In this document: positions 1 through 64,000 of the stretch, in pieces | Layout: each line of letters begins with the position of its first letter | Position numbering within the stretch: the stretch's first letter is position 1 | Assembly (NCBI RefSeq): GCF_002355415.1 | Contig: NZ_AP014936.1 | Location: 930,001 to 994,000, forward strand | Direction: 5' to 3' | DNA length: 64,000 bases | Origin: Sulfurifustis variabilis | GTDB taxonomy: Bacteria; Pseudomonadota; Gammaproteobacteria; Acidiferrobacterales; Sulfurifustaceae | The notes under the pieces: generated by a model | What the model saw: the letters and a program-made list of their open reading frames with translations, nothing else | Databases searched by the model: none | What the model was told of the DNA's origin: nothing | Program-made: the position numbers and the translations under genes

Positions 1-2
1 GC

Positions 3-122
3 TTTCGCCTGACGCCCGCGCAGCGCTGCGGCGATCACCTCGTGGCGGACTATCTCTCCCGGGTCGACGCGATGAAGGCATTGTTCGGGCGTCTGGCGAA
101 CGCCGGAACGGGAAGCGGCTGA
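3..122 (+). CDS. C-terminal fragment of an unidentified protein
   Basis: An open frame enters from the left edge and stops at 120-122, giving 39 residues that end in a Gly/Ser-rich tail. The central part (VADYLSRVDAMKALFGRL) could form an amphipathic helix. No family can be named from so short a piece, and the true start lies outside the window. The frame could be non-coding, but codon use with G/C in third positions suits a host gene. Confidence 0.35.
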   Translation, partial: FRLTPAQRCGDHLVADYLSRVDAMKALFGRLANAGTGSG

Positions 123-343
123 GCCGATTCGAGCTCTTTCCGTCCGGGAGGCGCGACCCACCGGCCTCGAGCGCTGAATCGGCGCACGATCGAGGTCGCA
201 GGCGCGACACGTCCCGTCCGTCGGCTGCGACGTGACGTTCGGTCGTCACCGGGGCGGGTTCGGATGACCTGCAGCCCGGCGCGGTCCGGGAGGCGCTTCT
301 ATACTCCGGACTGTTGCCCGAATAACCGAACGTGGAGGGTGTC

Positions 344-769
344 ATGTATCGCTACCTGCTCGTTGTCGCGCTCGCGGTGCCCGCGGTCGCTTCGGCGGCC
401 GATATCTCGCTGTCCGGCAGTGTCTCGGTGAGGGATCGGAACAAGTCGGTCGACGTGGTGTTCACCAGCGGCGACAGGGCGACGATCCAGAAGTATTACC
501 AGGTTCGCGAGAGCGACCATCGGCACAAGGGCAAGCACGGCAAGAAGACGCCGCCCGGCCTCGCCAAGAAAGGCGGTCTGCCGCCGGGTCTCGCGAAACG
601 TCAGAGGCTGCCCGATCACGTCGAATACGAGATGCTGCCGCGCGACCTCGAGGCGAGGCTGCCGCCGCTGCCTTCGAACTACGTGCGCGTGCGCGTCGGG
701 GACGATTTCGCGATCCTCGACAGGAAAAGCCGCGTCGTCTTCGACGTGGCCGTGGGACTCACGCTGTAG
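344..769 (+). CDS. exported CigR-like / RcnB-like small protein with PPGLAK repeats
   Basis: Encodes 141 residues. Residues 1-19 form a signal peptide ending VASAA, so the product is probably periplasmic. A basic His/Lys-rich stretch (55-70) is followed by two PPGLAK repeats (70-75, 80-85). The segment LPDHVEYEMLPRDLEARLPPLP then resembles the C-terminal domain of the anti-virulence regulator CigR and RcnB-like families. The ATG at 344 is chosen because GGAG sits about 7 bases upstream; an in-frame GTG at 332 lacks such a site. The biochemical role of these proteins is poorly known, so the call is family-level only. Confidence 0.65.
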   Translation: MYRYLLVVALAVPAVASAADISLSGSVSVRDRNKSVDVVFTSGDRATIQKYYQVRESDHRHKGKHGKKTPPGLAKKGGLPPGLAKRQRLPDHVEYEMLPRDLEARLPPLPSNYVRVRVGDDFAILDRKSRVVFDVAVGLTL

Positions 770-1022
770 GACGTTCACCCTCGTATCGGTCAGCGCACAG
801 GGAAGTGGGCTGGCCGGCCAGTCAGGCCCGCAGGTCTCATCGGAACGCGGGAGTTCCCCGCGCGCCGCACTTCCGGGCGCGAAGCGGGCGCTTCGTTCGT
901 CAGCCGCCGCATGCGCATGGTCGGCCTGTCCGCAACCCGGCCCGGCCGCGCCGGTCCATCCAGTGAAAGGCGGTTCGACCGTCTTCACGGCGATGCAGCA
1001 AAAGCGAACGAGGAGAAAAACA

Positions 1023-1310
1023 ATGGCTGATGCGCGACCTTCCGTTCTTTCGAAGTTGCCCGGAATCTCCTTCGCCACCCTGGCGGCCACCGGCGAGACG
1101 ATCGCGATTTGCCGCGGCGAACCGAATTACTACCGGGTGGAGAGCACCCGAACGGCCGACGAGCTCAACGCGTTGTACGGCGTGAGCCAGGCGCAGGCCC
1201 GGGCGATGCTGGCCGGGGTGATGCAGGGCTGGGACGCGCCGCAGGTCGATCCCGCGCGCTACGAGGAGGATGCCGGGAAGGCAACCGAAGCGCGCTCGCG
1301 TCCCGCGTAG
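1023..1310 (+). CDS. hypothetical small cytoplasmic protein
   Basis: Encodes 95 residues with no signal peptide or membrane segment. The ATG at 1023 follows AGGAG with about 7 bases of spacing, which is better than the GTG at 963. The middle (TADELNALYGVSQAQARAMLAGVMQGWD) is predicted helical, and the C-terminus is charged and probably disordered. I do not recognise the family. It stands alone between two exported-protein genes, and nothing in the context indicates a job. Confidence 0.55.
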   Translation: MADARPSVLSKLPGISFATLAATGETIAICRGEPNYYRVESTRTADELNALYGVSQAQARAMLAGVMQGWDAPQVDPARYEEDAGKATEARSRPA

Positions 1311-1652
1311 CTCCGCAACCGCGGGGCAAGCGCGGCTCGACGCGCCCGCCGGCGCGGGAAGCGGCCGAGGTTCATTTCCACCCTCACATGCCGGTCATTG
1401 TTCGCCCCGACCAACGATCCGTAGCGGCTTCACCGCGCGACTGAACCGCGCGACCGCAGGCTTGTCTTTTACGAATGCGATCCCTTTCGACGGTGGCCGC
1501 CGCGACGCCAGCGGCCTCCGTCTACGGATCGGACTCCCGCCGGCTCGAGTCCCGGAGCGGCGGGGCCGCGCGGCCGTTCGCGAAGCCCGGTTACGACGGA
1601 CGGAGATACGGCCGGACACGTTCGGTCCGTCGGAACGCGAAGGAGCGCTGGC
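1311..1652. other. intergenic stretch without a recognised gene
   Basis: This is 342 bases of GC-rich sequence. All six frames give Arg/Pro/Ala-rich translations typical of shadows. No terminator with a T-run, tRNA-like fold or clear promoter was found. It presumably holds the promoter of the beta-barrel gene at 1653. Confidence 0.5.
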
Positions 1653-2375
1653 ATGCCACCCGACTCGGATCATCGCGGTTACACGGAGTGGAGGAGGAAC
1701 GCGCGCCGGGCGGTCACGGGCGCGTTAGGTCTCGTCCTGACTGCGCTGTGTCTTCCCGCTCCCGCCCAGACGCCGGGAGGCTACGCGGGAATCGGGTTCG
1801 GGCGATCGTCGGTCGATATCGACGGCGGCGCCCTGGAGCAGAATCTGCTCGACTTCGCCGCCGCGGAAGGCGTGGCCATCGCCTCGAGCTCCTCGAGCGA
1901 CGACGGAACGGACACCAGCGTCAAACTCTTCCTGGGGTATCGCTTCAACCGGTATTTCGGAATCGAAGGGGCCTTCGTGGACCTCGGCGATTTCGACGCG
2001 AGCGCCTCCGCCACGGACGCCGCCTTCGGCGACACGTTGACCGTCCGTACCGAGCTCGATTTCTTCGCCTTTTCGTTCGCCGGCCTCGCCCATCTCCCGG
2101 TAAGCCGCTCGTTTTCGGTCTACGGCAAGTTCGGTTTTTATGCCTGGGACCTCGACCTGACGGAGCGCGTGCGTCTGCCCGGCTTCGCTACCTCCACGGC
2201 GCGGGCGAGCGACGACGGGAGCGACTTCGTGTACGGCGCGGGCCTCGAATGGGACATCGGCCGGCAGTTCGCGGTGCGCGCGGAATGGGAGCGCTACAAC
2301 GAGGTGGGCGAAGGCTCCCTCGCCGGCGAGGACGATATCGACGTGGTCGGCGTGAGCGGACTCTTCCGCTGGTAG
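1653..2375 (+). CDS. OmpA-like outer-membrane beta-barrel protein
   Basis: Encodes 240 residues. An N-terminal signal peptide (about 1-38, ending PAPAQ) precedes alternating hydrophobic/polar strands such as GYAGIGFGRSSVDID, VKLFLGYRFNRYFGIEGAF and the C-terminal DVVGVSGLFRW, which ends in an aromatic residue as outer-membrane barrels do. The pattern fits the 8-stranded OmpA/OmpW-like barrel domain (PF13505 type). AAGGAG lies about 8 bases before the ATG. It is convergent with the next gene, with only 4 bases between stops. The ligand or role is unknown. Confidence 0.75.
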   Translation: MPPDSDHRGYTEWRRNARRAVTGALGLVLTALCLPAPAQTPGGYAGIGFGRSSVDIDGGALEQNLLDFAAAEGVAIASSSSSDDGTDTSVKLFLGYRFNRYFGIEGAFVDLGDFDASASATDAAFGDTLTVRTELDFFAFSFAGLAHLPVSRSFSVYGKFGFYAWDLDLTERVRLPGFATSTARASDDGSDFVYGAGLEWDIGRQFAVRAEWERYNEVGEGSLAGEDDIDVVGVSGLFRW

Positions 2376-2379
2376 CGAT

Positions 2380-3414
2380 CTAGCGCCGGCCGGGAACGAC
2401 ATGCCGCCACCCGCGTCCCAAGGTGGCGGGCCCGGCGGATGGCGACGGCGATGGCGAACGGATCACGGGGCCCGCGTTCGAGCGGGGTGCCGGAGCGGGC
2501 ATCGCCCGGCCGACCCGAGGTGCCGGACGCGACGCCGCCGGAGGCGGGCGGGTCGCGGCGGCGAAGCCGCGCTTCCCGTCGAGTACGCCTGTCGAGTGCC
2601 GCGGACGGTTGCCGCCGTCCGGCAGCGCCTGTGCGGGCGTATGAATCGTGCTCCCTGTCGAACCGCGCTTGTCGCCGAGCGCGCCGTCCGAGAATCGGGG
2701 ACGATCCCGGGGTGCGACGTGAACGGAAGGCGGACGGGCATGCCGTCGTTCGCCGATGACTCCCTCCGAGAATCGCGGTCGCGGCACGCGATGTTTCTTC
2801 ACGTGCGGCACCACCACGTGCACGTCCCGGATGACGAAGAAGCCTCCGAAAAAGTGCCCGTGCCAGTAGAAGCGGCTGGGGACCCAGGCGTAGAGGTGAT
2901 AATAAGCAGGCGGCGGCGCGCAATAGGTGTAGTACGGCACGCCCACGGCGCCATAGTAATAGTCCAGTGCCGCCCGGTCGCAGCGGTCGGGCGGCGAGGT
3001 GCGCCCGGCGTAGGCGGCCGGCGGTGCGGCGGGAAGCGGCAGGCCGAGCTCGGCGAGGAGCCCGCTGAACACGGCCCGTGCCGTCGCGGGTTCCATCTCG
3101 AGGCGGCCCGCGGCGGCGGCGTTGAGGACCGCCTGGCGCAGATCCGCCGCGGTCTGCGGCGTCATCGGCGCCCCGGCGGACCATCCGTCCAACGGTTCGA
3201 TGCCGAGCGCCGCGAGCTTGCGCATGGCCTGTTCCGGTTCGGCATCCTGTGCCGGCCGGATGCCGAGCGCCAGCGCGAGGTGCACCGCGAATTCGCCCTG
3301 GGTGACGACCGCCGGCGCGATGAACCGCTCGTCGTACGTCGATTCCGCCCCGAGCACGCGGGCGGGAGCGAGGAGCATGCCGGCGACGATGGCGATCAGT
3401 ACAAGCGCGGTCAT
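2380..3414 (-). CDS. exported protein with C-terminal RPRFS-G repeats
   Basis: Encodes 344 residues. Residues 1-23 are a signal peptide. Residues 30-125 carry an SLH-like helical segment (VTQGEFAVHLALALGI, then a second similar unit). A Tyr/His/Trp-rich central part (150-200) includes YYYGAVGVPYYTYCAPPPAYYH. The basic, proline-rich tail contains three copies of a 13-residue unit: RPRFSEGVIGERR (about 212-224), RPRFSDGALGDKR (238-250) and RPRHSTGVLDGKR (270-282). No enzymatic motif is visible. A surface or envelope role is inferred from the export signal and composition only. Confidence 0.6.
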   Translation of the reverse strand: MTALVLIAIVAGMLLAPARVLGAESTYDERFIAPAVVTQGEFAVHLALALGIRPAQDAEPEQAMRKLAALGIEPLDGWSAGAPMTPQTAADLRQAVLNAAAAGRLEMEPATARAVFSGLLAELGLPLPAAPPAAYAGRTSPPDRCDRAALDYYYGAVGVPYYTYCAPPPAYYHLYAWVPSRFYWHGHFFGGFFVIRDVHVVVPHVKKHRVPRPRFSEGVIGERRHARPPSVHVAPRDRPRFSDGALGDKRGSTGSTIHTPAQALPDGGNRPRHSTGVLDGKRGFAAATRPPPAASRPAPRVGRAMPAPAPRSNAGPVIRSPSPSPSAGPATLGRGWRHVVPGRR

Positions 3415-3713
3415 CGTGACGACCCGGGGGCTGATTCAGAACGTTGGAACACAGCGAAGGAACGAAGTTGCCGGGGGTGAAGGTTGACGCGCCGCCCCCT
3501 GCTCGCTCTTGAATTGAAGCGACGCATTCAAGGCCATCGGCCGGGTGGCGCTGCGTCAGGGCGAGGGCCCGGCCCCGCCTGCCGCGCGGACGCGCGCACC
3601 GATCCCGAGCGGCGCGGACACGCGCGGGCCGCTTGATGAAGCGGCGAGAGGGCTGACATGATACGGCGGCTCGAAGCCGCAGGCACCGCCAACCAATAGA
3701 AGAAGGAGCGATC

Positions 3714-4220
3714 ATGAGAATGACGCGTTTTCTCGCCGTCGTTGCGGCGGCGCTGACCGTCCCCGCCCTGGCCGCCGAGGACGAAGGGCCGGTAACGATG
3801 CCGATCCACCGTCTCTCGATGGACATCGCCGTGAAGCTCGCGACGGCGACGATCGATGCCTGCCGCAAGGAGGGCCTCAATGTCGCGGTCACGGTCGTCG
3901 ACCGCGGCGGACATCCGCAGGTGGTGCTGCGCGACACGCTCGGCATGGATCTCACCCTGACCATCAGCCGGCAGAAGGCCTACACCGCGATGTCGTTCAA
4001 CACGCCGACGTCGCAGCTCGAGGGCCGCTGGAGCGGTGCCTACTCGGTCCCGAAGGTCGACGGCGTGATCATCGCCGCGGGCGGCCTGCCGATCACCGGG
4101 GGCGGCGCGATTCTCGGCGGTGTGGGCGTGAGCGGCGCGCCGTCGGGCGAGCAGGACGAGAAGTGCGCCCGCGCGGGCATGGACGCGATCGCGTTCGAGC
4201 TCGAGACCGTCGGTTCCTGA
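3714..4220 (+). CDS. exported heme-binding protein, GlcG/HbpS family
   Basis: Encodes 168 residues with a signal peptide ending VPALAAE. The remainder matches the GlcG/HbpS fold (PF03928): ATATIDACRKEGLNVAVTVV, DRGGHPQVVLRD, the SRQKAYTAMSF helix, and the glycine-rich segment AAGGLPITGGGAILGGVGVSG. Members bind heme or act as accessory proteins for redox enzymes, but the ligand is not established for most. AAGGAG precedes the ATG at 3714. The periplasmic location is inferred from the signal sequence. Confidence 0.8.
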   Translation: MRMTRFLAVVAAALTVPALAAEDEGPVTMPIHRLSMDIAVKLATATIDACRKEGLNVAVTVVDRGGHPQVVLRDTLGMDLTLTISRQKAYTAMSFNTPTSQLEGRWSGAYSVPKVDGVIIAAGGLPITGGGAILGGVGVSGAPSGEQDEKCARAGMDAIAFELETVGS

Positions 4221-4251
4221 AAGCGAGCCGCTGCACGGCGCCTGTGCGAGC

Positions 4252-5466
4252 TTGACCGGCGGATCGGATTCGACGCTTTCCCGCCCGTCCCCGGCGGGGT
4301 CGCTGGTGGAGGAGTGCGCGCGCGAGGCCGAGGCGCTCCTGCGCCGCAACCTCACGCCCCATGGCGTCCTCGCGGCGACCCGTTCACCCCGGGCCGAGGC
4401 GCGCCGCTACACCCGCATCTTCGCGCGCGACGCCGGGATCTGTGCGCTTGCGATGGCGCTCAGCGAGGACGCGGCGCTCGTGTCCGGCGCGCGGGCAAGC
4501 CTCCTCACGCTGGCGCGCCACCAGGCCGACAACGGCCAGATCCCGAAATACGTCGATCCCGAAGGCCGCGAGCCGGACTTCTGGTACGTCGGCTGCATCG
4601 ATGCGACGCTCTGGTGGCTCATTGCCGCCGATTTCCTCGCCCGGCACGCCCCCGAGGCGTCGCTTTCCCGCGAGCTGGCCTCGCACGTCGATCGCGCCGT
4701 CACCTGGCTGCACGCACAGGAGCACCCGCGGCTCTTTCTGCTCCAGCAGAACGAGGCGAGCGACTGGGCGGACATCATGCCCCGCTCGGGCTTCGTGCTG
4801 TACACGAACGCGCTGTGGTACCGCGTGAAGCGGCTCTACGACCTGCCGCACGCCGATACCACGCGCCATCACGCGAACCACCTGTTCCATCCGTTTTCGC
4901 GCGATCTCCCGGAATACCGGCGGCTGCGGCTGCTCACCCATTACGCGCGCCAGCGCGCCCGCAACCGCGATCTCTACCTGAGCTTCGTGAACTTCTCGTT
5001 TTTCGGCGACGAGGGCGACGTGTACGGGAATCTCCTCGCAATCCTGTTCGGGCTTGCCGAGCCCGCGCAGGCGCAGGCCGTCCTCGGCGCGCTCGAGCGG
5101 TCGCAGGTGCACGAGCCGTGGCCCGTGCGCGTGACCTGCGAGCCGATCCGGCAGGGCGATCCGCTCTGGCGCGATTACATGGCCCGCCATCGGCAGAACT
5201 TCGAGCACCAGTACCACAACGGCGGCGGCTGGCCGTATGTAGGCGGTTTCTGGGTCATGGCGCTCGCGGCGCTGGGCCGGGAGGAGAGGGCGCGCCAGCA
5301 GCTCGTGCGACTCGCCGAAGCGAACCGCGTGAACCGGTGGGAGTTCAACGAGTGGTTTCACGGCCTGAGCGGCGAGCCGTGCGGAATGCCGGGCCAGTCC
5401 TGGAACGCCGCGACGTTTCTGCTCGCGCGCGAAGCGTTTGCGGGACGGGCGCTGTTCGAGATTTGA
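4252..5466 (+). CDS. six-hairpin (alpha/alpha6) glycosidase, debranching-enzyme/invertase-like
   Basis: Encodes 404 residues without a signal peptide. Motifs typical of six-hairpin enzymes related to amylo-alpha-1,6-glucosidase and GH100 invertases are seen: RYTRIFARDAGICALAM near residue 47, DNGQIPKYVDP, WYVGCIDATLWWLIAA, QNEASDWADIMPRSG and FVNFSFFGDEGDVYGNLLAI. The acidic pair ASDWAD and the late NEWFHGLSGEP are candidates for the active site. Substrate is probably an oligo- or polysaccharide. The TTG start is uncertain; a GTG at 4306 is an alternative. A GH13 enzyme lies far downstream (28995), but no shared operon is seen. Confidence 0.7.
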   Translation: MTGGSDSTLSRPSPAGSLVEECAREAEALLRRNLTPHGVLAATRSPRAEARRYTRIFARDAGICALAMALSEDAALVSGARASLLTLARHQADNGQIPKYVDPEGREPDFWYVGCIDATLWWLIAADFLARHAPEASLSRELASHVDRAVTWLHAQEHPRLFLLQQNEASDWADIMPRSGFVLYTNALWYRVKRLYDLPHADTTRHHANHLFHPFSRDLPEYRRLRLLTHYARQRARNRDLYLSFVNFSFFGDEGDVYGNLLAILFGLAEPAQAQAVLGALERSQVHEPWPVRVTCEPIRQGDPLWRDYMARHRQNFEHQYHNGGGWPYVGGFWVMALAALGREERARQQLVRLAEANRVNRWEFNEWFHGLSGEPCGMPGQSWNAATFLLAREAFAGRALFEI

Positions 5467-5631
5467 GCTCGCGGGCCAGGATGCTTCGCGGTCGAGGGTG
5501 GACCCCTCGATTTCAAACTTCGAATCGTCCCTTCACAATCCTCCCTCGCTCGGGCGGTTCGCATTCCTGCACGGGAGATAGGGACGGAACGCGCGTGGAC
5601 ACGGGTTGACGTGTCGCGCAAGGGGTAAGGG

Positions 5632-6525
5632 ATGACCACGACGTTCACGAAGAGCCGGTACGGCCGGCGCGCCTCGGACCGCCCGCTCCGCGGCGGGTGG
5701 AAGGGCATCTTCTATCGTCTCGGGCGGGCGCTCTACGAGGACACGCTCATCACCTATGCCTCCAGCGCCGCCTTCTTCGCGTTCCTCACGCTTTTTCCGG
5801 CCCTCGCGGCGACCCTCTCCCTCACCGGGCTCGTCTTCTCCAGCGCGCTGGTCGAATCGTCGCTTTCGGGCGTCCGCGGGCTCATGCCGGAAGCGGTGGT
5901 CGGGTTGCTGCGGGCGCAGATCGATTCGATCGTCAGCTTCTCGCGCCCCGGTCTCGGCTTCACCCTGCTGATGAGCCTGCTCTTCACCTTCTGGAGCGCG
6001 TCACAGGGGATGAAGGCGCTGATGCACGGGCTGAATGCCGCCTACGGCGCGCACGAATGGCGTTCGGCGCTCAGGCTCAACTCCGTTGCCCTCGCTCTGG
6101 GCATGGGCGCGGTCTTGTTCGCCATGGCGGCGCTCGCCGTCATTGCCGCGCTGCCTCCGGTGCTCGCCGTCCTCGGCCCGGGCGCGCAGGCGTTCCGATT
6201 CCTGCGCTGGCCGCTGCTCGCCGTCGCCGCGTTCGGGGCGCTCGCCGTGCTGTACCGTTACGGGCCGGCCTACCACGCGCCACGCTGGCGCTTCGTGACG
6301 ATAGGCGCCGGGATCGCGACCACGGTCTGGATCCTGGCCTCGGTCGGCTTCTCGCTGTACGTCTCCAGCGCGAGCGCCTACAACGCCGTCTACGGAGCGC
6401 TCGGCACGATCGTCCTCCTGCTCCTCTGGTTCTACCTCGGCGCGTGGATCGTGCTGGTCGGCGCGGAGTTCAACGCCGCGCTCGAGCATCGTCACGCGCT
6501 CTACCCGGGGGATGAGAGCGATTGA
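5632..6525 (+). CDS. YihY/virulence factor BrkB family inner-membrane protein
   Basis: Encodes 297 residues with about six membrane segments. Family hallmarks include the N-terminal TYASSAAFFAFLTLFPALAA, the helix pair after LMSLLFTFWSASQGMKALMHGLNAAYG, the central YRYGPAYHAPRWRFVTIGA and the C-terminal YNAVYGALGTIVLLLLWFYL followed by GAEFNAAL. The length is normal for the family. The molecular function of BrkB/YihY proteins remains unproven; earlier RNase BN annotations are no longer accepted. Confidence 0.88.
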   Translation: MTTTFTKSRYGRRASDRPLRGGWKGIFYRLGRALYEDTLITYASSAAFFAFLTLFPALAATLSLTGLVFSSALVESSLSGVRGLMPEAVVGLLRAQIDSIVSFSRPGLGFTLLMSLLFTFWSASQGMKALMHGLNAAYGAHEWRSALRLNSVALALGMGAVLFAMAALAVIAALPPVLAVLGPGAQAFRFLRWPLLAVAAFGALAVLYRYGPAYHAPRWRFVTIGAGIATTVWILASVGFSLYVSSASAYNAVYGALGTIVLLLLWFYLGAWIVLVGAEFNAALEHRHALYPGDESD

Positions 6526-6659
6526 GGCAAACCGCGCACGGCTCGACGGACGGATTCCTTTGCGCAACGCGCCTTGCGGCTTCAAAGCCGTTTCCCGACT
6601 TGAGATTGCGACGGCAAGCGCCTGATCGGAGCGGGAACGAGGCGCCGAAGCGAAAGACA

Positions 6660-6751
6660 CCTTATTCGTGCGTAAGGGAAAATCCTCCTTGCCCCTTCCC
6701 GTTTTGTCGTCAAGATGGACGTGCGCGAACAATAAGGAAGGAGGGAGCAGG
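6660..6751 (+). promoter_or_regulatory. conserved 5' leader with Shine-Dalgarno / anti-Shine-Dalgarno complementarity
   Basis: CCTCCTT at 6684-6690 is exactly complementary to AAGGAGG at 6738-6744, which lies directly before the start codon at 6752. The same arrangement (TAGGGAAA, CCTCCTTGCCC, about 45 bases, AACAATAAGGAGG) precedes the paralogous gene at 21726. Conservation of both elements suggests a translational control hairpin that hides the ribosome site, but no experiment or folding calculation supports it yet. Confidence 0.5.
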
Positions 6752-7432
6752 ATGACACCGCACTACACGATTCATCATCGTCCGCTCTTCGGTGCGCTCG
6801 AAGAGCTCATGAGCCACACGGGCACGCTGAACCTGCGGCTGGGAGCCGCGGGCGCCCGCCTCGGCGCGGCGGCGCAGGCGCTTCCGAACGCGGTGAGGGA
6901 GGAGGCGACGAGCCTCGCGGAGCGGATCGCCCAGGCGCTGGGACGGCCGGGCGGGCCGGGCCTCACAGAGGCGATCGGGCTCGCGCGGCAGATGGTCGAC
7001 CTCTACGACCGCTACGCCACGACGGAAGGCCAATGCCGCAAGGTCCTCTTCCGGCGCGCCTGGCAAAGGCTCCACGCGGCGGTGCTCATCCTGTGCTCCG
7101 AGCCCGGCTCGATCCAGGAACGGTTGTCCGACGTTTACCTGTCCGCCTTCGTGTACTGGACGGCGGCCGACATCCCCCAGCCGTGCGAGCGCGAGTTCCT
7201 GGCGCTGAAGGAAGAGCTCGCGCAGGTCGTTCAGTTCCGCGGCCTCGCCGTCGAGCGGGCGCGGTTCCTCGCGCACCAGATCCTGCTGCTCTACGCGCGA
7301 GTCCTGGAGCTCGAGTTCGAGAGCGGCATCGATCGGTCCCGCGAACTGGGGGTGGGCCTGTCCCCGGTCGTCAGCGAGCGTACACCGCGCGGCGACCGGC
7401 CCAAGCGTCCGCAGCTGAACCGCGTCGGGTGA
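6752..7432 (+). CDS. hypothetical helical protein, paralogue of the 21726 gene
   Basis: Encodes 226 residues, soluble and mostly helical. It shares with the product of 21726-22394 the N-terminal pattern IHHRPLFGALEELMSHTGTL, the phrase EAIGLARQMVDLYDR and a central WQRLHAAVLILCSEPGSIQERL, followed by an AD/LP..RARFLALQ-type helix. The two proteins form a family I cannot name. The ATG at 6752 is chosen over upstream starts because it follows AAGGAGG. A possible role in stress or cell-surface biology cannot be inferred from neighbours (BrkB upstream, CDF transporter downstream). Confidence 0.75.
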   Translation: MTPHYTIHHRPLFGALEELMSHTGTLNLRLGAAGARLGAAAQALPNAVREEATSLAERIAQALGRPGGPGLTEAIGLARQMVDLYDRYATTEGQCRKVLFRRAWQRLHAAVLILCSEPGSIQERLSDVYLSAFVYWTAADIPQPCEREFLALKEELAQVVQFRGLAVERARFLAHQILLLYARVLELEFESGIDRSRELGVGLSPVVSERTPRGDRPKRPQLNRVG

Positions 7433-7518
7433 CGTAAGCGGCCGGACGGCCCTCGCGCGGCGGCGCACGCGCGATTCCGTCCGGCAAACCTCGAAAGCTC
7501 CATCGTTTCCTTTGCGGT

Positions 7519-8451
7519 ATGCTTGGGCTCCGCTCCTCGCCGACGGCGCCCGTGACCCGCGATTCATTGACCCGCTTCGCCTGGCTCTCGATCGCGGCGG
7601 CCATTGCAACCATCGTTCTCAAGGGCATTGCCTGGTGGCTCACCGGGTCGGTCGGACTGCTGTCCGACGCGCTCGAGTCGTTCGTCAATCTGGGCGCCGG
7701 CCTGCTGGCGTTGTGGATGCTGACCATCGCCGCCCGCCCCGCCGATGCGGAGCACCCCTTTGGTCACGGGAAGGCGGAGTACTTTTCGAGCGGCGCGGAG
7801 GGCACGATGATCCTCGCGGCGGCGGCGAGCATCGCGACGGCCGCTCTGCCCCGCCTTTTCGAGCCGCGCCCGCTCGAGCGCATCGGCGTGGGCCTCGCCG
7901 TGTCGGCCGTGGCGGCGGCCGTGAACCTCTCGGTCGCGCAGGTGCTCCGGCACGCCGGCAGACGTCACCGCAGCATCACGCTCCAGGCGGACGGCGATCA
8001 TCTGATGACGGACGTCTGGACCTCGGTCGGCGTGATCGCCGCCGTGACGGCCGTCGCGTACACCGGTTGGCTGCGGCTCGACCCGCTGATCGCGCTCGTC
8101 GTCGCCGGCTACATCGCCTGGACCGGGCTGGGCCTGATCCGGCGCTCGGTGAGGGGCCTCATGGACTACGCGTTGCCGGCCGAAGAAACGGCGCGCGTCA
8201 CCGCGATCCTCGATCGCTACGGCCCGCAAGGCGTCGCCTACCACGCGCTGCGCACGCGCGAGGCGGGGCACCGGCGTTTCATTACGTTCCACCTCCTGGT
8301 GCCCGGGGCATGGAGCGTGGAGCGCGGTCATGCGCTGCTCGAGGAGATCGAGGCGGAAATCCGCGAGGCCCTTCCGCACGCCAATGTGCTCGGGCATCTG
8401 GAGCCGGTCGAGCATACGAGCTCCTATGAAGACATGGAGCTCGACCGGTGA
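7519..8451 (+). CDS. cation diffusion facilitator (CDF) family metal transporter
   Basis: Encodes 310 residues with six predicted membrane helices in residues 15-215 and a cytoplasmic C-terminal domain rich in His ([23 protein letters not shown]). Signature segments are [20 protein letters not shown] in helix 2, [17 protein letters not shown] in the loop, and [15 protein letters not shown], which supplies the HxxxD metal site of helix 5. Such proteins export Zn, Fe, Mn or Co from the cytoplasm by proton exchange. The helix-2 site lacks a clean second acidic partner, so the metal preference cannot be called. Confidence 0.9.
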
Positions 8452-8682
8452 CGCCGGGCAGCGCTTCGGTTCGCCCTGCCATTCAGAAGACACGGTCGCC
8501 TCGCTCTTGCGCTCGATCCACCGCCGGTCCGGACGCGTTCGCGGTCCGTCGCCTGCTTTTGACCAAACCGCCGTCCCTGCCCTAGTTTTCGCGCCACGTC
8601 ATCGGTTCGCGGGCCTGGCCCGTTGTTGTGTACGAACCGGTGAAAACCGCACGAACCAAGAAAGGAATAAAAGGAGATCAGC

Positions 8683-9273
8683 GTGTCCGTCTCAGCAGCA
8701 AGCCAGCTCACCATCGTGAAGATCGCCGCCGGCGCCGTGGTCGTCCTGTCGGCCGTCGGCGTCGGTGTGATGACCGGGTTGATCCCGGGCGTTTCCTCGC
8801 AGGACAACCCGCCGCCCGCCGTGCAGGCGGCAGCGCAGACTCCGACGACGACTTCCGAGCCCAAGCCGGTGGCCAGGGAGCCCGTCCGCGTCGCCGCCGC
8901 CAAACCGGCGGCACGGGCGACGAAGACCGCCGCTCCGGCGTGCGGCAACTGCGGCGTGATCGAATCGGTCAATGCGGTCGAGGTGCAAGGTCAGGCGACC
9001 GGTGCGGGTGCGGTCGCGGGCGCCATCGGCGGGCTGATCGTCGGCAATCAGATCGGCAGCGGACGAGGGAAGACGCTCGCCAAGGTCGCCGGTGCAGCCG
9101 GCGGCGCTTACGCGGGGCATCAGATCGAGAAGAACGTCCGAAAGACGGTCGAGTATCAGGTTGTCGTGCGCAGGGACGATGGCACGATGCAGACGATCGT
9201 TCAGCCGGGCAACGATGGCCTGAGCGCCGGGGCGCGCGTGCGGATCGTCGATGGCGTCGTCGTGCGGGACTGA
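8683..9273 (+). CDS. glycine-zipper 2TM domain membrane protein
   Basis: Encodes 196 residues starting at GTG with AAGGAG upstream. One N-terminal membrane segment (about 9-32) is followed by a Pro/Ala/Thr linker and a CGNC pair. The glycine-zipper domain (GAGAVAGAIGGLIVGNQIGSG, then GAAGGAYAGHQIEKN) resembles SlyB / rickettsial 17-kDa antigen proteins (PF05433). The C-terminus, YQVVVRRDDGTMQTIVQPG, is the usual small beta domain. It is probably anchored in the inner or outer membrane with an envelope-stress role; no lipobox is present. Confidence 0.85.
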   Translation: MSVSAASQLTIVKIAAGAVVVLSAVGVGVMTGLIPGVSSQDNPPPAVQAAAQTPTTTSEPKPVAREPVRVAAAKPAARATKTAAPACGNCGVIESVNAVEVQGQATGAGAVAGAIGGLIVGNQIGSGRGKTLAKVAGAAGGAYAGHQIEKNVRKTVEYQVVVRRDDGTMQTIVQPGNDGLSAGARVRIVDGVVVRD

Positions 9274-9797
9274 TCGCGCCGACTCGAGGAGAGTCGGAGA
9301 GGGACAGTACGCGCAGGCATCCGACTGACTGGTTTGGACGCAGCAGTCGGGCACCCCCCCTCGTCGCAGCCTGCGGTACTGTCCGCCAAGAGGAGATGCA
9401 CAAAGCGCGCCATGCCCTGGCCCGTTCGATCCGGTGACTTGCCGGGGGACCGCCGGTGGCGCGCGACCGATAGACCGCACACCAGCCGTAGTACCGAAAC
9501 AGTCCGCGACCCCTGCGTCACCCGCCTGGAGCTGGGCGCGCTTGCGCTGAGGCGCACCGGTACGGTGCGATACCGAAACGGGCTGCCCGATCGATCTGCC
9601 GCCCTCGGTCGAATAGCCGTTTCCGGCATCCGTCCGTGGGCACGGGGGCACGGCCCGGTGACCGGCTTTCCGAGCCCCCGGTCGTCCGCAAGAAGGGCGG
9701 GTGTCCGGCCCGATCCGGCCGTCCGGGCGACGGACTACACTTCGGGAAAGCGGGCAGGAGCGGCAGGGGCCGTTCCCACAAGCAGACTGTGTAGACC
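9274..9797. other. intergenic region without a convincing gene
   Basis: This is 524 bases. Open frames on both strands are Arg/Pro/Ser-rich and look like shadows. The region contains the 83-base palindromic structure listed separately and several partial copies of GTACCG-type words. The promoter of the zinc-ribbon gene at 9798 should be near its right end. Confidence 0.45.
9302..9384. repeat. long imperfect inverted repeat with nested hairpin
   Basis: Arms GGACAGTACGCGCAGGC (9302-9318) and GCCTGCGGTACTGTCC (9369-9384) are reverse complements apart from two bases absent from the right arm. Inside, CCGACTG (about 9321-9327) can pair with CAGTCGG (about 9344-9350). There is no T-run, so an ordinary intrinsic terminator is unlikely. 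It could be a REP/MITE-like element or a structured RNA. Confidence 0.55.
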
Positions 9798-10238
9798 ATG
9801 CCATCGGCACAAGAGCGGGCAAAGGCGCTGTCCCGCGAAATGATGAAGGCGATCAAGACGGCGAAAGCCGCGGAAGCGCGCGCGAAAAAGCTCGGTGAAG
9901 AGGTGATGCAGGCGCTCGCGGAGGCGAAGGCGGAGGCGGAAGCGGCGCGCGTCATCGTCGAGTACCCGACCGGGCGCTACGAGTGCAAGCGTTGCCGTCA
10001 GCCCGTCCTGTTCACGGAGCCGACGCGCGAGTTGCCCGTCTGCGACAGCTGCGGCAGCCGCGAGTACACGGGCCACGAGCCCAGGATCACGCGGATCCAG
10101 CCTCCGCCGCCGAAGAAATTCCCCGCCGGCATGTACGAGTGCGCGGGTTGCGGCACGCGCGTCGCGCTGGCCACCGACACGGACACGCTGTCGGCCTGCG
10201 ATCTCTGTGGCGCGGAGAAGCTGCGGCTGCTGACCTGA
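9798..10238 (+). CDS. coiled-coil protein with two zinc ribbons
   Basis: Encodes 146 residues. Residues 3-52 are an Ala/Lys/Glu-rich helix, probably a coiled coil. Two related treble-clef/zinc-ribbon units follow: [12 protein letters not shown] with CDSCGS, and [12 protein letters not shown] with CDLCGA, each providing CxxC pairs for one zinc. The units share the lead-in 'G-R/M-YEC', suggesting internal duplication. A nucleic-acid or protein binding role is plausible but unproven. It is transcribed alone and is convergent with the next gene. Confidence 0.75.
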
Positions 10239-10275
10239 TCGATCGCCGCGCGCGCCGGCACGACGGCGCGGAACG

Positions 10276-10500
10276 CTATATTCGGGCGGGTCTCGCGGGA
10301 AGCGACCGTCCGTCTTCTCCCGGCACGGACACTCTGCGTTCGACCCAATCCGCGATCTCCCGCAACTCCTCGGGCGTGAAATCGCCGACGAGCGTCACGT
10401 CCTTGAAGCCCGGAGCCCACAGCAGCACCTTGTCGTCGTCACCGACGTAGTCCAGGCCGCCGTCTTTCTGCTTTGCCTCTTCGATTACTCTGCTGGTCAT
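10276..10500 (-). CDS. small conserved-looking protein of unknown function
   Basis: Encodes 74 residues. The ATG at 10500 is preceded on the minus strand by AAGGAGG with suitable spacing, which strongly favours it over an upstream start at 10557. The sequence VLLWAPGFKDVTLVGDFTPEELREIADWVERR suggests a small alpha/beta domain with an amphipathic helix. There are no membrane segments and no known motif. Function is unknown. Confidence 0.65.
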   Translation of the reverse strand: MTSRVIEEAKQKDGGLDYVGDDDKVLLWAPGFKDVTLVGDFTPEELREIADWVERRVSVPGEDGRSLPARPARI

Positions 10501-10674
10501 CCCCCCCTCCTTTCTACGGCCATGGCGGGTTGAATCCCGTCCCGGCCCGACACCCACCGACTACTCTACCGCGATTTTCTTTCCGCGGTAGCGGGTCATT
10601 CGCGCGCTGGGAGACGGTTCAGCGGTTCTCCTGAGCGCCGCCAGGGGGTTAGCGCAGGCTGTGGAGAAAAAGCT

Positions 10675-12492
10675 TCAGGCTCCGACCGGAGCGTTCAGGG
10701 TTTCCGCCGCGGGCATCGCGCGGAACTGCAGGGCGGCGAGCCGCGCGTACAGACCCTGCTCGGCCATGAGCTGCTCGTGCCGGCCGCTCGCCGCGATGCG
10801 GCCGCGATCCATCACCAGGATGCGGTCGACGCGGCGCACGGTCGCGAGACGGTGCGCGATGATCAAGGTCGTACGGTGGCGCATCAGGCGCGCGAGCGCG
10901 TCCTGCACCAGGCGCTCGCTTTCCGCGTCGAGCGCGCTCGTCGCCTCGTCGAGGAGCAGCAGCGCCGGGTCGCGCAGGATGGCGCGCGCGATCGCGATGC
11001 GCTGGCGCTGCCCGCCGGAGAGCCGCACGCCGCGTTCGCCGAGGAACGTCGCGAATCCCTGTGGCAGCCGGTCGAGGAACTCGGTCGCGTGCGCCGCCTC
11101 CGCCGCGCGGCGCACGTCGTCGTCGGTGACGCTCTCGTGGCCGTAGCGGATGTTCTCCCACGCGTCCGCGCCGAAGATCACCGGGTCCTGCGGCACGAGC
11201 GCGATGCGCCGGCGAAGCGCGCGCGGATCGGCGTCACGCACGTCGACGCCGTCGAAGCGGATCGTGCCCGATTCCGGATCGTAGAACCGCAGCAGGAGCT
11301 GGAGCACGGTCGACTTGCCGGCGCCCGACGGCCCGACGAGCGCGACGTTTTCGCCCGGCTCGAGCGTGAACGAGACGTCGTCGAGCGCCTTGGCGTCCGG
11401 TCGCGAGGGATACCGGAAGGTGACCCGCCCGAGCTCGAGCCGCCCGCGCGCGGGCCCGGGCAGGGCGAGCGGGTGCACCGGCGAGGTGATGCGCGGCTCG
11501 GTGTCGAGGAGCTCGAGCAGGCGTTCGGTGGCGCCGGCGGCGCGCAGCAGCTCGCCCGCGATCTCGCTCAATGCGCCCACCGAGCCGGCCACCAGCACGG
11601 CGTAGAACACGAACGCCGACAGCTCCCCGCCGGTGAGACGCCCGGCGACCACGTCGTGCCCGCCGACCCAGAGGACCACGCTGATGGCGCCGAACGTGAG
11701 CAGCATCACCAGCGCCGTGAGGAGCGCGCTCGCGCGCGAGCGCTGCACGGCGGCGGCGAAGGCCGCTTCCACGTGCTGCCCGTAGCGTACACGGTCGACG
11801 GCCTCGTGGCAGAACGCCTGCACGGTGCGGATGCCGTGCAGCACCTCGTCGACGTAGGCGCCGACGTCGGCGATACGGTCCTGGCTCGCGCGCGAGAACC
11901 CGCGCACCCGGTGGCCCAGCAGCCAGAGGGGCAGGATCACCACGGGCACGCCGAGCAGCACCAGCAGGGCGAGCTTCGGGCTCGTCACGATCAGCATGGC
12001 GAGGCCGCCGGCGATGAGGAGCGCGTTGCGCGCCGCGATCGCGAGCGTCGAGCCGACCACGACCTGCAGGAGCGACGTGTCGGTGGTGATCCGCGAGATG
12101 ACCTCGCCCGTTCGCGTGACCTCGAAGAACGTCGGGTCGAGCCGCAGCACCTGGGCGAAGACCGCTTTGCGGATGTCGGCGACCACGCGTTCCCCGATCC
12201 AGGTCACGAGGTAGACGCGCGCGGCGACCGAGACCGCCATCACCGTCACCACCACGAGGAAAAGGAGCAGGGCATGGTTCAGCGCGCCGACCGAGCCGCT
12301 GCTCAATCCCTGGTCGACGACGCGTTGCAGGACCAGCCCGAATCCGAGCACGGCACCGGCGGCGACAAGCAGCGCCGCCAGTGCGCCGGCGAGCGCGGCG
12401 CGATAGGGACGCACGAACGCGAACAGGCGCGCGAGCACCCGCAGGTTCCGGCTGCTCGGCCGCTGCTCGGTGATCGGCGCGCGACGCGCCAT
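10675..12492 (-). CDS. MsbA/LmrA-type ABC exporter half-transporter (ABCB family)
   Basis: Encodes 605 residues. Six membrane helices (about 25-310) belong to the exporter type I fold. The nucleotide-binding domain (about 345-590) has Walker A GPSGAGKST, Q-loop ALVPQDPVIFG, signature LSGGQRQRIAIARA, Walker B LLLLDEATSALD and the switch His in IIAHRLAT. All catalytic residues are present. The protein works as a homodimer in the inner membrane, and the substrate (lipid, drug or peptide) cannot be told from sequence. The start at 12492 begins MARRAPITEQRPSS; an upstream frame is open but unlikely. Confidence 0.9.
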   Translation of the reverse strand: MARRAPITEQRPSSRNLRVLARLFAFVRPYRAALAGALAALLVAAGAVLGFGLVLQRVVDQGLSSGSVGALNHALLLFLVVVTVMAVSVAARVYLVTWIGERVVADIRKAVFAQVLRLDPTFFEVTRTGEVISRITTDTSLLQVVVGSTLAIAARNALLIAGGLAMLIVTSPKLALLVLLGVPVVILPLWLLGHRVRGFSRASQDRIADVGAYVDEVLHGIRTVQAFCHEAVDRVRYGQHVEAAFAAAVQRSRASALLTALVMLLTFGAISVVLWVGGHDVVAGRLTGGELSAFVFYAVLVAGSVGALSEIAGELLRAAGATERLLELLDTEPRITSPVHPLALPGPARGRLELGRVTFRYPSRPDAKALDDVSFTLEPGENVALVGPSGAGKSTVLQLLLRFYDPESGTIRFDGVDVRDADPRALRRRIALVPQDPVIFGADAWENIRYGHESVTDDDVRRAAEAAHATEFLDRLPQGFATFLGERGVRLSGGQRQRIAIARAILRDPALLLLDEATSALDAESERLVQDALARLMRHRTTLIIAHRLATVRRVDRILVMDRGRIAASGRHEQLMAEQGLYARLAALQFRAMPAAETLNAPVGA

Positions 12493-12889
12493 AGGTGTCC
12501 GTCCCGTTGTCGCCCGGAAGAGAGAATACACCGCGGCTTGCCGGCAGACGCGGCCCGCCGCGCGCCCGGGACCGATCGGAAGCGTGCTCGCCGCGGACGT
12601 CACGGTGTGCCGCGGCCGGACGCGATAATCCGCTTCCGACAGTGAGGATATGGCACGCCCTGCGGCTGGGCGCGCCGCGCCGCGGCTTTACAGCCCTGCG
12701 GCCCGGGAGTACCGTCTGAGCACTTCTCGACCGTACGAGACCAGGGATGGTGCGAACGCGTTCGATTGCCTTCCGTTTTCGCGGCCCCGGGCCCGGGGTC
12801 GCTCCATTCCGGTTCCTGTTCGATCGCGCGGCGCGCTCCGCGCCGCCCGCGCGTTTCCGGCCTCCCGCTCAACAATAAGGAGGACACGC
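12493..12889. other. divergent intergenic region upstream of norC
   Basis: This is 397 bases between the ABC exporter (minus) and norC (plus). It should contain the nor promoter. I looked for an FNR/NNR-type TTGAT-N4-ATCAA box and a NorR-type GT-N7-AC site and found no convincing copy. A TAAGGAGG ribosome site at about 12875-12882, within AACAATAAGGAGG, serves norC. Confidence 0.45.
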
Positions 12890-13342
12890 ATGCCCACGCG
12901 CCTGACGAAGTCCGCCGCCCGCAATATCTTCTACGGCGGCTCGGCGTTCTTCCTGCTGCTCTATATCGGCCTGACCGCGCACAGCCATTACTACATGGTG
13001 AACGACTCGACCGGCGGCGCGCCCCTGACCGAATCGGTGGAGCGCGGCAAGCACGTCTGGGAGAAGCACTCCTGCATCAACTGCCACACGATCCTCGGCG
13101 AGGGCGCCTACTTCGCGCCGGAGCTCGGCAATGTCTGGGTGCGCTACGGCGGGCGGGACAACCCCGACGGCGCCCGCGCCGGCCTCAAGGCGTGGATGAA
13201 GGCGCAACCGACCGGCGTGCCCGGCCGCCGGCAGATGCCGCAGTTCAACCTGACGGAGCAGGAGCTCGATGACCTCATCGACTTCCTGCGCTGGACCAGC
13301 CTGATCAACACCCAGGGCTGGCCGCCGAACGACGCCGGTTGA
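12890..13342 (+). CDS. norC: nitric oxide reductase subunit C (membrane-anchored cytochrome c)
   Basis: Encodes 150 residues. One N-terminal membrane anchor (about 12-30) is followed by a periplasmic cytochrome c domain with heme-attachment motif CINCH (62-66), in the family phrase WEKHSCINCHTILGEGAYFAPEL, and an axial Met in RRQMPQFNL. NorC passes electrons from soluble carriers to NorB for 2 NO reduction to N2O. The ATG follows a full TAAGGAGG. It begins a tight norCBQD operon. Confidence 0.96.
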   Translation: MPTRLTKSAARNIFYGGSAFFLLLYIGLTAHSHYYMVNDSTGGAPLTESVERGKHVWEKHSCINCHTILGEGAYFAPELGNVWVRYGGRDNPDGARAGLKAWMKAQPTGVPGRRQMPQFNLTEQELDDLIDFLRWTSLINTQGWPPNDAG

Positions 13343-13357
13343 GGGAGGACCGCCCCG

Positions 13358-14722
13358 ATGAAATACGCCACGCAGCGCATCGCCTATCCGTACATCGTCG
13401 TCGCGCTCGTCCTTTTCGCACTGCAGGTCATATTCGGCGTGCTCGCCGGCACCGTTTATGTCATGCCGCATTTCCTGGCCGACGTGCTGCCGTTCAGCAT
13501 CCTGCGGATGGTGCACACCAACGCGCTCATCTTCTGGACGCTCCTCGGTTTCTTCGCCGCCGCCTATTACCTCGTTCCCGAGGAGGCCGAGCGGGAGATC
13601 GAGAGTCCGATGCTCGCGTACGTGCAGCTCGCGATCCTCACGATCGGCGGCGTCGCCTCCATCGTCGGTTACCTGTTCGGTTATCACGGCGGCCGGGAGT
13701 TTCTGGAGCAGCCGCTGTGGGTGAAGGTCGGCATCGTCGTCGCGGCGCTCATCTTCCTCTACAACATCAGCATGACGGTGCTGAAGGGCCGCAAGACGGT
13801 GGTGGCGACGATCCTCCTGATCGGCCTGTGGGGCACGGCGCTCTTTTTCCTGTTCGCGTTCTACAACCCGGCGAACCTCGCGGTCGACAAGCTCTACTGG
13901 TGGGACGTGGTCCACATCTGGGTGGAAAACGTGTGGATGCTGATCATGGCGTCGGTGCTCGCGTTCATGATGATCAAGCTGACCGGCGTCGACCGCGAGG
14001 TGATCGAGAAGTGGCTCTACGTCATCGCGGCGCTGATCCTGGTGTCCGGCCTGATCGGCACCGGGCATCACTACTACTGGATCGGCGCGCCCGCATACTG
14101 GCAGTGGCTGGGCAGCATCTTCTCGACGCTCGAGGTCGTGCCGCTCTTCGCGCTGGTGTTCTTCGCGTTCATGATGGTCTGGCGGGGCGGGCGCGAGCAC
14201 CCGAACAAGGCGGCGCTCCTGTGGGCGCTCGGCACCGTGGTGGCGGCCTTCTTCGGCGCCGGGGTGTGGGGCTTCATGCACACGCTCTCGTTCGTCAACT
14301 TCTACACCCACGGCACGCAGATCACCGCGGCGCACGGCCACCACGCCTACTACGGAGCCTACGTCTCGATCAACCTCGCGATGTTCACCTACATGATGCC
14401 GCACCTGCGCAGCTTTCGGCTGCCGTACAACCAGATCCTCAACATGTGGAGCTTCTGGCTGATGACGCCGGCGATCTTCTTCATGACCTTCACCCTGACC
14501 TTCGCCGGCGTGGTGCAGGTGCACCTGCAGCGGGTCATGGGCATGAACTACATGGCGGCACAGCAGCAGCTCGACCTGTTCTACTGGATGCGCCTCGGCG
14601 CGGGCGCGGTCGTCATGATCGGCGCCTTCCTCTTCATTTACGCCACGCTCGGCCCGGCGAAGCGCGAGGAGCCGGCGTACATGGCCCGGGTCCCCGAGGT
14701 CACGGGAGGCGAGACCGTATGA
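13358..14722 (+). CDS. norB: nitric oxide reductase catalytic subunit B
   Basis: Encodes 454 residues, 12 membrane helices, heme-copper oxidase superfamily. The low-spin heme and active-site ligands are visible: RMVHTNALIFW, GTGHHYYWIGAP, and THGTQITAAHGHHAYYGAY with the following helix SINLAMFTYMMPHL. The length (about 450) is that of a short cNOR type that pairs with NorC, not the longer quinol qNOR. It lies 15 bases after norC and overlaps norQ by four bases (ATGA). It reduces NO to N2O in the inner membrane. Confidence 0.97.
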   Translation: MKYATQRIAYPYIVVALVLFALQVIFGVLAGTVYVMPHFLADVLPFSILRMVHTNALIFWTLLGFFAAAYYLVPEEAEREIESPMLAYVQLAILTIGGVASIVGYLFGYHGGREFLEQPLWVKVGIVVAALIFLYNISMTVLKGRKTVVATILLIGLWGTALFFLFAFYNPANLAVDKLYWWDVVHIWVENVWMLIMASVLAFMMIKLTGVDREVIEKWLYVIAALILVSGLIGTGHHYYWIGAPAYWQWLGSIFSTLEVVPLFALVFFAFMMVWRGGREHPNKAALLWALGTVVAAFFGAGVWGFMHTLSFVNFYTHGTQITAAHGHHAYYGAYVSINLAMFTYMMPHLRSFRLPYNQILNMWSFWLMTPAIFFMTFTLTFAGVVQVHLQRVMGMNYMAAQQQLDLFYWMRLGAGAVVMIGAFLFIYATLGPAKREEPAYMARVPEVTGGETV

Positions 14723-15528
14723 CGCGTGGAGCAAACCTGGCGATGGCGGAGCGCGAAATCCCGTTCTACCAGCCGTTGGGCGAGGAGTGCGCCCTGTTCG
14801 AGCACGCCTACCGCCGCCGGCTGCCCTTGCTTCTCAAGGGGCCGACCGGCTGCGGCAAGACGCGCTTCGTCACCCACATGGCGGCCCGCCTCGGGCGGGC
14901 GTGCTACACGGTCGCGTGCCACGACGACCTCACCGCCGCCGATCTCACCGGCCGCTATCTCCTCCGCGGCGGGGACACCGTGTGGGTGGACGGCCCGCTC
15001 ACGCGCGCGGTGCGCGAGGGCGCGATCTGCTATCTCGACGAGGTGGTGGAGGCGCGCAAGGACGTGACGGTGGTGCTGCATCCGTTGACGGACGACCGGC
15101 GGGTGCTTCCGCTCGAGCGCACCGGCGAGCTGCTCGAGGCGTCGGAGGGGTTCATGCTCGTCGTCTCCTACAACCCGGGCTATCAGAACATCCTGAAGAA
15201 CCTGAAGCCGAGCACCCGTCAGCGCTTCCTCGCGCTCGAGTTCGGTTTCCCCCCGCCGGAGCTCGAGACCGCGATCGTCGCGCGGGAAAGCGGCCTCGCG
15301 AAGGAGCGCTGCGCCGCGCTGGTGCGCCTCGCGCACCGGTTGCGCGAGCTCAAGGAGCAGGATCTGGAGGAGGGCGTGTCCACGAGGCTGCTCGTCTACT
15401 GCGCGACGCTGATCAGCGCCGGCGTGAGCCCGGACTTCGCCGTGCGCACCGCCCTCATCGAGCCGCTGACCGACGACCCCGACGTGAAGGCGGGCCTGCT
15501 CGAGGTGGTGCGGGCGGCGTACGGCTGA
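14719..15528 (+). CDS. norQ: NorQ, MoxR/CbbQ-type AAA+ ATPase for NO reductase activation
   Basis: Encodes 269 residues. Walker A GPTGCGKT (41-48), Walker B AICYLDEVVEA, sensor segment VVSYNPGYQNI and the arginine-containing LKPSTRQRF match the NirQ/NorQ/CbbQ family. With NorD it inserts non-heme iron (FeB) into NorB. The start overlaps the norB stop (ATGA), implying translational coupling; an internal ATG at 14743 is an alternative. norD starts two bases after its stop. Confidence 0.93.
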   Translation: MTRGANLAMAEREIPFYQPLGEECALFEHAYRRRLPLLLKGPTGCGKTRFVTHMAARLGRACYTVACHDDLTAADLTGRYLLRGGDTVWVDGPLTRAVREGAICYLDEVVEARKDVTVVLHPLTDDRRVLPLERTGELLEASEGFMLVVSYNPGYQNILKNLKPSTRQRFLALEFGFPPPELETAIVARESGLAKERCAALVRLAHRLRELKEQDLEEGVSTRLLVYCATLISAGVSPDFAVRTALIEPLTDDPDVKAGLLEVVRAAYG

Positions 15529-15530
15529 CC

Positions 15531-17453
15531 GTGAGCTTCTGGGAGCTGCAGGAGACCGTCGGGCGATACTGGCACCGGTGGGCCGGCGCCGCGGCGAGTT
15601 ACCCGCATCACCCGCAAGCCGCGGTCCGTCTCGAGGAGCTGAGTGCACGCCTCGCCGTCTTTTACCGCGGCCTCGGCGGGTCGGGCGGCGTGCGCCTGGC
15701 CGGCGGCGGTCCGGTCGCCTCGCGCCATCGCTTGAGGCTCCGCCAGCGACTGGGGCTCGGCGACGAGGAGCGCCTCGAGCGACCGGCCTTCGACGGGGAG
15801 ACGCTGACGCTGCCCGAGCGCGTCGATTGTTTTCCGGACCGATCGCTCAACGTACAGCTGTACTTCTGGCTCGCCGCCTTCTTCGCGCATGCGCCCGATG
15901 CGTGGCCGCGGAGCGACGATGCCTTGCAGCGCGATGTCCTCGCGCTCCGGCTGGCTGACCGTGCGACGCGGCATGTGTTGCGGGACTGGCCTGGCCTCAG
16001 GGCGTCCCACTCGGCGCTCTCCCGGGCGGCGCGCGCGATGCGGGGGCGGCGCGCGCTTGCCGGCGTCGAGGCGGGGCTCGAGGAAGTCGTCGTGCATCTG
16101 CTCGGCGACGAGCCGCCGAAGAGCGATGCCGGCCGCGCGCTCCTCGCGGCGGTGCGCGGAGAGCCCGACGGCGTTCCGCGCCTGAGCGCCCCGCGCGGCT
16201 ACCGCCCGTTTTTGCCTGCCCCGATCTGGGGGGTCGTCATCGAACGTCATCGATCCCGGACCGGAAGCCGCGGCGAGGAGCCGGGCGGAGGCGGCGCCGA
16301 CGGCGGCGAGCGCCGGCTGCAGGCCAGGCGCCGCGGACTGGACGAAAGCCGCCGCCGGGACGCGCTCGTGATGTTTCCGCTCGAGCATGTCCCGATGCTG
16401 GCGGAGATGGCGAACCTCAATCGGCCGGTCGAGGACGACGACCTCGAGGGCGCGCGACAGGCGGCCGAGGCGCTCGACGAGATCGCTCTGGGCAGCCACG
16501 AGGCCAGGGCGAGCACCCGCCTCAGGCTCGATCTCGACGTCGGCAGCGAGACCGTCGCGACCGGCGCGCTTGCCGGGGAACGCACGTATCCCGAGTGGGA
16601 CTACACGCGACGGCGCTACCTCCCCGATCATTGCCGCGTGCTCGCCGAGCCGGCCACCGAGGAGGGCAGCGACTGGCAACCCGACGCCGAAGCGCGGCGG
16701 CGCATTCGCGCGGTTCGACGCCAGTTCGAGGCGCTGCGTCCGAAGCGACAGGTGTTCCCGGCGCAGCGCGACGGCGCCGAGCTGGATCTGAACGCCCTCG
16801 TGCGCTCGCACACCGACCGCCTCGCCGGCGGCCCCGGCTCGGATCGCGTCTATCTCGAGGCGCGCAACGCCGAGCGCGATCTCGCCGTCGCCATCCTGGT
16901 CGACGCCTCCCTCTCGGCCGACAGCTGGGTGGACAACCGTCGCGTGCTCGACGTGGAGAAGGAGGCGGTGCTCTGTCTCAGCCACGGTCTCGCCGCCTGC
17001 GGCGATGACCACGGGATCTACGCCTTCACTTCCCGCAAGCGTCACGCCGTGACGGTGCGCACGATCAAGGAGTTCGAGGATCCGCTGAACGCCGTCGTGC
17101 GTCGGCGTCTGGAAGCGCTGACACCGGGGTACTACACCCGGATGGGCGCGGCCGTCCGGCACGTGGCCGCCCGGCTCGCGGAAAGGGTGAACCGCCATCG
17201 CCTGCTGCTCCTGCTGACCGACGGCAAGCCGAACGATCTCGACCACTACGAGGGCCGCTACGGCGTCGAGGACACCCGCCGCGCGATCCGCGAGGCGCGC
17301 CGGCAGGGGTTGGCGGTCTTCGGCATCACCGTCGATCGCAAGGCGCGCGACTATTTCCCCTATCTGTTCGGAGGCGGGGCTTACGCCATCGTCGGACGCG
17401 TGGCACGGCTGCCCGCGGCGCTTCCCGCGCTCTATCGGCAGATCACCCGCTGA
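15531..17453 (+). CDS. norD: NorD, von Willebrand A-domain protein for NO reductase activation
   Basis: Encodes 640 residues starting at GTG right after norQ. The N-terminal half is helical. The C-terminal VWA domain (from about 450) has the MIDAS start DLAVAILVDASLSADSW, the Thr-bearing segment TPGYYTRMGAAVRH and LLLLLTDGKPNDLDHY. The first motif is DASLS, consistent with a metal-binding DxSxS. NorD partners the NorQ hexamer in FeB insertion. No norE, norF or nor regulator follows. The strand then continues with an unrelated small gene. Confidence 0.93.
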   Translation: MSFWELQETVGRYWHRWAGAAASYPHHPQAAVRLEELSARLAVFYRGLGGSGGVRLAGGGPVASRHRLRLRQRLGLGDEERLERPAFDGETLTLPERVDCFPDRSLNVQLYFWLAAFFAHAPDAWPRSDDALQRDVLALRLADRATRHVLRDWPGLRASHSALSRAARAMRGRRALAGVEAGLEEVVVHLLGDEPPKSDAGRALLAAVRGEPDGVPRLSAPRGYRPFLPAPIWGVVIERHRSRTGSRGEEPGGGGADGGERRLQARRRGLDESRRRDALVMFPLEHVPMLAEMANLNRPVEDDDLEGARQAAEALDEIALGSHEARASTRLRLDLDVGSETVATGALAGERTYPEWDYTRRRYLPDHCRVLAEPATEEGSDWQPDAEARRRIRAVRRQFEALRPKRQVFPAQRDGAELDLNALVRSHTDRLAGGPGSDRVYLEARNAERDLAVAILVDASLSADSWVDNRRVLDVEKEAVLCLSHGLAACGDDHGIYAFTSRKRHAVTVRTIKEFEDPLNAVVRRRLEALTPGYYTRMGAAVRHVAARLAERVNRHRLLLLLTDGKPNDLDHYEGRYGVEDTRRAIREARRQGLAVFGITVDRKARDYFPYLFGGGAYAIVGRVARLPAALPALYRQITR

Positions 17454-17693
17454 CGGCTTCGGATGCCCGCTAAACCGCTGTCTTTCTCGGGATTTACCGG
17501 CCCGGCCGCACCGACGTCTTCCGGTCGGTTGCGGCATCGCGGGCCAGCGACCGAATAGCGGTTCCGGACGGCGCAAACTGGCGTATCATCCGAGGTCGGC
17601 CGGGCCGGCCGAACGGCCGGGGACCGCCGAGTAGAACAAAGGGAGGTTGCGTCGGAAGGTTCCTGCGGGGCATGACATCACTGGGGAGCGATC

Positions 17694-17858
17694 ATGAACT
17701 ACGACTCGGAAAAGCTGGGTGGCATCATCGATACGCTCAAGCGGGCTCAGGAGAATCTCAACCAGGGTGACGACTTCGAGGCGCGACGGCTGGTGGGCGG
17801 CGCTTACGAGCACCTGGGCCACGTCCTGCGTCAGCTGGACCTCCCCGGAAACGATTGA
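17694..17858 (+). CDS. 54-residue hypothetical protein
   Basis: The frame reads MNYDSEKLGGIIDTLKRAQ and ends LGHVLRQLDLPGND. GGGGAG lies about 7 bases before the ATG. The product is a soluble, acidic, probably all-helical hairpin with no Cys or membrane segment. A candidate -10 (TATCAT, near 17584) lies upstream. It is too short to assign. It is unlikely to be part of the nor operon, because 240 bases with GC-rich hairpins (GGCCGGCCGAACGGCC near 17605) separate them. Confidence 0.65.
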   Translation: MNYDSEKLGGIIDTLKRAQENLNQGDDFEARRLVGGAYEHLGHVLRQLDLPGND

Positions 17859-17870
17859 GGCGCGCGCGGC

Positions 17871-18659
17871 TCAGCCGTTTCCCGGGATCGCCTGATACGA
17901 GCCGTCGACTTCGATCAGCTTGATCGGCAACTCGAACAGAGCGCTGAGCGCCGCGCTCGTGAGCACGCGGTGCTTGGGGCCGTCGGCGATGACGCGGCCC
18001 TGCTTCAGAAGCACCACCCGCGTGATTTCGGGCGGGATCTCGTAGAGGTGGTGCGTGACGAGAATCACCGTCTTGCCGGCGCGCATCAGCGCTCGGACGA
18101 TGTCGAGGTAGAGAAAGCTCGCGCGCAAATCGAGCCCGCTCGTCGGCTCGTCGAGCACCAGGGCGTCGGGATCCTGGATGAGCGCGCGCCCGAGCAGCAG
18201 CCGCCGCTGCTGGCCGGTCGACATCGCGTCGAACGGCCGGTCCTTGAGCTCGGCAACGCCGAGCGTCTCCATCAGGCGGTTCGCGCGCTCGATCTCCTCG
18301 GGCCTGAAATGCTCGTGCGGCCAGACATCGATGCTCGAATAGAGACCGGAGAGGACGACGTTCAGGCCGAGCGCGTAGCCCGTGTAGCGGTGCTGCAGGT
18401 CGTTCGAGACGATGCCGAGACGGCGCCGCAACTCCCAGACGTTCCAGCGCTCCTGCCCGAAGAGCCGGACGTGCGTCCCGTCCTCCGCGGCGGGATAAAG
18501 CTCCTGCGACAGGAGCTTGAGCAGGGTCGACTTGCCCGAACCGTTCGGACCCAGTATGGCGGTGTGCCCGCCCGCTTCGACGTCGAGTGACAGGCCGTCG
18601 AAGACGCGGGTCTCGTCGCGGTAGACCGTGGCGTTCCGGATCTCGATGATCTTCGGCAT
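17871..18659 (-). CDS. orphan ABC transporter ATP-binding protein (YlmA/ModF-like)
   Basis: Encodes 262 residues, a single ABC domain: Walker A GPNGSGKST, Q-loop IVSNDLQ, a variant signature MSTGQQRRLLLGRAL in place of LSGGQ, Walker B ALVLDEPTSGLD, and switch His in LVTHHLYEI. The MSTGQ signature and the phrase IRNATVYRDE are shared with YlmA/ModF-like ATPases. No permease or binding protein is adjacent, so a transport role is not supported by context. Confidence 0.85.
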   Translation of the reverse strand: MPKIIEIRNATVYRDETRVFDGLSLDVEAGGHTAILGPNGSGKSTLLKLLSQELYPAAEDGTHVRLFGQERWNVWELRRRLGIVSNDLQHRYTGYALGLNVVLSGLYSSIDVWPHEHFRPEEIERANRLMETLGVAELKDRPFDAMSTGQQRRLLLGRALIQDPDALVLDEPTSGLDLRASFLYLDIVRALMRAGKTVILVTHHLYEIPPEITRVVLLKQGRVIADGPKHRVLTSAALSALFELPIKLIEVDGSYQAIPGNG

Positions 18660-18757
18660 GGACCTGTCAAAGGGCGGCCGGGGAGGGCCGGCATTCTAAC
18701 GGCAAAAGGCGGGGATGGCAGCCGCTCCGCCGCGTGCACGAGGAACGGGAGGTGCGG

Positions 18758-19612
18758 ATGAAGCGCAGGACGGATTCCCGATACGCGATGGCCGGGCTGG
18801 TCGCGGCGACGTTGCTCGGCGCTCCGGCGGCGGCCGCCGAGGAAGGCAAGGTGAGCGTGCAGTGGCTCGGGCACGCGGCTTTCAGGATTACGAGCGCGAC
18901 CGGCAAGACGATCCTGATCGACCCCTACCTCACGCAGAACCCGAGGACGCCCGAAAAGTACAAGGATCCGGATGCGCTCGGTCGGATCGACCTGATCCTG
19001 GTCACGCACGCGCACGGGGACCACGTGGGCGACGGCCCGGCGCTCGCGAAGCGGCACGACGTTCCGCTCTACGGGCCGGCGGGGCTGAACGACACCCTCG
19101 TCGCGCTCGGCATTTTGCCCGAGAAGCTCTCCCCGCGCTTCAACAAGGGCGGCACGATCACGCCGCTCGGTCAGGACATCCGGATCACGATGACGCGCGC
19201 CGAGCACAGCTCCGAGTTCCGCTGGAAGAATCCGGAGACCGGCCGAACGGAGATCCATGTCGGCGGCGAGCCGGCCGGCTTCGTCATCGAGCTCGAGAAC
19301 GGCTTCCGGATCTACCACATGGGCGACACCGGGCTGTTCGCGGACCTGCGGTTCATCGGCGAGTACTACCGCCCCGACCTCGTGCTCGTCCCGATCGGCG
19401 GGCACTTCGTGCTGAGCCCGCAGGACGCGGCCTACGCCGTGAACCGGCATCTCCGGCCGCGGGCGGTCATCCCCATGCACTATGGCACCCACCCGAAACT
19501 CAAGGGCACGCCGGAGGAGTTCGTGCGGGCCCTGGGCCGGACCGCGACCCGCGTGCATGCGCTCGCCCCCGGCGAATCGGTCAGTTTCGGGGCCGCCGGC
19601 CGAAGCCGGTGA
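18758..19612 (+). CDS. exported metallo-beta-lactamase-fold hydrolase (UPF0173-like)
   Basis: Encodes 284 residues. The signal peptide (about 1-25, ending PAAAAEE) is unusual, because UPF0173 proteins are normally cytoplasmic. The core has WLGHAAFRI, ILIDPYLTQNP, the zinc motif THAHGDHVGD, EHSSEFRW, MGDTGLFADLRFIGEYY and the late VIPMHYGTHP. These supply the metal ligands of the family. Substrate is unknown. The ATG at 18758 has GGGAGG before it. Confidence 0.85.
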   Translation: MKRRTDSRYAMAGLVAATLLGAPAAAAEEGKVSVQWLGHAAFRITSATGKTILIDPYLTQNPRTPEKYKDPDALGRIDLILVTHAHGDHVGDGPALAKRHDVPLYGPAGLNDTLVALGILPEKLSPRFNKGGTITPLGQDIRITMTRAEHSSEFRWKNPETGRTEIHVGGEPAGFVIELENGFRIYHMGDTGLFADLRFIGEYYRPDLVLVPIGGHFVLSPQDAAYAVNRHLRPRAVIPMHYGTHPKLKGTPEEFVRALGRTATRVHALAPGESVSFGAAGRSR

Positions 19613-19637
19613 CCGACCCGGCCGGACCGAAAAATAG

Positions 19638-19668
19638 TTGTGGCTTTTCCGCGCGCGTCGCGTATAGT
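19638..19668 (+). promoter_or_regulatory. candidate sigma-70 promoter of csp
   Basis: TTGTGG (19638-19643) and TATAGT (19663-19668) are separated by 19 bases. Transcription from here would give a leader of about 120 nt before the GTG at 19797, in line with the long structured leaders of cold-shock genes. The spacer is longer than ideal. Confidence 0.4.
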
Positions 19669-19796
19669 GTGCGGCGTGCAGTCCACTCCCTGTAGTCCGT
19701 TCGGAAGTACCTCCCCGGTTTCATTGGCGGCCACTCCCGCGTTCACTTTCAGGTAATGAACTGCAAACCATCGCAATTCACAAACGAGGTATTTCC

Positions 19797-20000
19797 GTGA
19801 TTACAGGTACCGTAAAGTGGTTCAACGACGCCAAGGGCTTCGGTTTCATCACTCCTAGCGACGGCGGCAAGGACGTGTTCGTGCATCACAGCGCGATCAC
19901 GGGCACCGGCTTCAAGTCGCTGGCCGAGGGCCAGAAGGTGTCGTTCGAGCTCGAGCAGACCCCGAAGGGCCCGGCTGCGGCGAACGTTCGCCCGGCCTAA
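19797..20000 (+). CDS. cold-shock protein, CspA family
   Basis: Encodes 67 residues, a single cold-shock domain. RNP-1 (KGFGFI) and RNP-2 (VFVHHSAI) are intact, and the tail ends [10 protein letters not shown]. These small OB-fold proteins bind single-stranded RNA or DNA and melt RNA structure. The start is GTG. A strong intrinsic terminator follows within 25 bases. Whether it is cold-induced cannot be told from sequence alone, though the long leader is suggestive. Confidence 0.96.
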
Positions 20001-20022
20001 CCCGGCACTCTGCAGCAAAACG

Positions 20023-20058
20023 AAAGACCCCGCCGGATCGGCGGGGTCTTTTTTTTTT
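20023..20058 (+). terminator. Rho-independent terminator after csp
   Basis: AAAGACCCCGCC / GGCGGGGTCTTT form a stem of about 12 pairs with a 5-base loop, followed directly by a run of ten or more T. It ends the csp transcript. Confidence 0.92.
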
Positions 20059-20068
20059 GGCGGGCGGC

Positions 20069-20368
20069 TTATGCCGTTGGCGTCGCGGGCCGTCGGCCGC
20101 GCGGGTTCCAGATCGAAGCGGCGGCGAGTGCGCGGGTGTTCAGTTGCTCGGCGCACTGGGTCGCGTAAGCGTACACGTCGTCGCGGGAGCCGCGCCGCTG
20201 CCCCGTGATGGTCGAGCGGCCGCTTTCGAGCACGTAGCGGTACCAGTCCTTCCCCTCGGCGCCGTCGGGCGCCCCGATCTTCTCCACCAGCGCGACCTTG
20301 AACGAATGCGGGCGCGAGGACGAAGCGCGCTCGGCGGTGCGTGCGGGAACGTCCGTGGGCTGTGCCAT
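20069..20368 (-). CDS. small protein of unknown function, second gene of RRM pair
   Basis: Encodes 99 residues. The N-terminus is Ser/Arg-rich; the core PHSFKVALVEKIGA then DWYRYVLESGRSTITGQRRG and DDVYAYATQCAEQLN look like a small alpha/beta fold with beta strands rich in aromatic residues. The start lies one base after the stop of the RRM gene, so the two are surely co-transcribed and probably translationally coupled. This suggests a role with RNA, but no motif proves it. Confidence 0.65.
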   Translation of the reverse strand: MAQPTDVPARTAERASSSRPHSFKVALVEKIGAPDGAEGKDWYRYVLESGRSTITGQRRGSRDDVYAYATQCAEQLNTRALAAASIWNPRGRRPATPTA

Positions 20369-20369
20369 G

Positions 20370-20639
20370 TCAGCGCCGCCGTCCGGACGAACGACGATCG
20401 CGCGGCCGTTCCTGGTTCACCTTGAGCGAGCGGCCCTTGAACATCTTTCCGTTGAGCGCGGCCATCGCGGCGCGCGCCTCATGGCCTTCCATCTCCACGA
20501 ATCCGATGCCTCGGCACGCGCCGGTGAACACGTCGGCCACCATACGCAGCGAGCGCACGGTTCCGTGCTGCGCGAACAGTTCGCGGAGTTCCGCTTCGCG
20601 GGTGTCAGGTGCGAGATTGCCTACGAATATCGTCAGCAT
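20370..20639 (-). CDS. RRM-domain RNA-binding protein
   Basis: Encodes 89 residues. It is a single RNA recognition motif with RNP-2 IFVGNL (4-9) and RNP-1 RGIGFVEM near residue 43, then a basic Arg-rich tail (RPRDRRSSGRRR). Such small RRM proteins are known from cyanobacteria and many Proteobacteria and are often cold-responsive. The neighbouring csp gene converges on this operon. A candidate TATAGT -10 on the minus strand lies at 20817-20822, giving a leader of about 170 nt. Confidence 0.9.
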   Translation of the reverse strand: MLTIFVGNLAPDTREAELRELFAQHGTVRSLRMVADVFTGACRGIGFVEMEGHEARAAMAALNGKMFKGRSLKVNQERPRDRRSSGRRR

Positions 20640-20986
20640 GCGTGTCCTCGTGTCGATGTGGCCCGCGGGGGGCGCGTAATGCGGCCTGTCGACTCCGCGC
20701 GAAGCACGGGGTGCCAGGGTGGAGCCCGCCCTCCGGGGGAGCGGGGGAGATCAGAAAAACGGTTTGTCGCGGGAAAACGGCAAAAACGCGAGAGAAAACG
20801 GATCAGCGACGCGCGCACTATACCACATTCGGGGCCCGAATGCCGGGCGCCGACGCGCCACCCCGAGGCACGGAGGCCCACGCGCGCAGCGCCAACCGCG
20901 GCATCTACTATATTGGAAAGCAGACACCCGAGATCGGGAATTCCTCCCCGTGGACGTCGAGCGAACTGCGCCTGAGCGGGTGTCGG

Positions 20987-21477
20987 GTGTCCTGTCTCCT
21001 CCGGACCGCCACCGGAGAAGGGGCGACGCCCGAGCAGACCGCGGAGCTTCGAGACGTCGAGCGCATGCTCGCTTTCTCCTTCGTTCTCCTCGGCGGCCTC
21101 CCGGTGGTGGCCCGTTTCACGCTGCGTCGCTTCCAGCGCCGAATCGGCACGGACGGCCGCCGGCTGTTCGTCAGGCACCCGGACGGTGGACAGGTCTCGT
21201 TCGCGCCGAAGCAGGTCGTCTACAGCGATCGCCAGATCGCGTATCGCGACCAGGTCGTGACGGTGCAGACAGGCAACCGCCAGCCGCTCTACGCGGACGG
21301 CCCTATCTCGCCCCGCTGCTGCGTCGCGCAAAGAAGCTCTCGGCGCTCGGCATGTTTCGGTATCTCCTCGCGCACGGGGAAGCGGGGCTGTTAGCGAATG
21401 CCGTTTTTCTCATTGCGCTCGCGTGGGCGTTGCTCGCCACCGGCGCCTGGCGGTTGCTCCTCTCCGATTTCCCGTGA
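20987..21477 (+). pseudogene. membrane protein gene interrupted by a one-base frameshift
   Basis: One frame encodes AELRDVERMLAFSFVLLGG and continues to TGNRQPLYADG. The coherent sequence then continues one frame over as PYLAPLLRRAKKLSALGMF and a C-terminal membrane helix ending LLLSDFP. Adding one C to the CCC run near 21301-21303 restores a single frame through to the TGA at 21475-21477. The restored protein has two membrane segments with a beta-rich cytoplasmic middle. The start is uncertain (GTG 20987 or ATG 21065). It may be a true pseudogene or a sequencing error. Function is unknown. Confidence 0.6.
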
Positions 21478-21639
21478 CGGCCGGGAACCACGGCGGCGAG
21501 CCGCTCGTCGGCTGCACGGGCCTTCTAGTTCTTTTCATTCAATCTTGCCCACCTATCTCTCGTGTCTTGCGATGAGAACGCGCTTCGACACCTGAAGAGA
21601 TCCACGCAAGTTTCTGAATGAGCGCGCGACATCGCTCGA

Positions 21640-21725
21640 TCAAGAAACACCCTAGGGAAATACCTCCTTGCCCGCTTCGTCGCTCTCCATAAACATGACG
21701 CGGGGCACAACAATAAGGAGGGGGG
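21640..21725 (+). promoter_or_regulatory. conserved leader with SD / anti-SD complementarity (second copy)
   Basis: CCTCCTT (21663-21669) can pair perfectly with AAGGAGG (21715-21721) just before the start codon at 21726, leaving a 45-base interval. The leader at 6660-6751 has the same elements in the same order and spacing. The shared words TAGGGAAA/TAAGGGAAAA, CCTCCTTGCCC and AACAATAAGGA show common descent. Confidence 0.5.
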
Positions 21726-22394
21726 ATGAGCAACCGTACCGCGATACACCGGCGCCCGTTCCTCGGCGCGCTTCAACAGCTCTTCGGCCATCCCGGCACG
21801 CTGTACGACCGGCTCGATCCGGCGGACGCGCAAGCCCGGGTGCTTTCGAGCGGGACGCCCGAGGAAATGACGCGCACGGAGACCCGCTCACTGACCGAAA
21901 CGCTGGAGCGTTCGCTCCGTGCGCGGGAGGCGGTGCCGATCGGGGAGGCGATCGAGCTGGCGCGTCGGGTCGTGCACCTGCACGACCGCGTTTACGGGGA
22001 GGGGGGCGAGGGCCGGTCGGGGGTCTTTCTCCGGTCCTGGCAGCATCTCCACGCCGCGGTGCTCATTCTCTGCTCCGAACCCGGATCCCTCCCGCAGCGG
22101 CTCGACGCCTGTGTCGCGGGCATGGAAAGGATCGATGTCCGTGAGCTGCCCGGTATCGCCCGGGCGCGGTTCCTGGCCTTGCAGGCGGAGCTCGCTGCGA
22201 TGGCTCGGTCGGAGGGAGGCCTGCCGCGAATATCCGAGGAGCGGGCGAAGGCGGCCGCGACCCGGTTGATCCTGCTCTATGTTCACGTTCTCGGTGTGGC
22301 GCTCGCCTCCCGATCCGAGTCGTTCGGAAAGGCATGGCCGGGCCGGCGCGAGGCGAGACGCGAGACCTTTGCGGGTTCGGGAGCCGCCGGATGA
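21726..22394 (+). CDS. hypothetical helical protein, paralogue of the 6752 gene
   Basis: Encodes 222 residues. It shares IHRRPFLGALQQLFGHPGTL, EAIELARRVVHLHDR, SWQHLHAAVLILCSEPGS and a long C-terminal helix (ATRLILLYVHVLGVAL) with the product of 6752-7432. It is soluble or peripherally membrane-bound; the last helix is quite hydrophobic. The stop overlaps the start of the next gene (ATGA), so the two form an operon. The family is not recognised. Confidence 0.75.
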   Translation: MSNRTAIHRRPFLGALQQLFGHPGTLYDRLDPADAQARVLSSGTPEEMTRTETRSLTETLERSLRAREAVPIGEAIELARRVVHLHDRVYGEGGEGRSGVFLRSWQHLHAAVLILCSEPGSLPQRLDACVAGMERIDVRELPGIARARFLALQAELAAMARSEGGLPRISEERAKAAATRLILLYVHVLGVALASRSESFGKAWPGRREARRETFAGSGAAG

Positions 22395-22870
22395 ACGAGG
22401 CGATCCCGGTCCCCGTTCCCGACACCGGGGCGCGGCGGCTCAAGATCGCCTTCACGGCGCTGCTCGGCTTCTACGCGGTCGCCTTTGTCGTCGGCGTGTG
22501 CAACGGGCATTTCGGCTGGTGGGGGGAGGAGCGCGTGCAGCGGGAGCTGCGCGAGCAGGCGCTGGCACGGCTGACCGCGACACCGGCGGTCGATGCCGCG
22601 TGCACGCCTGCGGCCCGGCGCCTACAGGCGACGTTCGGCACGATTTCGCGGGTCAGCTTCGTCAAGGACCTCGACCGGCCGCTCCCGGCGATCGTCGCGC
22701 AGCAGCGGATTGTCTGCGCGCACCGGGAGGGCAGGACGATCATGGAGCGTTGGATCCTGTACGCGCAGCCGGATATCGACGACACGTCGCTTTGCCTGGC
22801 GATCGGCCGGAAACAGGATATCGACGATGCGATCCGGCGGTGCGGATTCGTCACGCGCCGGCTCTCCTGA
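22391..22870 (+). CDS. single-pass membrane protein of unknown function
   Basis: Encodes 159 residues. One membrane helix (about 18-38, IAFTALLGFYAVAFVVGVCNG) anchors a periplasmic domain with four Cys (in DAACTPAA, QRIVCAHREG, SLCLAIG, RRCGFV) that may form disulfides. The start overlaps the previous stop, pointing to a linked function with the 21726 protein. No family is recognised. Confidence 0.7.
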   Translation: MNEAIPVPVPDTGARRLKIAFTALLGFYAVAFVVGVCNGHFGWWGEERVQRELREQALARLTATPAVDAACTPAARRLQATFGTISRVSFVKDLDRPLPAIVAQQRIVCAHREGRTIMERWILYAQPDIDDTSLCLAIGRKQDIDDAIRRCGFVTRRLS

Positions 22871-22885
22871 CGGGACGCGGGTCCG

Positions 22886-25800
22886 CTAGTTGATCTGCGC
22901 GTAGGGTCCCGGGGCGCGGTTCTGCCGGCCGAGCAACTCGAGAAACGCCTCCGGCGAGACCGGCGGGCTGAAGCAGTAGCCCTGAATGGCGTCGCAGCCA
23001 TGGGCGCGCAGGAACGCCAGCTGGTCCTCTGTTTCGACGCCCTCCGCGATCACGCGCATGTCCAGGCTGTGCGCCATGGCGATAATGGTCTTCGTGATCG
23101 CCGCATCGTCCGGGTCCGTCGTGATGTCGCGCACGAAGGTGCGGTCGATCTTGATGAGATCGAGCGGGAACCGCTTCAGGTAGGCCAGCGAAGAGTATCC
23201 CGTGCCGAAGTCGTCCATCGAAAACGTCACGCCGATACCGTCGAGGGTCCGCAGCATCGCCGCGGCGGCCTCGACGTTGTGCATCAGCAGGCTCTCCGTC
23301 AGCTCCAGCTCCAGGTAGCGCGGCGCAAGCCCGGTCTCCTCGATCGTCCGTTTCACGACCAGGCTGAGGTCGTGGTTCATGAACTGGCGCCCGGACAGAT
23401 TGACCGCGACCCGCAGACGCTTGAAACCGGCGGCGTGCCAGCCGCGCGCGCGCGTGCAGGCTTCGCGCAGCACCCATTCGCCGATCGGCACGATGAGTCC
23501 CGTCTCCTCGGCGAGGGAGATGAAGTCGCCGGGCGGCAACAGTCCGAGCTCGGGGTGCTGCCAGCGCAGAAGGGCCTCCGCGGCGACGATGCGGCCCGTG
23601 GCGAGGTCGAGCTGCGGCTGAAAGTGCAGAAGCAGCTCGTTGCGGTCGAGGGCACGCCGCAGATCGGTTTCGAGACGCAGGCGCCTCTGCGCCCGGGCGT
23701 TGAGCTCTGCGGTATAGAAGCGGAAGGTGTTGCGACCCGACTCCTTCGCTTCGTACATGGCGGCGTCCGCGTGCTTGAGCAGCCCTTCGGGCTCGCGCGC
23801 GTCGAGCGGGTACACCGCGATTCCGACGCTCGCGCTGGTGAACAGCTCGCGTGCCCCGATCTGGAACGCGGGTCCGAAGCTCGCCAGGATGCGCTGCGTC
23901 ACGCCGGTGATCTCGTCCATCTCCGCGATCTGGCTGAGCACCACGACGAATTCGTCGCCGCCGATCCGCGCGACGCTGTCGCCGGGGCGAACGCAGGCGG
24001 CCAGGCGCTCGGCGACCGTGCGCAGCAGAACGTCGCCGGCTTCGTGCCCCAGCGTGTCGTTGATGGTCTTGAAGCGGTCGAGGTCGAGCAGCAACACCGC
24101 CGTGAGGAGGCCGTCCTCCCCGGACGCGTGCGCGGCCTGCCTCAGGCGCTCGGTGAGCTTCAGACGGTTCGGCAGCCCGGTCAGGCCGTCGTGGTAGGCA
24201 AGGTAGCGAAGCTGCTCCTCCGACTGTTTGCGTTCGGTAATGTCCTGCACAATCGCGACGAACACGGGCGGCTCGTCGTGGCGCGAGAGCTGCAGGCGCA
24301 CCTCGACCGGGTAGACGCTGCCGTCCCGGCGCCGGTGCTGAGTGACGAACGAAGTCGTCTCCTGCTCGCCGCGGCGCAGCGGCGTCAGCAGGGCCTCGAA
24401 GCTGTCCCGATCGAACTCGGGCTTGAGATCGACCGGCGTCAGCCCCTTCAGCTCCTCGAGCGAGTAGCCGAGGTTGCGCTGCGCGCCGCGGTTCACCTGC
24501 ACGATGCGCAGATCGTTGGCGTTGAAGACGTAGATCTCGTTCGACGAGTCGTCGAGGATGCGCCCCAGGCGGGCGACCGCGTCTTCGGCGCGCTTGAGCT
24601 CCGTGATGTCGCGTCCCGTGCCGCGGTAGCCCAGGAACGCGCCGTCCGGCGCGAAGAACGGCTCGCCGCTCACCTCGCTGTAGCGTACCTCACCGTTGAC
24701 GTCCCGCCGCTTCAGGACGAGGCCGTGAAACGGCCGGCGCGCTTCGAGCGTCGCACGGTGCATCCGCCAGGTTTCCTCGCTCACGTCGACGTAGGGCAGC
24801 TCCCAGCGCGTCTTGCCCAGGCTGTCGCGCGCCGGGAAACGCCGTTCGGCCTCGGCGTTTCGACGGATGCGCGTGAATCGGTAATGGGCGTCCTGCTCCC
24901 AGTACCAGTCGGAAGACAGCGCCGTGAGCTGCCGGAAGCGTTCGTCGCTCGCGCGCAGCGCCCGTTCGGCCTGCCGCCGCTCGGCGATCTCGCGCACCAG
25001 CTTGCGGGCGAGCGGCACCACCTGCCAGCGCAGGAGCAGCACGCCGGCGACGGTGACGAGCAGGACGACGCCGACCATCGGCAGAAGCTGCGCGCGTATG
25101 GGCGCGTAGATCTCGCCGCGCCGCACCTTGACGATCATGCCGAGCCCCAGGGAGCCGATCGGCGCGTGCGCGGCGAGGACGTTGCGGTGCTGCGCGTCGT
25201 TGGTGATGACGGTGCCGGTTTTTCCCTCGAGCGCGTACGCCATCGGAACCGGTTCGCCGCGGACGTGCCGCGGCGCCTTCAGTACCTTGTGTCCGTTGGA
25301 GCGGTTCGGAAGGCACTGCATCTGCACTCCGAGCGGAGCGCAGACGGCCATTGTGCCGGTGTCCCCGAGCCCGGTGACGTCTTCGAACAGCTGCTCGATC
25401 GCCGGCACCGGGATTTCGGTGCGGATCGTTCCGGCCGGCCGTCCGCTTCCGTGAAATTCGCGCGTGCCGCGCACGACCAGCCGCCCGGCGTGGATGAGCG
25501 TATGGCCGGGCCAGCCGTGCAGCTCGGCCTCGAACTCGGGCGCGCTGAACTCGCCGCGCCGGCTGACGAAACGCCCGGCCGCGTCATGCAGGGCGATCGC
25601 CGAAGCGCCGACGGTCTGCTGGATGTTGTCGACGATGGCCTCGATCTCGCGGCGCTCCGCGGTGGACAGGGTGTCGTACGAGAGCTTGTCCATCAGCGTG
25701 TTGAGGCGCGGCCGCTGGCTGATCAGCAGCGTTTGCCCGGCGGCGTGCGCCACGGCGGCCTCGAACGCCGCCAGGCGGTGTCGCAGCGAAACCTGGAGGC

Positions 25801-26515
25801 TGTCGGTCAGCACGTCCTGCGCGGTGCGCGCGAGGAGGCTGAAGCCGAGCACCCCGGAGCCGGACGCGAGGCACAAGAGCAGCACCGTGCTGAACAGCGC
25901 GATCTTGCGGTCCTCGGCGATGTCCGCGCGCGGGTCCGCGGGCATGCGGGTGTGCGCCTGCACCGTGAGCGCGATGCCGGCGAGGATCATCGAGGCCGCC
26001 GTCCATGGCCGCATGCGGGCATCGGAATAGCGGTCGAGCAGCGAATCCATGCCGGGAACGTAAGTGGCGAGATCGAGGAGACCGACGAGCGTGGCCGCGG
26101 TGACGAGGGCGTAGACCACGCCGCGCAGGGCGGCGTGCCGCGCATAGGCGACGAGCGCGATCCCGAGGCCCGCGCCGATAAAGCCCGCCGCCGCGGTGAG
26201 GTGCATGGACGGACCGCTAGCGGATGCGTGCAAACGAGCGACGGTGTCGCCGTCCAGGACCAGGGCGACAAGCGGGATGAGGACGAGGCCTGCGGGCAGG
26301 GCGCGGTCGAGGGGTATCCGGGCGAGCCGGCGCCGGGGCGCCAGAAGCTGAATCCCGAGCAGGACGAAGCAGAACGCGACCGCGGGCATGGGAAGGCTGC
26401 GGACGAGGGCCGGTGCGAGGCCTACCCGGTCCAGGGGCCACAGGGCCAAAGGCGCCATCCCGATCGCCAAGGCGACGGATCCGGCAAACGCGACGGTCAG
26501 CTTGGGAAGCTGCAT
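22886..26515 (-). CDS. membrane PAS-PAS-GGDEF-EAL cyclic-di-GMP enzyme
   Basis: Encodes 1209 residues. The N-terminus has about eight membrane helices (1-230), then a helix, an extracytoplasmic sensor region of about 250 residues and another helix before LARKLVREIAERRQAERAL. Two PAS domains follow, each ending in DITE(L/R)K. The GGDEF domain has an intact RIGGDEF and an I-site RPGD five residues before it. The EAL domain keeps EALLRW, NLSGRQF, ELTES, MDDFGTGYSSL and AEGVET. Both cyclase and phosphodiesterase activities are therefore possible. The ATG at 26515 follows AGGAG; an ATG at 26539 is an alternative. Confidence 0.93.
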   Translation of the reverse strand: MQLPKLTVAFAGSVALAIGMAPLALWPLDRVGLAPALVRSLPMPAVAFCFVLLGIQLLAPRRRLARIPLDRALPAGLVLIPLVALVLDGDTVARLHASASGPSMHLTAAAGFIGAGLGIALVAYARHAALRGVVYALVTAATLVGLLDLATYVPGMDSLLDRYSDARMRPWTAASMILAGIALTVQAHTRMPADPRADIAEDRKIALFSTVLLLCLASGSGVLGFSLLARTAQDVLTDSLQVSLRHRLAAFEAAVAHAAGQTLLISQRPRLNTLMDKLSYDTLSTAERREIEAIVDNIQQTVGASAIALHDAAGRFVSRRGEFSAPEFEAELHGWPGHTLIHAGRLVVRGTREFHGSGRPAGTIRTEIPVPAIEQLFEDVTGLGDTGTMAVCAPLGVQMQCLPNRSNGHKVLKAPRHVRGEPVPMAYALEGKTGTVITNDAQHRNVLAAHAPIGSLGLGMIVKVRRGEIYAPIRAQLLPMVGVVLLVTVAGVLLLRWQVVPLARKLVREIAERRQAERALRASDERFRQLTALSSDWYWEQDAHYRFTRIRRNAEAERRFPARDSLGKTRWELPYVDVSEETWRMHRATLEARRPFHGLVLKRRDVNGEVRYSEVSGEPFFAPDGAFLGYRGTGRDITELKRAEDAVARLGRILDDSSNEIYVFNANDLRIVQVNRGAQRNLGYSLEELKGLTPVDLKPEFDRDSFEALLTPLRRGEQETTSFVTQHRRRDGSVYPVEVRLQLSRHDEPPVFVAIVQDITERKQSEEQLRYLAYHDGLTGLPNRLKLTERLRQAAHASGEDGLLTAVLLLDLDRFKTINDTLGHEAGDVLLRTVAERLAACVRPGDSVARIGGDEFVVVLSQIAEMDEITGVTQRILASFGPAFQIGARELFTSASVGIAVYPLDAREPEGLLKHADAAMYEAKESGRNTFRFYTAELNARAQRRLRLETDLRRALDRNELLLHFQPQLDLATGRIVAAEALLRWQHPELGLLPPGDFISLAEETGLIVPIGEWVLREACTRARGWHAAGFKRLRVAVNLSGRQFMNHDLSLVVKRTIEETGLAPRYLELELTESLLMHNVEAAAAMLRTLDGIGVTFSMDDFGTGYSSLAYLKRFPLDLIKIDRTFVRDITTDPDDAAITKTIIAMAHSLDMRVIAEGVETEDQLAFLRAHGCDAIQGYCFSPPVSPEAFLELLGRQNRAPGPYAQIN

Positions 26516-26744
26516 GCAGCCCCACTCCTGCTGTGACATGGCCGGAGCTGGGCGGCCCCGTTTTCATCCGCGCGGCGGCGTCGATGCCTCGGCCGTCCTT
26601 AACCACGCGGTTCCCCTTTGATTCATAAGCTTAGCCGCATGCGGCGCCAATTCCAGCAGGAAAGCCCGTCGGATGGCGACCGCGACACCGGGGCGCTAGC
26701 ATGGCGGGCGGCTCGCGGATGTTTTGCAGCCGCCAGCCGCCACG

Positions 26745-27392
26745 ATGCCTGCGAAATCCGACCGCTCGTCCCTGCGCCTCCCCCTCCCGCTGGCGGGCAT
26801 GATGCTGCTCCGGGCGCTCCTCCCTGCCGGCGCGGTGGCTTCGGAGGGCGAAAACGGGCTGGCGGAACGCATGCGAACGGGCGGCCACGTACTGATGGTT
26901 CGCCACGCCCATGCACCCGGCGCAGGAGACCCGGCCGAGTTCGAAATCGGCAAGTGCGAGACCCAGCGTAATCTCGACGAGCGCGGCCGCACCCAGGCGA
27001 GGGCGATCGGGGAATGGCTTCGGTCGCGGGGTATCCGGCGCGTCCGGGTCTACTCCAGCCAGTGGTGCCGATGTCTGGAGACGGCGCGGCTGATGCGGCT
27101 CGGACCGGTGACGGAGCTTCCGCCGCTCAATTCGTTCTACGAGCGGCCGGACGATCGCGAGCCGAACCTGCGCGATCTCCGCCGCTTCCTTTCGAGGCAG
27201 CCGCCCGACGCGCCGCTGCTGGTGCTCGTCACCCATCAGGTCATCATCCAGGGAATCGCAGAGCGCTCCGTTGCCTCAGGCGAGGGAGTCCTGCTCGAAT
27301 TGAAGCGGGACCGGTCGTTCGCGTTCGTCGGGCCGGTGCGTTTCGACGACGCCAACCCGGAGTCGAGAGCTCGAGCGAGAGGTGTGCGATGA
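26745..27392 (+). CDS. exported histidine phosphatase family protein (SixA/PGM-like)
   Basis: Encodes 215 residues. A signal-like N-terminus (about 10-33) precedes the catalytic motif VRHAHAPG, in which RHA is one His shorter than the classic RHG but keeps the phospho-accepting His. The second Arg is in VYSSQWCRCLETARLM, and the second His in VLVTHQVIIQG. Phosphatase activity in the periplasm is likely; the substrate is unknown. The stop overlaps the ATG of the methyltransferase gene, so the two are co-translated. Confidence 0.82.
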   Translation: MPAKSDRSSLRLPLPLAGMMLLRALLPAGAVASEGENGLAERMRTGGHVLMVRHAHAPGAGDPAEFEIGKCETQRNLDERGRTQARAIGEWLRSRGIRRVRVYSSQWCRCLETARLMRLGPVTELPPLNSFYERPDDREPNLRDLRRFLSRQPPDAPLLVLVTHQVIIQGIAERSVASGEGVLLELKRDRSFAFVGPVRFDDANPESRARARGVR

Positions 27393-27979
27393 AGCAGTTT
27401 GCCCCGGCTTGCGAGCGCAACCAGGACGCGATTCTGGCGGTGCTTAAGGAAATCCTGCCGGACACCGGCACGGTGCTCGAGATCGGAAGCGGCACCGGTC
27501 AGCACGCGGCGTACTTCGCGGCGCGTCTGCCGAATCTCGCGTGGCAGCCGTCCGACCTGGACCGCATGCTCCCGAGCATCCGCGCATGGGCCGCGGAGGC
27601 GGGCGTTCCCAACCTGCGCGAACCGGTCGTGCTCGACCTTTGTTCGGACGCCTGGCCGATGGCGGCGGTTCAGGCGATCGTCTGCATCAATACCGTGCAC
27701 ATCGTCGCGTGGCCGACGGTGGAGAAGCTGTTCGCAAACGCGGGGCGCGCGCTGACGACGGGCGGGGTGATGTACGTGTACGGCGCGTACCGCTACGCCG
27801 ACCGGGAGCTCGAACCCAGCAACGAGGAATTCGACCGCTGGCTGCGCGAACGCGATCCGTCGTCCGGCCTGCGCGACTTCGAAGCGGTGAACGGGCTCGC
27901 TGCCGCAGCCGGTCTGCGGCTGCGAGGCGACCGCGCCATGCCGGCGAACAATCGGTCGATCTGGTGGGAAAAGGCGTGA
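27389..27979 (+). CDS. class I SAM-dependent methyltransferase, DUF938 family
   Basis: Encodes 196 residues. The family opening MKQFAPACERNQDAIL is followed by motif I VLEIGSGTGQHAAYFA, WQPSDLD and the DUF938 phrase INTVHIVAWPTVEKLFANAG. The C-terminus, MPANNRSIWWEK, is typical. The substrate of this family is not known. The start overlaps the upstream phosphatase stop by four bases. Confidence 0.92.
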   Translation: MKQFAPACERNQDAILAVLKEILPDTGTVLEIGSGTGQHAAYFAARLPNLAWQPSDLDRMLPSIRAWAAEAGVPNLREPVVLDLCSDAWPMAAVQAIVCINTVHIVAWPTVEKLFANAGRALTTGGVMYVYGAYRYADRELEPSNEEFDRWLRERDPSSGLRDFEAVNGLAAAAGLRLRGDRAMPANNRSIWWEKA

Positions 27980-28001
27980 GCCTTCGCTCGCCCGAAGCGG
28001 C

Positions 28002-28400
28002 TCAGTAGCCCCGACCGGGACCGGCCTGTCCCGGCAGCTCCGGCGCGTCGCTGAAGAAGCACCAGAGCAGATTCGCGATCACTTCCGACGCGACGATGGT
28101 ATGGGCATTGTTGGTGGCCTGGAGCCGCTTGCGCAGGGCCTTGCGCATCTGCACGTCGCCCGTCAGATCGAAGATGATGTCGACCTCTTCTCCCAGGCCG
28201 GCGACCTCGAGCGGATCGGTGTAGACCGGCACTCCGCTTTGAGCGAATCCGAGCGCGACGGGCGCGTCCGGATGATGATCCGCCACGGCGACGATCTCGA
28301 CGGGCGCCCGATGTTCCTGGATCTGCGCGAGAAAGTGCTCGGCGAAGACCTCGCCCACCCGCCCGAGCCCCAGCAGGGCGACTTTGATCTTCTTCGACAC
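28002..28400 (-). CDS. short NAD(P)-binding (Rossmann) protein
   Basis: Encodes 132 residues starting at GTG with GAGGA upstream. Its Rossmann N-terminus KVALLGLGRVGEVFAEHF keeps GxGxxG. VEIVAVADHHPDAPV and VDIIFDLTGDVQMRKALRKR resemble the NAD domain of homoserine dehydrogenase or Gfo/Idh/MocA proteins. The protein ends about where a catalytic domain would begin, so it is a stand-alone dinucleotide-binding domain that may act as a redox sensor. The tail ends PGQAGPGRGY. Confidence 0.75.
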   Translation of the reverse strand: MSKKIKVALLGLGRVGEVFAEHFLAQIQEHRAPVEIVAVADHHPDAPVALGFAQSGVPVYTDPLEVAGLGEEVDIIFDLTGDVQMRKALRKRLQATNNAHTIVASEVIANLLWCFFSDAPELPGQAGPGRGY

Positions 28401-28619
28401 GGCCGTTCCTCGTTTCGATGCCCCGTTTCCAGTATAGGCAATCGCCTCCCGGCCGCGCCTTCGCTGCGACAATCCCGCAGCGCCATGGCGGGTAAGCCGG
28501 AAGAGCCACCCAGACTTTCCCGATACCGAAGCACGCACCGCTCAGGCATGCTTGCCGCCGGGCGCTCTCGAAAAGCGTCTCGCCTGCAAAGAGGACCTGG
28601 ACCAACAGGAGAGAAACTC

Positions 28620-28895
28620 ATGGCAAGGAAGTCATTGGCTCTTACGCTCGCTCTTTCCAGCACGCTCGTGGTCGGCTGCGCGGCTTGGGATCGCATGACC
28701 GGCGGCGGAGACTCCGGCAGCGGAGCGGCTCGCAGCGCGACGCCGTCGTTCAGCAAGGCGGACCGGGACGGCAGCGGCTCGATCGAGCAGAGCGAGGCGG
28801 CCGGTTTGGCCGGAATCGACTTCTCCTCGGCCGACCGGGACGGCGACGGAAAGCTGTCGCGCTCGGAGTACGAGGCGGCCGCCCAACGCAAGTAG
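28620..28895 (+). CDS. EF-hand lipoprotein
   Basis: Encodes 91 residues. The lipobox LVVGC places the acylated Cys at about residue 20. Two canonical calcium loops follow: DRDGSGSIEQSE and DRDGDGKLSRSE, each with acidic residues at positions 1, 3, 5 and 12. The product should be a small Ca-binding lipoprotein in the cell envelope. The ATG has AGGAG upstream (CAACAGGAGAGAAACTC). A GC-rich hairpin follows at 28945-28969. Confidence 0.85.
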   Translation: MARKSLALTLALSSTLVVGCAAWDRMTGGGDSGSGAARSATPSFSKADRDGSGSIEQSEAAGLAGIDFSSADRDGDGKLSRSEYEAAAQRK

Positions 28896-28944
28896 CGTCC
28901 GGGGCGGTCGGGGCGCACCGCACCGGGGAGGGCGGTCCGGAACC

Positions 28945-28969
28945 CGCACCCGCCCGCGCGGCGGGTGCG
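28945..28969 (+). terminator. GC-rich hairpin, possible terminator without T-run
   Basis: CGCACCCGCC and GGCGGGTGCG form a perfect 10-pair stem around a 5-base loop, between the EF-hand gene and the GH13 gene. There is no U-tract afterwards, so intrinsic termination would be weak. It may instead protect the 3' end of the upstream mRNA. Confidence 0.35.
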
Positions 28970-28994
28970 CGGTTCGCTTCGCCGCTCGACACTC

Positions 28995-30653
28995 ATGTCG
29001 ATCGAGGATCTCTGGTACAAGAACGCGGTCGTCTATTGCCTGGACGTCGAGAAGTACATGGACGCAACGGGCGATGGCGTCGGGGATTTCGAGGGCCTGA
29101 GCCGCCGGCTCGACTACCTCGCCGGCATCGGCGTGACGTGCGTGTGGTTGCAGCCCTTCTATCCGTCGCCCAACCGGGACAACGGGTACGACGTGACCGA
29201 CTACTACGGCGTGCATCCGAAACACGGGTCCTCCGGCGAGTTCGTCGAGTTCATGAATCACGCCCGGGCCGTGGGGGTTCGCGTCATCGTCGACCTGGTG
29301 GTGAACCACACGTCGAACGAGCATCCCTGGTTCCGGTCGGCGCGAAACGATCCGGCCTCGCCTTACCGCGACTGGTACGTCTGGTCCAGGGAGCGCCCGG
29401 CGGATCACGATACCGGCATGGTCTTCCCCGGCGTGCAGCAGACCACGTGGACCTGGGACGAGGCGGCGCGCGCCCACTATTTCCATCGCTTCTACGAGTT
29501 TCAGCCGGACCTCGACACGCATCGCCCCGCGGTCCGTGACGAGATCCGCCGGATCATGGGCTATTGGCTGGAGCTCGGCGTCTCGGGATTTCGCATGGAC
29601 GCCGTCCCGTTCCTGATCGAACGCAAGGGGGCCGACGTCGAGCCGTTCCAGGACTTCGACCTGCTGCACGAGATGCGCGATTTCCTGCAGTGGCGCCGCC
29701 GTTACGCGATCCTGCTCGCGGAGGCGAACGTGCCGCCGGATCACAGCCTCCGGTACTTCGGGGAGCAAGGCGACCGGTTGCAGATGATGCTCAATTTTCC
29801 GGTCAACCAGCGGCTCTTCTACGCGCTGGCGAGCGGCGACGTCGGCCCGCTCGCGTGGGCCCTGGAGCAGACCGCGAAGCGGCCCGCGATCGCGCAGTGG
29901 GTGCAGTTCCTGCGCAGTCACGACGAGCTCGACCTCGGACGGTTGACCGAGGAGGAGCGCGAGCGCGTCTTCCGCGCGTTCGGTCCCGAGGAGCGCATGC
30001 AGATCTACCATCGCGGCATTCGCCGCCGGCTGGCGCCGATGCTCGGCGACGATCGCCGCCGGCTCGAGCTCGCCTTCAGCCTGCTGTTTTCGCTGCCCGG
30101 TGCGCCGATGCTCCAGTACGGCGACGAGATCGGAATGGGAGACGATCTCGACCTCCCGGAGCGCGAGGCCGCGCGCACGCCCATGCAGTGGACCGCGGAG
30201 CGTCACGGCGGCTTCTCGCGCGCGGAAGAGATCGTCCGGCCGGCGATCGACGACCCGGTGTACGGCTATCGCGTGCGCAACGTCGCCGACCAGCGACGCG
30301 ATCCCGGCTCGCTCCTCAACCATGTCGAGCGGGTGATCCGGATGCGGAGGGAGTGCCGCGAGATCAGCTGGGGACAGTTCCGCATCGTGCGCACGAACGC
30401 GCGCGACGTACTCGTGCTCCGCTACGACTGGCGCGACACGACGCTCGTCACGCTGCACAATTTCAGCGACGCCGCGCGCCGGGTGCATTTGAACGTCGAC
30501 AGCCCGCGCGGCGGGCTGCTGGTCGACGTTTTCGCGCAACGCGAGAGCCGCGCCGACGCCTCCGGAGAGCATCGGATCGAGCTCGGCCCGTACGGGTACG
30601 AATGGTTCCGCGTGGGCTCGGCGGACAACACGCTGGATCGCGCGATGTACTGA
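28995..30653 (+). CDS. GH13 family enzyme, trehalose synthase-like
   Basis: Encodes 552 residues. The GH13 conserved regions are all seen: I VDLVVNHTS, II GFRMDAVPF with the nucleophile Asp, III AILLAEANV with the acid Glu, and IV FLRSHDELDL with the stabilising Asp. The opening LWYKNAVVYCLDVEKYMDA and PFYPSPNRDNGYDVTDYYGV match TreS-like alpha-amylases. The C-terminal beta domain is present. Likely substrates are maltose/trehalose or short glucans. No signal peptide, so it is cytoplasmic. The exact reaction cannot be fixed by sequence alone. Confidence 0.88.
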   Translation: MSIEDLWYKNAVVYCLDVEKYMDATGDGVGDFEGLSRRLDYLAGIGVTCVWLQPFYPSPNRDNGYDVTDYYGVHPKHGSSGEFVEFMNHARAVGVRVIVDLVVNHTSNEHPWFRSARNDPASPYRDWYVWSRERPADHDTGMVFPGVQQTTWTWDEAARAHYFHRFYEFQPDLDTHRPAVRDEIRRIMGYWLELGVSGFRMDAVPFLIERKGADVEPFQDFDLLHEMRDFLQWRRRYAILLAEANVPPDHSLRYFGEQGDRLQMMLNFPVNQRLFYALASGDVGPLAWALEQTAKRPAIAQWVQFLRSHDELDLGRLTEEERERVFRAFGPEERMQIYHRGIRRRLAPMLGDDRRRLELAFSLLFSLPGAPMLQYGDEIGMGDDLDLPEREAARTPMQWTAERHGGFSRAEEIVRPAIDDPVYGYRVRNVADQRRDPGSLLNHVERVIRMRRECREISWGQFRIVRTNARDVLVLRYDWRDTTLVTLHNFSDAARRVHLNVDSPRGGLLVDVFAQRESRADASGEHRIELGPYGYEWFRVGSADNTLDRAMY

Positions 30654-30758
30654 CGTGCCGGTCGAAAGACCGCGCCCGAAGGGCGCCTCGCGAAGACCGG
30701 ACTTCCGGGATGCCGGGGCGGTTGAGAGAGGGCCGGCCGCCGACATACGATTTGACTC

Positions 30759-31157
30759 ATGATGCCCGAGCCGCAACAGGAATCGCGCAGGGCGCCCGCA
30801 CCCGCAGCGGTCGTCGACGCCTATCTCGCGGCCATCGCCGCGCGGGATTTCGAGGGCGCCCGCCGCTGGCTTTCCGACGAATCGTTCACGCATCGCAGTC
30901 CGATCTCTTCCTTCAACAGCGCGGACGACTTCATCGGCGATATCTCGCGCATCGGCCCGATTCTCGAAGGCATCGAGCGGCGCCGTACGTTCGTGGACGG
31001 CAGGGACGTGTGCGCGGTCGTGAACTACGTGACCCGGATGGACAGGCGGGAGGTCACGCCGGCCGTGCACTGGATGACGGTGGCCGGCGGGAAAATCGTC
31101 TCGATCGAGACCTTCTTCGACGCGCGCGGCTACGCCAAGCTGTTCGACGTGGAGTGA
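30759..31157 (+). CDS. SnoaL/NTF2-like protein
   Basis: Encodes 132 residues. VVDAYLAAIAARDFEGARRWLSDESFTHRSPI then the helix-strand pattern to HWMTVAGGKIVSIETFFDAR fits the SnoaL-like polyketide-cyclase / NTF2 cone fold. These proteins range from isomerases to binding proteins, so no reaction is assigned. It is monocistronic, followed by an inverted repeat. Confidence 0.78.
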   Translation: MMPEPQQESRRAPAPAAVVDAYLAAIAARDFEGARRWLSDESFTHRSPISSFNSADDFIGDISRIGPILEGIERRRTFVDGRDVCAVVNYVTRMDRREVTPAVHWMTVAGGKIVSIETFFDARGYAKLFDVE

Positions 31158-31166
31158 GAAAAGGAA

Positions 31167-31215
31167 AGTGCGCGCTGAGTTGATGTTCGCCCTCCGGGCG
31201 TCATCACTCAGCACT
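31167..31215. repeat. palindromic dispersed repeat
   Basis: AGTGCGCGCTGAGTTGATG and CATCACTCAGCACT form a bulged stem around CGCCC-TCC-GGGCG. A structure of the same kind (A/T-rich outer arms, GCGC-rich centre) lies at 39843-39929. There is no T-run on either side. Confidence 0.5.
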
Positions 31216-31344
31216 CGGAACGCTTCGCCGCGCTATGGGTGTGCGGGTGGCCGTCCTGGCCTTTCGTGCGAGTCCGTTCGCCCCGCGACACATTCTTGCT
31301 CTCGATGCACTCCCCGGTGGTTCAGGCGTGGCGCGCAGCCCCGG

Positions 31345-31593
31345 TCACGCGGTGCTCGCCGGCGTGCTGCGTGCGCGAATGTGGGGCGGCTGCATGACGA
31401 TGTAGAGGGCGTCGGGGTTGAACGCGGACGCGAACTGCCCGCCCTCGTCCCGTACCTCGTAGGCGACGTAGTGCGACTCGCGCATGAGGTTCTCGAAAAT
31501 CCGGCGCACCTGGTGCGTGGAAACCGGGTCGGCTTCGCTCCAGCGGTACTGCTGCGCGCTGCCCGCAGGCGGAAGAACCGTGAGCACTCCCAT
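31345..31593 (-). CDS. small hypothetical protein
   Basis: Encodes 82 residues. The ATG at 31593 is chosen because GAGGAGG lies upstream on the minus strand; a longer in-frame start has none. The core HQVRRIFENLMRESHYVAYEVRDEGGQFA then NPDALYIVMQPPHIRA looks like a small alpha/beta domain. No known family. It is convergent with the NTF2-like gene. Confidence 0.6.
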   Translation of the reverse strand: MGVLTVLPPAGSAQQYRWSEADPVSTHQVRRIFENLMRESHYVAYEVRDEGGQFASAFNPDALYIVMQPPHIRARSTPASTA

Positions 31594-31819
31594 CGCCGAT
31601 GACCCTCCTCTCGATTTGTCGTTCGAGGTATCGAAACGAGGGGGCATGCTAACAACCGCCATCCGCGCGGCCATCTAGGGAAAACCCCGAAAACCGCCGC
31701 GCCCGGCGGGAACTTCCCGCGCGGTCACGACGTTGTCGCGTCCGTCGCCGACGGACGGAGGCAGGGCGCCGCGCAGCGATGCATTTTGAACAACGAATCG
31801 GATGTGGTAGTGCTAGGCC

Positions 31820-32578
31820 ATGTGCACGCTCGTCGTCCTGCGTCGTCCCGATCACGCCTGGCCGCTGCTCGTCGCCGGCAACCGCGACGAGATGCGCGCG
31901 CGTCCGTGGCTGCCGCCCGCGCGGCACTGGCCCGACCGGGCGGACGTGGTGGCGGGGCAGGACCGCGTCGCGGGAGGCAGCTGGTTCGGCGTGAACGATC
32001 ACGGCGTGATCGCGGCGGTCATGAACCGGGTGGGCACGCTGGGCCCCGAGGAAGGCAAGCGCAGCCGCGGCGAGCTCGTGCTCGAGGCGCTCGACCACGC
32101 GGAGGCGTTCCGGGCGGCGGAGGCACTGGCCGACATCGACGCCCGCGCCTATCGCGCCTTCAACCTGTTCGTCGCCGATCCGCTTTCGGCGTACTGGCTG
32201 CGCCACGACGGCGAGGCGACGGGGCGCGTCGAGGCGTTCGAGGTGGCGCCCGGGCTTCACATGCTCACCGCGCGCGATCTGGACGACGAGTCGCTCGCGC
32301 GCATACGGCTGCATCTGCCGCGGTTTCGGGCCGCCGCCGCGCCGCGGCCCGAGGCGGGCGACTGGGAGGCCTGGCGGGCACTGCTCGCCGATCGCGTTTA
32401 CGCGGAGCGGGACGGCCCCTACGCCGCGCTCAATCTCGAGCTTCCGAACGGGTTCGGCACGGTCTGCAGCCAGCTCGCCGCCGTGCCGCGATATCCCGGC
32501 CCGAGCACGCCCCCGGTGTTCCTGTTCGCGTCCGGACCGCCGGACCGGACGTCTTACGAGGCAATCCCTTTCGGTTGA
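31820..32578 (+). CDS. NRDE (TANGO2-like) family protein
   Basis: Encodes 252 residues. The N-terminus MCTLVVLRRP exposes Cys2 as the potential N-terminal nucleophile, and the name-giving motif LVAGNRDEM follows, then GGSWFGVNDHGVIAAVMNR. FNLFVADPLSAYWLRHDG and the late FGTVCSQLAAVPR complete the family pattern. Family members (TANGO2 in eukaryotes, linked to lipid or heme handling) have no agreed enzymatic role. Confidence 0.9.
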   Translation: MCTLVVLRRPDHAWPLLVAGNRDEMRARPWLPPARHWPDRADVVAGQDRVAGGSWFGVNDHGVIAAVMNRVGTLGPEEGKRSRGELVLEALDHAEAFRAAEALADIDARAYRAFNLFVADPLSAYWLRHDGEATGRVEAFEVAPGLHMLTARDLDDESLARIRLHLPRFRAAAAPRPEAGDWEAWRALLADRVYAERDGPYAALNLELPNGFGTVCSQLAAVPRYPGPSTPPVFLFASGPPDRTSYEAIPFG

Positions 32579-32691
32579 GGGTCTGCGGATCGCGAGCGGC
32601 TTTCCGCCGCCATGCGGCCGCGGGATTCCGCCACCGGTATCGGGCTCGCGGCGTCCCGGGCGTCGCCGGAGTCGATGGCCGGCGACGCGGC

Positions 32692-33531
32692 TCAGTCCAG
32701 GTCCAGACGGGGACCGCGCCGCTTGGCCTCGAGGCTCGAGAGAATGCAGGCGTGCAGATAAGCGATGTCGACGGGCTTGGTGACGTAGCCGTCCGCGCCC
32801 TCGTCGACGCACGAGAGCATGGTCGGCACGTCGTTCGAGGCGGTGACCATGATGACGGGGAGCTTCTTCGTTCTGGCGTCGGCGCGGATGGATCGCAGGA
32901 TGTCGTTGCCCGTCACGTCCGGCATGCCGATGTCGAGCAGCACCAGGTCGAGGTCGTCCCGCCCGATGCGCTCCAGCGCCGCCTTCCCGCTCGTCACCGT
33001 CGAGGGCGCGTAGCCGCGGCTCTTCAACTGGCTCGCGAGCAGGCGGCAGCTGAGATCGTCGTCGTCCACGATGAGGATGCGCACGTCGCGTTCCGTCTCC
33101 AGGGTGCCGGGCTCGTCCGTGCGCGCGGCCGGCGCGGCCAGGTGGCGTTCGATTCGCGCGCGAACGAGCGGCATCACGAGGGGCTTGACCAGGTAATCGG
33201 CGGCGCCGTGAACGAGACAGCTGCGGATGGCGCTGTTCTGGTTGTGCGCCGAGAGCATGATCACCGGGGTTTCCCGCCGGCTGGACAGGGCGCGGATGCG
33301 CTTGAGCGTCTCCAGCCCGTCCATGCCGGGCATCTCGAGGTCGAGCAGAACCAGGTCGAAGCGCTGCCGGTTCATCGTCTCGAGCGCGGCCGGACCGCTG
33401 CTCGCGGTCGCGACGTAGTAACCGTCCTGGAACAGCCTGCGCGCGACGACCTGCAGGTTCAGCTCGTCGTCGTCGACCAGCAGGATGCTCTTCGCGCCGC
33501 CGCCCGCCGGCCGGGATTCGCCGTGACGCAT
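32692..33531 (-). CDS. dual-receiver response regulator without output domain
   Basis: Encodes 279 residues: two REC domains in tandem and nothing else. The first has ILLVDDDELN, phospho-Asp in LVLLDLEMPGMDG and Lys in YLVKPLV. The second has ILIVDDDDLS, LVLLDIGMPDVTG and YVTKPVD. Both appear able to accept phosphate. It lies 17 bases after the DsrE-like gene and close to a hybrid kinase whose Hpt domain could feed it. It may relay by protein contact. Confidence 0.85.
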   Translation of the reverse strand: MRHGESRPAGGGAKSILLVDDDELNLQVVARRLFQDGYYVATASSGPAALETMNRQRFDLVLLDLEMPGMDGLETLKRIRALSSRRETPVIMLSAHNQNSAIRSCLVHGAADYLVKPLVMPLVRARIERHLAAPAARTDEPGTLETERDVRILIVDDDDLSCRLLASQLKSRGYAPSTVTSGKAALERIGRDDLDLVLLDIGMPDVTGNDILRSIRADARTKKLPVIMVTASNDVPTMLSCVDEGADGYVTKPVDIAYLHACILSSLEAKRRGPRLDLD

Positions 33532-33548
33532 TTCGGTCCCGTCCGCCG

Positions 33549-34178
33549 CTAGGGCTGAATCAGGGCGTAGCCCTGAAGCTGGAAGTCGGCGACGGCGATG
33601 TGCCCGCCCGGCACGAAGCGCACGCCTTCGATCTTCTTCTGCATGTCGATCCCGAGGTTCCGCGCCGCCGTCTGGCACAGGTAGAACCTGAAGCCCTTCT
33701 GCAGCCCGTATTCGACGAGGTGTACGAACGGGTTCGCGGGGTTGCCGCCGCTCGCCTGCGCGAACGCCGGGTGTTGTGTCGCGGCGAGCAGCGCGCCCGA
33801 CTCGCTGAAGACCACGGCCACCTCGACGTCCTTGCCGATGGTCATGCCGTGCACGTTCTCGTAGTTGCGCACCATGTGCTCGATGTTGGAGAGGAACGTG
33901 GCCCGGTTCGTCTGCACCTGTCCGAAGGCGTTATAGAAGAAGGCATGGTCGACCGACACGACGACCTTCGCGTGCCGGCGCACCTGAAGGCAGCGGGTGA
34001 TCGCCTGCGCGCCGTAGCCGAACTCGTCGTCCATGGAGGTTGCGCCGTCGTACGGCGTCACCGGGCACGGTTGATGGTTCTCCGGCGCGCGGTTGCCGTC
34101 GGCCGCGCTCGCGGTCGCCCAACCGAGCGCTGCCACCGTCAGCAGCATCGCCGCTGCGCGCTTGTGTGCATGGACCAT
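33549..34178 (-). CDS. exported DsrE-like protein
   Basis: Encodes 209 residues with a signal peptide (about 1-25, ending ATASA). The domain (KVVVSVDHAFFYNAFGQVQ, then VEVAVVFSESGALLA, and FRFYLCQTAARNLGIDMQ) follows the DsrE/DsrF-like fold with the conserved Cys in YLCQTAA. Cytoplasmic DsrE proteins carry sulfur on that Cys. Periplasmic versions are common but uncharacterised. It is the first gene of a pair with the dual-receiver protein. Confidence 0.75.
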   Translation of the reverse strand: MVHAHKRAAAMLLTVAALGWATASAADGNRAPENHQPCPVTPYDGATSMDDEFGYGAQAITRCLQVRRHAKVVVSVDHAFFYNAFGQVQTNRATFLSNIEHMVRNYENVHGMTIGKDVEVAVVFSESGALLAATQHPAFAQASGGNPANPFVHLVEYGLQKGFRFYLCQTAARNLGIDMQKKIEGVRFVPGGHIAVADFQLQGYALIQP

Positions 34179-34496
34179 GTCTTGCTACCCCCTCGTCTGG
34201 TTAGTCGTCGGCCGGCGCGGCCCCGCGCGTCCGTTCCGAGCCCGAACGGGTTCGGCCGGAACGTGGCGGAACAGACGATGGATCCCTGTCGAGTGCCGGC
34301 GCAAAGCGCCGGGCATAAGGCGGTACCGGTTGCCCCGCGGCTATCCTGCCGCTTTCTGTGTGCACGCCGATTCAGAATAACTATAGGTGCCTTTTTTCGA
34401 TTTGCCGGGCGGCCGCCGGTCACGCGTCCCCGGCGCGCGCGGCCATACTCGCTTGCCACTTGAGCATGCCGCCGCAAGTGCTTGAAGCAGTAACGC
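34179..34496. other. intergenic region between hybrid kinase and DsrE-like gene
   Basis: This is 318 bases. A hairpin CCGGCGC-AAA-GCGCCGG lies near 34299-34315. On the minus strand CTATAGTTAT (about 34376-34385) could supply a -10 for the DsrE-like gene, but no good -35 is visible. No open frame looks coding. Confidence 0.4.
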
Positions 34497-36770
34497 CTAC
34501 CGTTCGTTCGCCTTCCGGGCGACGGGGGATCCGTCCTGCAACCCCTGGCGGATCCGCTCGACCATGGCATCCATCTCGTCGAGCAGTCTCGCGATCCCCT
34601 GCGCATGGTCCTTGGCGATCTCGAACTCGATGAGCTGGCAGAGCTTGAACAGCCCGCCGTAGCCGAAGTTGCCGGCGCTGCCCTTGAGCGAATGGACCGA
34701 GCGCTTGAGGGCATCCGCGTCCCCGTTCTCGTGCGCCCGCCGGAGATCGCGGGCGGCGCCGGGGAGCCGCGCGACGAACTCCGACACGAGGTCGATCAGG
34801 GTCGGCTCGTGCGCCAGCAGCGTGGACAGGATCGGCGCGCCGTCGTCGCGCGGCTGGCCGCTCGGCAGCAGGTAGCGCAGGAGCAGTTCGTGCAGCTTGT
34901 CCTTCTGGATGGGTTTGCTCATGAAATCGTCGCAACCGGCGGCCAGGCAGGTGTCGATGTCCGATCGCATCGCGTTCGCGGTCAGCGCGACGACGGGGCC
35001 GTGGTAACCCTCGCGCCGGAGCTCGCGGGTCGCCTCGAGTCCGCCCATGACGGGCATCTGGAGGTCCATGAGCACGAGGTCGAACCGGCGCGACCGCCCC
35101 AGCTCCACGGCCCGCTGGCCGTTTTCGGCGATGGTGACCGACGCACCGGCGGACCGCAGCAGGAACGTGACGAGCTTCTGGTTGTCGACGTTGTCCTCGG
35201 CGAGGAGCACTTCGCCGTCCACCACGACCCCCGCCGCCGTGACGGCGGGCGCGACGGCCGGCTCGACGGGCCGCTCCCATGCCAGATCCGCGTCGAGGAC
35301 GTCTCCGGTGGGGACGGCGAGCGTGAAGACGCTTCCCGCACCCGGCGTGCTCTGCACGGCGATCTCGCCGCCGAGCCGGGTGGCGAGCTCGCGCGACAGG
35401 TACAGGCCGAGCCCGGTGCCGCCGTACTCGCGTGTCGTGGAGGCGTCGGCCTGCGTGAAGGCGCGAAACAGCGTCCGGATGAGCTCCTCGGTCATCCCGA
35501 TGCCGCTGTCGATCACCTCGAACAGGAGCCGCGATTGCGCGCGCTCCCAGGAAAGCCGGATGCGCACGCCGCCGCGGGCCGTGAACTTGATCGCGTTGTT
35601 GCACAGGTTGATCAGGATCTGCTTGAGCCGCAGCGGATCGCTGACGATCCTTGCCGGCAGGGGGTAGCGGTACTCGATCTCGAACGCGAGCGCCTTCTCC
35701 TCCGCGAGCAGGGCGACGATGGCGTGCACGTCGTCGAGGAGCTCGAAAGGGCTGAGCGGGATGCGTTCGACATCGAGCCGGTTCGCCTCCATTTTCGAGA
35801 CGTCGAGGATGTCGTTGATGATGCGCAGCAGGTGCTTGCCGCTGCGCGTGATCGTGCGGATCGCGTCGACGCGCTCCGCCAGCGACTGGTTGGAGTCGAG
35901 CAGCGTCTCCGAGAACCCGATGATCGCCGTGAGGGGCGTGCGGATCTCGTGGCTCATGTTGGCGAGGAAGGCGCTCTTGCTGCGGGTGGCCGCGATCGCC
36001 TCGTCGCGCGCCTCGGCGAGCTCGCGGGTGCGCTCGGCGACGCGCTGCTCGAGGAGATCGGTCGCGCGCTTGAGCGCCTCCACGTTCTCCGCCACGCTGC
36101 GCGCCATGGTGTCGAACGCGCGTCCCACGATGGCGACCTCGTCGTGCCCCGAGAGCCCGGTACGGACCGCGAGATCGCCGCCGGCCAGGCGCTGGGCCGC
36201 ACGCGAGAGCGCGTCGAGACGACGCGTGAGCAGGTAACCGATGAGGATGCCCACGATGGCGATCACGGTCATGCCGGTCAGCGCGATCGAGACGCCGAGG
36301 TTCCGCACCTGCCGGTTGATCTGGATGAGGCTCTCGTGGGAGAAGCGTATCGCCAGCGTGCCGATGCGTCCGTTCGGGTTCTCGATGTCTCTCACGAGCC
36401 AGCGAAGCGTGGGGGTGTGCTCGAACGTCGGCAGGCCCCGGCCGATCGCCTCGTGCCGGTTGCTGACGACGACGCGCCCCCGCCGGTCGGCGAGCAACAC
36501 CGTATCGATGTGCGGATCCCTGACCACCTGCTCGATGTAGGGCTGCAGCTCGTCGTACTCGGACGTGAGCAGCGCGATGCGGCTCAGGTCGCCGAGGAGC
36601 TGCAGCATCACTTCCTCGTTGGCCGAGAGCTGTTTCTCGGTCTCTCGCTGGGAGTACGTGATGGTGACGCCGAGGACGGCCGCCATCATCGCCGCCTCGA
36701 GCAGAAAGATGATGGCGGCGATGCGGTACTTCAGCGAGTGGCGCAGGCGCTGGAGCAGGCTGCGGGACAT
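34497..36770 (-). CDS. hybrid sensor histidine kinase (HAMP-HisKA-HATPase-REC-Hpt)
   Basis: Encodes 757 residues. Two membrane helices (about 16-38 and 157-180) flank a periplasmic domain of about 120 residues. A HAMP region and coiled coil lead to H-box SHEIRTPL, N-box NLCNNAIKF, DSGIGM and GGTGLGL. The REC domain has LVLMDLQMPVMGG and FMSKPIQ, and the C-terminal Hpt has SVHSLKGSAGNFG. All phosphotransfer residues are present. The gene starts three bases after the stop of the binding-protein gene, so that protein is the likely input. Confidence 0.93.
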   Translation of the reverse strand: MSRSLLQRLRHSLKYRIAAIIFLLEAAMMAAVLGVTITYSQRETEKQLSANEEVMLQLLGDLSRIALLTSEYDELQPYIEQVVRDPHIDTVLLADRRGRVVVSNRHEAIGRGLPTFEHTPTLRWLVRDIENPNGRIGTLAIRFSHESLIQINRQVRNLGVSIALTGMTVIAIVGILIGYLLTRRLDALSRAAQRLAGGDLAVRTGLSGHDEVAIVGRAFDTMARSVAENVEALKRATDLLEQRVAERTRELAEARDEAIAATRSKSAFLANMSHEIRTPLTAIIGFSETLLDSNQSLAERVDAIRTITRSGKHLLRIINDILDVSKMEANRLDVERIPLSPFELLDDVHAIVALLAEEKALAFEIEYRYPLPARIVSDPLRLKQILINLCNNAIKFTARGGVRIRLSWERAQSRLLFEVIDSGIGMTEELIRTLFRAFTQADASTTREYGGTGLGLYLSRELATRLGGEIAVQSTPGAGSVFTLAVPTGDVLDADLAWERPVEPAVAPAVTAAGVVVDGEVLLAEDNVDNQKLVTFLLRSAGASVTIAENGQRAVELGRSRRFDLVLMDLQMPVMGGLEATRELRREGYHGPVVALTANAMRSDIDTCLAAGCDDFMSKPIQKDKLHELLLRYLLPSGQPRDDGAPILSTLLAHEPTLIDLVSEFVARLPGAARDLRRAHENGDADALKRSVHSLKGSAGNFGYGGLFKLCQLIEFEIAKDHAQGIARLLDEMDAMVERIRQGLQDGSPVARKANER

Positions 36771-36773
36771 GGA

Positions 36774-37619
36774 CTATCTGGCGAGCTCGCGCACGACGTC
36801 GTAGTCCGCGTCGCTGACCGCGACGAACGGCGTGAGCTCGCCGCGCGCGAGCAGCGCCTTTCCTTCCTCGGTCTCGCCCCAGCTGAGGATGCGCTGCCGC
36901 AGGATCTCCCGGTCCCGCTCCGGGACGCGCGGATGAATGGCGAACAGGGTGTGCGGGATCTCGCGCGTGCGCCCGACGACCTTGAGCTCGACGTGCATCT
37001 TGCTCTGGAAGAAGCGCACCGCCGGCGCCGCCGTGCCGCAGGCATCCGCCTCGCCGATCATGACCTTCTGCATGCACGACACGTGCGAGCGGTGGTGCGA
37101 GAGCGTGACGTCGACACCGGGCTTGAGCCCGTGCGTGCGAAGGTGATTCGCGAGCAGCACGCTCACCGCCGCGGTCTCCGGCGGCAGCCCGATGCGCTTG
37201 CCCTTGAGGTCGGCGATCGACTCGAGGGGGCTGTCCTGTTTCACGACCACGAGCGCCGAAAGCTTCTCCGTGCGGGTCGCGAGCGGCCGGTAACCGAACT
37301 TGTCGGCGGCCCGTACGTAATCGAAGGGCTGCATGAACGCGATGTCGAACTTCTCCTTGTCCACGTTCTCGGAGAAACGCTCGTAGGTGGTGTTCGAGGA
37401 GAGCGCGATCCGCCGGCCCACGCGGGCGCCGAGGTCCTTGGCCATGGGCGCGAAGACCTTCTCGAGGTCGCGCGGCGGCAGGTGCGGGAACACGCCCAGG
37501 ACGTACTCCGGCGGGGGCTGCTCCGCCCGCGCGGCGTGCGCGGCCAGGGACAGGGCGACGACGAAACCGAGCAGGGTCCGGACGGCGGCTGCCCGGTGCG
37601 GGGAACGCGCGGAAGTCAT
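36774..37619 (-). CDS. PhnD/SsuA-type periplasmic substrate-binding protein
   Basis: Encodes 281 residues with a signal peptide ending AAHAARAEQ. YVLGVFPHLPPRDLEKVFAP, FDIAFMQPFDYVRAADKFG, LKGKRIGLPPETAAVS and MIGEADACGTAAPAVRFF are typical of the PhnD-like family (PF12974), which binds phosphonates, phosphite or other oxyanions. No ABC permease is adjacent. It forms an operon with the hybrid kinase, which suggests a sensing role rather than uptake. Confidence 0.88.
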   Translation of the reverse strand: MTSARSPHRAAAVRTLLGFVVALSLAAHAARAEQPPPEYVLGVFPHLPPRDLEKVFAPMAKDLGARVGRRIALSSNTTYERFSENVDKEKFDIAFMQPFDYVRAADKFGYRPLATRTEKLSALVVVKQDSPLESIADLKGKRIGLPPETAAVSVLLANHLRTHGLKPGVDVTLSHHRSHVSCMQKVMIGEADACGTAAPAVRFFQSKMHVELKVVGRTREIPHTLFAIHPRVPERDREILRQRILSWGETEEGKALLARGELTPFVAVSDADYDVVRELAR

Positions 37620-37800
37620 GGAGGTCTCTCCTGTTGACGGCTTGATTAAGTCTAGGTCAGGGTGGGGGGACGTACCGGCTGCCGCGGTCGCCGGCAGGCG
37701 GGCGGGACGACGTCACATCACGGAAGGCGGTCGCGGAAGGTCGGGGCGGATCCCGCTCCACCCGGCGTGTCTTTCGGGGAAACCCCGGGGGTTCGGACGG

Positions 37801-38445
37801 ATGAAGACGGATCTGAAAAGACGTCGCCTGGTCCTCGCGATCGGCGGGGTCCTGGTCGCCGGCGCCGTGCCGGCCGCGGCCCGGCGGGAGCCGACCCCCG
37901 CGCAGACGGCCGGGCCGTTCTACCCGGTCGAGCTTCCCCTCGACCGGGACAACGACCTCACGCGCGTGGCGGGGGCGAGCGGAGCGGCGATAGGCAGGGT
38001 CACCGATCTCACCGGGCGGGTGCTCGATGTCGGGGGGCGGCCCGTCCGCGGAGCGCGGATCGAGATCTGGCAGTGCGACGCGAACGGCCGCTATCACCAT
38101 CCCCGCGACGAAGGCCCGCGCGACCCGAATTTCCAGGGATTCGGCCACACGGTCACGGACCCCGATGGACGCTATCGTTTTCGCACCATCCGGCCCGTGC
38201 CCTACCCGGGGCGCACGCCGCACATCCACATGGCGGTGTTCCGCGGCGACGCGGAGCCCTTCGTGACACAGCTCTACGTGAAAGGCGAGCCGCGCAACGC
38301 GGCGGACTTCCTCTTCGGTCGCATCCCGCCCGATCGCCGCGGGCTCGTGATGGCCGAGTTCGTGCCCGTCGTGGGCGGGGACGCCGAGCTCCAGGCCGTC
38401 TTCGACGTCGTCCTGGCCGGCCGCGATGGCACGCCCGCGGGCTGA
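37801..38445 (+). CDS. intradiol ring-cleavage dioxygenase-like protein
   Basis: Encodes 214 residues with a Tat-like/signal N-terminus (KRRRLVLAIGGVLVAGAVPAAA). The fold of protocatechuate 3,4-dioxygenase is seen: TAGPFYPVELP, VRGARIEIWQCDANGRYHHP, FRTIRPVPYPGRTPHIHM. Candidate Fe(III) ligands are Tyr98, Tyr135, His141 and His143. The Tyr-to-His loop is shorter than in PcaH. Exported members of this family occur widely, and their aromatic substrate is usually unknown. Confidence 0.85.
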   Translation: MKTDLKRRRLVLAIGGVLVAGAVPAAARREPTPAQTAGPFYPVELPLDRDNDLTRVAGASGAAIGRVTDLTGRVLDVGGRPVRGARIEIWQCDANGRYHHPRDEGPRDPNFQGFGHTVTDPDGRYRFRTIRPVPYPGRTPHIHMAVFRGDAEPFVTQLYVKGEPRNAADFLFGRIPPDRRGLVMAEFVPVVGGDAELQAVFDVVLAGRDGTPAG

Positions 38446-38523
38446 GCGCGAATTCGCGGCGGGGACCCGTGACCGCGTCCGCGGTCCCGGCGCGCCCGGT
38501 CCGTCCGTTACCATCGCCACAGA

Positions 38524-39843
38524 ATGACCGATTCCGCCCGCGCCGAAGCGAACGCCTTCCATCTCTGGCTCACGCGTCTCGTGCAGGTCGAGGCGCACGA
38601 GCTGCGGGCGCTCGCCTGGTCGTTCACCTACTTCTTTTCGCTCCTGTGCGGCTACTACATCCTGCGGCCCATGCGCGACGCGATGGGCATCGCCGGCGGC
38701 GTGGAGCAGCTGCACTGGCTCTTTACCGGCACGTTCGTCGCGATGCTCGCGGCGGTGCCCCTCTTCGGCTGGGTGACGTCGCGCTATCCGCGCCGCCGCT
38801 TCCTGCCGTACGTCTACTACTTCTTCATCGCGAACCTCCTGGCTTTCTACCTGCTGCTGCGTGCGGAAGGCGATCACGTGTACGCGGCGCGGGCCTTCTT
38901 CATCTGGACGAGCGTGTACAACCTGTTCGTGGTCTCGGTCTTCTGGAGCTTCATGGCGGACCTCTACACGAACCCGCAGGCGAAGCGGCTCTTCGGCTTC
39001 ATCGCCGCGGGCGGTACGAGCGGGGCGCTCGCCGGCCCGGCGATCGCCGCGGCGCTCGCGCGACCGCTCGGCACGGCGAATCTGCTCCTGGTGTCGGCCG
39101 GCTTCATGGTCGTCGCCGTCGTCTGCATCCACCGGTTGATCGCGTGGAAAGCGACGCAGCCGCAGGCCGCGTCGTCCGCGGAGCAGCGCGCCGCCGAGAC
39201 GCGCCCCCTCGGCGGGCGCGTGCTCGCCGCCTTTCCGCTGCTCCTGCGCTCGCCCTACCTGCTCGGCATCGCGCTCTTTATGCTGCTCTTCACCACGCTG
39301 TCCACGGTGCTCTACTTCCAGCAGGCGCAGATCGTGCGCGACGCCTTCGCGAGCTCGGCCGAGCGCACCACGGTGTTCGCGGCCATCGACTTCGCGGTGA
39401 ACGCGCTCACCCTCACGATCCAGGTGTTCGTCACGGCGCGGCTGGTGCGCGGGTTCGGTATCGCCTGGACCCTCGCCCTGGTGCCCGTGCTGCTCGGCGC
39501 CGGATTTCTCGCGCTCGGGTTCGCGCCGGTGCTCGCCGTGCTCGTCGCGGTGCAGATCCTGCGCCGCGCGGGCGACTACGCCGTCACCCGCCCGGCGCGC
39601 GAGATGCTCTACGTCGTGCTGGGACGCGAGGAGAAATACAAGGCGAAGAACTTCATCGATACCGTGGTGTACCGCGGCGGCGACGCGGTGAGCGCGTGGG
39701 CCTATGCCGGGCTGCGGGCCATGGGGTTGAGCCTCGGGACCATCGCCTTCGTCGCCGTACCCCTGTCCCTCGCCTGGGCGTGGCTCGCGTACGGGCTCGG
39801 ACGGCGCCAGGAAGTCCTGGCCGCCGGGAAAGGACAATCTTGA
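38524..39843 (+). CDS. NTP/NDP exchange transporter-like MFS protein
   Basis: Encodes 439 residues with about 12 membrane helices. FSLLCGYYILRPMRDAMGIAGG and SVFWSFMADLYTNPQAKRLFG, GGTSGALAGP and RRAGDYAVTRPAREMLY are shared with the TlcC (ATP:ADP carrier)-related proteins of free-living Proteobacteria. In these organisms it is annotated as an MFS transporter, and nucleotide exchange has not been shown. It stands alone, with a short 78-base gap to the dioxygenase gene. Confidence 0.8.
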   Translation: MTDSARAEANAFHLWLTRLVQVEAHELRALAWSFTYFFSLLCGYYILRPMRDAMGIAGGVEQLHWLFTGTFVAMLAAVPLFGWVTSRYPRRRFLPYVYYFFIANLLAFYLLLRAEGDHVYAARAFFIWTSVYNLFVVSVFWSFMADLYTNPQAKRLFGFIAAGGTSGALAGPAIAAALARPLGTANLLLVSAGFMVVAVVCIHRLIAWKATQPQAASSAEQRAAETRPLGGRVLAAFPLLLRSPYLLGIALFMLLFTTLSTVLYFQQAQIVRDAFASSAERTTVFAAIDFAVNALTLTIQVFVTARLVRGFGIAWTLALVPVLLGAGFLALGFAPVLAVLVAVQILRRAGDYAVTRPAREMLYVVLGREEKYKAKNFIDTVVYRGGDAVSAWAYAGLRAMGLSLGTIAFVAVPLSLAWAWLAYGLGRRQEVLAAGKGQS

Positions 39844-39929
39844 ATTTTGAATGCTTAATGTTGAATTGCGGTGCGCGCTGCGCGCGCGTCATCAATTCAA
39901 CATTCAACATTAAGCATTCAACATTGCCA
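39843..39929. repeat. AT-armed palindromic repeat between two genes
   Basis: GAATGCTTAATGTTGAATT (39849-39867) is matched by AATTCAA plus CAACATTAAGCATTC (39894-39900 and 39905-39919), with a small CATTCAA duplication in the right arm. The centre is GCGC-rich (GTGCGCGCTGCGCGCGC). The AT-rich arms stand out from the GC-rich surroundings. It is probably a mobile or recently expanded intergenic repeat. Confidence 0.65.
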
Positions 39930-39944
39930 ATTCCGGAGGGTGCG

Positions 39945-40871
39945 ATGACAGGGTCGAGAGAGAGGTGGACAAGGCGTCGTTTCCTGCAGGGTCTCGGGAT
40001 GGCGGCCGCGCTGCCCTGGATGCCGCGCCTCGGCCGCGCCGCGTCCGGCGCGGTCAACACGAAGCCAATTCCCTCCAGCGGCGAGCGCATCCCCGTCATC
40101 GGGCTCGGCACGTCGCGCACGTTCAATGCGCCGGCCGGAACTGCGCGCTCGGCGCTCGCCCCGGTGCTGCAGGTCTTCTTCGACCGCGGCGGCCTGCTGA
40201 TCGACTCCTCACCGATGTACGGGGCGGCGGAGGAAGTGATCGGCGAGCTGCTGAAGGCGACGAAGCATCCGGGCGTGTTCGCCGCCACCAAGGTCTGGAC
40301 GGACGGCAAGCAGGCGGGCATCGAGCAGATGGAGCAGTCGCGCGGACTCTGGGGCGTGCCCCGCTTCGACCTCATGCAGATACACAACCTGCGCGACTGG
40401 CGCGTCCACATCGAGACGCTCAAGGACTGGAAGGCACAGGGTCGGATCCGGTACATCGGGATCACCACGTCCCACGGGCGCATGCACGACGAGCTCGAAC
40501 GCGCGCTCGGGGCCGAGCGCTTCGATTTCGTGCAGTTCTCCTACAACCTCGAGGACCGCGAGGTCGAGGACCGGCTGCTCCCGCTCGCGGCCGACCGCGG
40601 GATCGCCGTGCTCGTCAACCGGCCGTTCCAGCGCGGTGGCCTGTTCGACAAGGTGCGCAACAAACCGCTGCCGCCCTGGGCAAGCGAGCTCGCGATCGCG
40701 AGCTGGGGGCAGTATTTTCTGAAGTTCGCGGTGTCCCACCCGGCCGTCACGTGCGCGATCCCCGCGACCTCGAAGGTCAGGCACATGGAGGACAACATGG
40801 GCGCCGGCTACGGGCCGCTTCCGGACGCGGCCGCGCGCAAGCGCATGGTCGAGCACATCGGGTCGCTGTGA
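39945..40871 (+). CDS. Tat-exported aldo/keto reductase
   Basis: Encodes 308 residues. The N-terminus ERWTRRRFLQGLGMAAALP is a twin-arginine signal. The AKR barrel keeps IPVIGLGTSRTF, LLIDSSPMYGAAEEVIGE (catalytic Asp and Tyr), VFAATKVWTDG (Lys) and FDLMQIHNLRDWRVH (His), and IGITTSHGR. Export in folded form with a bound nicotinamide cofactor is the usual reading for Tat-AKR proteins. GGAGG precedes the ATG. Substrate is unknown. Confidence 0.9.
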   Translation: MTGSRERWTRRRFLQGLGMAAALPWMPRLGRAASGAVNTKPIPSSGERIPVIGLGTSRTFNAPAGTARSALAPVLQVFFDRGGLLIDSSPMYGAAEEVIGELLKATKHPGVFAATKVWTDGKQAGIEQMEQSRGLWGVPRFDLMQIHNLRDWRVHIETLKDWKAQGRIRYIGITTSHGRMHDELERALGAERFDFVQFSYNLEDREVEDRLLPLAADRGIAVLVNRPFQRGGLFDKVRNKPLPPWASELAIASWGQYFLKFAVSHPAVTCAIPATSKVRHMEDNMGAGYGPLPDAAARKRMVEHIGSL

Positions 40872-40955
40872 TTTCCGACCGTCCGGGATCCCGGGAGCAG
40901 TGCCGAGTTGCCCGGTTCGACCTGGAGTGCGCCAATAGAGGCGCTCCCCGATCTG

Positions 40956-41231
40956 TCACCGCTCAGCGCGTGTCGCCGGCCCCCGCCTTTCCCAGATCAC
41001 GCGTCCATCCCGGTACACCCGCCGGACGCGGTGGAACGGGATGCGGTGGAGCGCGCCTTCCTCGTCGCAGAGGGTGAAGACGAAGCGGTCGCCGCGCGGG
41101 AAGGCCACACGCTCGAGCGGCACGACGCGGACGCGGCGCTCGATGCGATCGTAGTAGCCGATCGCGAACTGCCCGGCCCGAAAGCGGGGATCCCAGCGAA
41201 TCCGGCTGAGCAGCTGATGGACGGGTTGCAT
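40956..41231 (-). CDS. DUF504 (MJ1316-like) family protein
   Basis: Encodes 91 residues. HQLLSRIRWDPRFRAGQFAIGYYDR, RVRVVPLERVAFPRGDRFVF and IPFHRVRRVYRDGRVIWERR define the DUF504 domain. In archaea and eukaryotes it is linked to RNA cyclic-phosphate end recognition. The bacterial role is unknown. The ATG at 41231 has GGGAGA upstream. It is divergent from uup. Confidence 0.88.
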   Translation of the reverse strand: MQPVHQLLSRIRWDPRFRAGQFAIGYYDRIERRVRVVPLERVAFPRGDRFVFTLCDEEGALHRIPFHRVRRVYRDGRVIWERRGPATRAER

Positions 41232-41333
41232 TGCCGCCGATTCTCCCGCACGTCCGCGCCCTCGCGCCAACTTGCCGGACGGAATCGCCGGGTTACAATC
41301 CGCCGCCGGAGCTTTCCCGGCCGCCGTCCCCGC

Positions 41334-43229
<1,896 letters not shown>

Positions 43230-43296
43230 ACGGCCCGTCGTCGGAGACGCGGCCGGCGCGCGTCGAGCCGATGCCCGCGATTCGCTCTTCGACGAA

Positions 43297-44163
43297 TCAC
43301 GTGCGCCGCCCAGGCGTCGCCGGAGCGTCGGGGAACAGGCTGCGATAGCTGCAGTAAAGGCTCGTCGCGAGGAGCGGCAGGGCGAGGCCGCCGGCCGCGA
43401 CACCGAGAAGCTGCGCGGCGAGCGGCGAGCGGGCGTGCACGATCGCGCGCAGCACAACGGGTGCGAGGACGATCAGCACCGGGACGGCGAGCGCCGCCGC
43501 GTGGTGCAGGCTCGCCTTGAAGCTCAACGGGACCGCAGTACCGAGCCCTTCGTCCTGCAGGAAGGCGAGCGGCAGGGCATAGACGAGCGATGCCGAGAGC
43601 AGCAGCGTCAGCGCGGTCGCGAGGGCGTAGGCGGCGGGCACGGTCACGAGCGAGAGTCCGGCCAGGGCGTTCCAGGGCATCGACCAGGTGCTTCCGGCGA
43701 TGAGCCAGACCGCGAAATGGATCGCCAGCGACGCCGTCATGCTGTAGAGGGCGACCAGCATGATCGGAATGGCCCGCTCGGGCTCGTGCAGCCCGCGTAC
43801 GAGGCCGAGCGGCGACCGCCTCAGGACGACGAGACGCAACGCGGCCGGAACCGGCTTTCTCTGCAGCGTGAGCTCGTCGATCGCGACATAGGCCCCGGAG
43901 AGGAATACCGGGGCGATCAGGGCAACGAGGGCGCCGCCCACGAGGGGCACCGAGCCGAGCAGGGTGAGCAGGGCCGCCGCCGTCACGCCCATGCCGCCGA
44001 GCAGCCAGGGATTGCGCAGGAAAAGTCGCCAGCCGCACCGTACCCAGCGCAGCCCGAGGCTCAGGCGCCGCCACGCCGACGGCCGCGCCGGCGCCGCCGG
44101 CCGGCCCGGGTTGCCTGCCGGCAGTGTCCTGTTTCCCGCCGATCGTCTCGCGTGCGCGCGCAT
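43297..44163 (-). CDS. BPSS1780-like multi-pass membrane protein
   Basis: Encodes 288 residues with about six membrane helices. An N-terminal Pro/Arg-rich cytoplasmic part leads to WVRCGWRLFLRNPWLLGGM, followed by LLTLLGSVPLVGGALVALIAPVFLSG, the pattern of the BPSS1780 family membrane proteins. No transport or enzyme motif is seen. The start is uncertain: an ATG at 44163 is preferred, with GGGAGG some 16 bases before it; GTG at 44199 is possible. Confidence 0.7.
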   Translation of the reverse strand: MRAHARRSAGNRTLPAGNPGRPAAPARPSAWRRLSLGLRWVRCGWRLFLRNPWLLGGMGVTAAALLTLLGSVPLVGGALVALIAPVFLSGAYVAIDELTLQRKPVPAALRLVVLRRSPLGLVRGLHEPERAIPIMLVALYSMTASLAIHFAVWLIAGSTWSMPWNALAGLSLVTVPAAYALATALTLLLSASLVYALPLAFLQDEGLGTAVPLSFKASLHHAAALAVPVLIVLAPVVLRAIVHARSPLAAQLLGVAAGGLALPLLATSLYCSYRSLFPDAPATPGRRT

Positions 44164-44332
44164 GCCCGACTCGCCAGTGCCTCCCTGAAAAGCTAGCACG
44201 CGGCCGGGGCGGACCCGCGCCGGCCGGCGCTTCCGGATGGTGTTTCATCCGGGGAGGGGAAATGCCGAGCTACGAGCCCGCGACCGGGTTTTGTAGAATG
44301 GCGCTTGCTTCTCCTCCGGACCGGACCGTGTC

Positions 44333-44632
44333 ATGACAGAGCCCGAGACCGTTTTCGATCACATCTTCGACAAGGCCGTTGCCCTCGGCAACCGCGTGGC
44401 CGAGAAGGACCAGGAGGCGGACCTCTGGGACATCGCGGACGGCCTGCTCGCGGGCGCGATCCAGTACTGGCTCTACTCGCGCCAGCCGTGCGGGGATCCG
44501 AAGTGCGAGGACTGCGAGCCGATCGCGACCGCCGAGGGCCGGCTCCAGGAGCTGCTCCGACTGACGCGCCGGTTCGCCGAGGAAAGCGAGTACTTCCACC
44601 AGCCGACCGACACGAACGTCGGGCGCGCCTGA
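44333..44632 (+). CDS. conserved-looking small protein
   Basis: Encodes 99 residues, acidic and helical, with CGDPKCEDC in the middle that could bind metal. FDHIFDKAVALGNRVAEKDQEADLWDIADGL and the LQELLRLTRRFAEESEYFH helix are the main parts. I do not recognise the family. It lies 53 bases before the persulfide dioxygenase gene and may share its transcript. Confidence 0.65.
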   Translation: MTEPETVFDHIFDKAVALGNRVAEKDQEADLWDIADGLLAGAIQYWLYSRQPCGDPKCEDCEPIATAEGRLQELLRLTRRFAEESEYFHQPTDTNVGRA

Positions 44633-44685
44633 GCGCGTCGGTCGGCCGCGCGCCGCGAGGCGCCGCGGGACCACGGGAGACAGGG

Positions 44686-45435
44686 ATGATCTTCAGGCAG
44701 CTCTACGAACCCGATTCCTCCACCTACACCTATCTCCTGAGCTGCCCGGAGACGGGCGAGACCGCGCTGATCGACCCGGTGCTCGATACCGTCGATCGCG
44801 ATCTCGAGGTGCTGCGCGCGATGGGCCTCCGGCTCACCACGACGCTCGACACGCACATTCATGCCGATCACCTCACCGGGGCGAGGCGGCTCAAGTCGCT
44901 CGCCGAAAGCCGCATCGCCGCCCCGGCGATGGTCGGGCTGCCGTGCGCCGACGTCGGTCTGCGCGAAGGCCAGCCGTTTCGCGTCGGGACCATCGAGCTG
45001 CATCCGCTCTACACGCCGGGCCACACCGATCACCACCACGCGTTCCTGATCGACGACGGCACGCACAGGATGCTCTTCACCGGCGACGCCCTCCTCATCG
45101 ACGGCTGCGGCCGCACGGATTTCCAGTCGGGCGACGCGGAGACGCTCTACCGCAGCATCCAGGAAAAATTCTTCGCGCTTCCCGGCGAGACGCTCGTCTA
45201 TCCGTGCCACGATTACAGCGGACGGCGCGTCAGCTCGATCGCCCAGGAGAAGGACCGCAACCCGCGCCTGGGAGGAAACAAGTCGCTCGAGGAGTTCCTC
45301 GAGATCATGGCGAACCTGAACCTGCCCTATCCGCGCAAGATCGCGTTCGCGGTGCCGGGCAACGAGCGCTGCGGCGAGTGCCCGCCGGAGATCCCGGAGG
45401 AGTATCGCGGTGTCTGCGATCACGATCAGGGTTGA
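44686..45435 (+). CDS. persulfide dioxygenase / ETHE1-like MBL-fold protein
   Basis: Encodes 249 residues. The start MIFRQLYEPDSSTYTYLL, the metal motif DTHIHADHLTGA, GHTDHHHAF, FTGDALLIDGCGRTDFQSG and LVYPCHDYSG are those of ETHE1/SdoA. The single mononuclear iron would use His (HxHxDH), His and Asp. It oxidises glutathione persulfide to sulfite in the cytoplasm. The tail has CGECPPE. The neighbouring DsrC-like gene supports a role in sulfur metabolism. Confidence 0.93.
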   Translation: MIFRQLYEPDSSTYTYLLSCPETGETALIDPVLDTVDRDLEVLRAMGLRLTTTLDTHIHADHLTGARRLKSLAESRIAAPAMVGLPCADVGLREGQPFRVGTIELHPLYTPGHTDHHHAFLIDDGTHRMLFTGDALLIDGCGRTDFQSGDAETLYRSIQEKFFALPGETLVYPCHDYSGRRVSSIAQEKDRNPRLGGNKSLEEFLEIMANLNLPYPRKIAFAVPGNERCGECPPEIPEEYRGVCDHDQG

Positions 45436-45460
45436 TTCGGAGGGTTGACGGCGGATGGCC

Positions 45461-45534
45461 GTCATGGCGAGTGCGGCGAGGCGGATCTCGTGTCCCGCGT
45501 GATTTACGCCATCGTGGCGCCCCCTCGCCATGAC
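45461..45534. repeat. inverted repeat before the DsrC-like gene
   Basis: GTCATGGCGAG (45461-45471) and CTCGCCATGAC (45524-45534) are exact reverse complements separated by 52 bases. The element sits between two genes of like orientation and has no T-run. Confidence 0.55.
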
Positions 45535-45606
45535 GACTCGTTCCGTTTTCCTGGGAAGCGAAACGGCGGCAGAATGGAGCCGACACCGAGAAAGGAGAGA
45601 CAGACC

Positions 45607-45972
45607 ATGGCAAGCCTCATCGACGCGATCCGCGAAGCGGACAGCCCCGCGAAAGACCCGAGGTTCCCGCATGCGCCGGCCGACTGGAGCGCCGAGGCGG
45701 CGCTCGAGGCGGCGCGCAAGGAAGGCCTCCAGCCCGGCGAGGATCACTGGGAGGCGGTGCGCGCGCTGCAGGAGTACTTCGCGAAGCACGAGGAGATCGC
45801 GCGGAACATGCGCGAGTTGCACGACGCCCTGGACGAGAAGTTTCACGCCAAGGGCGGCATCCGGTATCTGTACACGCTCTTCCCGGCCGGCCCGGTGGCG
45901 CAGGGCTGCCGCATCGCCGGGCTGACCCCGCCGGCGGGCGCTGTCGACAGGGGATTCGGCAGCGTCGTGTAG
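45607..45972 (+). CDS. TusE/DsrC family protein lacking the terminal cysteine
   Basis: Encodes 121 residues. The helix-turn-helix core (DWSAEAALEAARKEGLQPGED, HWEAVRALQEYFAKHEE) and GGIRYLYTLFPAGPVAQGCRIAGL match DsrC/TusE. Cys101 aligns with CysB of DsrC. The usual CysA, eleven residues on in PTGCV, is Ala112 here (AGAV), and eight further residues follow. It may therefore bind or regulate rather than carry trisulfide. AAAGGAG precedes the ATG. The persulfide dioxygenase gene is just upstream. Confidence 0.88.
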   Translation: MASLIDAIREADSPAKDPRFPHAPADWSAEAALEAARKEGLQPGEDHWEAVRALQEYFAKHEEIARNMRELHDALDEKFHAKGGIRYLYTLFPAGPVAQGCRIAGLTPPAGAVDRGFGSVV

Positions 45973-45986
45973 GGCGCGCGAGCGCC

Positions 45987-46016
45987 AAAAAAAGAGGCCC
46001 CGCTTTGACGGGGCCT
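45987..46016 (-). terminator. intrinsic terminator on the minus strand
   Basis: AGGCCCCG (45995-46002) and CGGGGCCT (46009-46016) form an 8-pair stem. Read on the minus strand it is followed by a run of seven T (A-run 45987-45993 on the plus strand). It would end a transcript coming from the DedA-PAP2 gene or a small RNA; the plus side has no T-run. Confidence 0.75.
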
Positions 46017-46245
46017 GCGAATTATTTCTTTAAGGAGTAAATGGAGGACAGTTGCTGAAGCTGTCCTCGACGTCTATTCGACTCCGCTTCTCTCGACTTT
46101 TCTCTCCTTTCGTTCCCTTAGGGGTTTCCACCCGGTTTGTTCGGATGATTTCGAGCTTCCATCGTTAAGCGGCTGATCGCGATGAAAACGCGACCGCCGC
46201 ACCCCCGGTCCGTCGATTCGGGAAGGCGATGCGACATACGAGGAA

Positions 46246-47541
46246 TCAGGGGGTCTTGCCCGCCTCGTACGTGGCGCTCACGAGGAGAATCGCGAACACG
46301 AGCCACGCGAACGCCGCGACGTACCCGGCCAGGATGTCGGTCAGCCAGTGGACCTCGAGGTATATCTGGGCGAAACCGACGAGCAGGATCAGCGCGATGA
46401 CGACCGAGTAGACGGCGAAGCGCTGCACCTCGCCGGCGAGCCGGCACCAGGCGACGTAGGCCGCGAACCCGTAGATCAGCATCGCGCTGTAGGCGTAGCC
46501 GCTCGGGAAATTGGCGAGCTCCGCCTCCTGGAAGGCGGCGCGCAGCACGACGAGCACGAGCTCGCCGATGCCGACCGCGACGAGGAACGCGTACGCGCGC
46601 AGGCGATCGCCGACCCCGAGGAGATAGACGAGCAGGCCCGCCGCGCTCGCCGCCATCAGCGACACGGCGCTGACGTTCGTGACGGTGACGAGCCGCTGCG
46701 TGACGTTCGGCGAGAGAAGGTACTCGACCAGGTTCCGCGCCCGCAGATCGAGCGCCGCGAGCGTCTCGAAGTGGATGACGTCCTCGACGATCCCCGCGAG
46801 CGCCGCCAGCGCGAGCACCAGCAGCACGAAACCGACCGTGAGGTTGAGGCCGTACCACCCGCGCGGCCGGAAGCGGTCCTTGGCGAAGGCCCAGACGTTG
46901 GGCAGGAGGGCGGAAAGCCGGCGGTCCAGCCGGCCAAGCTGGTGATCGAGCACGCGCCGGCGTTTGCGCAGGAACAGCCAGGCGAACAGGGCGAGCGCGA
47001 CGAGCGCCGCGATCGCGATGCCGGCGCGGCCGAGGTACGTCTTCACGATCTCCCAGCTGCTGCCGGCGAAGTAGCCGAGCAGCGTGAACGTCGCGGCCCA
47101 GAGGACGGCGCCGTACAGGTCGAAAAACAGGAAGCGCGGGTAGGAGAGCTTCGCCACGCCGGCGACGAGCGGGCCGAAGGACCGGAACCAGCCCACGAAG
47201 CGCCCGAAGAAGATCGTCTTGCCGCCGTACTGGTCGATGAAGAGGCGCGCGCGCAGCAGGTGCTCCTCGGGCAGGAACAGCCGCTGCGCGTAGCGCATGA
47301 AGGCGTCGCCGAAGTAGCGTCCGAGGAGATACCCGGTGTTGTCCCCGGCCAGCGCGCCCGCGGCCGCGATCCACATCGCGTCGCCCAGGCTCAGGATGCC
47401 CTGCGCGGCCAGGAAGCCGGCGACGACCACCACCGTTTCGCCGGGCACGAGCAGGCCGAGGAGCGCGGAGGTTTCGAGGAAGGTCAGCAGGAACAGGGCC
47501 CAGTAGCCCCAGTTCTGCACTTGCTCGACCAGCCAGGCCAC
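46246..47541 (-). CDS. DedA-PAP2 fusion with a degenerate phosphatase domain
   Basis: Encodes 431 residues. Residues 1-190 are a DedA-family domain: FLETSALLGLLVPGETVVVVAG, GDNTGYLLGRYFG, FFGRFVGWFRSFGPLVAG, typical of lipid scramblase-like proteins. Residues 230-425 are a PAP2-like membrane domain, but the catalytic motifs are altered. No K-x6-RP is present, PSGH is FPSGY (Tyr349), and SR-x5-H is AQ-x5-H (His398 kept). Phosphatase activity is therefore doubtful, and the domain may bind undecaprenyl or phospholipid. Confidence 0.88.
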   Translation of the reverse strand: MAWLVEQVQNWGYWALFLLTFLETSALLGLLVPGETVVVVAGFLAAQGILSLGDAMWIAAAGALAGDNTGYLLGRYFGDAFMRYAQRLFLPEEHLLRARLFIDQYGGKTIFFGRFVGWFRSFGPLVAGVAKLSYPRFLFFDLYGAVLWAATFTLLGYFAGSSWEIVKTYLGRAGIAIAALVALALFAWLFLRKRRRVLDHQLGRLDRRLSALLPNVWAFAKDRFRPRGWYGLNLTVGFVLLVLALAALAGIVEDVIHFETLAALDLRARNLVEYLLSPNVTQRLVTVTNVSAVSLMAASAAGLLVYLLGVGDRLRAYAFLVAVGIGELVLVVLRAAFQEAELANFPSGYAYSAMLIYGFAAYVAWCRLAGEVQRFAVYSVVIALILLVGFAQIYLEVHWLTDILAGYVAAFAWLVFAILLVSATYEAGKTP

Positions 47542-47782
47542 GACGCGCCCTCGCGAGTTGCGGTGACGCCATTACACCCGCACGCCGGCGCGGCCGGTAG
47601 CCCGCCCGCACGGATGCCGGGAACCTGCACCTGATCGCAGCGAGGGTACCGCGTATCGGTCGATTGCCCCGGCTCGGTTCATCCGCTTCGCGCCGCGGGG
47701 TAAAACGCGCCCGTTCCGTTCGCCGCCCGCCGCCGTCCGTCCCGCGCGGCCCGTTTCGCCGAAATCAAGGAGTACGCCCGCC

Positions 47783-48499
47783 GTGAAGATGCGTGTCCTC
47801 ACCGTGACTGTCCTGCTGGCGGCCGGCCCGGCTCTGGCCGAGGAGGCGGCCGCGCCCAACGGCCTCGGCTGGAAGGCTTCGGCCGAGTTCGGGCTGGTCG
47901 ACACCAGCGGCAATTCGCAGACGACGACGATCAACGCCAAGCTCAACGCCGTGCACGAGTCGCTCGAGTGGCGCAACCGATTCACGGCCGAGTACCTCAG
48001 CGCGTCCGACGACGTCGGCACGGTCGCCAGGCGCACGGTCGGCCAGGCCGCGACGAACTACAAGCTCGACGAGCGCAATTACCTCTTCGGAAACCTGCGC
48101 TACGAGAACGACGAGTTCGCGCCGTACGACTATCGCTACTCGGAGACGGTCGGTTACGGTCGGCGGATGCGATGGAAGACGCAGCGCCTCGATCTCGAGA
48201 TCGGCGCGGGCGGAAGCCACACGCGCTTCGCCGACGGGAACCGGGACGACGACGGCATCGTGCGCCTGGCGGGCAATTATGCCTGGCAGCTCACGAAGAC
48301 CGCCGAGTTCAGCGAGGTCGCGTTCACGGAGATCGGGTCGGACAACACGCACAGCGAGTCCGAGACCGGGCTGAAGCTGCGCATCAACGGCAACCTCGCG
48401 ATGAAGCTCTCCTACAAGATGCTGCACAACAGCGAGGTGCCCGAGGGAACCGAGAAGCTCGACAGCATCACTTCGGTCACGCTGGTCTACGATTTCTGA
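47783..48499 (+). CDS. DUF481 family outer-membrane protein
   Basis: Encodes 238 residues. A signal peptide (ending GPALAEE) is followed by a beta-barrel of the DUF481/YdiY type: WKASAEFGLVDTSGNSQTTT, LEWRNRFTAEYLSASDD, NYLFGNLRYENDEFAPYDYR, ETGLKLRINGNLAMKLSYK, ending in SVTLVYDF with a terminal Phe. AAGGAG lies 10 bases before the GTG at 47783 and 16 before the ATG at 47789, so GTG is preferred. Role unknown. Confidence 0.88.
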   Translation: MKMRVLTVTVLLAAGPALAEEAAAPNGLGWKASAEFGLVDTSGNSQTTTINAKLNAVHESLEWRNRFTAEYLSASDDVGTVARRTVGQAATNYKLDERNYLFGNLRYENDEFAPYDYRYSETVGYGRRMRWKTQRLDLEIGAGGSHTRFADGNRDDDGIVRLAGNYAWQLTKTAEFSEVAFTEIGSDNTHSESETGLKLRINGNLAMKLSYKMLHNSEVPEGTEKLDSITSVTLVYDF

Positions 48500-48606
48500 T
48501 CCGCGACGGCGCGCGTCCGCGTGCCGCTCTCTCCCGCAGGCCTTCCGTCCTTCCACGCACCCCGGCCTTGACGGGGCACCCGGAAAATCGGACCGTGCGA
48601 GGTTCG

Positions 48607-49365
48607 ATGCACGGGCATCCGAAGGAGAACGAGCCGGCCACCCGCCGCTGGGCGATCGCCGATCCGGGCAACCGGCGCGAGGTCCTGCTGCTCGCCCTCG
48701 CTCTCGTGGTCGTGCTGCTCACGTGGTCGTTCGCCGAGCTCGCCGACGAGGTCGCCGAGGGCGACGCCCACCGGACCGACGAGGCGCTGCTCCTCGCGCT
48801 GCGGTCGGCGGCCGACCTCGCCGACCCGATCGGGCCGAAGTGGCTCGAGGAGCTTGCGCGGGACTTCACCGCGCTGGGCGGCGTCGGGGTGCTCACCGCC
48901 ATGACGCTGGCCGTCGCCGGCTTCCTCGCGCTGCAGGGCAAGCGCCACGCCGCCGTGTACGTGCTGCTCGCGGTCGGTACGGGTCTCCTCGCCGCCATGC
49001 TCCTCAAGGGCGGCTACAGTCGGCCGCGACCCGCGCTCGTGCCGCACGCCTCGTACACGTACACGTCGAGCTTCCCGAGCGGCCACGCGATGATGTCGGC
49101 CGTCGTCTATCTCACGCTGGGCGCGCTGCTCGCGCGCTTTCAGCCGTCGCTCCGGCTGCGGCTGTACCTGCTGGGCGTCGCGGTCGTGCTGTCGCTGCTG
49201 GTCGGCGTGACGCGCGTGTACCTCGGCGTCCACTGGCCCACGGACGTCCTCGCCGGCTGGCTCGCCGGAGCGGCCTGGGCGTCGCTCTGCTGGCTGACCG
49301 CGTTGCTGCTGCAACGCCAGGGGCGGGTGGAGTCGGAGCCGGAGGACGGGTTGGCGCCCCCCTGA
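48607..49365 (+). CDS. PAP2 superfamily lipid phosphatase
   Basis: Encodes 252 residues with about six membrane helices. All three catalytic motifs are intact: KGGYSRPRP, SFPSGHAM and TRVYLGVHWPTDVLAG. It is probably an undecaprenyl-pyrophosphate or phosphatidic-acid phosphatase with its active site facing the periplasm. It sits near the DedA-PAP2 fusion whose PAP2 motifs are lost. The start is assigned to an ATG with only a weak ribosome site. Confidence 0.88.
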   Translation: MHGHPKENEPATRRWAIADPGNRREVLLLALALVVVLLTWSFAELADEVAEGDAHRTDEALLLALRSAADLADPIGPKWLEELARDFTALGGVGVLTAMTLAVAGFLALQGKRHAAVYVLLAVGTGLLAAMLLKGGYSRPRPALVPHASYTYTSSFPSGHAMMSAVVYLTLGALLARFQPSLRLRLYLLGVAVVLSLLVGVTRVYLGVHWPTDVLAGWLAGAAWASLCWLTALLLQRQGRVESEPEDGLAPP

Positions 49366-49449
49366 CCCCGCTCATGGCTATCCCCTAACGACTCGCCTCT
49401 CTCCCTTCCTTAAGGTTCGGGTGTGCGAGGTTCGCAGACGGAGGTCACC

Positions 49450-50235
49450 ATGAGGTGGGGCAGGGCAGCACTACTGGCGGTCGCGCTCTCGGGTTTGCCC
49501 GGTCTGGCGCTGGCGCAAGCCGCGGGAGGCGCAGCGGGCGGGGGCGGGACCTCCGGAGGCAGCGGGACGGGCGCACCGGGCGGCGCGGCCGCCGGCGGTT
49601 CGACGGGAACCGTACCCGGTGTGATCAGCGTCCCGGGCGGCACCGGGCCGCTTCCCGATGGCGACGCGGCCACGGGAGCCACCGCTCCGGCACCGACCAC
49701 TCCGGCGGCCGCGCCTCCCGGCGTGACCGCCGTTCCCCCACCCGCAAGCGCTGTGCCTCAACCCCCGGCCGCCGGCACCGTCGGCGGCGCCCCGGCCGGA
49801 ACCGCGGCCGGTGCGGCCTCCGGCAGCACTCCCACCGCACCGGCGGCCGGCCCGGCTGTACCGGGTACGGTTCCCGGTGCTCCTGCTGCCGGCACGCCCG
49901 GAACCGCGACGGGCACCGGTGCCGGTGCCGTTCCCGGGACGCCGCCGACCGGAGCCGCCGGCGGCGCTCCAGCCGGCCCGATGGGGACGACCGGGGTTCC
50001 CGGCACGGCTCCCGGCGTGCCCGGCACGACGCCGGGGGTATCGGGTACGACCCCGGGCGGGGTCACGGGAACCGCGCCCGGCGGGATCTCGGGTGGACTG
50101 ACCGGCGGAACGGGTGGGACGTTATCGGGAGGCGCGGAAAGCGTGCTGCCCGGCGGGGTGGTGCCCGGCGGTCCGGTCCCGGGCGGGACGGTGCCCGGCG
50201 GGACGGTCGGCGGGCCGCGCGACCCTTCTCGCTAA
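49450..50235 (+). CDS. exported low-complexity Gly/Pro/Thr/Ala protein
   Basis: Encodes 261 residues. A signal peptide (about 1-22, ALALAQ) is followed by nothing but Gly, Pro, Thr, Ala, Val and Ser. Irregular GT-xPG and PG-TxPG units recur (GTAPGVPGTTPGVSGTTPGG), resembling elastin- or collagen-like sequence, with almost no charged residues except at the extreme C-terminus (GGPRDPSR). GGAGGT lies before the ATG at 49450. The region is genuine coding: the signal peptide and stop are in frame. It could be a surface or matrix protein. Confidence 0.7.
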   Translation: MRWGRAALLAVALSGLPGLALAQAAGGAAGGGGTSGGSGTGAPGGAAAGGSTGTVPGVISVPGGTGPLPDGDAATGATAPAPTTPAAAPPGVTAVPPPASAVPQPPAAGTVGGAPAGTAAGAASGSTPTAPAAGPAVPGTVPGAPAAGTPGTATGTGAGAVPGTPPTGAAGGAPAGPMGTTGVPGTAPGVPGTTPGVSGTTPGGVTGTAPGGISGGLTGGTGGTLSGGAESVLPGGVVPGGPVPGGTVPGGTVGGPRDPSR

Positions 50236-50272
50236 CGGCGATAAGCGTGCGTTGAAACGGCCGGCACGCGAC

Positions 50273-50701
50273 TCAGGGTAGTTTGATCTTCCCGCCGCCC
50301 GGGAGGCCGCCCCCCGGTAGGCCGCCGCCCGGCATGCCGCCCAGGCCACCTGCCCCGGGCTCGGGGATCAGGATTGAAGAGCTGGCCTGGCGCCGCAGCT
50401 CCTGCAGCTCCTGCACCGCGCGTTCGACGGCACGCTTTGCGGCGTCGCCGTACCTGGCGATCGCCTCTTCGAGCGACTGCGCGGGGATCTCGAAGCTCAG
50501 CGGCATCGACCCTACCGTCGTCAGGATCTGCGCCTCCCCGATGTACGAGGGCTTGCGCGCGTCGTCGGGCGAGCCGTCCGCCTTCACCGGAACGAGCCGG
50601 CGGATGGTTCCGACCTTGCGGTCCGTGTAGACGTCCTCGCGATAGAGCGCGGCTGCGTCCATCTTCGGCTCGGGCATCTTTTCCTCGGGCTTCGTGACCA
50701 T
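50273..50701 (-). CDS. hypothetical cytoplasmic protein with Gly/Pro tail
   Basis: Encodes 142 residues. The start ATG at 50701 has GGAG about 8 bases upstream. The N-terminal half contains VYTDRKVGTIRRLVPVKADG and PSYIGEAQILTTVGSMPLSFEI, and a long helix EEAIARYGDAAKRAVERAVQELQELRR follows. The tail is a GGG-LP repeat (four GGG blocks) that is probably flexible. No signal peptide. It converges on the repeat protein gene. Function unknown. Confidence 0.7.
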   Translation of the reverse strand: MVTKPEEKMPEPKMDAAALYREDVYTDRKVGTIRRLVPVKADGSPDDARKPSYIGEAQILTTVGSMPLSFEIPAQSLEEAIARYGDAAKRAVERAVQELQELRRQASSSILIPEPGAGGLGGMPGGGLPGGGLPGGGKIKLP

Positions 50702-50905
50702 GACTGCGACTCCATGCCTTGTCCGCTGAGGGAACAGCCTATCAAAACGGCAGTGAAAAGTGATGAGTGGTAAGTGTGTTGAAGCGCGCCCCGGAGGCGC
50801 AGCAGAACTCCGAGCCTGCAACTCGACCGGGCACCGGTGTCGCGAGGCGAGGGACGAAAACGGCCGGCATCGCGCAATGGCGATGCCGGCCGCTACCGCG
50901 ACTGA

Positions 50906-51553
50906 CTAGGCGGCGAGCTTGCGCTTGATCGCGTCGATCACGGCCTCGCTCGAGGTCGCGCGCACCGTCAGCAGCATGCCTTCCTTTTCGTAGAAGCCGA
51001 CGAGGGGCGCGGTCTTCTCATTATAGGTATCGAGCCGGTGGCTGATCGCGGCCTCGGTTTCGTCCTCGCGCTGCACGACGGGGCTGCCGCACTTGTCGCA
51101 CACGCCGGCCTGCTTCGGCGGGTTGCTCTTCACGTTGTAGATCGCCTGGCACTTGGCGTTCGAGCAGGTCCGCCGCGTCGTCAGGCGGTCGAGGATCACC
51201 TCGCGCGGCACGTCGATGTTCACCGCCATGTCGAGCTTGATGCCGAGCTTCGCGAGCATCTGCTTCAATGCCTCGGCCTGCGGGATGGTGCGCGGGAAGC
51301 CGTCGAGCAGGAAGCCTTTCCGGCAGTCCGGCTCCTGCAGGCGCTTCTCCATGATCCCGAGGATGAGCGCGTCCGGCACGAGGTCGCCGCGCTTCATGTA
51401 GTCCTGGGCCTGCTTGCCGAGATCGGTCCCGGCCGCGACCGCGCCGCGCAGAATGTCGCCGGTGGAGATCTGCACCGAGCCGTCCATCGCCGTCAGCATC
51501 TTCGCGACGGTGCCTTTACCCGCGCCCGGAGCGCCCAACAGAATCAACCGCAT
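50906..51553 (-). CDS. adk: adenylate kinase
   Basis: Encodes 215 residues. P-loop GAPGAGKGT, DILRGA, GFLLDGFPRT and the LID domain with a four-Cys zinc site (CSNAKC and CDKC) define the long bacterial enzyme. It converts ATP + AMP to 2 ADP in the cytoplasm. The zinc-type LID is seen in some Proteobacteria. GAGAGGAAA precedes the ATG at 51553. It is divergent from the TupA-GGDEF gene. Confidence 0.97.
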   Translation of the reverse strand: MRLILLGAPGAGKGTVAKMLTAMDGSVQISTGDILRGAVAAGTDLGKQAQDYMKRGDLVPDALILGIMEKRLQEPDCRKGFLLDGFPRTIPQAEALKQMLAKLGIKLDMAVNIDVPREVILDRLTTRRTCSNAKCQAIYNVKSNPPKQAGVCDKCGSPVVQREDETEAAISHRLDTYNEKTAPLVGFYEKEGMLLTVRATSSEAVIDAIKRKLAA

Positions 51554-51820
51554 CGTCTTTTCCTCTCTCTGGTTTGGCTGCAAAGGGGCGCATTCTGCCT
51601 GCAGGCCGGCCCGGCGGGCAAATCCACCGACCGACCCGTGCCCGCGAGGAGCCGCCGGCGGGCAGGCCGTACCCGCGGCTTTTGAACCGCGCGTTTTGCG
51701 GGCAGAATGGCTCCGGAGGCGACGGGCGCGGGCGGGGTCGCTTCGGCACCGGAATAAACAAGCCCTTCCGCCGGTCTGTAAGAGGCACGGCAACGGGAGG
51801 GGTGGGAGAATGCTGGCCCC

Positions 51821-53800
51821 ATGCAAAACGACGTGACCGCAGTTCCCCGCCGGGGCCGGCTCTGGCTCGCGGTCGTCGGGCTCCTGCTGGTCGCGGGTCG
51901 TGCGGACGCTCAGACCGGGCCGCCCCTGCGCATCGCCGTGGCCCAGACCGCGCTCGATACGGGGCTCTTCGGCGCGCTGGCGGCCGATTACCGCGAGATG
52001 TCGCCGCAGGCGCACGTGATCCTGCTGCCCTTCGGCTCCCTCGCCACGCTCGATGCGGCGCGCAGCGGCAATGCCGATCTGGTCATCACCCACCACGCGC
52101 CGAGCGAAGAGCAGTTCGTGCGCGAAGGCTACGGCGTGCTGCGCACGCTCGTCATGTACAACGAGTTCGCCGTCTTCGGTCCCTCCGACGATCCCCTGCG
52201 GCTGCGCGGCGAACGCGATCCGGTCGCGGCCCTCCGGCGTCTCGCGCGCGCCGGCGCGCCCTTTTTCGCGCCGGACAACCGTTCCGGCACGCAACGCAAG
52301 CTCGAGGAGCTCTGGGAGCTTGCGGGCGTGCGGCCGGACTGGATCGGTTACGAGCGAACGTTCGCCAGTCCGCAGGCGGCCCTGCGCTACGCGGACCTGT
52401 TCGGCGGCTACACCTTCGCCGATCTCGCGACCTACCTCGTGCTGCGCGAAGAGCTGGGAGGCGGCGTGATCCCGCTGGTCCGCGATCACGTGCTGCTGCG
52501 CAACTACTATTCCGCGATCGTCGTGAACCGCGAGCGCGTGCCGGGAGCGCATCAGGAGGCGGCCCAGGCGTTTCTGGATTACCTCGTCTCGGACCGGGCG
52601 CAGGAGCTCATCCGGCGGTACGGTCAGGACCGCTACCAGGCGCAGATCTTCAATCCGGCGGCGTCGACCGATGCCGGGCTCGTCGCCCGGCGCCGGGCCG
52701 AGCGCGAAAGCGAATCGCGCACCTTCGCCGGCATGGCGGCCCTCTCCGCGGCGCTCGTGTTGCTCGCCGGAATCGCGGTGCTCCTGTTCCTGCGCGCCCA
52801 TCGTCTCGAGCGCACGCGGCGCGCGAGCGAGGAGCGGTTCCGCCGCGCGGTCGAGGGCACGGAGGACGGGGTGTGGGACTGGGACCTCGCCGCCGATCGC
52901 GCGTTCCTTTCGCCCCGGCTGCGCCAGATGCTGGGACGGGGCGGCGAGGACGACTTCGTCCGCGGGCCCAGGCAGGTCTTCGGCGAGGCGATGCATCCGG
53001 ACGACCGGTTCCGGGTCGAGGAGCAGCTCGACAGATACCTGGCGGGCGCGGGGGAGGGCGAGCTCTTTCTCGCGGAGTTCCGGACGCTGCCGGGTCCGGA
53101 CGCGCCCCGCTGGATGCTCATGCGCGGCAAGGCGACGCGCGACGAGGCCGGTCGCGCGGTTCGGGTGTCGGGATCGGTGACCGACATCACGGAGCGCAAG
53201 CGCCAGGAAGCGGTCATCGCGCACCTCGCCACGCACGACACGCTGACCGGGCTGCCGAACCGCGCGCTCCTGCACGAACGCCTGGCGGCGCTCCAGACGC
53301 CGGCCGGACGCTTCGCGCTGCTCATCCTCGATCTCGACGGCTTCAAGGAAATCAACGACGGTCTCGGGCACCACGTCGGGGACCTGCTGCTGCAGCAGGT
53401 GGGGCAGCGCCTGCGGGAGCGGATCCTGCCTCCCCACACGGTCGCCCGGCTCGGCGGCGACGAGTTCGCGGTGCTCGTTCCCCTCGCCGACACCGCGTCC
53501 GCCGAGCGCGTGGCGCGCGAAGTGCTTCTCACGCTCGAGGACGACTTCCTCATCCATCCGCACAAGCTGCGCGTGGGGGGCAGCCTGGGGATCGCCATGT
53601 ATCCCGAGCACGGCACGACCACGGAGACGATCGTCCGCCACGCCGACGTCGCGATGTACAACGCGAAGCGTTCGGGCAGGGGCGTCGCGTTCTACGATCC
53701 GGACGGCGAGCGGGCGTGCAACGCCGCGTGCGTGCGCCGCCGCCGCGGGTACCTCGGTGCCGCGCCCGCCGTGCCGGGCGGGTGGGCCCCGGTCGCCTGA
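51821..53800 (+). CDS. TupA-like binding domain fused to PAS and GGDEF
   Basis: Encodes 659 residues. Signal peptide (1-30), then a periplasmic binding domain (about 35-285) close to tungstate/molybdate-binding TupA: GNADLVITHHAPSEEQFVREG, YGVLRTLVMYNEFAVFGPSDD, DNRSGTQRKLEELWELAG. One membrane helix (about 303-326) leads to PAS (about 340-460, ending DITERK) and GGDEF (LGGDEFAVL intact). The RxxD I-site is absent. It is probably a diguanylate cyclase regulated by an oxyanion or small ligand. The usual TTS ligand motif reads QTA. Confidence 0.9.
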   Translation: MQNDVTAVPRRGRLWLAVVGLLLVAGRADAQTGPPLRIAVAQTALDTGLFGALAADYREMSPQAHVILLPFGSLATLDAARSGNADLVITHHAPSEEQFVREGYGVLRTLVMYNEFAVFGPSDDPLRLRGERDPVAALRRLARAGAPFFAPDNRSGTQRKLEELWELAGVRPDWIGYERTFASPQAALRYADLFGGYTFADLATYLVLREELGGGVIPLVRDHVLLRNYYSAIVVNRERVPGAHQEAAQAFLDYLVSDRAQELIRRYGQDRYQAQIFNPAASTDAGLVARRRAERESESRTFAGMAALSAALVLLAGIAVLLFLRAHRLERTRRASEERFRRAVEGTEDGVWDWDLAADRAFLSPRLRQMLGRGGEDDFVRGPRQVFGEAMHPDDRFRVEEQLDRYLAGAGEGELFLAEFRTLPGPDAPRWMLMRGKATRDEAGRAVRVSGSVTDITERKRQEAVIAHLATHDTLTGLPNRALLHERLAALQTPAGRFALLILDLDGFKEINDGLGHHVGDLLLQQVGQRLRERILPPHTVARLGGDEFAVLVPLADTASAERVAREVLLTLEDDFLIHPHKLRVGGSLGIAMYPEHGTTTETIVRHADVAMYNAKRSGRGVAFYDPDGERACNAACVRRRRGYLGAAPAVPGGWAPVA

Positions 53801-53808
53801 CGCTTCTT

Positions 53809-54813
53809 ATGGCCGGAAAGGCAGCTGTCCGGAAGAAGGCGCCGGCCACGAAGAAGCGCGGACGGCTCTCGCCGCGACGCGAGAAGCGCGGGCTCGACGC
53901 CGCCGACATCGCGCTCGGGCTGGACGGGGCCGACGTCGCGCCCCTGGTGGCGGAGGTCCGGGCCGCGGGCGGTGCGGCGCTCGGCGCCTACCGCGAGCCG
54001 TTGTCCGGGAGGGCGCTCCTGCTCGCCGCCCTCCCGGTCGACGCCGTCGAACCGACGCCGTTCCAGCGCGACCTCTCGCCGACGCACACCAAACGCCTCG
54101 CCGCGAAGATCGAGGAGGCCGGCTCGTTTCTCGATCCCCTGATCGTCGTGCGCGGCGAGGACGGAAAACTGTGGACCCCGAACGGCCGCCATCGGCTCGC
54201 GGCGGCCAAGGTGCTCGGCCTCAAGCAGGTCACCGCGCTCGTCTCGCCGGACGAGGACCTCGCGTTCCGCATCCTCGCGCTCAACACGGAAAAGGCGCAC
54301 AACCTCAAGGATCGCAGCCTCGAGGTGATCCGCATGGCGCGCAGCCTTGCGAAGCGCCGGCCGGGATCGAAAGAGGCCGAGTTCACCGCCGAGTTCGAGG
54401 CGCCGGAGCTGCTGACGCTCGGGATCGTCTATGAGCGCAACGGCCGCTTCGCGGGCGGCGCGTACAGCCCGTTCCTGAAGAAGGTCGACCGCTTCAGCGA
54501 CCGCACGCTCGCCGTGAGCCTGCGGAGCCGAGAGGCGTATGCCGCGCGCCTCGAAGGCATCGACGCGCAGGTGAAGCGCATCATCGAGGGTCTCCAGAGC
54601 CGCGGTTTCAAGTCGCCGTATCTGCGGGCGTACGTGGTCGCGCGGATCAATCCCGTGCGGTTTCACAAGCTGAAGAAGGGCGAGACGAAACCGCCGATGC
54701 CGATCGGCGAGGCGCTCACGCGCATGGCCGCGGGTGCGAAGAAGTTCAACCTCGATTCGGTCCGGACCGCGGACCTCGCGCTGGTCGCCGCGGTCGCGGG
54801 CGGCGAAGAGTAA
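53809..54813 (+). CDS. ParB/Srx-type nuclease-domain protein
   Basis: Encodes 334 residues. A Lys/Arg-rich N-terminus (2-27) precedes a ParB-like domain: LPVDAVEPTPFQRDLSPTHTKRLAAKI, FLDPLIVVRGEDGKLWTPNGRHRLAAAKVLGL. The latter is the GERR-like CTP-binding region in variant form. No HTH of the chromosome-segregation ParB is evident, and no parA is near. A role in DNA metabolism or plasmid-like maintenance is possible. It starts nine bases after the GGDEF gene's stop, with 16 bases to the next gene. Confidence 0.8.
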   Translation: MAGKAAVRKKAPATKKRGRLSPRREKRGLDAADIALGLDGADVAPLVAEVRAAGGAALGAYREPLSGRALLLAALPVDAVEPTPFQRDLSPTHTKRLAAKIEEAGSFLDPLIVVRGEDGKLWTPNGRHRLAAAKVLGLKQVTALVSPDEDLAFRILALNTEKAHNLKDRSLEVIRMARSLAKRRPGSKEAEFTAEFEAPELLTLGIVYERNGRFAGGAYSPFLKKVDRFSDRTLAVSLRSREAYAARLEGIDAQVKRIIEGLQSRGFKSPYLRAYVVARINPVRFHKLKKGETKPPMPIGEALTRMAAGAKKFNLDSVRTADLALVAAVAGGEE

Positions 54814-54829
54814 AGCCGGAAGTGACGCG

Positions 54830-55189
54830 ATGAAGTTCGCGCAAGTCCCCGTCGGCCAGCGCTTCGAGCTCCAGGGCGGCCGCTACCTCAAGACCTCGCC
54901 GGTCGTCGCCGTCGAGGAGGCGAGCGGTCGGTCGCGGTTCATCGGGAAATACGTCGAGGTCACGCTGCCGGAGAACCCGGATCAGGCGAAGCCGGCACCC
55001 GCTTCAACCGCGCCGGTCGACCCGCAGGCCGTGCTCGCCGAGTTCGAGGCGTTCCATGCCCGGTGCCTCGCCATCCTCGACGGATTGCAGGAGAGCCTCG
55101 ACGTCGAGACCCTCGATCGCGCCCGTACCGAGCTCGAAGAAGCGCGCCGGCGTTTCGTGAAGCGCATCGAAGACGGCGCGGCCGAATAG
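54830..55189 (+). CDS. hypothetical protein, partner of the ParB-like gene
   Basis: Encodes 119 residues. The N-terminal MKFAQVPVGQRFELQGGRYLK then FIGKYVEVTLPEN looks like a small beta domain. A Pro/Ala linker and a C-terminal helical coiled coil (VLAEFEAFHARCLAILDGLQE to RRRFVKRIED) follow. It lies 16 bases after the ParB-like gene, so they form an operon. No family recognised. Confidence 0.7.
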   Translation: MKFAQVPVGQRFELQGGRYLKTSPVVAVEEASGRSRFIGKYVEVTLPENPDQAKPAPASTAPVDPQAVLAEFEAFHARCLAILDGLQESLDVETLDRARTELEEARRRFVKRIEDGAAE

Positions 55190-55364
55190 CTCGCGGCTTC
55201 TCTCCTTATATATGGTGTGATGGAGATCGCCGGTGTGCGCGGCCTGGGAGCGCTAGGCGCGCCGTCGCGAGGCTCCAGAGATTGATGCCGATCAACGGCC
55301 CCGCGCTTGCGCGCGTTTGCACCCGGGCCTAACCTGCCCGACAAAGCCGCGGGAGTCGATTCGC

Positions 55365-55745
55365 ATGGCCGACGAGCTGGTCTGCTGGAAGTGCGGGGCA
55401 TCGCTCAAGAGCCTGCCCCTGCCGCTCTCGCGCACGGCCGAGTGCCCGGCCTGCAAGGCCGAGCTGCACGCCTGCAAGCTTTGCCGGTTCTACGACGCGC
55501 GCACCCAGCGCCAGTGCACCGAGATCCGCGCCGAAGAGATCATCAACAAGGAGCACGCCAACTTCTGCGACTGGTTCAAAGCCCGCCCCAGCGCCTTCGA
55601 CGCCCGCGCCCAAGCGAAGGCCCAGGCGGGCAAGGCGAAGCTCGACGCGTTGTTCGGGAGAGGAGAGGCGCCGGCCGAGGAGACCGACCCGGCCCGCGCG
55701 AACCTCGAGGATCTGTTCGGCGGCACCGCCAAGAAGAAGGAGTGA
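55365..55745 (+). CDS. small zinc-ribbon protein
   Basis: Encodes 126 residues. ADELVCWKCGASL with CPACKAEL gives a four-Cys zinc ribbon, and HACKLCRFYDARTQRQC plus FCDWF adds a second Cys cluster. The C-terminal half is a Lys/Ala-rich region ending DLFGGTAKKKE. Such proteins are found in many Proteobacteria without known function. The ATG at 55365 has GGGAG about 10 bases before it. Confidence 0.78.
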   Translation: MADELVCWKCGASLKSLPLPLSRTAECPACKAELHACKLCRFYDARTQRQCTEIRAEEIINKEHANFCDWFKARPSAFDARAQAKAQAGKAKLDALFGRGEAPAEETDPARANLEDLFGGTAKKKE

Positions 55746-55929
55746 AACGCCTCGCGCCCCGCCAGGCGCAACCGGGACTCGTGCGGCACCTATACTGAGG
55801 GAAGATCGCCCGGACCGATTCGACCACGCGACTCCGAAACAGAAAAATGATGGAGGCGGCAACCTATCCTGCTCGGACAATGCTCAAGGAAGCGGATTCA
55901 AGCCGTTGAATGAATGAAGGAGCCACTCC

Positions 55930-55990
55930 GAATGCTACCCGCCTGTACACAATGTTTTGCCGCACTTAGGCGGCCTATATCTAGTTAGGA
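55930..55990 (+). repeat. left boundary site of cassette array (attI-like or degenerate attC)
   Basis: GTTAGGA (55984-55990) fits the R' integron core site just before the first cassette gene. Upstream, CCGCCT and AGGCGG can pair across a stem (about 55938-55965). Because no integrase gene is adjacent, attI cannot be told from a decayed attC. Confidence 0.5.
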
Positions 55991-55994
55991 CAAG

Positions 55995-56534
55995 ATGGCC
56001 AATCCATTACGAGTAGGCGAGTCGGTATCACATGGACCGCGCACACTGCTTAAGCGACCAGAGCTAGCAGCGCTCATCGGCTGCGCATGTGCTGATTGGG
56101 CGTACATCGAAAGCTCTTTAACCATGTTTTACGGGCATCTGATGGGCGTCTATCTCCCAAAACATCCAGAATTTGAACCCCCATTACATCCTGTCGCCCT
56201 CCAAGTCCTAGATGAGCTCCAAAGCATTCACGCCAAAGTAAATCTGGTCAAGAAGTTGGCTGATTGGGTTATCAAGGATGAGGTACAGAGAAAGGATGTG
56301 TTATCTGTATTGGATAAATTAAGAAAAGCAGGCGAAGGCAGGAATTTGGTAGCCCATGGAGTTTGGGGCATCTGCGAATCCGAACCTGAAGCTCTAATAC
56401 TTCTCCCCACATTCGGGCATCAAATGATTTACAGAAAGCAAGATTTCGAATTAGTTCTTGAAAAAATTCAGAGAGCCAAGGTTGAGCTTGGCCGCATACA
56501 CCATGAGTTCTATCAGCGGCGCCGTAACAAGTAG
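55995..56534 (+). CDS. cassette 1: candidate HEPN-like protein
   Basis: Encodes 179 residues, all-helical, no signal. RNLVAH (116-121) inside KAGEGRNLVAHGVWG is an RX4H motif as in HEPN ribonuclease domains, and it follows a helix in the expected way. VLDELQSIHAKVNLVKKLAD and the C-terminal DFELVLEKIQRAKVELGR are long helices. HEPN proteins act as toxins or in phage defence, but non-nuclease members exist. No antitoxin-like partner is adjacent. The gene begins four bases after the array's first core site. Confidence 0.65.
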   Translation: MANPLRVGESVSHGPRTLLKRPELAALIGCACADWAYIESSLTMFYGHLMGVYLPKHPEFEPPLHPVALQVLDELQSIHAKVNLVKKLADWVIKDEVQRKDVLSVLDKLRKAGEGRNLVAHGVWGICESEPEALILLPTFGHQMIYRKQDFELVLEKIQRAKVELGRIHHEFYQRRRNK

Positions 56535-56621
56535 TCCTAAGATGGCGCTCAACCTCGCTCCCTTCGGTCGCTGGGCGCTGCGCCAAAAAGCGGCGCAGCG
56601 CAGGTTAGCTCTGCGTTGGGC
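56534..56621 (+). repeat. attC site 1
   Basis: R'' GTCCTAAG (imperfect), L'' GCTCAACC (56547-56554), a strong central stem GCGCTGCGCC/GGCGCAGCGC, L' GGTTAGCT (56603-56610) and R' GTTGGGC (56615-56621). The right half reads like a textbook integron attC. Confidence 0.8.
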
Positions 56622-56630
56622 GTATCAATC

Positions 56631-57173
56631 ATGAAAGAACTGATCTTGTTGATACTCGGAGGGGTCGGTGGATTTCTCCTCCATACAATCACAATGAAGG
56701 TTAGTTTCAAGCAGCGCGCAATTGAGAACAAGATCAAGGTCTTTGACTCGCTTATTGGCACGTGGGTGCAGATGCGGAATTTCATATACGCACACCACAC
56801 TGGGCAACCGATGCAAGCGGTACCGCGTGATGTCGCGCAGCAGTTCGATCAGATGTACGGGCAGTCACAGCAACTGATTGGGGAAGCGATCCTAGTCTGT
56901 GAAGACGATGTGTTAACCGGTGACATCAATGCACTAAATGAACGTATGTACCGAACGGAGTGGTATAGCTTGGAACATATTCAAGCAAACGAAGCAATAG
57001 AGCAGATAAAACGAGAAGCCGTGGCGCTGATTGCGCGCATGAGAGAGGACATCAAAGGCAGCACGCGCTTAGAGTGGCGGGACTTTGCCCATATCGCCTC
57101 TGGTCTCTCGCCATTGCGACGCAAGGCCCAACAAGGTGCTCAACCAAACGCGCAAGATCGGCGCGCCGGTTAG
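56631..57173 (+). CDS. cassette 2: membrane-anchored helical protein
   Basis: Encodes 180 residues. One N-terminal membrane segment (2-24, LILLILGGVGGFLLHTITM) precedes a long helical cytoplasmic domain (QQFDQMYGQSQQLIGEAIL, IEQIKREAVALIARMRED). The stop lies inside the downstream attC, as is common for cassette genes. The ATG is 10 bases after the R' core. No homologue is recognised. Confidence 0.65.
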   Translation: MKELILLILGGVGGFLLHTITMKVSFKQRAIENKIKVFDSLIGTWVQMRNFIYAHHTGQPMQAVPRDVAQQFDQMYGQSQQLIGEAILVCEDDVLTGDINALNERMYRTEWYSLEHIQANEAIEQIKREAVALIARMREDIKGSTRLEWRDFAHIASGLSPLRRKAQQGAQPNAQDRRAG

Positions 57174-57187
57174 CTAGTTCGTTATGG
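57126..57187 (+). repeat. attC site 2
   Basis: R'' GCCCAAC (57126-57132), L'' GCTCAACC (57138-57145), L' GGTTAGCT (57168-57175), R' GTTATGG (57181-57187). It is short (62 bases). The next gene's ATG lies inside R'. Confidence 0.8.
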
Positions 57188-57699
57188 CACAAATGAATAA
57201 GCCCACAAAATTGATCCTTCTGCTCCTCAGCCACGTGCTGTTTGCTGTCGGCGGCGGAGTGCTCGGCTATCTGGCCCATGAGAAGCTCGTCTCAAGCATC
57301 GCGTTTGTGGATGAGGTGGCGTTGGTCTCTCGTGCCGCAACCTACGTCGACATACAGCGCGCGCAGGGAAGCACAAAAGACTATAAAGCGGCGCTTCTTG
57401 CATACCTCGAGGTGCTTGAGAAATACAGGCACGAACCAAGCGTGCTGTTTACGGAAAGAGTGCACTCCGTAGATAAGACGCTTGCCTATGTCCGCCTTGC
57501 CAGAGTGGCAGAGGCAGAAGGAAATCGCACCGAAGTCGCTTCTTACTCAAAGAATGCCGTCGCCTCATGTGCTGGTACTGGTTGGAAGGACTGCTCCAAG
57601 GAGAAACTCTGGGCCATTACGGCACGGCTGGATAAAGCAAGTTTTATGGGTGCCGGTACCAATAACGAGCGTCGGGGCGGAAGTAATGTTGCGCCATAA
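57184..57699 (+). CDS. cassette 3: membrane-anchored protein, possibly TPR-like
   Basis: Encodes 171 residues. A membrane anchor (about 9-30, ILLLLSHVLFAVGGGVLGYL) is followed by helix pairs (DYKAALLAYLEVLEKYRHEPS, KTLAYVRLARVAEAEGNRTEV) that resemble tetratricopeptide units. The start codon is within the R' site of attC 2, so translation begins at the recombination junction. Function unknown. Confidence 0.65.
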   Translation: MAQMNKPTKLILLLLSHVLFAVGGGVLGYLAHEKLVSSIAFVDEVALVSRAATYVDIQRAQGSTKDYKAALLAYLEVLEKYRHEPSVLFTERVHSVDKTLAYVRLARVAEAEGNRTEVASYSKNAVASCAGTGWKDCSKEKLWAITARLDKASFMGAGTNNERRGGSNVAP

Positions 57700-57783
57700 C
57701 ACGTCGCTCGTGCCGACACCGCAAACAGCGTGGTACGTTTCCTGGTGTTTTCGTGGCCGGTGCGGCACACCTCTGCGTTAGAT
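57693..57783 (+). repeat. attC site 3
   Basis: R'' GCCATAAC (57693-57700) and R' GTTAGAT (57777-57783). Inner arms CGCTCGTGCCGACACC and GGCCGGTGCGGCAC are partly complementary. The gene stop at 57697-57699 lies in R''. Confidence 0.75.
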
Positions 57784-57786
57784 TGC

Positions 57787-58173
57787 ATGAACAAAAAGAG
57801 AAGCCAGTTTCATATCACGGAAGTTCCGAGCCTGGACGCGTCGGCAGGCTCGGTTGGCGTGGATATTGGCTACCTCGGCTACGATGACCACATGAAAGCA
57901 TTCGTCGATATCTTTGAGAAATTCGTTCATGACAACAAAGGCATTCTCAGCGCCTTCGAAAGCATTTCTGTTGAGGCTAAGAAACCAACTGGCCGTCTGG
58001 TTGTGGGCTTGGGTGCAGCTGGTGGCGTTAGCAGCCTTTTCTCAAATGCGAGGGAAGTCGGTAAAGAGCTATATTGCTCAAACAACGACAAGGTCAAGTT
58101 GGTGCTATCCGGTAAGGGTGGTCAAAGGTCCCTCTTTGTCACTTTCGACAACCCACATTTTTCGTTCGGGTGA
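57787..58173 (+). CDS. cassette 4: small protein of unknown function
   Basis: Encodes 128 residues, soluble. VGVDIGYLGYDDHMKAFVDIFEKF and RLVVGLGAAGGVSSLFSNAREVG form a possible alpha/beta core; KVKLVLSGKGGQRSLFVTFDN ends the chain. It starts three bases after R' of attC 3. No family recognised. Confidence 0.65.
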   Translation: MNKKRSQFHITEVPSLDASAGSVGVDIGYLGYDDHMKAFVDIFEKFVHDNKGILSAFESISVEAKKPTGRLVVGLGAAGGVSSLFSNAREVGKELYCSNNDKVKLVLSGKGGQRSLFVTFDNPHFSFG

Positions 58174-58182
58174 GAAAATGCA

Positions 58183-58271
58183 ATCTAACTTTTGCTCGTG
58201 CCGACGCCCGGGACAGCGCGCCATGTTTCCTGGCGTATCGGTGGCGGACGCGGCCCAGCAAAGCGTTATGG
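58183..58271 (+). repeat. attC site 4
   Basis: R'' ATCTAAC (58183-58189) and R' GTTATGG (58265-58271), with GCTCGTGCCGACGCC on the left and GGTGGCGGACGCGGC on the right. It resembles attC sites 3 and 7. Confidence 0.78.
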
Positions 58272-58306
58272 GGCAACAGCCCTCCACTAAATGACAAGCG
58301 GCAGGT

Positions 58307-58720
58307 ATGGTAAGCGAAGGCGTTAAGATCCGGGCTCAGATCGATACCGAGAGCGTTCGCAACGTAATGCTGGTTAACGGCGGCGGCTCCGTCGCGTTGC
58401 TAGCGCTGTTGCCTGCAGTTCTCGGTACGCCGCTCGTTTTCGGAGTGCTTCTCACACTCGCGATTTGGCTTCTTGGTCTGACCCTAGCGGTAAGTCATAG
58501 CGTGCTGCGTCGTAAATGCTCGCTTGTTTACGAGCAACACGGCATGAGGCCTCATCTTGGGAAACCTAGGTTGTGGATCAAACCGAACCAACCGTGGGTT
58601 TGTTGGTGGGGGTGGTGGTGTCTATACACGTCGATCTTCGCGTTCCTGATTGGAGGGGCCGTGATGGTATCCGTAGGTTTCGCAAACATCGACGTCTTGA
58701 GCACTTCATTGAAGCCGTAA
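58307..58720 (+). CDS. cassette 5: multi-pass membrane protein
   Basis: Encodes 137 residues with three or so membrane helices (about 29-46, 48-67, 100-125). A Trp-rich patch PWVCWWGWWCLY marks the third. Between them lies a cytoplasmic SHSVLRRKCSLVYEQHG segment. No known motif. Possibly a small membrane effector. Confidence 0.6.
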   Translation: MVSEGVKIRAQIDTESVRNVMLVNGGGSVALLALLPAVLGTPLVFGVLLTLAIWLLGLTLAVSHSVLRRKCSLVYEQHGMRPHLGKPRLWIKPNQPWVCWWGWWCLYTSIFAFLIGGAVMVSVGFANIDVLSTSLKP

Positions 58721-58745
58721 AGTAAAGTGTGGCGGCCCGAAATGC

Positions 58746-58811
58746 CTCATAACAATCGCTTCGAGACGTTCGCGCGCCGCCTCCGCTCGCCGCTCGAGCG
58801 AATCGTTATGT
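58746..58811 (+). repeat. attC site 5
   Basis: CTCATAAC (58746-58753) and GTTATGT (58805-58811) are the outer cores. CAATCGCTTCGAG and CTCGAGCGAATCG are inner near-complementary arms. 66 bases. Confidence 0.7.
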
Positions 58812-58825
58812 TGCGAGAGAACTGA

Positions 58826-59152
58826 ATGACTAAACGTGGCTTTCTAGGTTTTTTGTCTGCTGCCGGCTTCTTACCTGTCCTCTGTTTCAAGGCCGCTCAT
58901 GGGGGAGAAAAAGTGAGTGAGAAATTTAAAGGTCCGTTTGGTTCCTGCTGCAAAGATCTCTCGGACGCCATGAAGCAACCACCCAGCTCGTTTTTCTTTG
59001 TCGAGAAAAACCAAGTTCTATATCTAACCGTTGGCTATGTCCAAACAGAAAAGGGCCCGGGCTGGTTCGACCAAGCCGTAATCTTTTGCCCGTTCTGCGG
59101 TAAGCAACTTCAGTCCCGAGAGGAAATAGCAAAGAAAGCAGCGCGTGGCTAA
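58826..59152 (+). CDS. cassette 6: small Cys-containing protein with CPFCG motif
   Basis: Encodes 108 residues. A hydrophobic N-terminus (about 5-22) may be a signal or anchor. The body has GSCCKDLSDAMKQPP and ends with AVIFCPFCGKQLQSREE, whose CPFCG can bind zinc or act in redox. VLYLTVGYVQTEKGPGWF suggests a beta sheet. Related small proteins occur in other cassette arrays, but I cannot name one. Confidence 0.6.
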   Translation: MTKRGFLGFLSAAGFLPVLCFKAAHGGEKVSEKFKGPFGSCCKDLSDAMKQPPSSFFFVEKNQVLYLTVGYVQTEKGPGWFDQAVIFCPFCGKQLQSREEIAKKAARG

Positions 59153-59241
59153 ACAACGCAACACAACATTCAGGTCGAGCATGAGACGACGGCGCATTCC
59201 CTGATGTCTCGTGCCCCGTGCCGCTCACCAACACGTTAGGT
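59147..59241 (+). repeat. attC site 6
   Basis: R' GTTAGGT (59235-59241) is canonical. R'' is less clear; GGCTAAAC (59147-59154) is the best candidate and contains the stop codon of cassette 6. GAGCATGAGACGACGGC and GCCCCGTGCCGCTC lie between. Confidence 0.55.
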
Positions 59242-59463
59242 ATCTTGAGTGCAAATACGAAGCCGAAACGTGACTTTTTCCCTGCTTATCGTGCTTGAGC
59301 GTTGGCTGCTAGGCCAAGTTTGGCACCGGGCTACATGGCCATGCAATTCAGTGAAGGCGAGCCGAAGTGACAAAACAACCATCTAACCACTGGCTCGTGC
59401 TGACGCTGGGACAAGGCGCTATGTTTCCTGATATTTCGGCGACCGGCGCCGCACAGCCAGACC
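59242..59463 (+). other. cassette 7: no convincing gene
   Basis: Between attC 6 and attC 7 only about 140 bases are free. The sole frame from the junction (TTG at 59245, about 17 codons to TGA at 59296-59298) is too short to call. It could be an ORF-less cassette, carry a promoter, or be a truncated gene. Confidence 0.55.
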
Positions 59464-59470
59464 GTTAGAA
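59381..59470 (+). repeat. attC site 7
   Basis: R'' ATCTAAC (59381-59387) and R' GTTAGAA (59464-59470). Inner words GCTCGTGCTGACGCTGGGACA and ATGTTTCCTG are nearly those of attC 4 and attC 3, so these three share an origin. Confidence 0.75.
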
Positions 59471-59474
59471 ATCC

Positions 59475-59831
59475 ATGAAGCATCACAACAAGGCATTGAC
59501 GTCGGTCCTGTGCCTGTCCCTGTCGCCAGCGCTCTCGCAGGTTGGCGCCACGCCGCCATTCGATTGGGTGAAGGTTATATCCGAAAAGACGAACTCCTTA
59601 CGCGCGTGTGCGCGCCCATCGTCGCTCGAAAGCCGCCGGCTGACGGAGCTGCCGAGCGAAAAGTTGGTTTTGCTGGCGAGTCTCGACCCCGGCGCTATCT
59701 CCGATGGTTGCCACATTTCCATTTACAGCAGTGAAGATAAACAAAAGGTGTATTTGAGTGTTACCGGTGGACTGTCAAACCACATACGAATGTACTTCGG
59801 TCCCTTTCGTGCAACTGGCGAGGATTTCTAA
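59475..59831 (+). CDS. cassette 8a: exported small protein
   Basis: Encodes 118 residues. A signal peptide (about 1-25, ALSQVGA) is likely. The mature part has two Cys (RACARPS, DGCHISI) and a beta-rich C-terminus (ISIYSSEDKQKVYLSVTGG). The stop lies at the start of the next attC. No known homologue. The ATG is four bases after R' of attC 7. Confidence 0.6.
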   Translation: MKHHNKALTSVLCLSLSPALSQVGATPPFDWVKVISEKTNSLRACARPSSLESRRLTELPSEKLVLLASLDPGAISDGCHISIYSSEDKQKVYLSVTGGLSNHIRMYFGPFRATGEDF

Positions 59832-59913
59832 CATCATTCATAACGAGGCGGGCGGTGAAACGACGACGGCCTTCGTAAACCGCAGCGCCGATGCCGCTTA
59901 GAGAACGTTAGAC
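59826..59913 (+). repeat. attC site 8
   Basis: R' GTTAGAC (59907-59913). R'' is TTCTAAC (59826-59832), near the complement of R', with an alternative TTCATAAC at 59837-59844. Inner arms GGCGGTGAAACGACG and CGATGCCGC are partly complementary. Confidence 0.65.
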
Positions 59914-59923
59914 TACAGCCGAA

Positions 59924-60298
59924 ATGACGGAGTTTCTGGTAGTTCTGGTTGTTATTCTCGTCGCCGGCGCGACGCTTTACTCGTTTTTAGAGGACATCCT
60001 GCTTTTCTTCGAATTACGAAACGGGCCGAAAGAAATCAAGCATCATTCAGGAACGGAAGCGCTGGTGGGGCAGAGATGCCAAGTTACCGAAAGCGGCGGC
60101 GGGACGTCTTTGCGCGTCTTACTGAATGGCGAGAACTGGCAAGCTTCGCTCTCGAAGTCCGTTAGTGGCGTTCCTGCGGTTGGCTCTTTACTCAGGGTCG
60201 TTGGCGTATCGGGACTAATTCTGCATGTCGAACCATTGAGCGAATCGAATTCGCTCGACCCGCCGCCCCTTAAGGCAACGTCAGAGCGCTCGAGATGA
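59924..60298 (+). CDS. last cassette: NfeD-like OB-fold membrane protein
   Basis: Encodes 124 residues. A single membrane helix (3-25, FLVVLVVILVAGATLYSFL) is followed by a C-terminal segment ALVGQRCQVTES, LRVLLNGENWQASL and VGSLLRVVGVSGLILHVEPL that resembles the NfeD OB-fold domain. NfeD proteins pair with membrane proteases or stomatins, but none is near. No attC is recognisable downstream, so it may be fixed in place or its site lost. Confidence 0.68.
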   Translation: MTEFLVVLVVILVAGATLYSFLEDILLFFELRNGPKEIKHHSGTEALVGQRCQVTESGGGTSLRVLLNGENWQASLSKSVSGVPAVGSLLRVVGVSGLILHVEPLSESNSLDPPPLKATSERSR

Positions 60299-60490
60299 CC
60301 CGATACCTGATCATCTTCGTGGAAAAGGAGAGCTGTTCCCGCGCCGGTCGGGACGGCGCTGTCAAGCCGTAGCGCCGGTTTCCGGCGGCCGCGTAGGTAA
60401 CGTATATCCCGACTCCTGTCGCGGTCGCTGGCTTGCCGGGCGACCGGGCGCCGACGACAATTCTTGCTGACTGATCATCGGGGTCTCGGC

Positions 60491-60904
60491 ATGGAAGCCG
60501 GCAGCGAGACGCGCGCATCGGGCAGCGGCGGCCCGTCCTTCCTCCAGGACAGCCTGGTCGGCACGGTGAGCAGCCTCATCGTCTGGGCCGCCTACTTCGT
60601 CGCCGCGTACGTTTTCCTCTCCATCAGCTGTGCATCCGGTCTGAACCGCGTGCGCGTGCTCGGCGTCGACGCGGTTCAGCTCGTATTGGTGCTCATGACC
60701 GTGGTCGCGCTCGCGCTGATCGCGTGGATCGCGGTGGCGAGCGTGCGGGCGGGCAGGCGGACTCGGCCGCGTGTGAGCGCGGAGCCGTGGGTCGCCGAGC
60801 GCCGGCGGTTTATGAGCCGGACGGCCGTGCTGCTTGCCGGGCTAGCGTTCGTCGCGACGTGCTGGATGGGCGTGTCCATCCTGGCTCTTGCGCCGTGCGT
60901 GTAG
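60491..60904 (+). CDS. small membrane protein of oxidase assembly block
   Basis: Encodes 137 residues with three membrane helices (about 24-46, 55-80, 105-130). The N-terminus (GSETRASGSGGPSFLQDSLVG) is polar. It overlaps the CtaG start by one base (TAGTG), so it is probably co-translated with the oxidase-assembly genes. No family motif is seen. A TTG at 60464 is an alternative start. Confidence 0.65.
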   Translation: MEAGSETRASGSGGPSFLQDSLVGTVSSLIVWAAYFVAAYVFLSISCASGLNRVRVLGVDAVQLVLVLMTVVALALIAWIAVASVRAGRRTRPRVSAEPWVAERRRFMSRTAVLLAGLAFVATCWMGVSILALAPCV

Positions 60905-61755
60905 TGCGAGCCGCGGCGGTCGCGATGCTTCTGGTCCCGATGGTCGCGCGGGCGCACGGCGACTCGCCCGATGCGGCCGTCTGGGGTTCGGCGGCATTGA
61001 TTCTCGGTCTGGCGGCGGCTTACGCGCTCGGCGTCATCCGGCTATGGCGGTCGGGGCGCGGTCGCGGTGTGCGCGCTTGGCAGATCGTCTGCTTCGGGCT
61101 CGGCATCGCGGCGCTTGCCGTTGCCGTGTTTGGTCCGATCGAGAGCCTGGCCGAGCGGAGCTTCGCGGCCCACATGGGCCAGCACATGCTCCTTATCGCC
61201 GCAGCCGCGCCGCTCCTCGTCGTCGGAGCGCCGATCGCGGTGTTCGGCGCGTTGCTTTCGTCGACGTCGCGCAAGGCGATCGCCCGCGGTTCGGCGCCCG
61301 CGTTCGTCGGGCGGCCGCTCCTCGCCTTCGCGCTGCACGCGGCATTCGTCTGGGCATGGCACGCCCCGGTGCTCTTCGAGGCGGCGCTGCGCTCGGAAGC
61401 GCTGCATTTTCTCGAGCACGTTACGCTCCTCGGGAGCGCGCTCTACTTCTGGTGGTCGCTGCTCCACGCGGGGCGCGCCCGGGCCGGCGGGTACGGGACT
61501 AGCGCGCTTCTTGCGCTCGCGACGATGATGCACACGGGGCTGCTGGGCGCACTCATTACCATGGCGCGGCGCCCGCTGTACGCTGTTTACGTTCAGCCGG
61601 GTATCGATGCACTCGCCGATCAGCAGCTTGCGGGCCTCCTCATGTGGATCCCGGGCGCGCTCGTTTATCTCGTCGCGGGGCTGGTCTTGATCGGGACCTG
61701 GCTCGGCCGCGCGCGACGCTCCACCAGGGCCGCTCCGATGTCAGTCGCACGCTGA
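60904..61755 (+). CDS. CtaG-type cytochrome c oxidase assembly factor
   Basis: Encodes 283 residues with seven or so membrane helices. The caa3_CtaG signature (PF09678) is seen in HMGQHMLLIAAAAPLLVVGAP, with FALHAAFVWAWHAPVLFEAAL, LEHVTLLGSALYFWWSLLH and DQQLAGLLMWIPGALVYL. These proteins help form the copper site of caa3-type oxidases. The GTG start at 60904 overlaps the preceding stop; GTG 60895 and ATG 60925 are alternatives. Downstream it overlaps the HemJ-like gene (TGATG). Confidence 0.85.
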   Translation: MRAAAVAMLLVPMVARAHGDSPDAAVWGSAALILGLAAAYALGVIRLWRSGRGRGVRAWQIVCFGLGIAALAVAVFGPIESLAERSFAAHMGQHMLLIAAAAPLLVVGAPIAVFGALLSSTSRKAIARGSAPAFVGRPLLAFALHAAFVWAWHAPVLFEAALRSEALHFLEHVTLLGSALYFWWSLLHAGRARAGGYGTSALLALATMMHTGLLGALITMARRPLYAVYVQPGIDALADQQLAGLLMWIPGALVYLVAGLVLIGTWLGRARRSTRAAPMSVAR

Positions 61756-62168
61756 TGTACCTGACGCTCAAGCTGCTGCACCTCGGGTTCATGGCGATCT
61801 GGTTCGCCGGGCTGCTGGGACTCCCGTGGGTCTTCGGGGAGCACGTGCGCCAGCAGGAGCGCGCCGAGCAGTCGCGCCTGCGCGCCATCGAGCGGACGGT
61901 CTACTTCGGGATCATGACGCCGAGCGCGGTGCTCGCCGTGATCTTCGGCTCGCTGCTCATGCTCTACGGCTTCGAGGGAGCGTGGCTGCCGGCGAAGCTG
62001 ACGCTCATCGTCGTCGCAGTGGCGTTTCACCTCTATTGCGGCACGGTGCTCATCACCTTCATGCAGCGCCGCAACCGCCGCGGCCGCGTCTACTACCGCG
62101 CGCTGAGCCAGGTGCCGCTCGTGCTCCTCGCGGTCATCGTGTTTCTGGCGGCGGCGAAGCCGATTTGA
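61755..62168 (+). CDS. HemJ/CopD-like membrane protein
   Basis: Encodes 137 residues with four membrane helices. LKLLHLGFMAIWFAGLLGLPWVFG, AIERTVYFGIMTPSAVLAVIFG, WLPAKLTLIVVAVAFHLYCG and LSQVPLVLLAVIVFLAAAKPI follow HemJ (protoporphyrinogen oxidase) and CopD. The His near the start and the Lys of WLPAKL are the conserved HemJ residues. It may supply heme for the adjacent oxidase. Its 3' end overlaps that of the DUF2231 gene by 35 bases. Confidence 0.83.
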   Translation: MYLTLKLLHLGFMAIWFAGLLGLPWVFGEHVRQQERAEQSRLRAIERTVYFGIMTPSAVLAVIFGSLLMLYGFEGAWLPAKLTLIVVAVAFHLYCGTVLITFMQRRNRRGRVYYRALSQVPLVLLAVIVFLAAAKPI

Positions 62169-62691
62169 CGGCCTCCTCGGCGAGGCGCTGCTTCTCCTCT
62201 TCCTCGATGTAGCTCCCGATAAGGTGACGGAACGTGAGCTTGCCGCCGAGCCAGCCGGTGAAGGCGAGCAGCGCCGCGGTGTCGAACGAGAGGACGAGTC
62301 CCCACGGCAGCACGGGTGCCGCCGTGTCCTCCCAGCGCCAGAGGAGGTTGGCGGTGGCGAGCGAGATCACGGCGATCGCGGCGAGAAAATGGCTCCAGGC
62401 ACCGACCTGCTGGCGCGCGTAGCGGATGGTCAGAAAATCCGTGAACCCCGAGAGCGCGGCGAGCAGCCCGCCCGCGAGCCCTCCGGCGATCAGCCAGAAG
62501 GCGCCGCGCGCCCAGAACGGATCGCCGGTCCACCAGAAGGCGAGGTCGGCACCGAGCGCGCCGTAGAGCAGCCCTATCGGAAAATTCACGAAGATCGGGT
62601 GGATCGGGTGGTTGGCGATTGCGGCCGTGCTCGGCACGCGTTTCTGCTCGATCGCCTTTTCCACCCGCCGTTGGCTGACTTTCTCCGCCAT
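62134..62691 (-). CDS. DUF2231 membrane protein
   Basis: Encodes 185 residues with four membrane helices. IANHPIHPIFVNFPIGLLYGALG is the DUF2231 signature; FWLIAGGLAGGLLAALSGFTDFL and VLSFDTAALLAFTGWLGGKL follow. It is located seven bases after the CtaD-CtaE stop on the same strand, so they are co-transcribed. DUF2231 proteins often occur with respiratory genes; their role is not known. Confidence 0.88.
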   Translation of the reverse strand: MAEKVSQRRVEKAIEQKRVPSTAAIANHPIHPIFVNFPIGLLYGALGADLAFWWTGDPFWARGAFWLIAGGLAGGLLAALSGFTDFLTIRYARQQVGAWSHFLAAIAVISLATANLLWRWEDTAAPVLPWGLVLSFDTAALLAFTGWLGGKLTFRHLIGSYIEEEEKQRLAEEAVKSASPPPETR

Positions 62692-62698
62692 GGTGTCC

Positions 62699-64000
62699 TC
62701 AGAGCAGGCGCGGCCCGAGGTGGATCACCGCGACGCCGACGGCGCCCACCGCCACCGTGTAATGCCAGTAGAGGGCGAGGAGGTGCGCGCCGAGTGGCCG
62801 CTCGGCCGACGCGAGGCCGCGGCGCGCCCGCAGCCAGACGAAACCGGCCATCAGCACGGCGGCGGCGACGTGCAGCCCGACGAATACGGCGTGCGCATGG
62901 ACCAGCGCGGGATACACGTGCTCGGTCACGGCCGCCGGCCAGGCGCGCAGCGCGGCGAACTCGAGGACGGCGAAGCCGAGCGCGAGCAGCATCGCCGCAG
63001 GCAGCCCGATGGCGAGGCGCGCCGGCCGCGGGTCGTGCCCGCTCCAGGCGATGACGCCGCTGCTCGCAAGGAGCAGGACGACGGCGAGCGCGGGCAGCGC
63101 CAGCGGGAGCGGCGGGTAGTTCCGGGGAGGCCACTCGGGCGAAACCGTCCAGAGGAAGAGGTACGCAAAGACGAGCGAGACCAGGAGCGTCGCGTCGGCG
63201 AGTAGCCCGATGGTGAGGGCCCACCATCCCGGCGACTTGCGCGTCGGGCCGTGCGTCGGCACACGCAGGTTGTGGCCCACGTCCATCGTGCCGATCGGCG
63301 TCCGGTCGGTATCCCAGAGCCAGTACACGAACACCCCGACGGTCATGGCGGCGCCGACGAGCGCGAGTCCGTACAGCTTCGCCAGCGCACCGATGAAGAA
63401 GACGGCGAGCGCGAGCGCGGCGTAAAGCGGGACCCAGCTCGAGCTCGGCAGATGCAGGACGCGCTCCGGCTCGGCGTTCAGCACGCCGGTCGCGAGCGTA
63501 TGGCGGTCGCCGGCGCTCGTCTCCGCGAGCAGACCTTCGCCGCGCTCGAGCTGCCCGGGAAGGTCGAGCTGCTCCCAGAGCGGGTCGCGGCCCTCGATGC
63601 GGGGGAGGCTCGCGAAGGTGTACGTCGGGGCGGGCGTGCGCAGGCTCCATTCGAGCGAGCCGGCGTTCCAGGGGTTCGTGCCCGTGCGCTCGCCGTGGCG
63701 CAGGTGCAGGATCACGTCGATGAGAAACACGGCGAAACCTGCGGTCAGAATGAAGCCGCCCACCGTCGAAAGCGCATTGAGGTACTCCCACCCGAGACCT
63801 TCGGGATACGTGTAGACCCGGCGCGGCATGCCGATCAGGCCCGTGAGGTGCATCGGCAGGAACGTGACGTTGAAGCCGATGAAGAGCAGCCAGAACGCCC
63901 AGCGCCCGAGCACCGGGAGCATCTTCCTCCCGGAATGGAGCGGCAGCCAGTAATAGATCCCCGCAAGCAGCGGGAACACCATGCCGCCGATGAGCACGTA
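62699..64000 (-). CDS. cytochrome c oxidase subunit I-III fusion (partial)
   Basis: This is 434 residues of the C-terminal part, cut off by the window edge. It begins in the subunit I segment YVLIGGMVFPLLAGIYYW with helices XI-XII (FNVTFLPMHLTGLIGMPRRVY). A long linker of about 160 residues leads to a subunit III domain: WWALTIGLLADATLLVSLVFAYL, LVHAHAVFVGLHVAAAVLMAG, HYTVAVGAVGVAVIHLGPRLL. The fusion of CtaD and CtaE occurs in some caa3-type oxidases. Catalytic His ligands lie outside the window. Confidence 0.92.
   Translation of the reverse strand, partial: YVLIGGMVFPLLAGIYYWLPLHSGRKMLPVLGRWAFWLLFIGFNVTFLPMHLTGLIGMPRRVYTYPEGLGWEYLNALSTVGGFILTAGFAVFLIDVILHLRHGERTGTNPWNAGSLEWSLRTPAPTYTFASLPRIEGRDPLWEQLDLPGQLERGEGLLAETSAGDRHTLATGVLNAEPERVLHLPSSSWVPLYAALALAVFFIGALAKLYGLALVGAAMTVGVFVYWLWDTDRTPIGTMDVGHNLRVPTHGPTRKSPGWWALTIGLLADATLLVSLVFAYLFLWTVSPEWPPRNYPPLPLALPALAVVLLLASSGVIAWSGHDPRPARLAIGLPAAMLLALGFAVLEFAALRAWPAAVTEHVYPALVHAHAVFVGLHVAAAVLMAGFVWLRARRGLASAERPLGAHLLALYWHYTVAVGAVGVAVIHLGPRLL

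Follow-up and report, generated by a model that had tools for sequence, protein, structure and literature searches.

A TupA-fold ectodomain joined to PAS and GGDEF in Sulfurifustis variabilis, a probable anion receptor of c-di-GMP signalling

The protein encoded at positions 51821-53800 (+) of the window, i.e. of the 64,000-nucleotide stretch of Sulfurifustis variabilis skN76 DNA that was analysed, is best explained, with a probability of roughly 0.6, as a single-pass Venus-flytrap c-di-GMP receptor whose ligand would be an anion other than tungstate or molybdate and which, in S. variabilis, would operate as a cyclase only, free of product inhibition. In the mechanism proposed here, a periplasmic domain of TupA fold would close on a small anion, most likely neither tungstate nor molybdate, and this closure would shift the membrane helix, predicted to be continuous with the signalling helix before the PAS domain; the shift would in turn set the activity of the GGDEF dimer. 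Having neither the EAL half nor the RxxD I-site, the S. variabilis receptor should only make c-di-GMP, and its product should not inhibit it. Ligand binding, the chemical class of the ligand, coupling through the helix and cyclase activity are all parts of this mechanism that we infer from the observations set out below.

Domain layout and fold

The frame starts with ATG and encodes 659 amino acids followed by a stop codon. Residues 1-33 (51821-51919; RLWLAVVGLLLVAGRADA) resemble, by eye, a signal peptide, and the model assigns low pLDDT to residues 1-15 and 20-29. They precede the two-lobed periplasmic TupA-fold domain (residues 34-296; 51920-52708), a single membrane helix at about residues 306-326 (52736-52798; placed by hydropathy at about residues 300-330), a PAS domain (residues 334-464; 52820-53212) and a GGDEF domain (residues 466-626; 53216-53698) with an intact RLGGDEF signature, all read on the forward strand. 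Pfam recognised PBP_like_2 (PF12849) at residues 30-259 (E 6.2e-16, 59.4 bits, cut-off 27), PAS_3 (31.4 bits, cut-off 25.6) and GGDEF (PF00990; E 3.6e-41, 141 bits). In the full-length model (mean pLDDT 83.4), one continuous helix spanning residues 285-345 joins the ectodomain through the membrane to PAS, and residues 634-659 are predicted to be disordered (pLDDT <50); the pTM of 0.48 means that the arrangement of the domains in that model is not to be trusted. The codon pattern is normal throughout the sensor, PAS and GGDEF regions.

By sequence, the closest proteins of solved structure belong to the TupA type (3muq, 3lr1 and 5my5; E 1.4e-31 to 2.3e-24), and the separate model of the ectodomain (mean pLDDT 96.4) displays the two-lobed TupA fold, with the highest Z score obtained for apo-TupA 5my5 (Z 30.6, 2.0 A, 246 residues) and a Z of 28.1 for 3lr1. 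Foldseek placed 3muq first by E-value, but with a fit of 8.9 A (9.0 A in the comparison that gave the Z scores), the lobes being differently related. On the NCBIfam model tung_bind_TupA the window protein scored 86 bits against a cut-off of 400, a strict threshold under which the TupA of the same genome itself reaches just 217. The fold comparison, together with Pfam and hydropathy, bears out the sequence-only reading that had proposed a periplasmic domain close to TupA, linked by a single membrane helix to PAS and GGDEF.

The sensory branch and its pocket

When 11 sensor ectodomains were placed in one tree with 55 transport TupAs, the sensors split from the transport proteins with a branch support of 100/100, to be taken as rough given a bootstrap correlation of 0.984, below 0.99, and the long branch formed by the row of the Sulfuriflexus mobilis protein (G187). 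The set of 55 TupAs, which includes near-identical rows, consists of the highest-scoring matches in the loci returned and is not a random draw; a partial match (L153), repeats (L135 and L137-L139), rows with stops and identical rows were left out before counting. Judged by sequence, the window ectodomain belongs to a separate sensory branch, together with 10 relatives, and is not a TupA. Nine sensor copies were found in 8 of the 57 genomes of the order (the copy of G039, which spans two contig ends, was counted as one gene), and the evenly drawn class sample contained, by score and reading, three sensor genomes among 369, namely S. variabilis, G149 and G187, whereas in the phylum sample of 398 genomes (E up to 1e-40) the window gene alone exceeded 180 bits. 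The weakest sensor scored 250 bits and the best non-sensor match 180 in the class and phylum samples. At E up to 1e-10, Sulfuricaulis limicola HA5 (G004) gave no match to the sensor, and in the searches near G187 and G149 the only sensors were these two (1 of 4 and 1 of 2 genomes, respectively). Among the matches listed for the 80 kept loci when genome contigs were scanned with the whole protein, the start lies at residue 265 at least, which identifies them as GGDEF/PAS matches. None of the 116 records of the plasmid collection was at least 60% identical to the window protein; the best 15 of the 116 were 31-37% identical, 12 of these 15 being annotated as substrate- or solute-binding proteins.

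Scores in the transport range were also seen inside long open frames in the class and phylum tables (e.g. G781, G733, G784, G176, G123, G289 and G162). By eye, L167 760-2304 (-) (G174) combines TupA and a TupB-like permease in one frame; L183 and L189 each resemble a TupA placed downstream of a high-GC frame. At about 2.801-2.804 Mb of C1 in the S. variabilis genome (L005/L172), a PBP-clan gene (about 323 codons) has immediately behind it a frame that, by eye, encodes a membrane-HAMP-GGDEF protein; the pair would be a two-gene counterpart of the sensor-GGDEF fusion.

According to the available part of the source, the oxyanion-binding residues of D. alaskensis TupA are Thr9-11, Ser12, His59, Arg118, Thr124 and Asp170, and the R118E exchange abolished binding, R118Q weakened tungstate binding to about 90 nM and left none of molybdate, and R118K retained tight tungstate binding (PMC5517513). 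We assessed the pocket by aligning the 11 sensor ectodomains and the 55 transport TupAs to these residues. Arg118 is replaced in the window protein by P151 (52271-52273), and this column holds proline in eight sensors, alanine in two and glutamine in one, as against arginine in 55/55 TupAs; neither arginine nor lysine occurs there in any of the 11. On the alignment, the exchange, which the sequence-only reading did not contain, is more telling than the altered ligand motif that it did report. That motif indeed differs from TupA, but not as QTA in place of TTS: T9-T10-T11-S12 align to V40-A41-Q42-T43 (51938-51949), so that the TupA serine is replaced by a threonine, T43, and a hydroxyl is retained at the last position only. 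The Thr10 column carries alanine in 10 of the 11 sensors, and the Ser12 column threonine in eight and serine in three.

Other parts of the pocket are kept. The equivalents of His59 (H91; 52091-52093) and Thr124 (T157; 52289-52291) occur in all 11 sensors and that of Asp170 (D201; 52421-52423) in 10, and the branch has residues of its own, among them the arginines of the segment from R221 to R227 (52481-52501). R221 is found in 11/11 sensors vs 1/55 TupAs, 45 of which have E or Q at this position, R227 in 10/11 vs 3/55, and a two-residue insertion with P218 in 11/11 vs 0/55. With the residues just named kept or gained, the sensor pocket reads as changed and working rather than as decayed; R221 and R227 may serve a structural role.

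Gene neighbourhoods and candidate ligands

The window gene is adjoined by a divergent adk and by a ParB_N-like ORF (53809-54813 (+); PF02195, E 8e-4, below the cut-off), whose ATG lies 8 bases past the sensor stop and which is possibly co-transcribed with the sensor gene. Downstream of the sensor gene, positions 56001-60000 have a G+C content of only 0.526 (all other 4-kb segments lie at 0.67-0.71), contain small ORFs and constitute a candidate island; no tRNA was found in the 64-kb window. Of the eight neighbours of the window gene that were queried, adk alone was shared, with G187. The adk of the window and the one that adjoins the kinase gene of S. mobilis are 79% identical and differ in orientation; in the S. 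mobilis locus (L170 3494-10119), the TupA-like histidine kinase is surrounded by mscS, by adk and by genes for an NMT1-type binding protein and for a HAMP histidine kinase.

In four loci of the order (G011, G017, G019 and G039, from two families), selD, tauE, thioredoxin-like and propeller-like genes come next after the sensor, on the same strand and about 200-400 bp past it; by eye, cheY-cheA-cheW-mcp-cheR-cheD-cheB precede the sensor gene in the first three of them, and fccAB-like genes lie upstream of it in G039. The selD-tauE-thioredoxin-propeller group (L110, L111, L112 and L117) stands apart from the selA-selB operon, and its SelDs share 65-81% identity with the SelD of G011, which scored 417 bits against a cut-off of 299. 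The genome of G011 contains both kinds of selD, and selA-selB adjoin, by eye, the selDs of G033:C151, G007:C61 and G011:C22. Among the 10 selD loci read, which leave out the matches of G037, G043 and G029 and the second match of G033, tauE adjoins selD only in the four sensor loci. Across the order, selD exceeded the cut-off in 11/57 genomes overall and in 5/8 sensor genomes (hypergeometric p 0.0045, kinship ignored); counted among these five is S. variabilis, where selD is found solely inside a 748-codon frame read as an oxidoreductase-SelD fusion. The thioredoxin-propeller pair was dropped as a sensor partner: G005, G015 and G045 have the pair but not the sensor, so that only selD-tauE is tied to the sensor in the loci read. 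S. variabilis has a propeller match at another place in its genome.

What, then, might the ectodomain bind? The pocket makes an anion other than tungstate or molybdate the more likely candidate, and, as the sensor precedes selD and a TauE/SafE permease in four of the nine loci of the order, an oxyanion of sulfur or selenium (such as thiosulfate, sulfite or selenite) becomes, tentatively, the leading one. In this specific form of the best explanation, which we regard as possible and would not press further, the ectodomain might report sulfur or selenium supply to c-di-GMP. The pairing of tauE with selD, confined to sensor loci among the selD loci read, and the fccAB-like genes of G039 agree with such a ligand, and the two named carriers, S. 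variabilis (PMC5024460) and S. mobilis (PMC6397845), are both described in the accessible parts of these sources as sulfur oxidisers. However, the selD-tauE link is seen in just 4/9 loci, the window locus not among them, and the accompanying thioredoxin-propeller pair also occurs where there is no sensor. Sulfur genes are, moreover, common anyway: against 32 comparison genomes that were picked from the class list and not drawn at random, soxB exceeded the cut-off in 8/10 sensor genomes vs 17/32 others (Fisher p 0.16), and soxB or dsrA in 9/10 vs 18/32 (p 0.07), which makes them weak discriminators of sensor genomes.

Perhaps the former flytrap has instead become a docking module that binds a periplasmic partner protein. 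Residues that grip the anion in TupA have been lost, and the newly conserved ones could make an interface; yet the equivalents of His59, Thr124 and Asp170 are still conserved, and no constant partner gene stands beside the nine loci of the order, all of which leaves this reading unlikely.

Still harder to sustain is the idea that the ectodomain continues to bind tungstate or molybdate and makes the c-di-GMP output depend on how much of them is present. In its favour, TupA is the nearest family by both sequence and fold, and three of the binding residues have retained equivalents. Against it stand the absence of Arg118 from all 11 sensors and of most of the Thr run of TTTS, the abolished or weakened binding of the R118E and R118Q variants of TupA described in the available part of PMC5517513, and sensor flanks in which, among those listed, no tup or mod gene was seen by eye. 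At about C1:2.41 Mb, S. variabilis has an operon that reads as tupB-tupC-tupA and is adjoined by a MOT1-like gene, with genes read by eye as mobA, mobB and moeA also nearby; in this reading TupB and TupA fall below the NCBIfam cut-offs and the ATPase would fit many families. Being separate, this operon implies that molybdenum and tungsten uptake is served elsewhere than at the sensor locus. The lost arginine, the mostly lost threonines and the separate operon together make tungstate or molybdate sensing unlikely, and these two anions were accordingly set aside as expected ligands. Of the oxyanion control that the sequence-only reading had predicted, the tungstate/molybdate part is thus unsupported, given Arg118 (0/11 sensors vs 55/55 TupAs) and the placement of the sensor ectodomains on their own branch; another oxyanion is possible.

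The output half and comparison with known systems

The RLGGDEF signature of the window protein is accompanied by DLDGFK, IND, GH and GD motifs, whose residues we take to have metal and substrate roles. The signature is intact in 8 of the 10 GGDEF-bearing members of the family, the window protein among them, and altered in G001b and G010 (SGGDSF and LGGDTY); with two of ten altered, the output of the family may be mainly that of a phosphodiesterase. The inhibitory I-site is missing, as had been noticed from the letters of the sequence: L536-P-P-H539 (53426-53437) occupies the position at which relatives have, for example, RPSD or RPVD. RxxD is present in 7/10 GGDEF members (G011, G017, G019, G034, G001a, G039 and G149) and lost from the window protein, G001b and G010.

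Of the 10 GGDEF-bearing members found, nine have a C-terminal EAL domain that exceeds the Pfam cut-off (G011, G001a, G001b, G010, G017, G019, G034, G039 and G149), the window protein being the sole exception; the sequence-only reading, made without database searches, had no view of these nine relatives. The EAL catalytic motifs were found in 8/8 relatives examined, with ESL for EAL in G034; G149, whose EAL was found by Pfam, lay outside this check. No Pfam PAS match was obtained at E up to 0.01 in G017, G019 and G149, which indicates that PAS is not uniform among the sensor relatives. Read from these domain matches, the usual form of the family appears to be PAS-GGDEF-EAL. The S. mobilis protein has HisKA and HATPase_c as its output.

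How might the EAL half have been lost? In its place the window protein has a 33-residue C-terminal tail (53699-53797, forward strand) with G or C at 25/33 second codon positions, against 278/593 in the body; the oddity is marginal, since the richest 33-codon stretch of the body already has 24. No EAL remnant was detected after the window GGDEF by tblastn at E up to 10. A frameshifted or nearby remnant was likewise rejected, the sole strong EAL match in the window lying in a separate gene at 22886-26563 (-), a 1225-codon open frame that encodes another GGDEF-EAL protein. We infer that a deletion ran the frame into other DNA and that EAL was lost in S. variabilis rather than gained by the others. 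By losing its phosphodiesterase, the S. variabilis protein probably became a cyclase without feedback inhibition. That the gene is instead a truncated copy on its way out, without a working output, is very improbable: it is the only one of the ten GGDEF-bearing members without EAL and its tail is odd in composition, but 659 codons are open, the codon pattern of sensor, PAS and GGDEF is normal, and both the signature of the GGDEF domain and the conserved residues of the sensor have been preserved.

A feedback-free cyclase that arose by the loss of EAL and I-site from a two-way receptor could be part of a broader scenario, in which a TupA-fold branch was recruited in sulfur-oxidising gammaproteobacteria as a receptor of sulfur or selenium oxyanions and placed on c-di-GMP enzymes and a histidine kinase alike; as a whole, this scenario is doubtful. 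The narrower proposal of an anion receptor with cyclase-only output would still provide what looks like the conversion of a two-enzyme c-di-GMP protein into a mere cyclase. As the sensor relatives have different neighbours and outputs, both ligand and output are directly testable.

With TupA (5my5, 3lr1) the window ectodomain shares the fold, 27-28% identity and the equivalents of His59, Thr124 and Asp170. It differs in being fused to a signalling protein, in lacking Arg118 and most of the Thr run of TTTS, in its sensor-typical arginines and in its separate branch; its gene, moreover, is adjoined by adk and the ParB_N-like gene and not by tupB or tupC. The S. mobilis histidine kinase (G187; L170 7030-8790) has an ectodomain on the same sensory branch but a HisKA and HATPase_c output and no c-di-GMP domains. 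Like other GGDEF diguanylate cyclases, the window protein has an intact RLGGDEF; unlike them, it is without RxxD, a site that is common and not required, and its relatives are GGDEF-EAL proteins.

Among open-licence PMC papers, no report was found of a c-di-GMP protein whose ectodomain is TupA-like or of the PBP_like_2 family. The available part of PMC2996986 mentions tupA and GGDEF proteins separately, and that of PMC12911358 contains 'Tupana' and GGDEF.

Another known system close to the window protein is RmcA, which has PAS, GGDEF and EAL domains. In Pseudomonas aeruginosa it is described as a c-di-GMP protein with an SBP_bac_3 flytrap for L-arginine, and in the available portion of the same source this SBP_bac_3 type is the only one described as studied among PBP-clan c-di-GMP receptors (PMC8846402). 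The window protein resembles RmcA in linking a periplasmic PBP-clan domain through the membrane to a cytoplasmic c-di-GMP domain, and differs from it in having no EAL. PBP-clan c-di-GMP receptors are thus already known through RmcA; what is new is the variant with a TupA-type ectodomain, which belongs to another PBP-clan family and comes from a named, cultured sulfur oxidiser.
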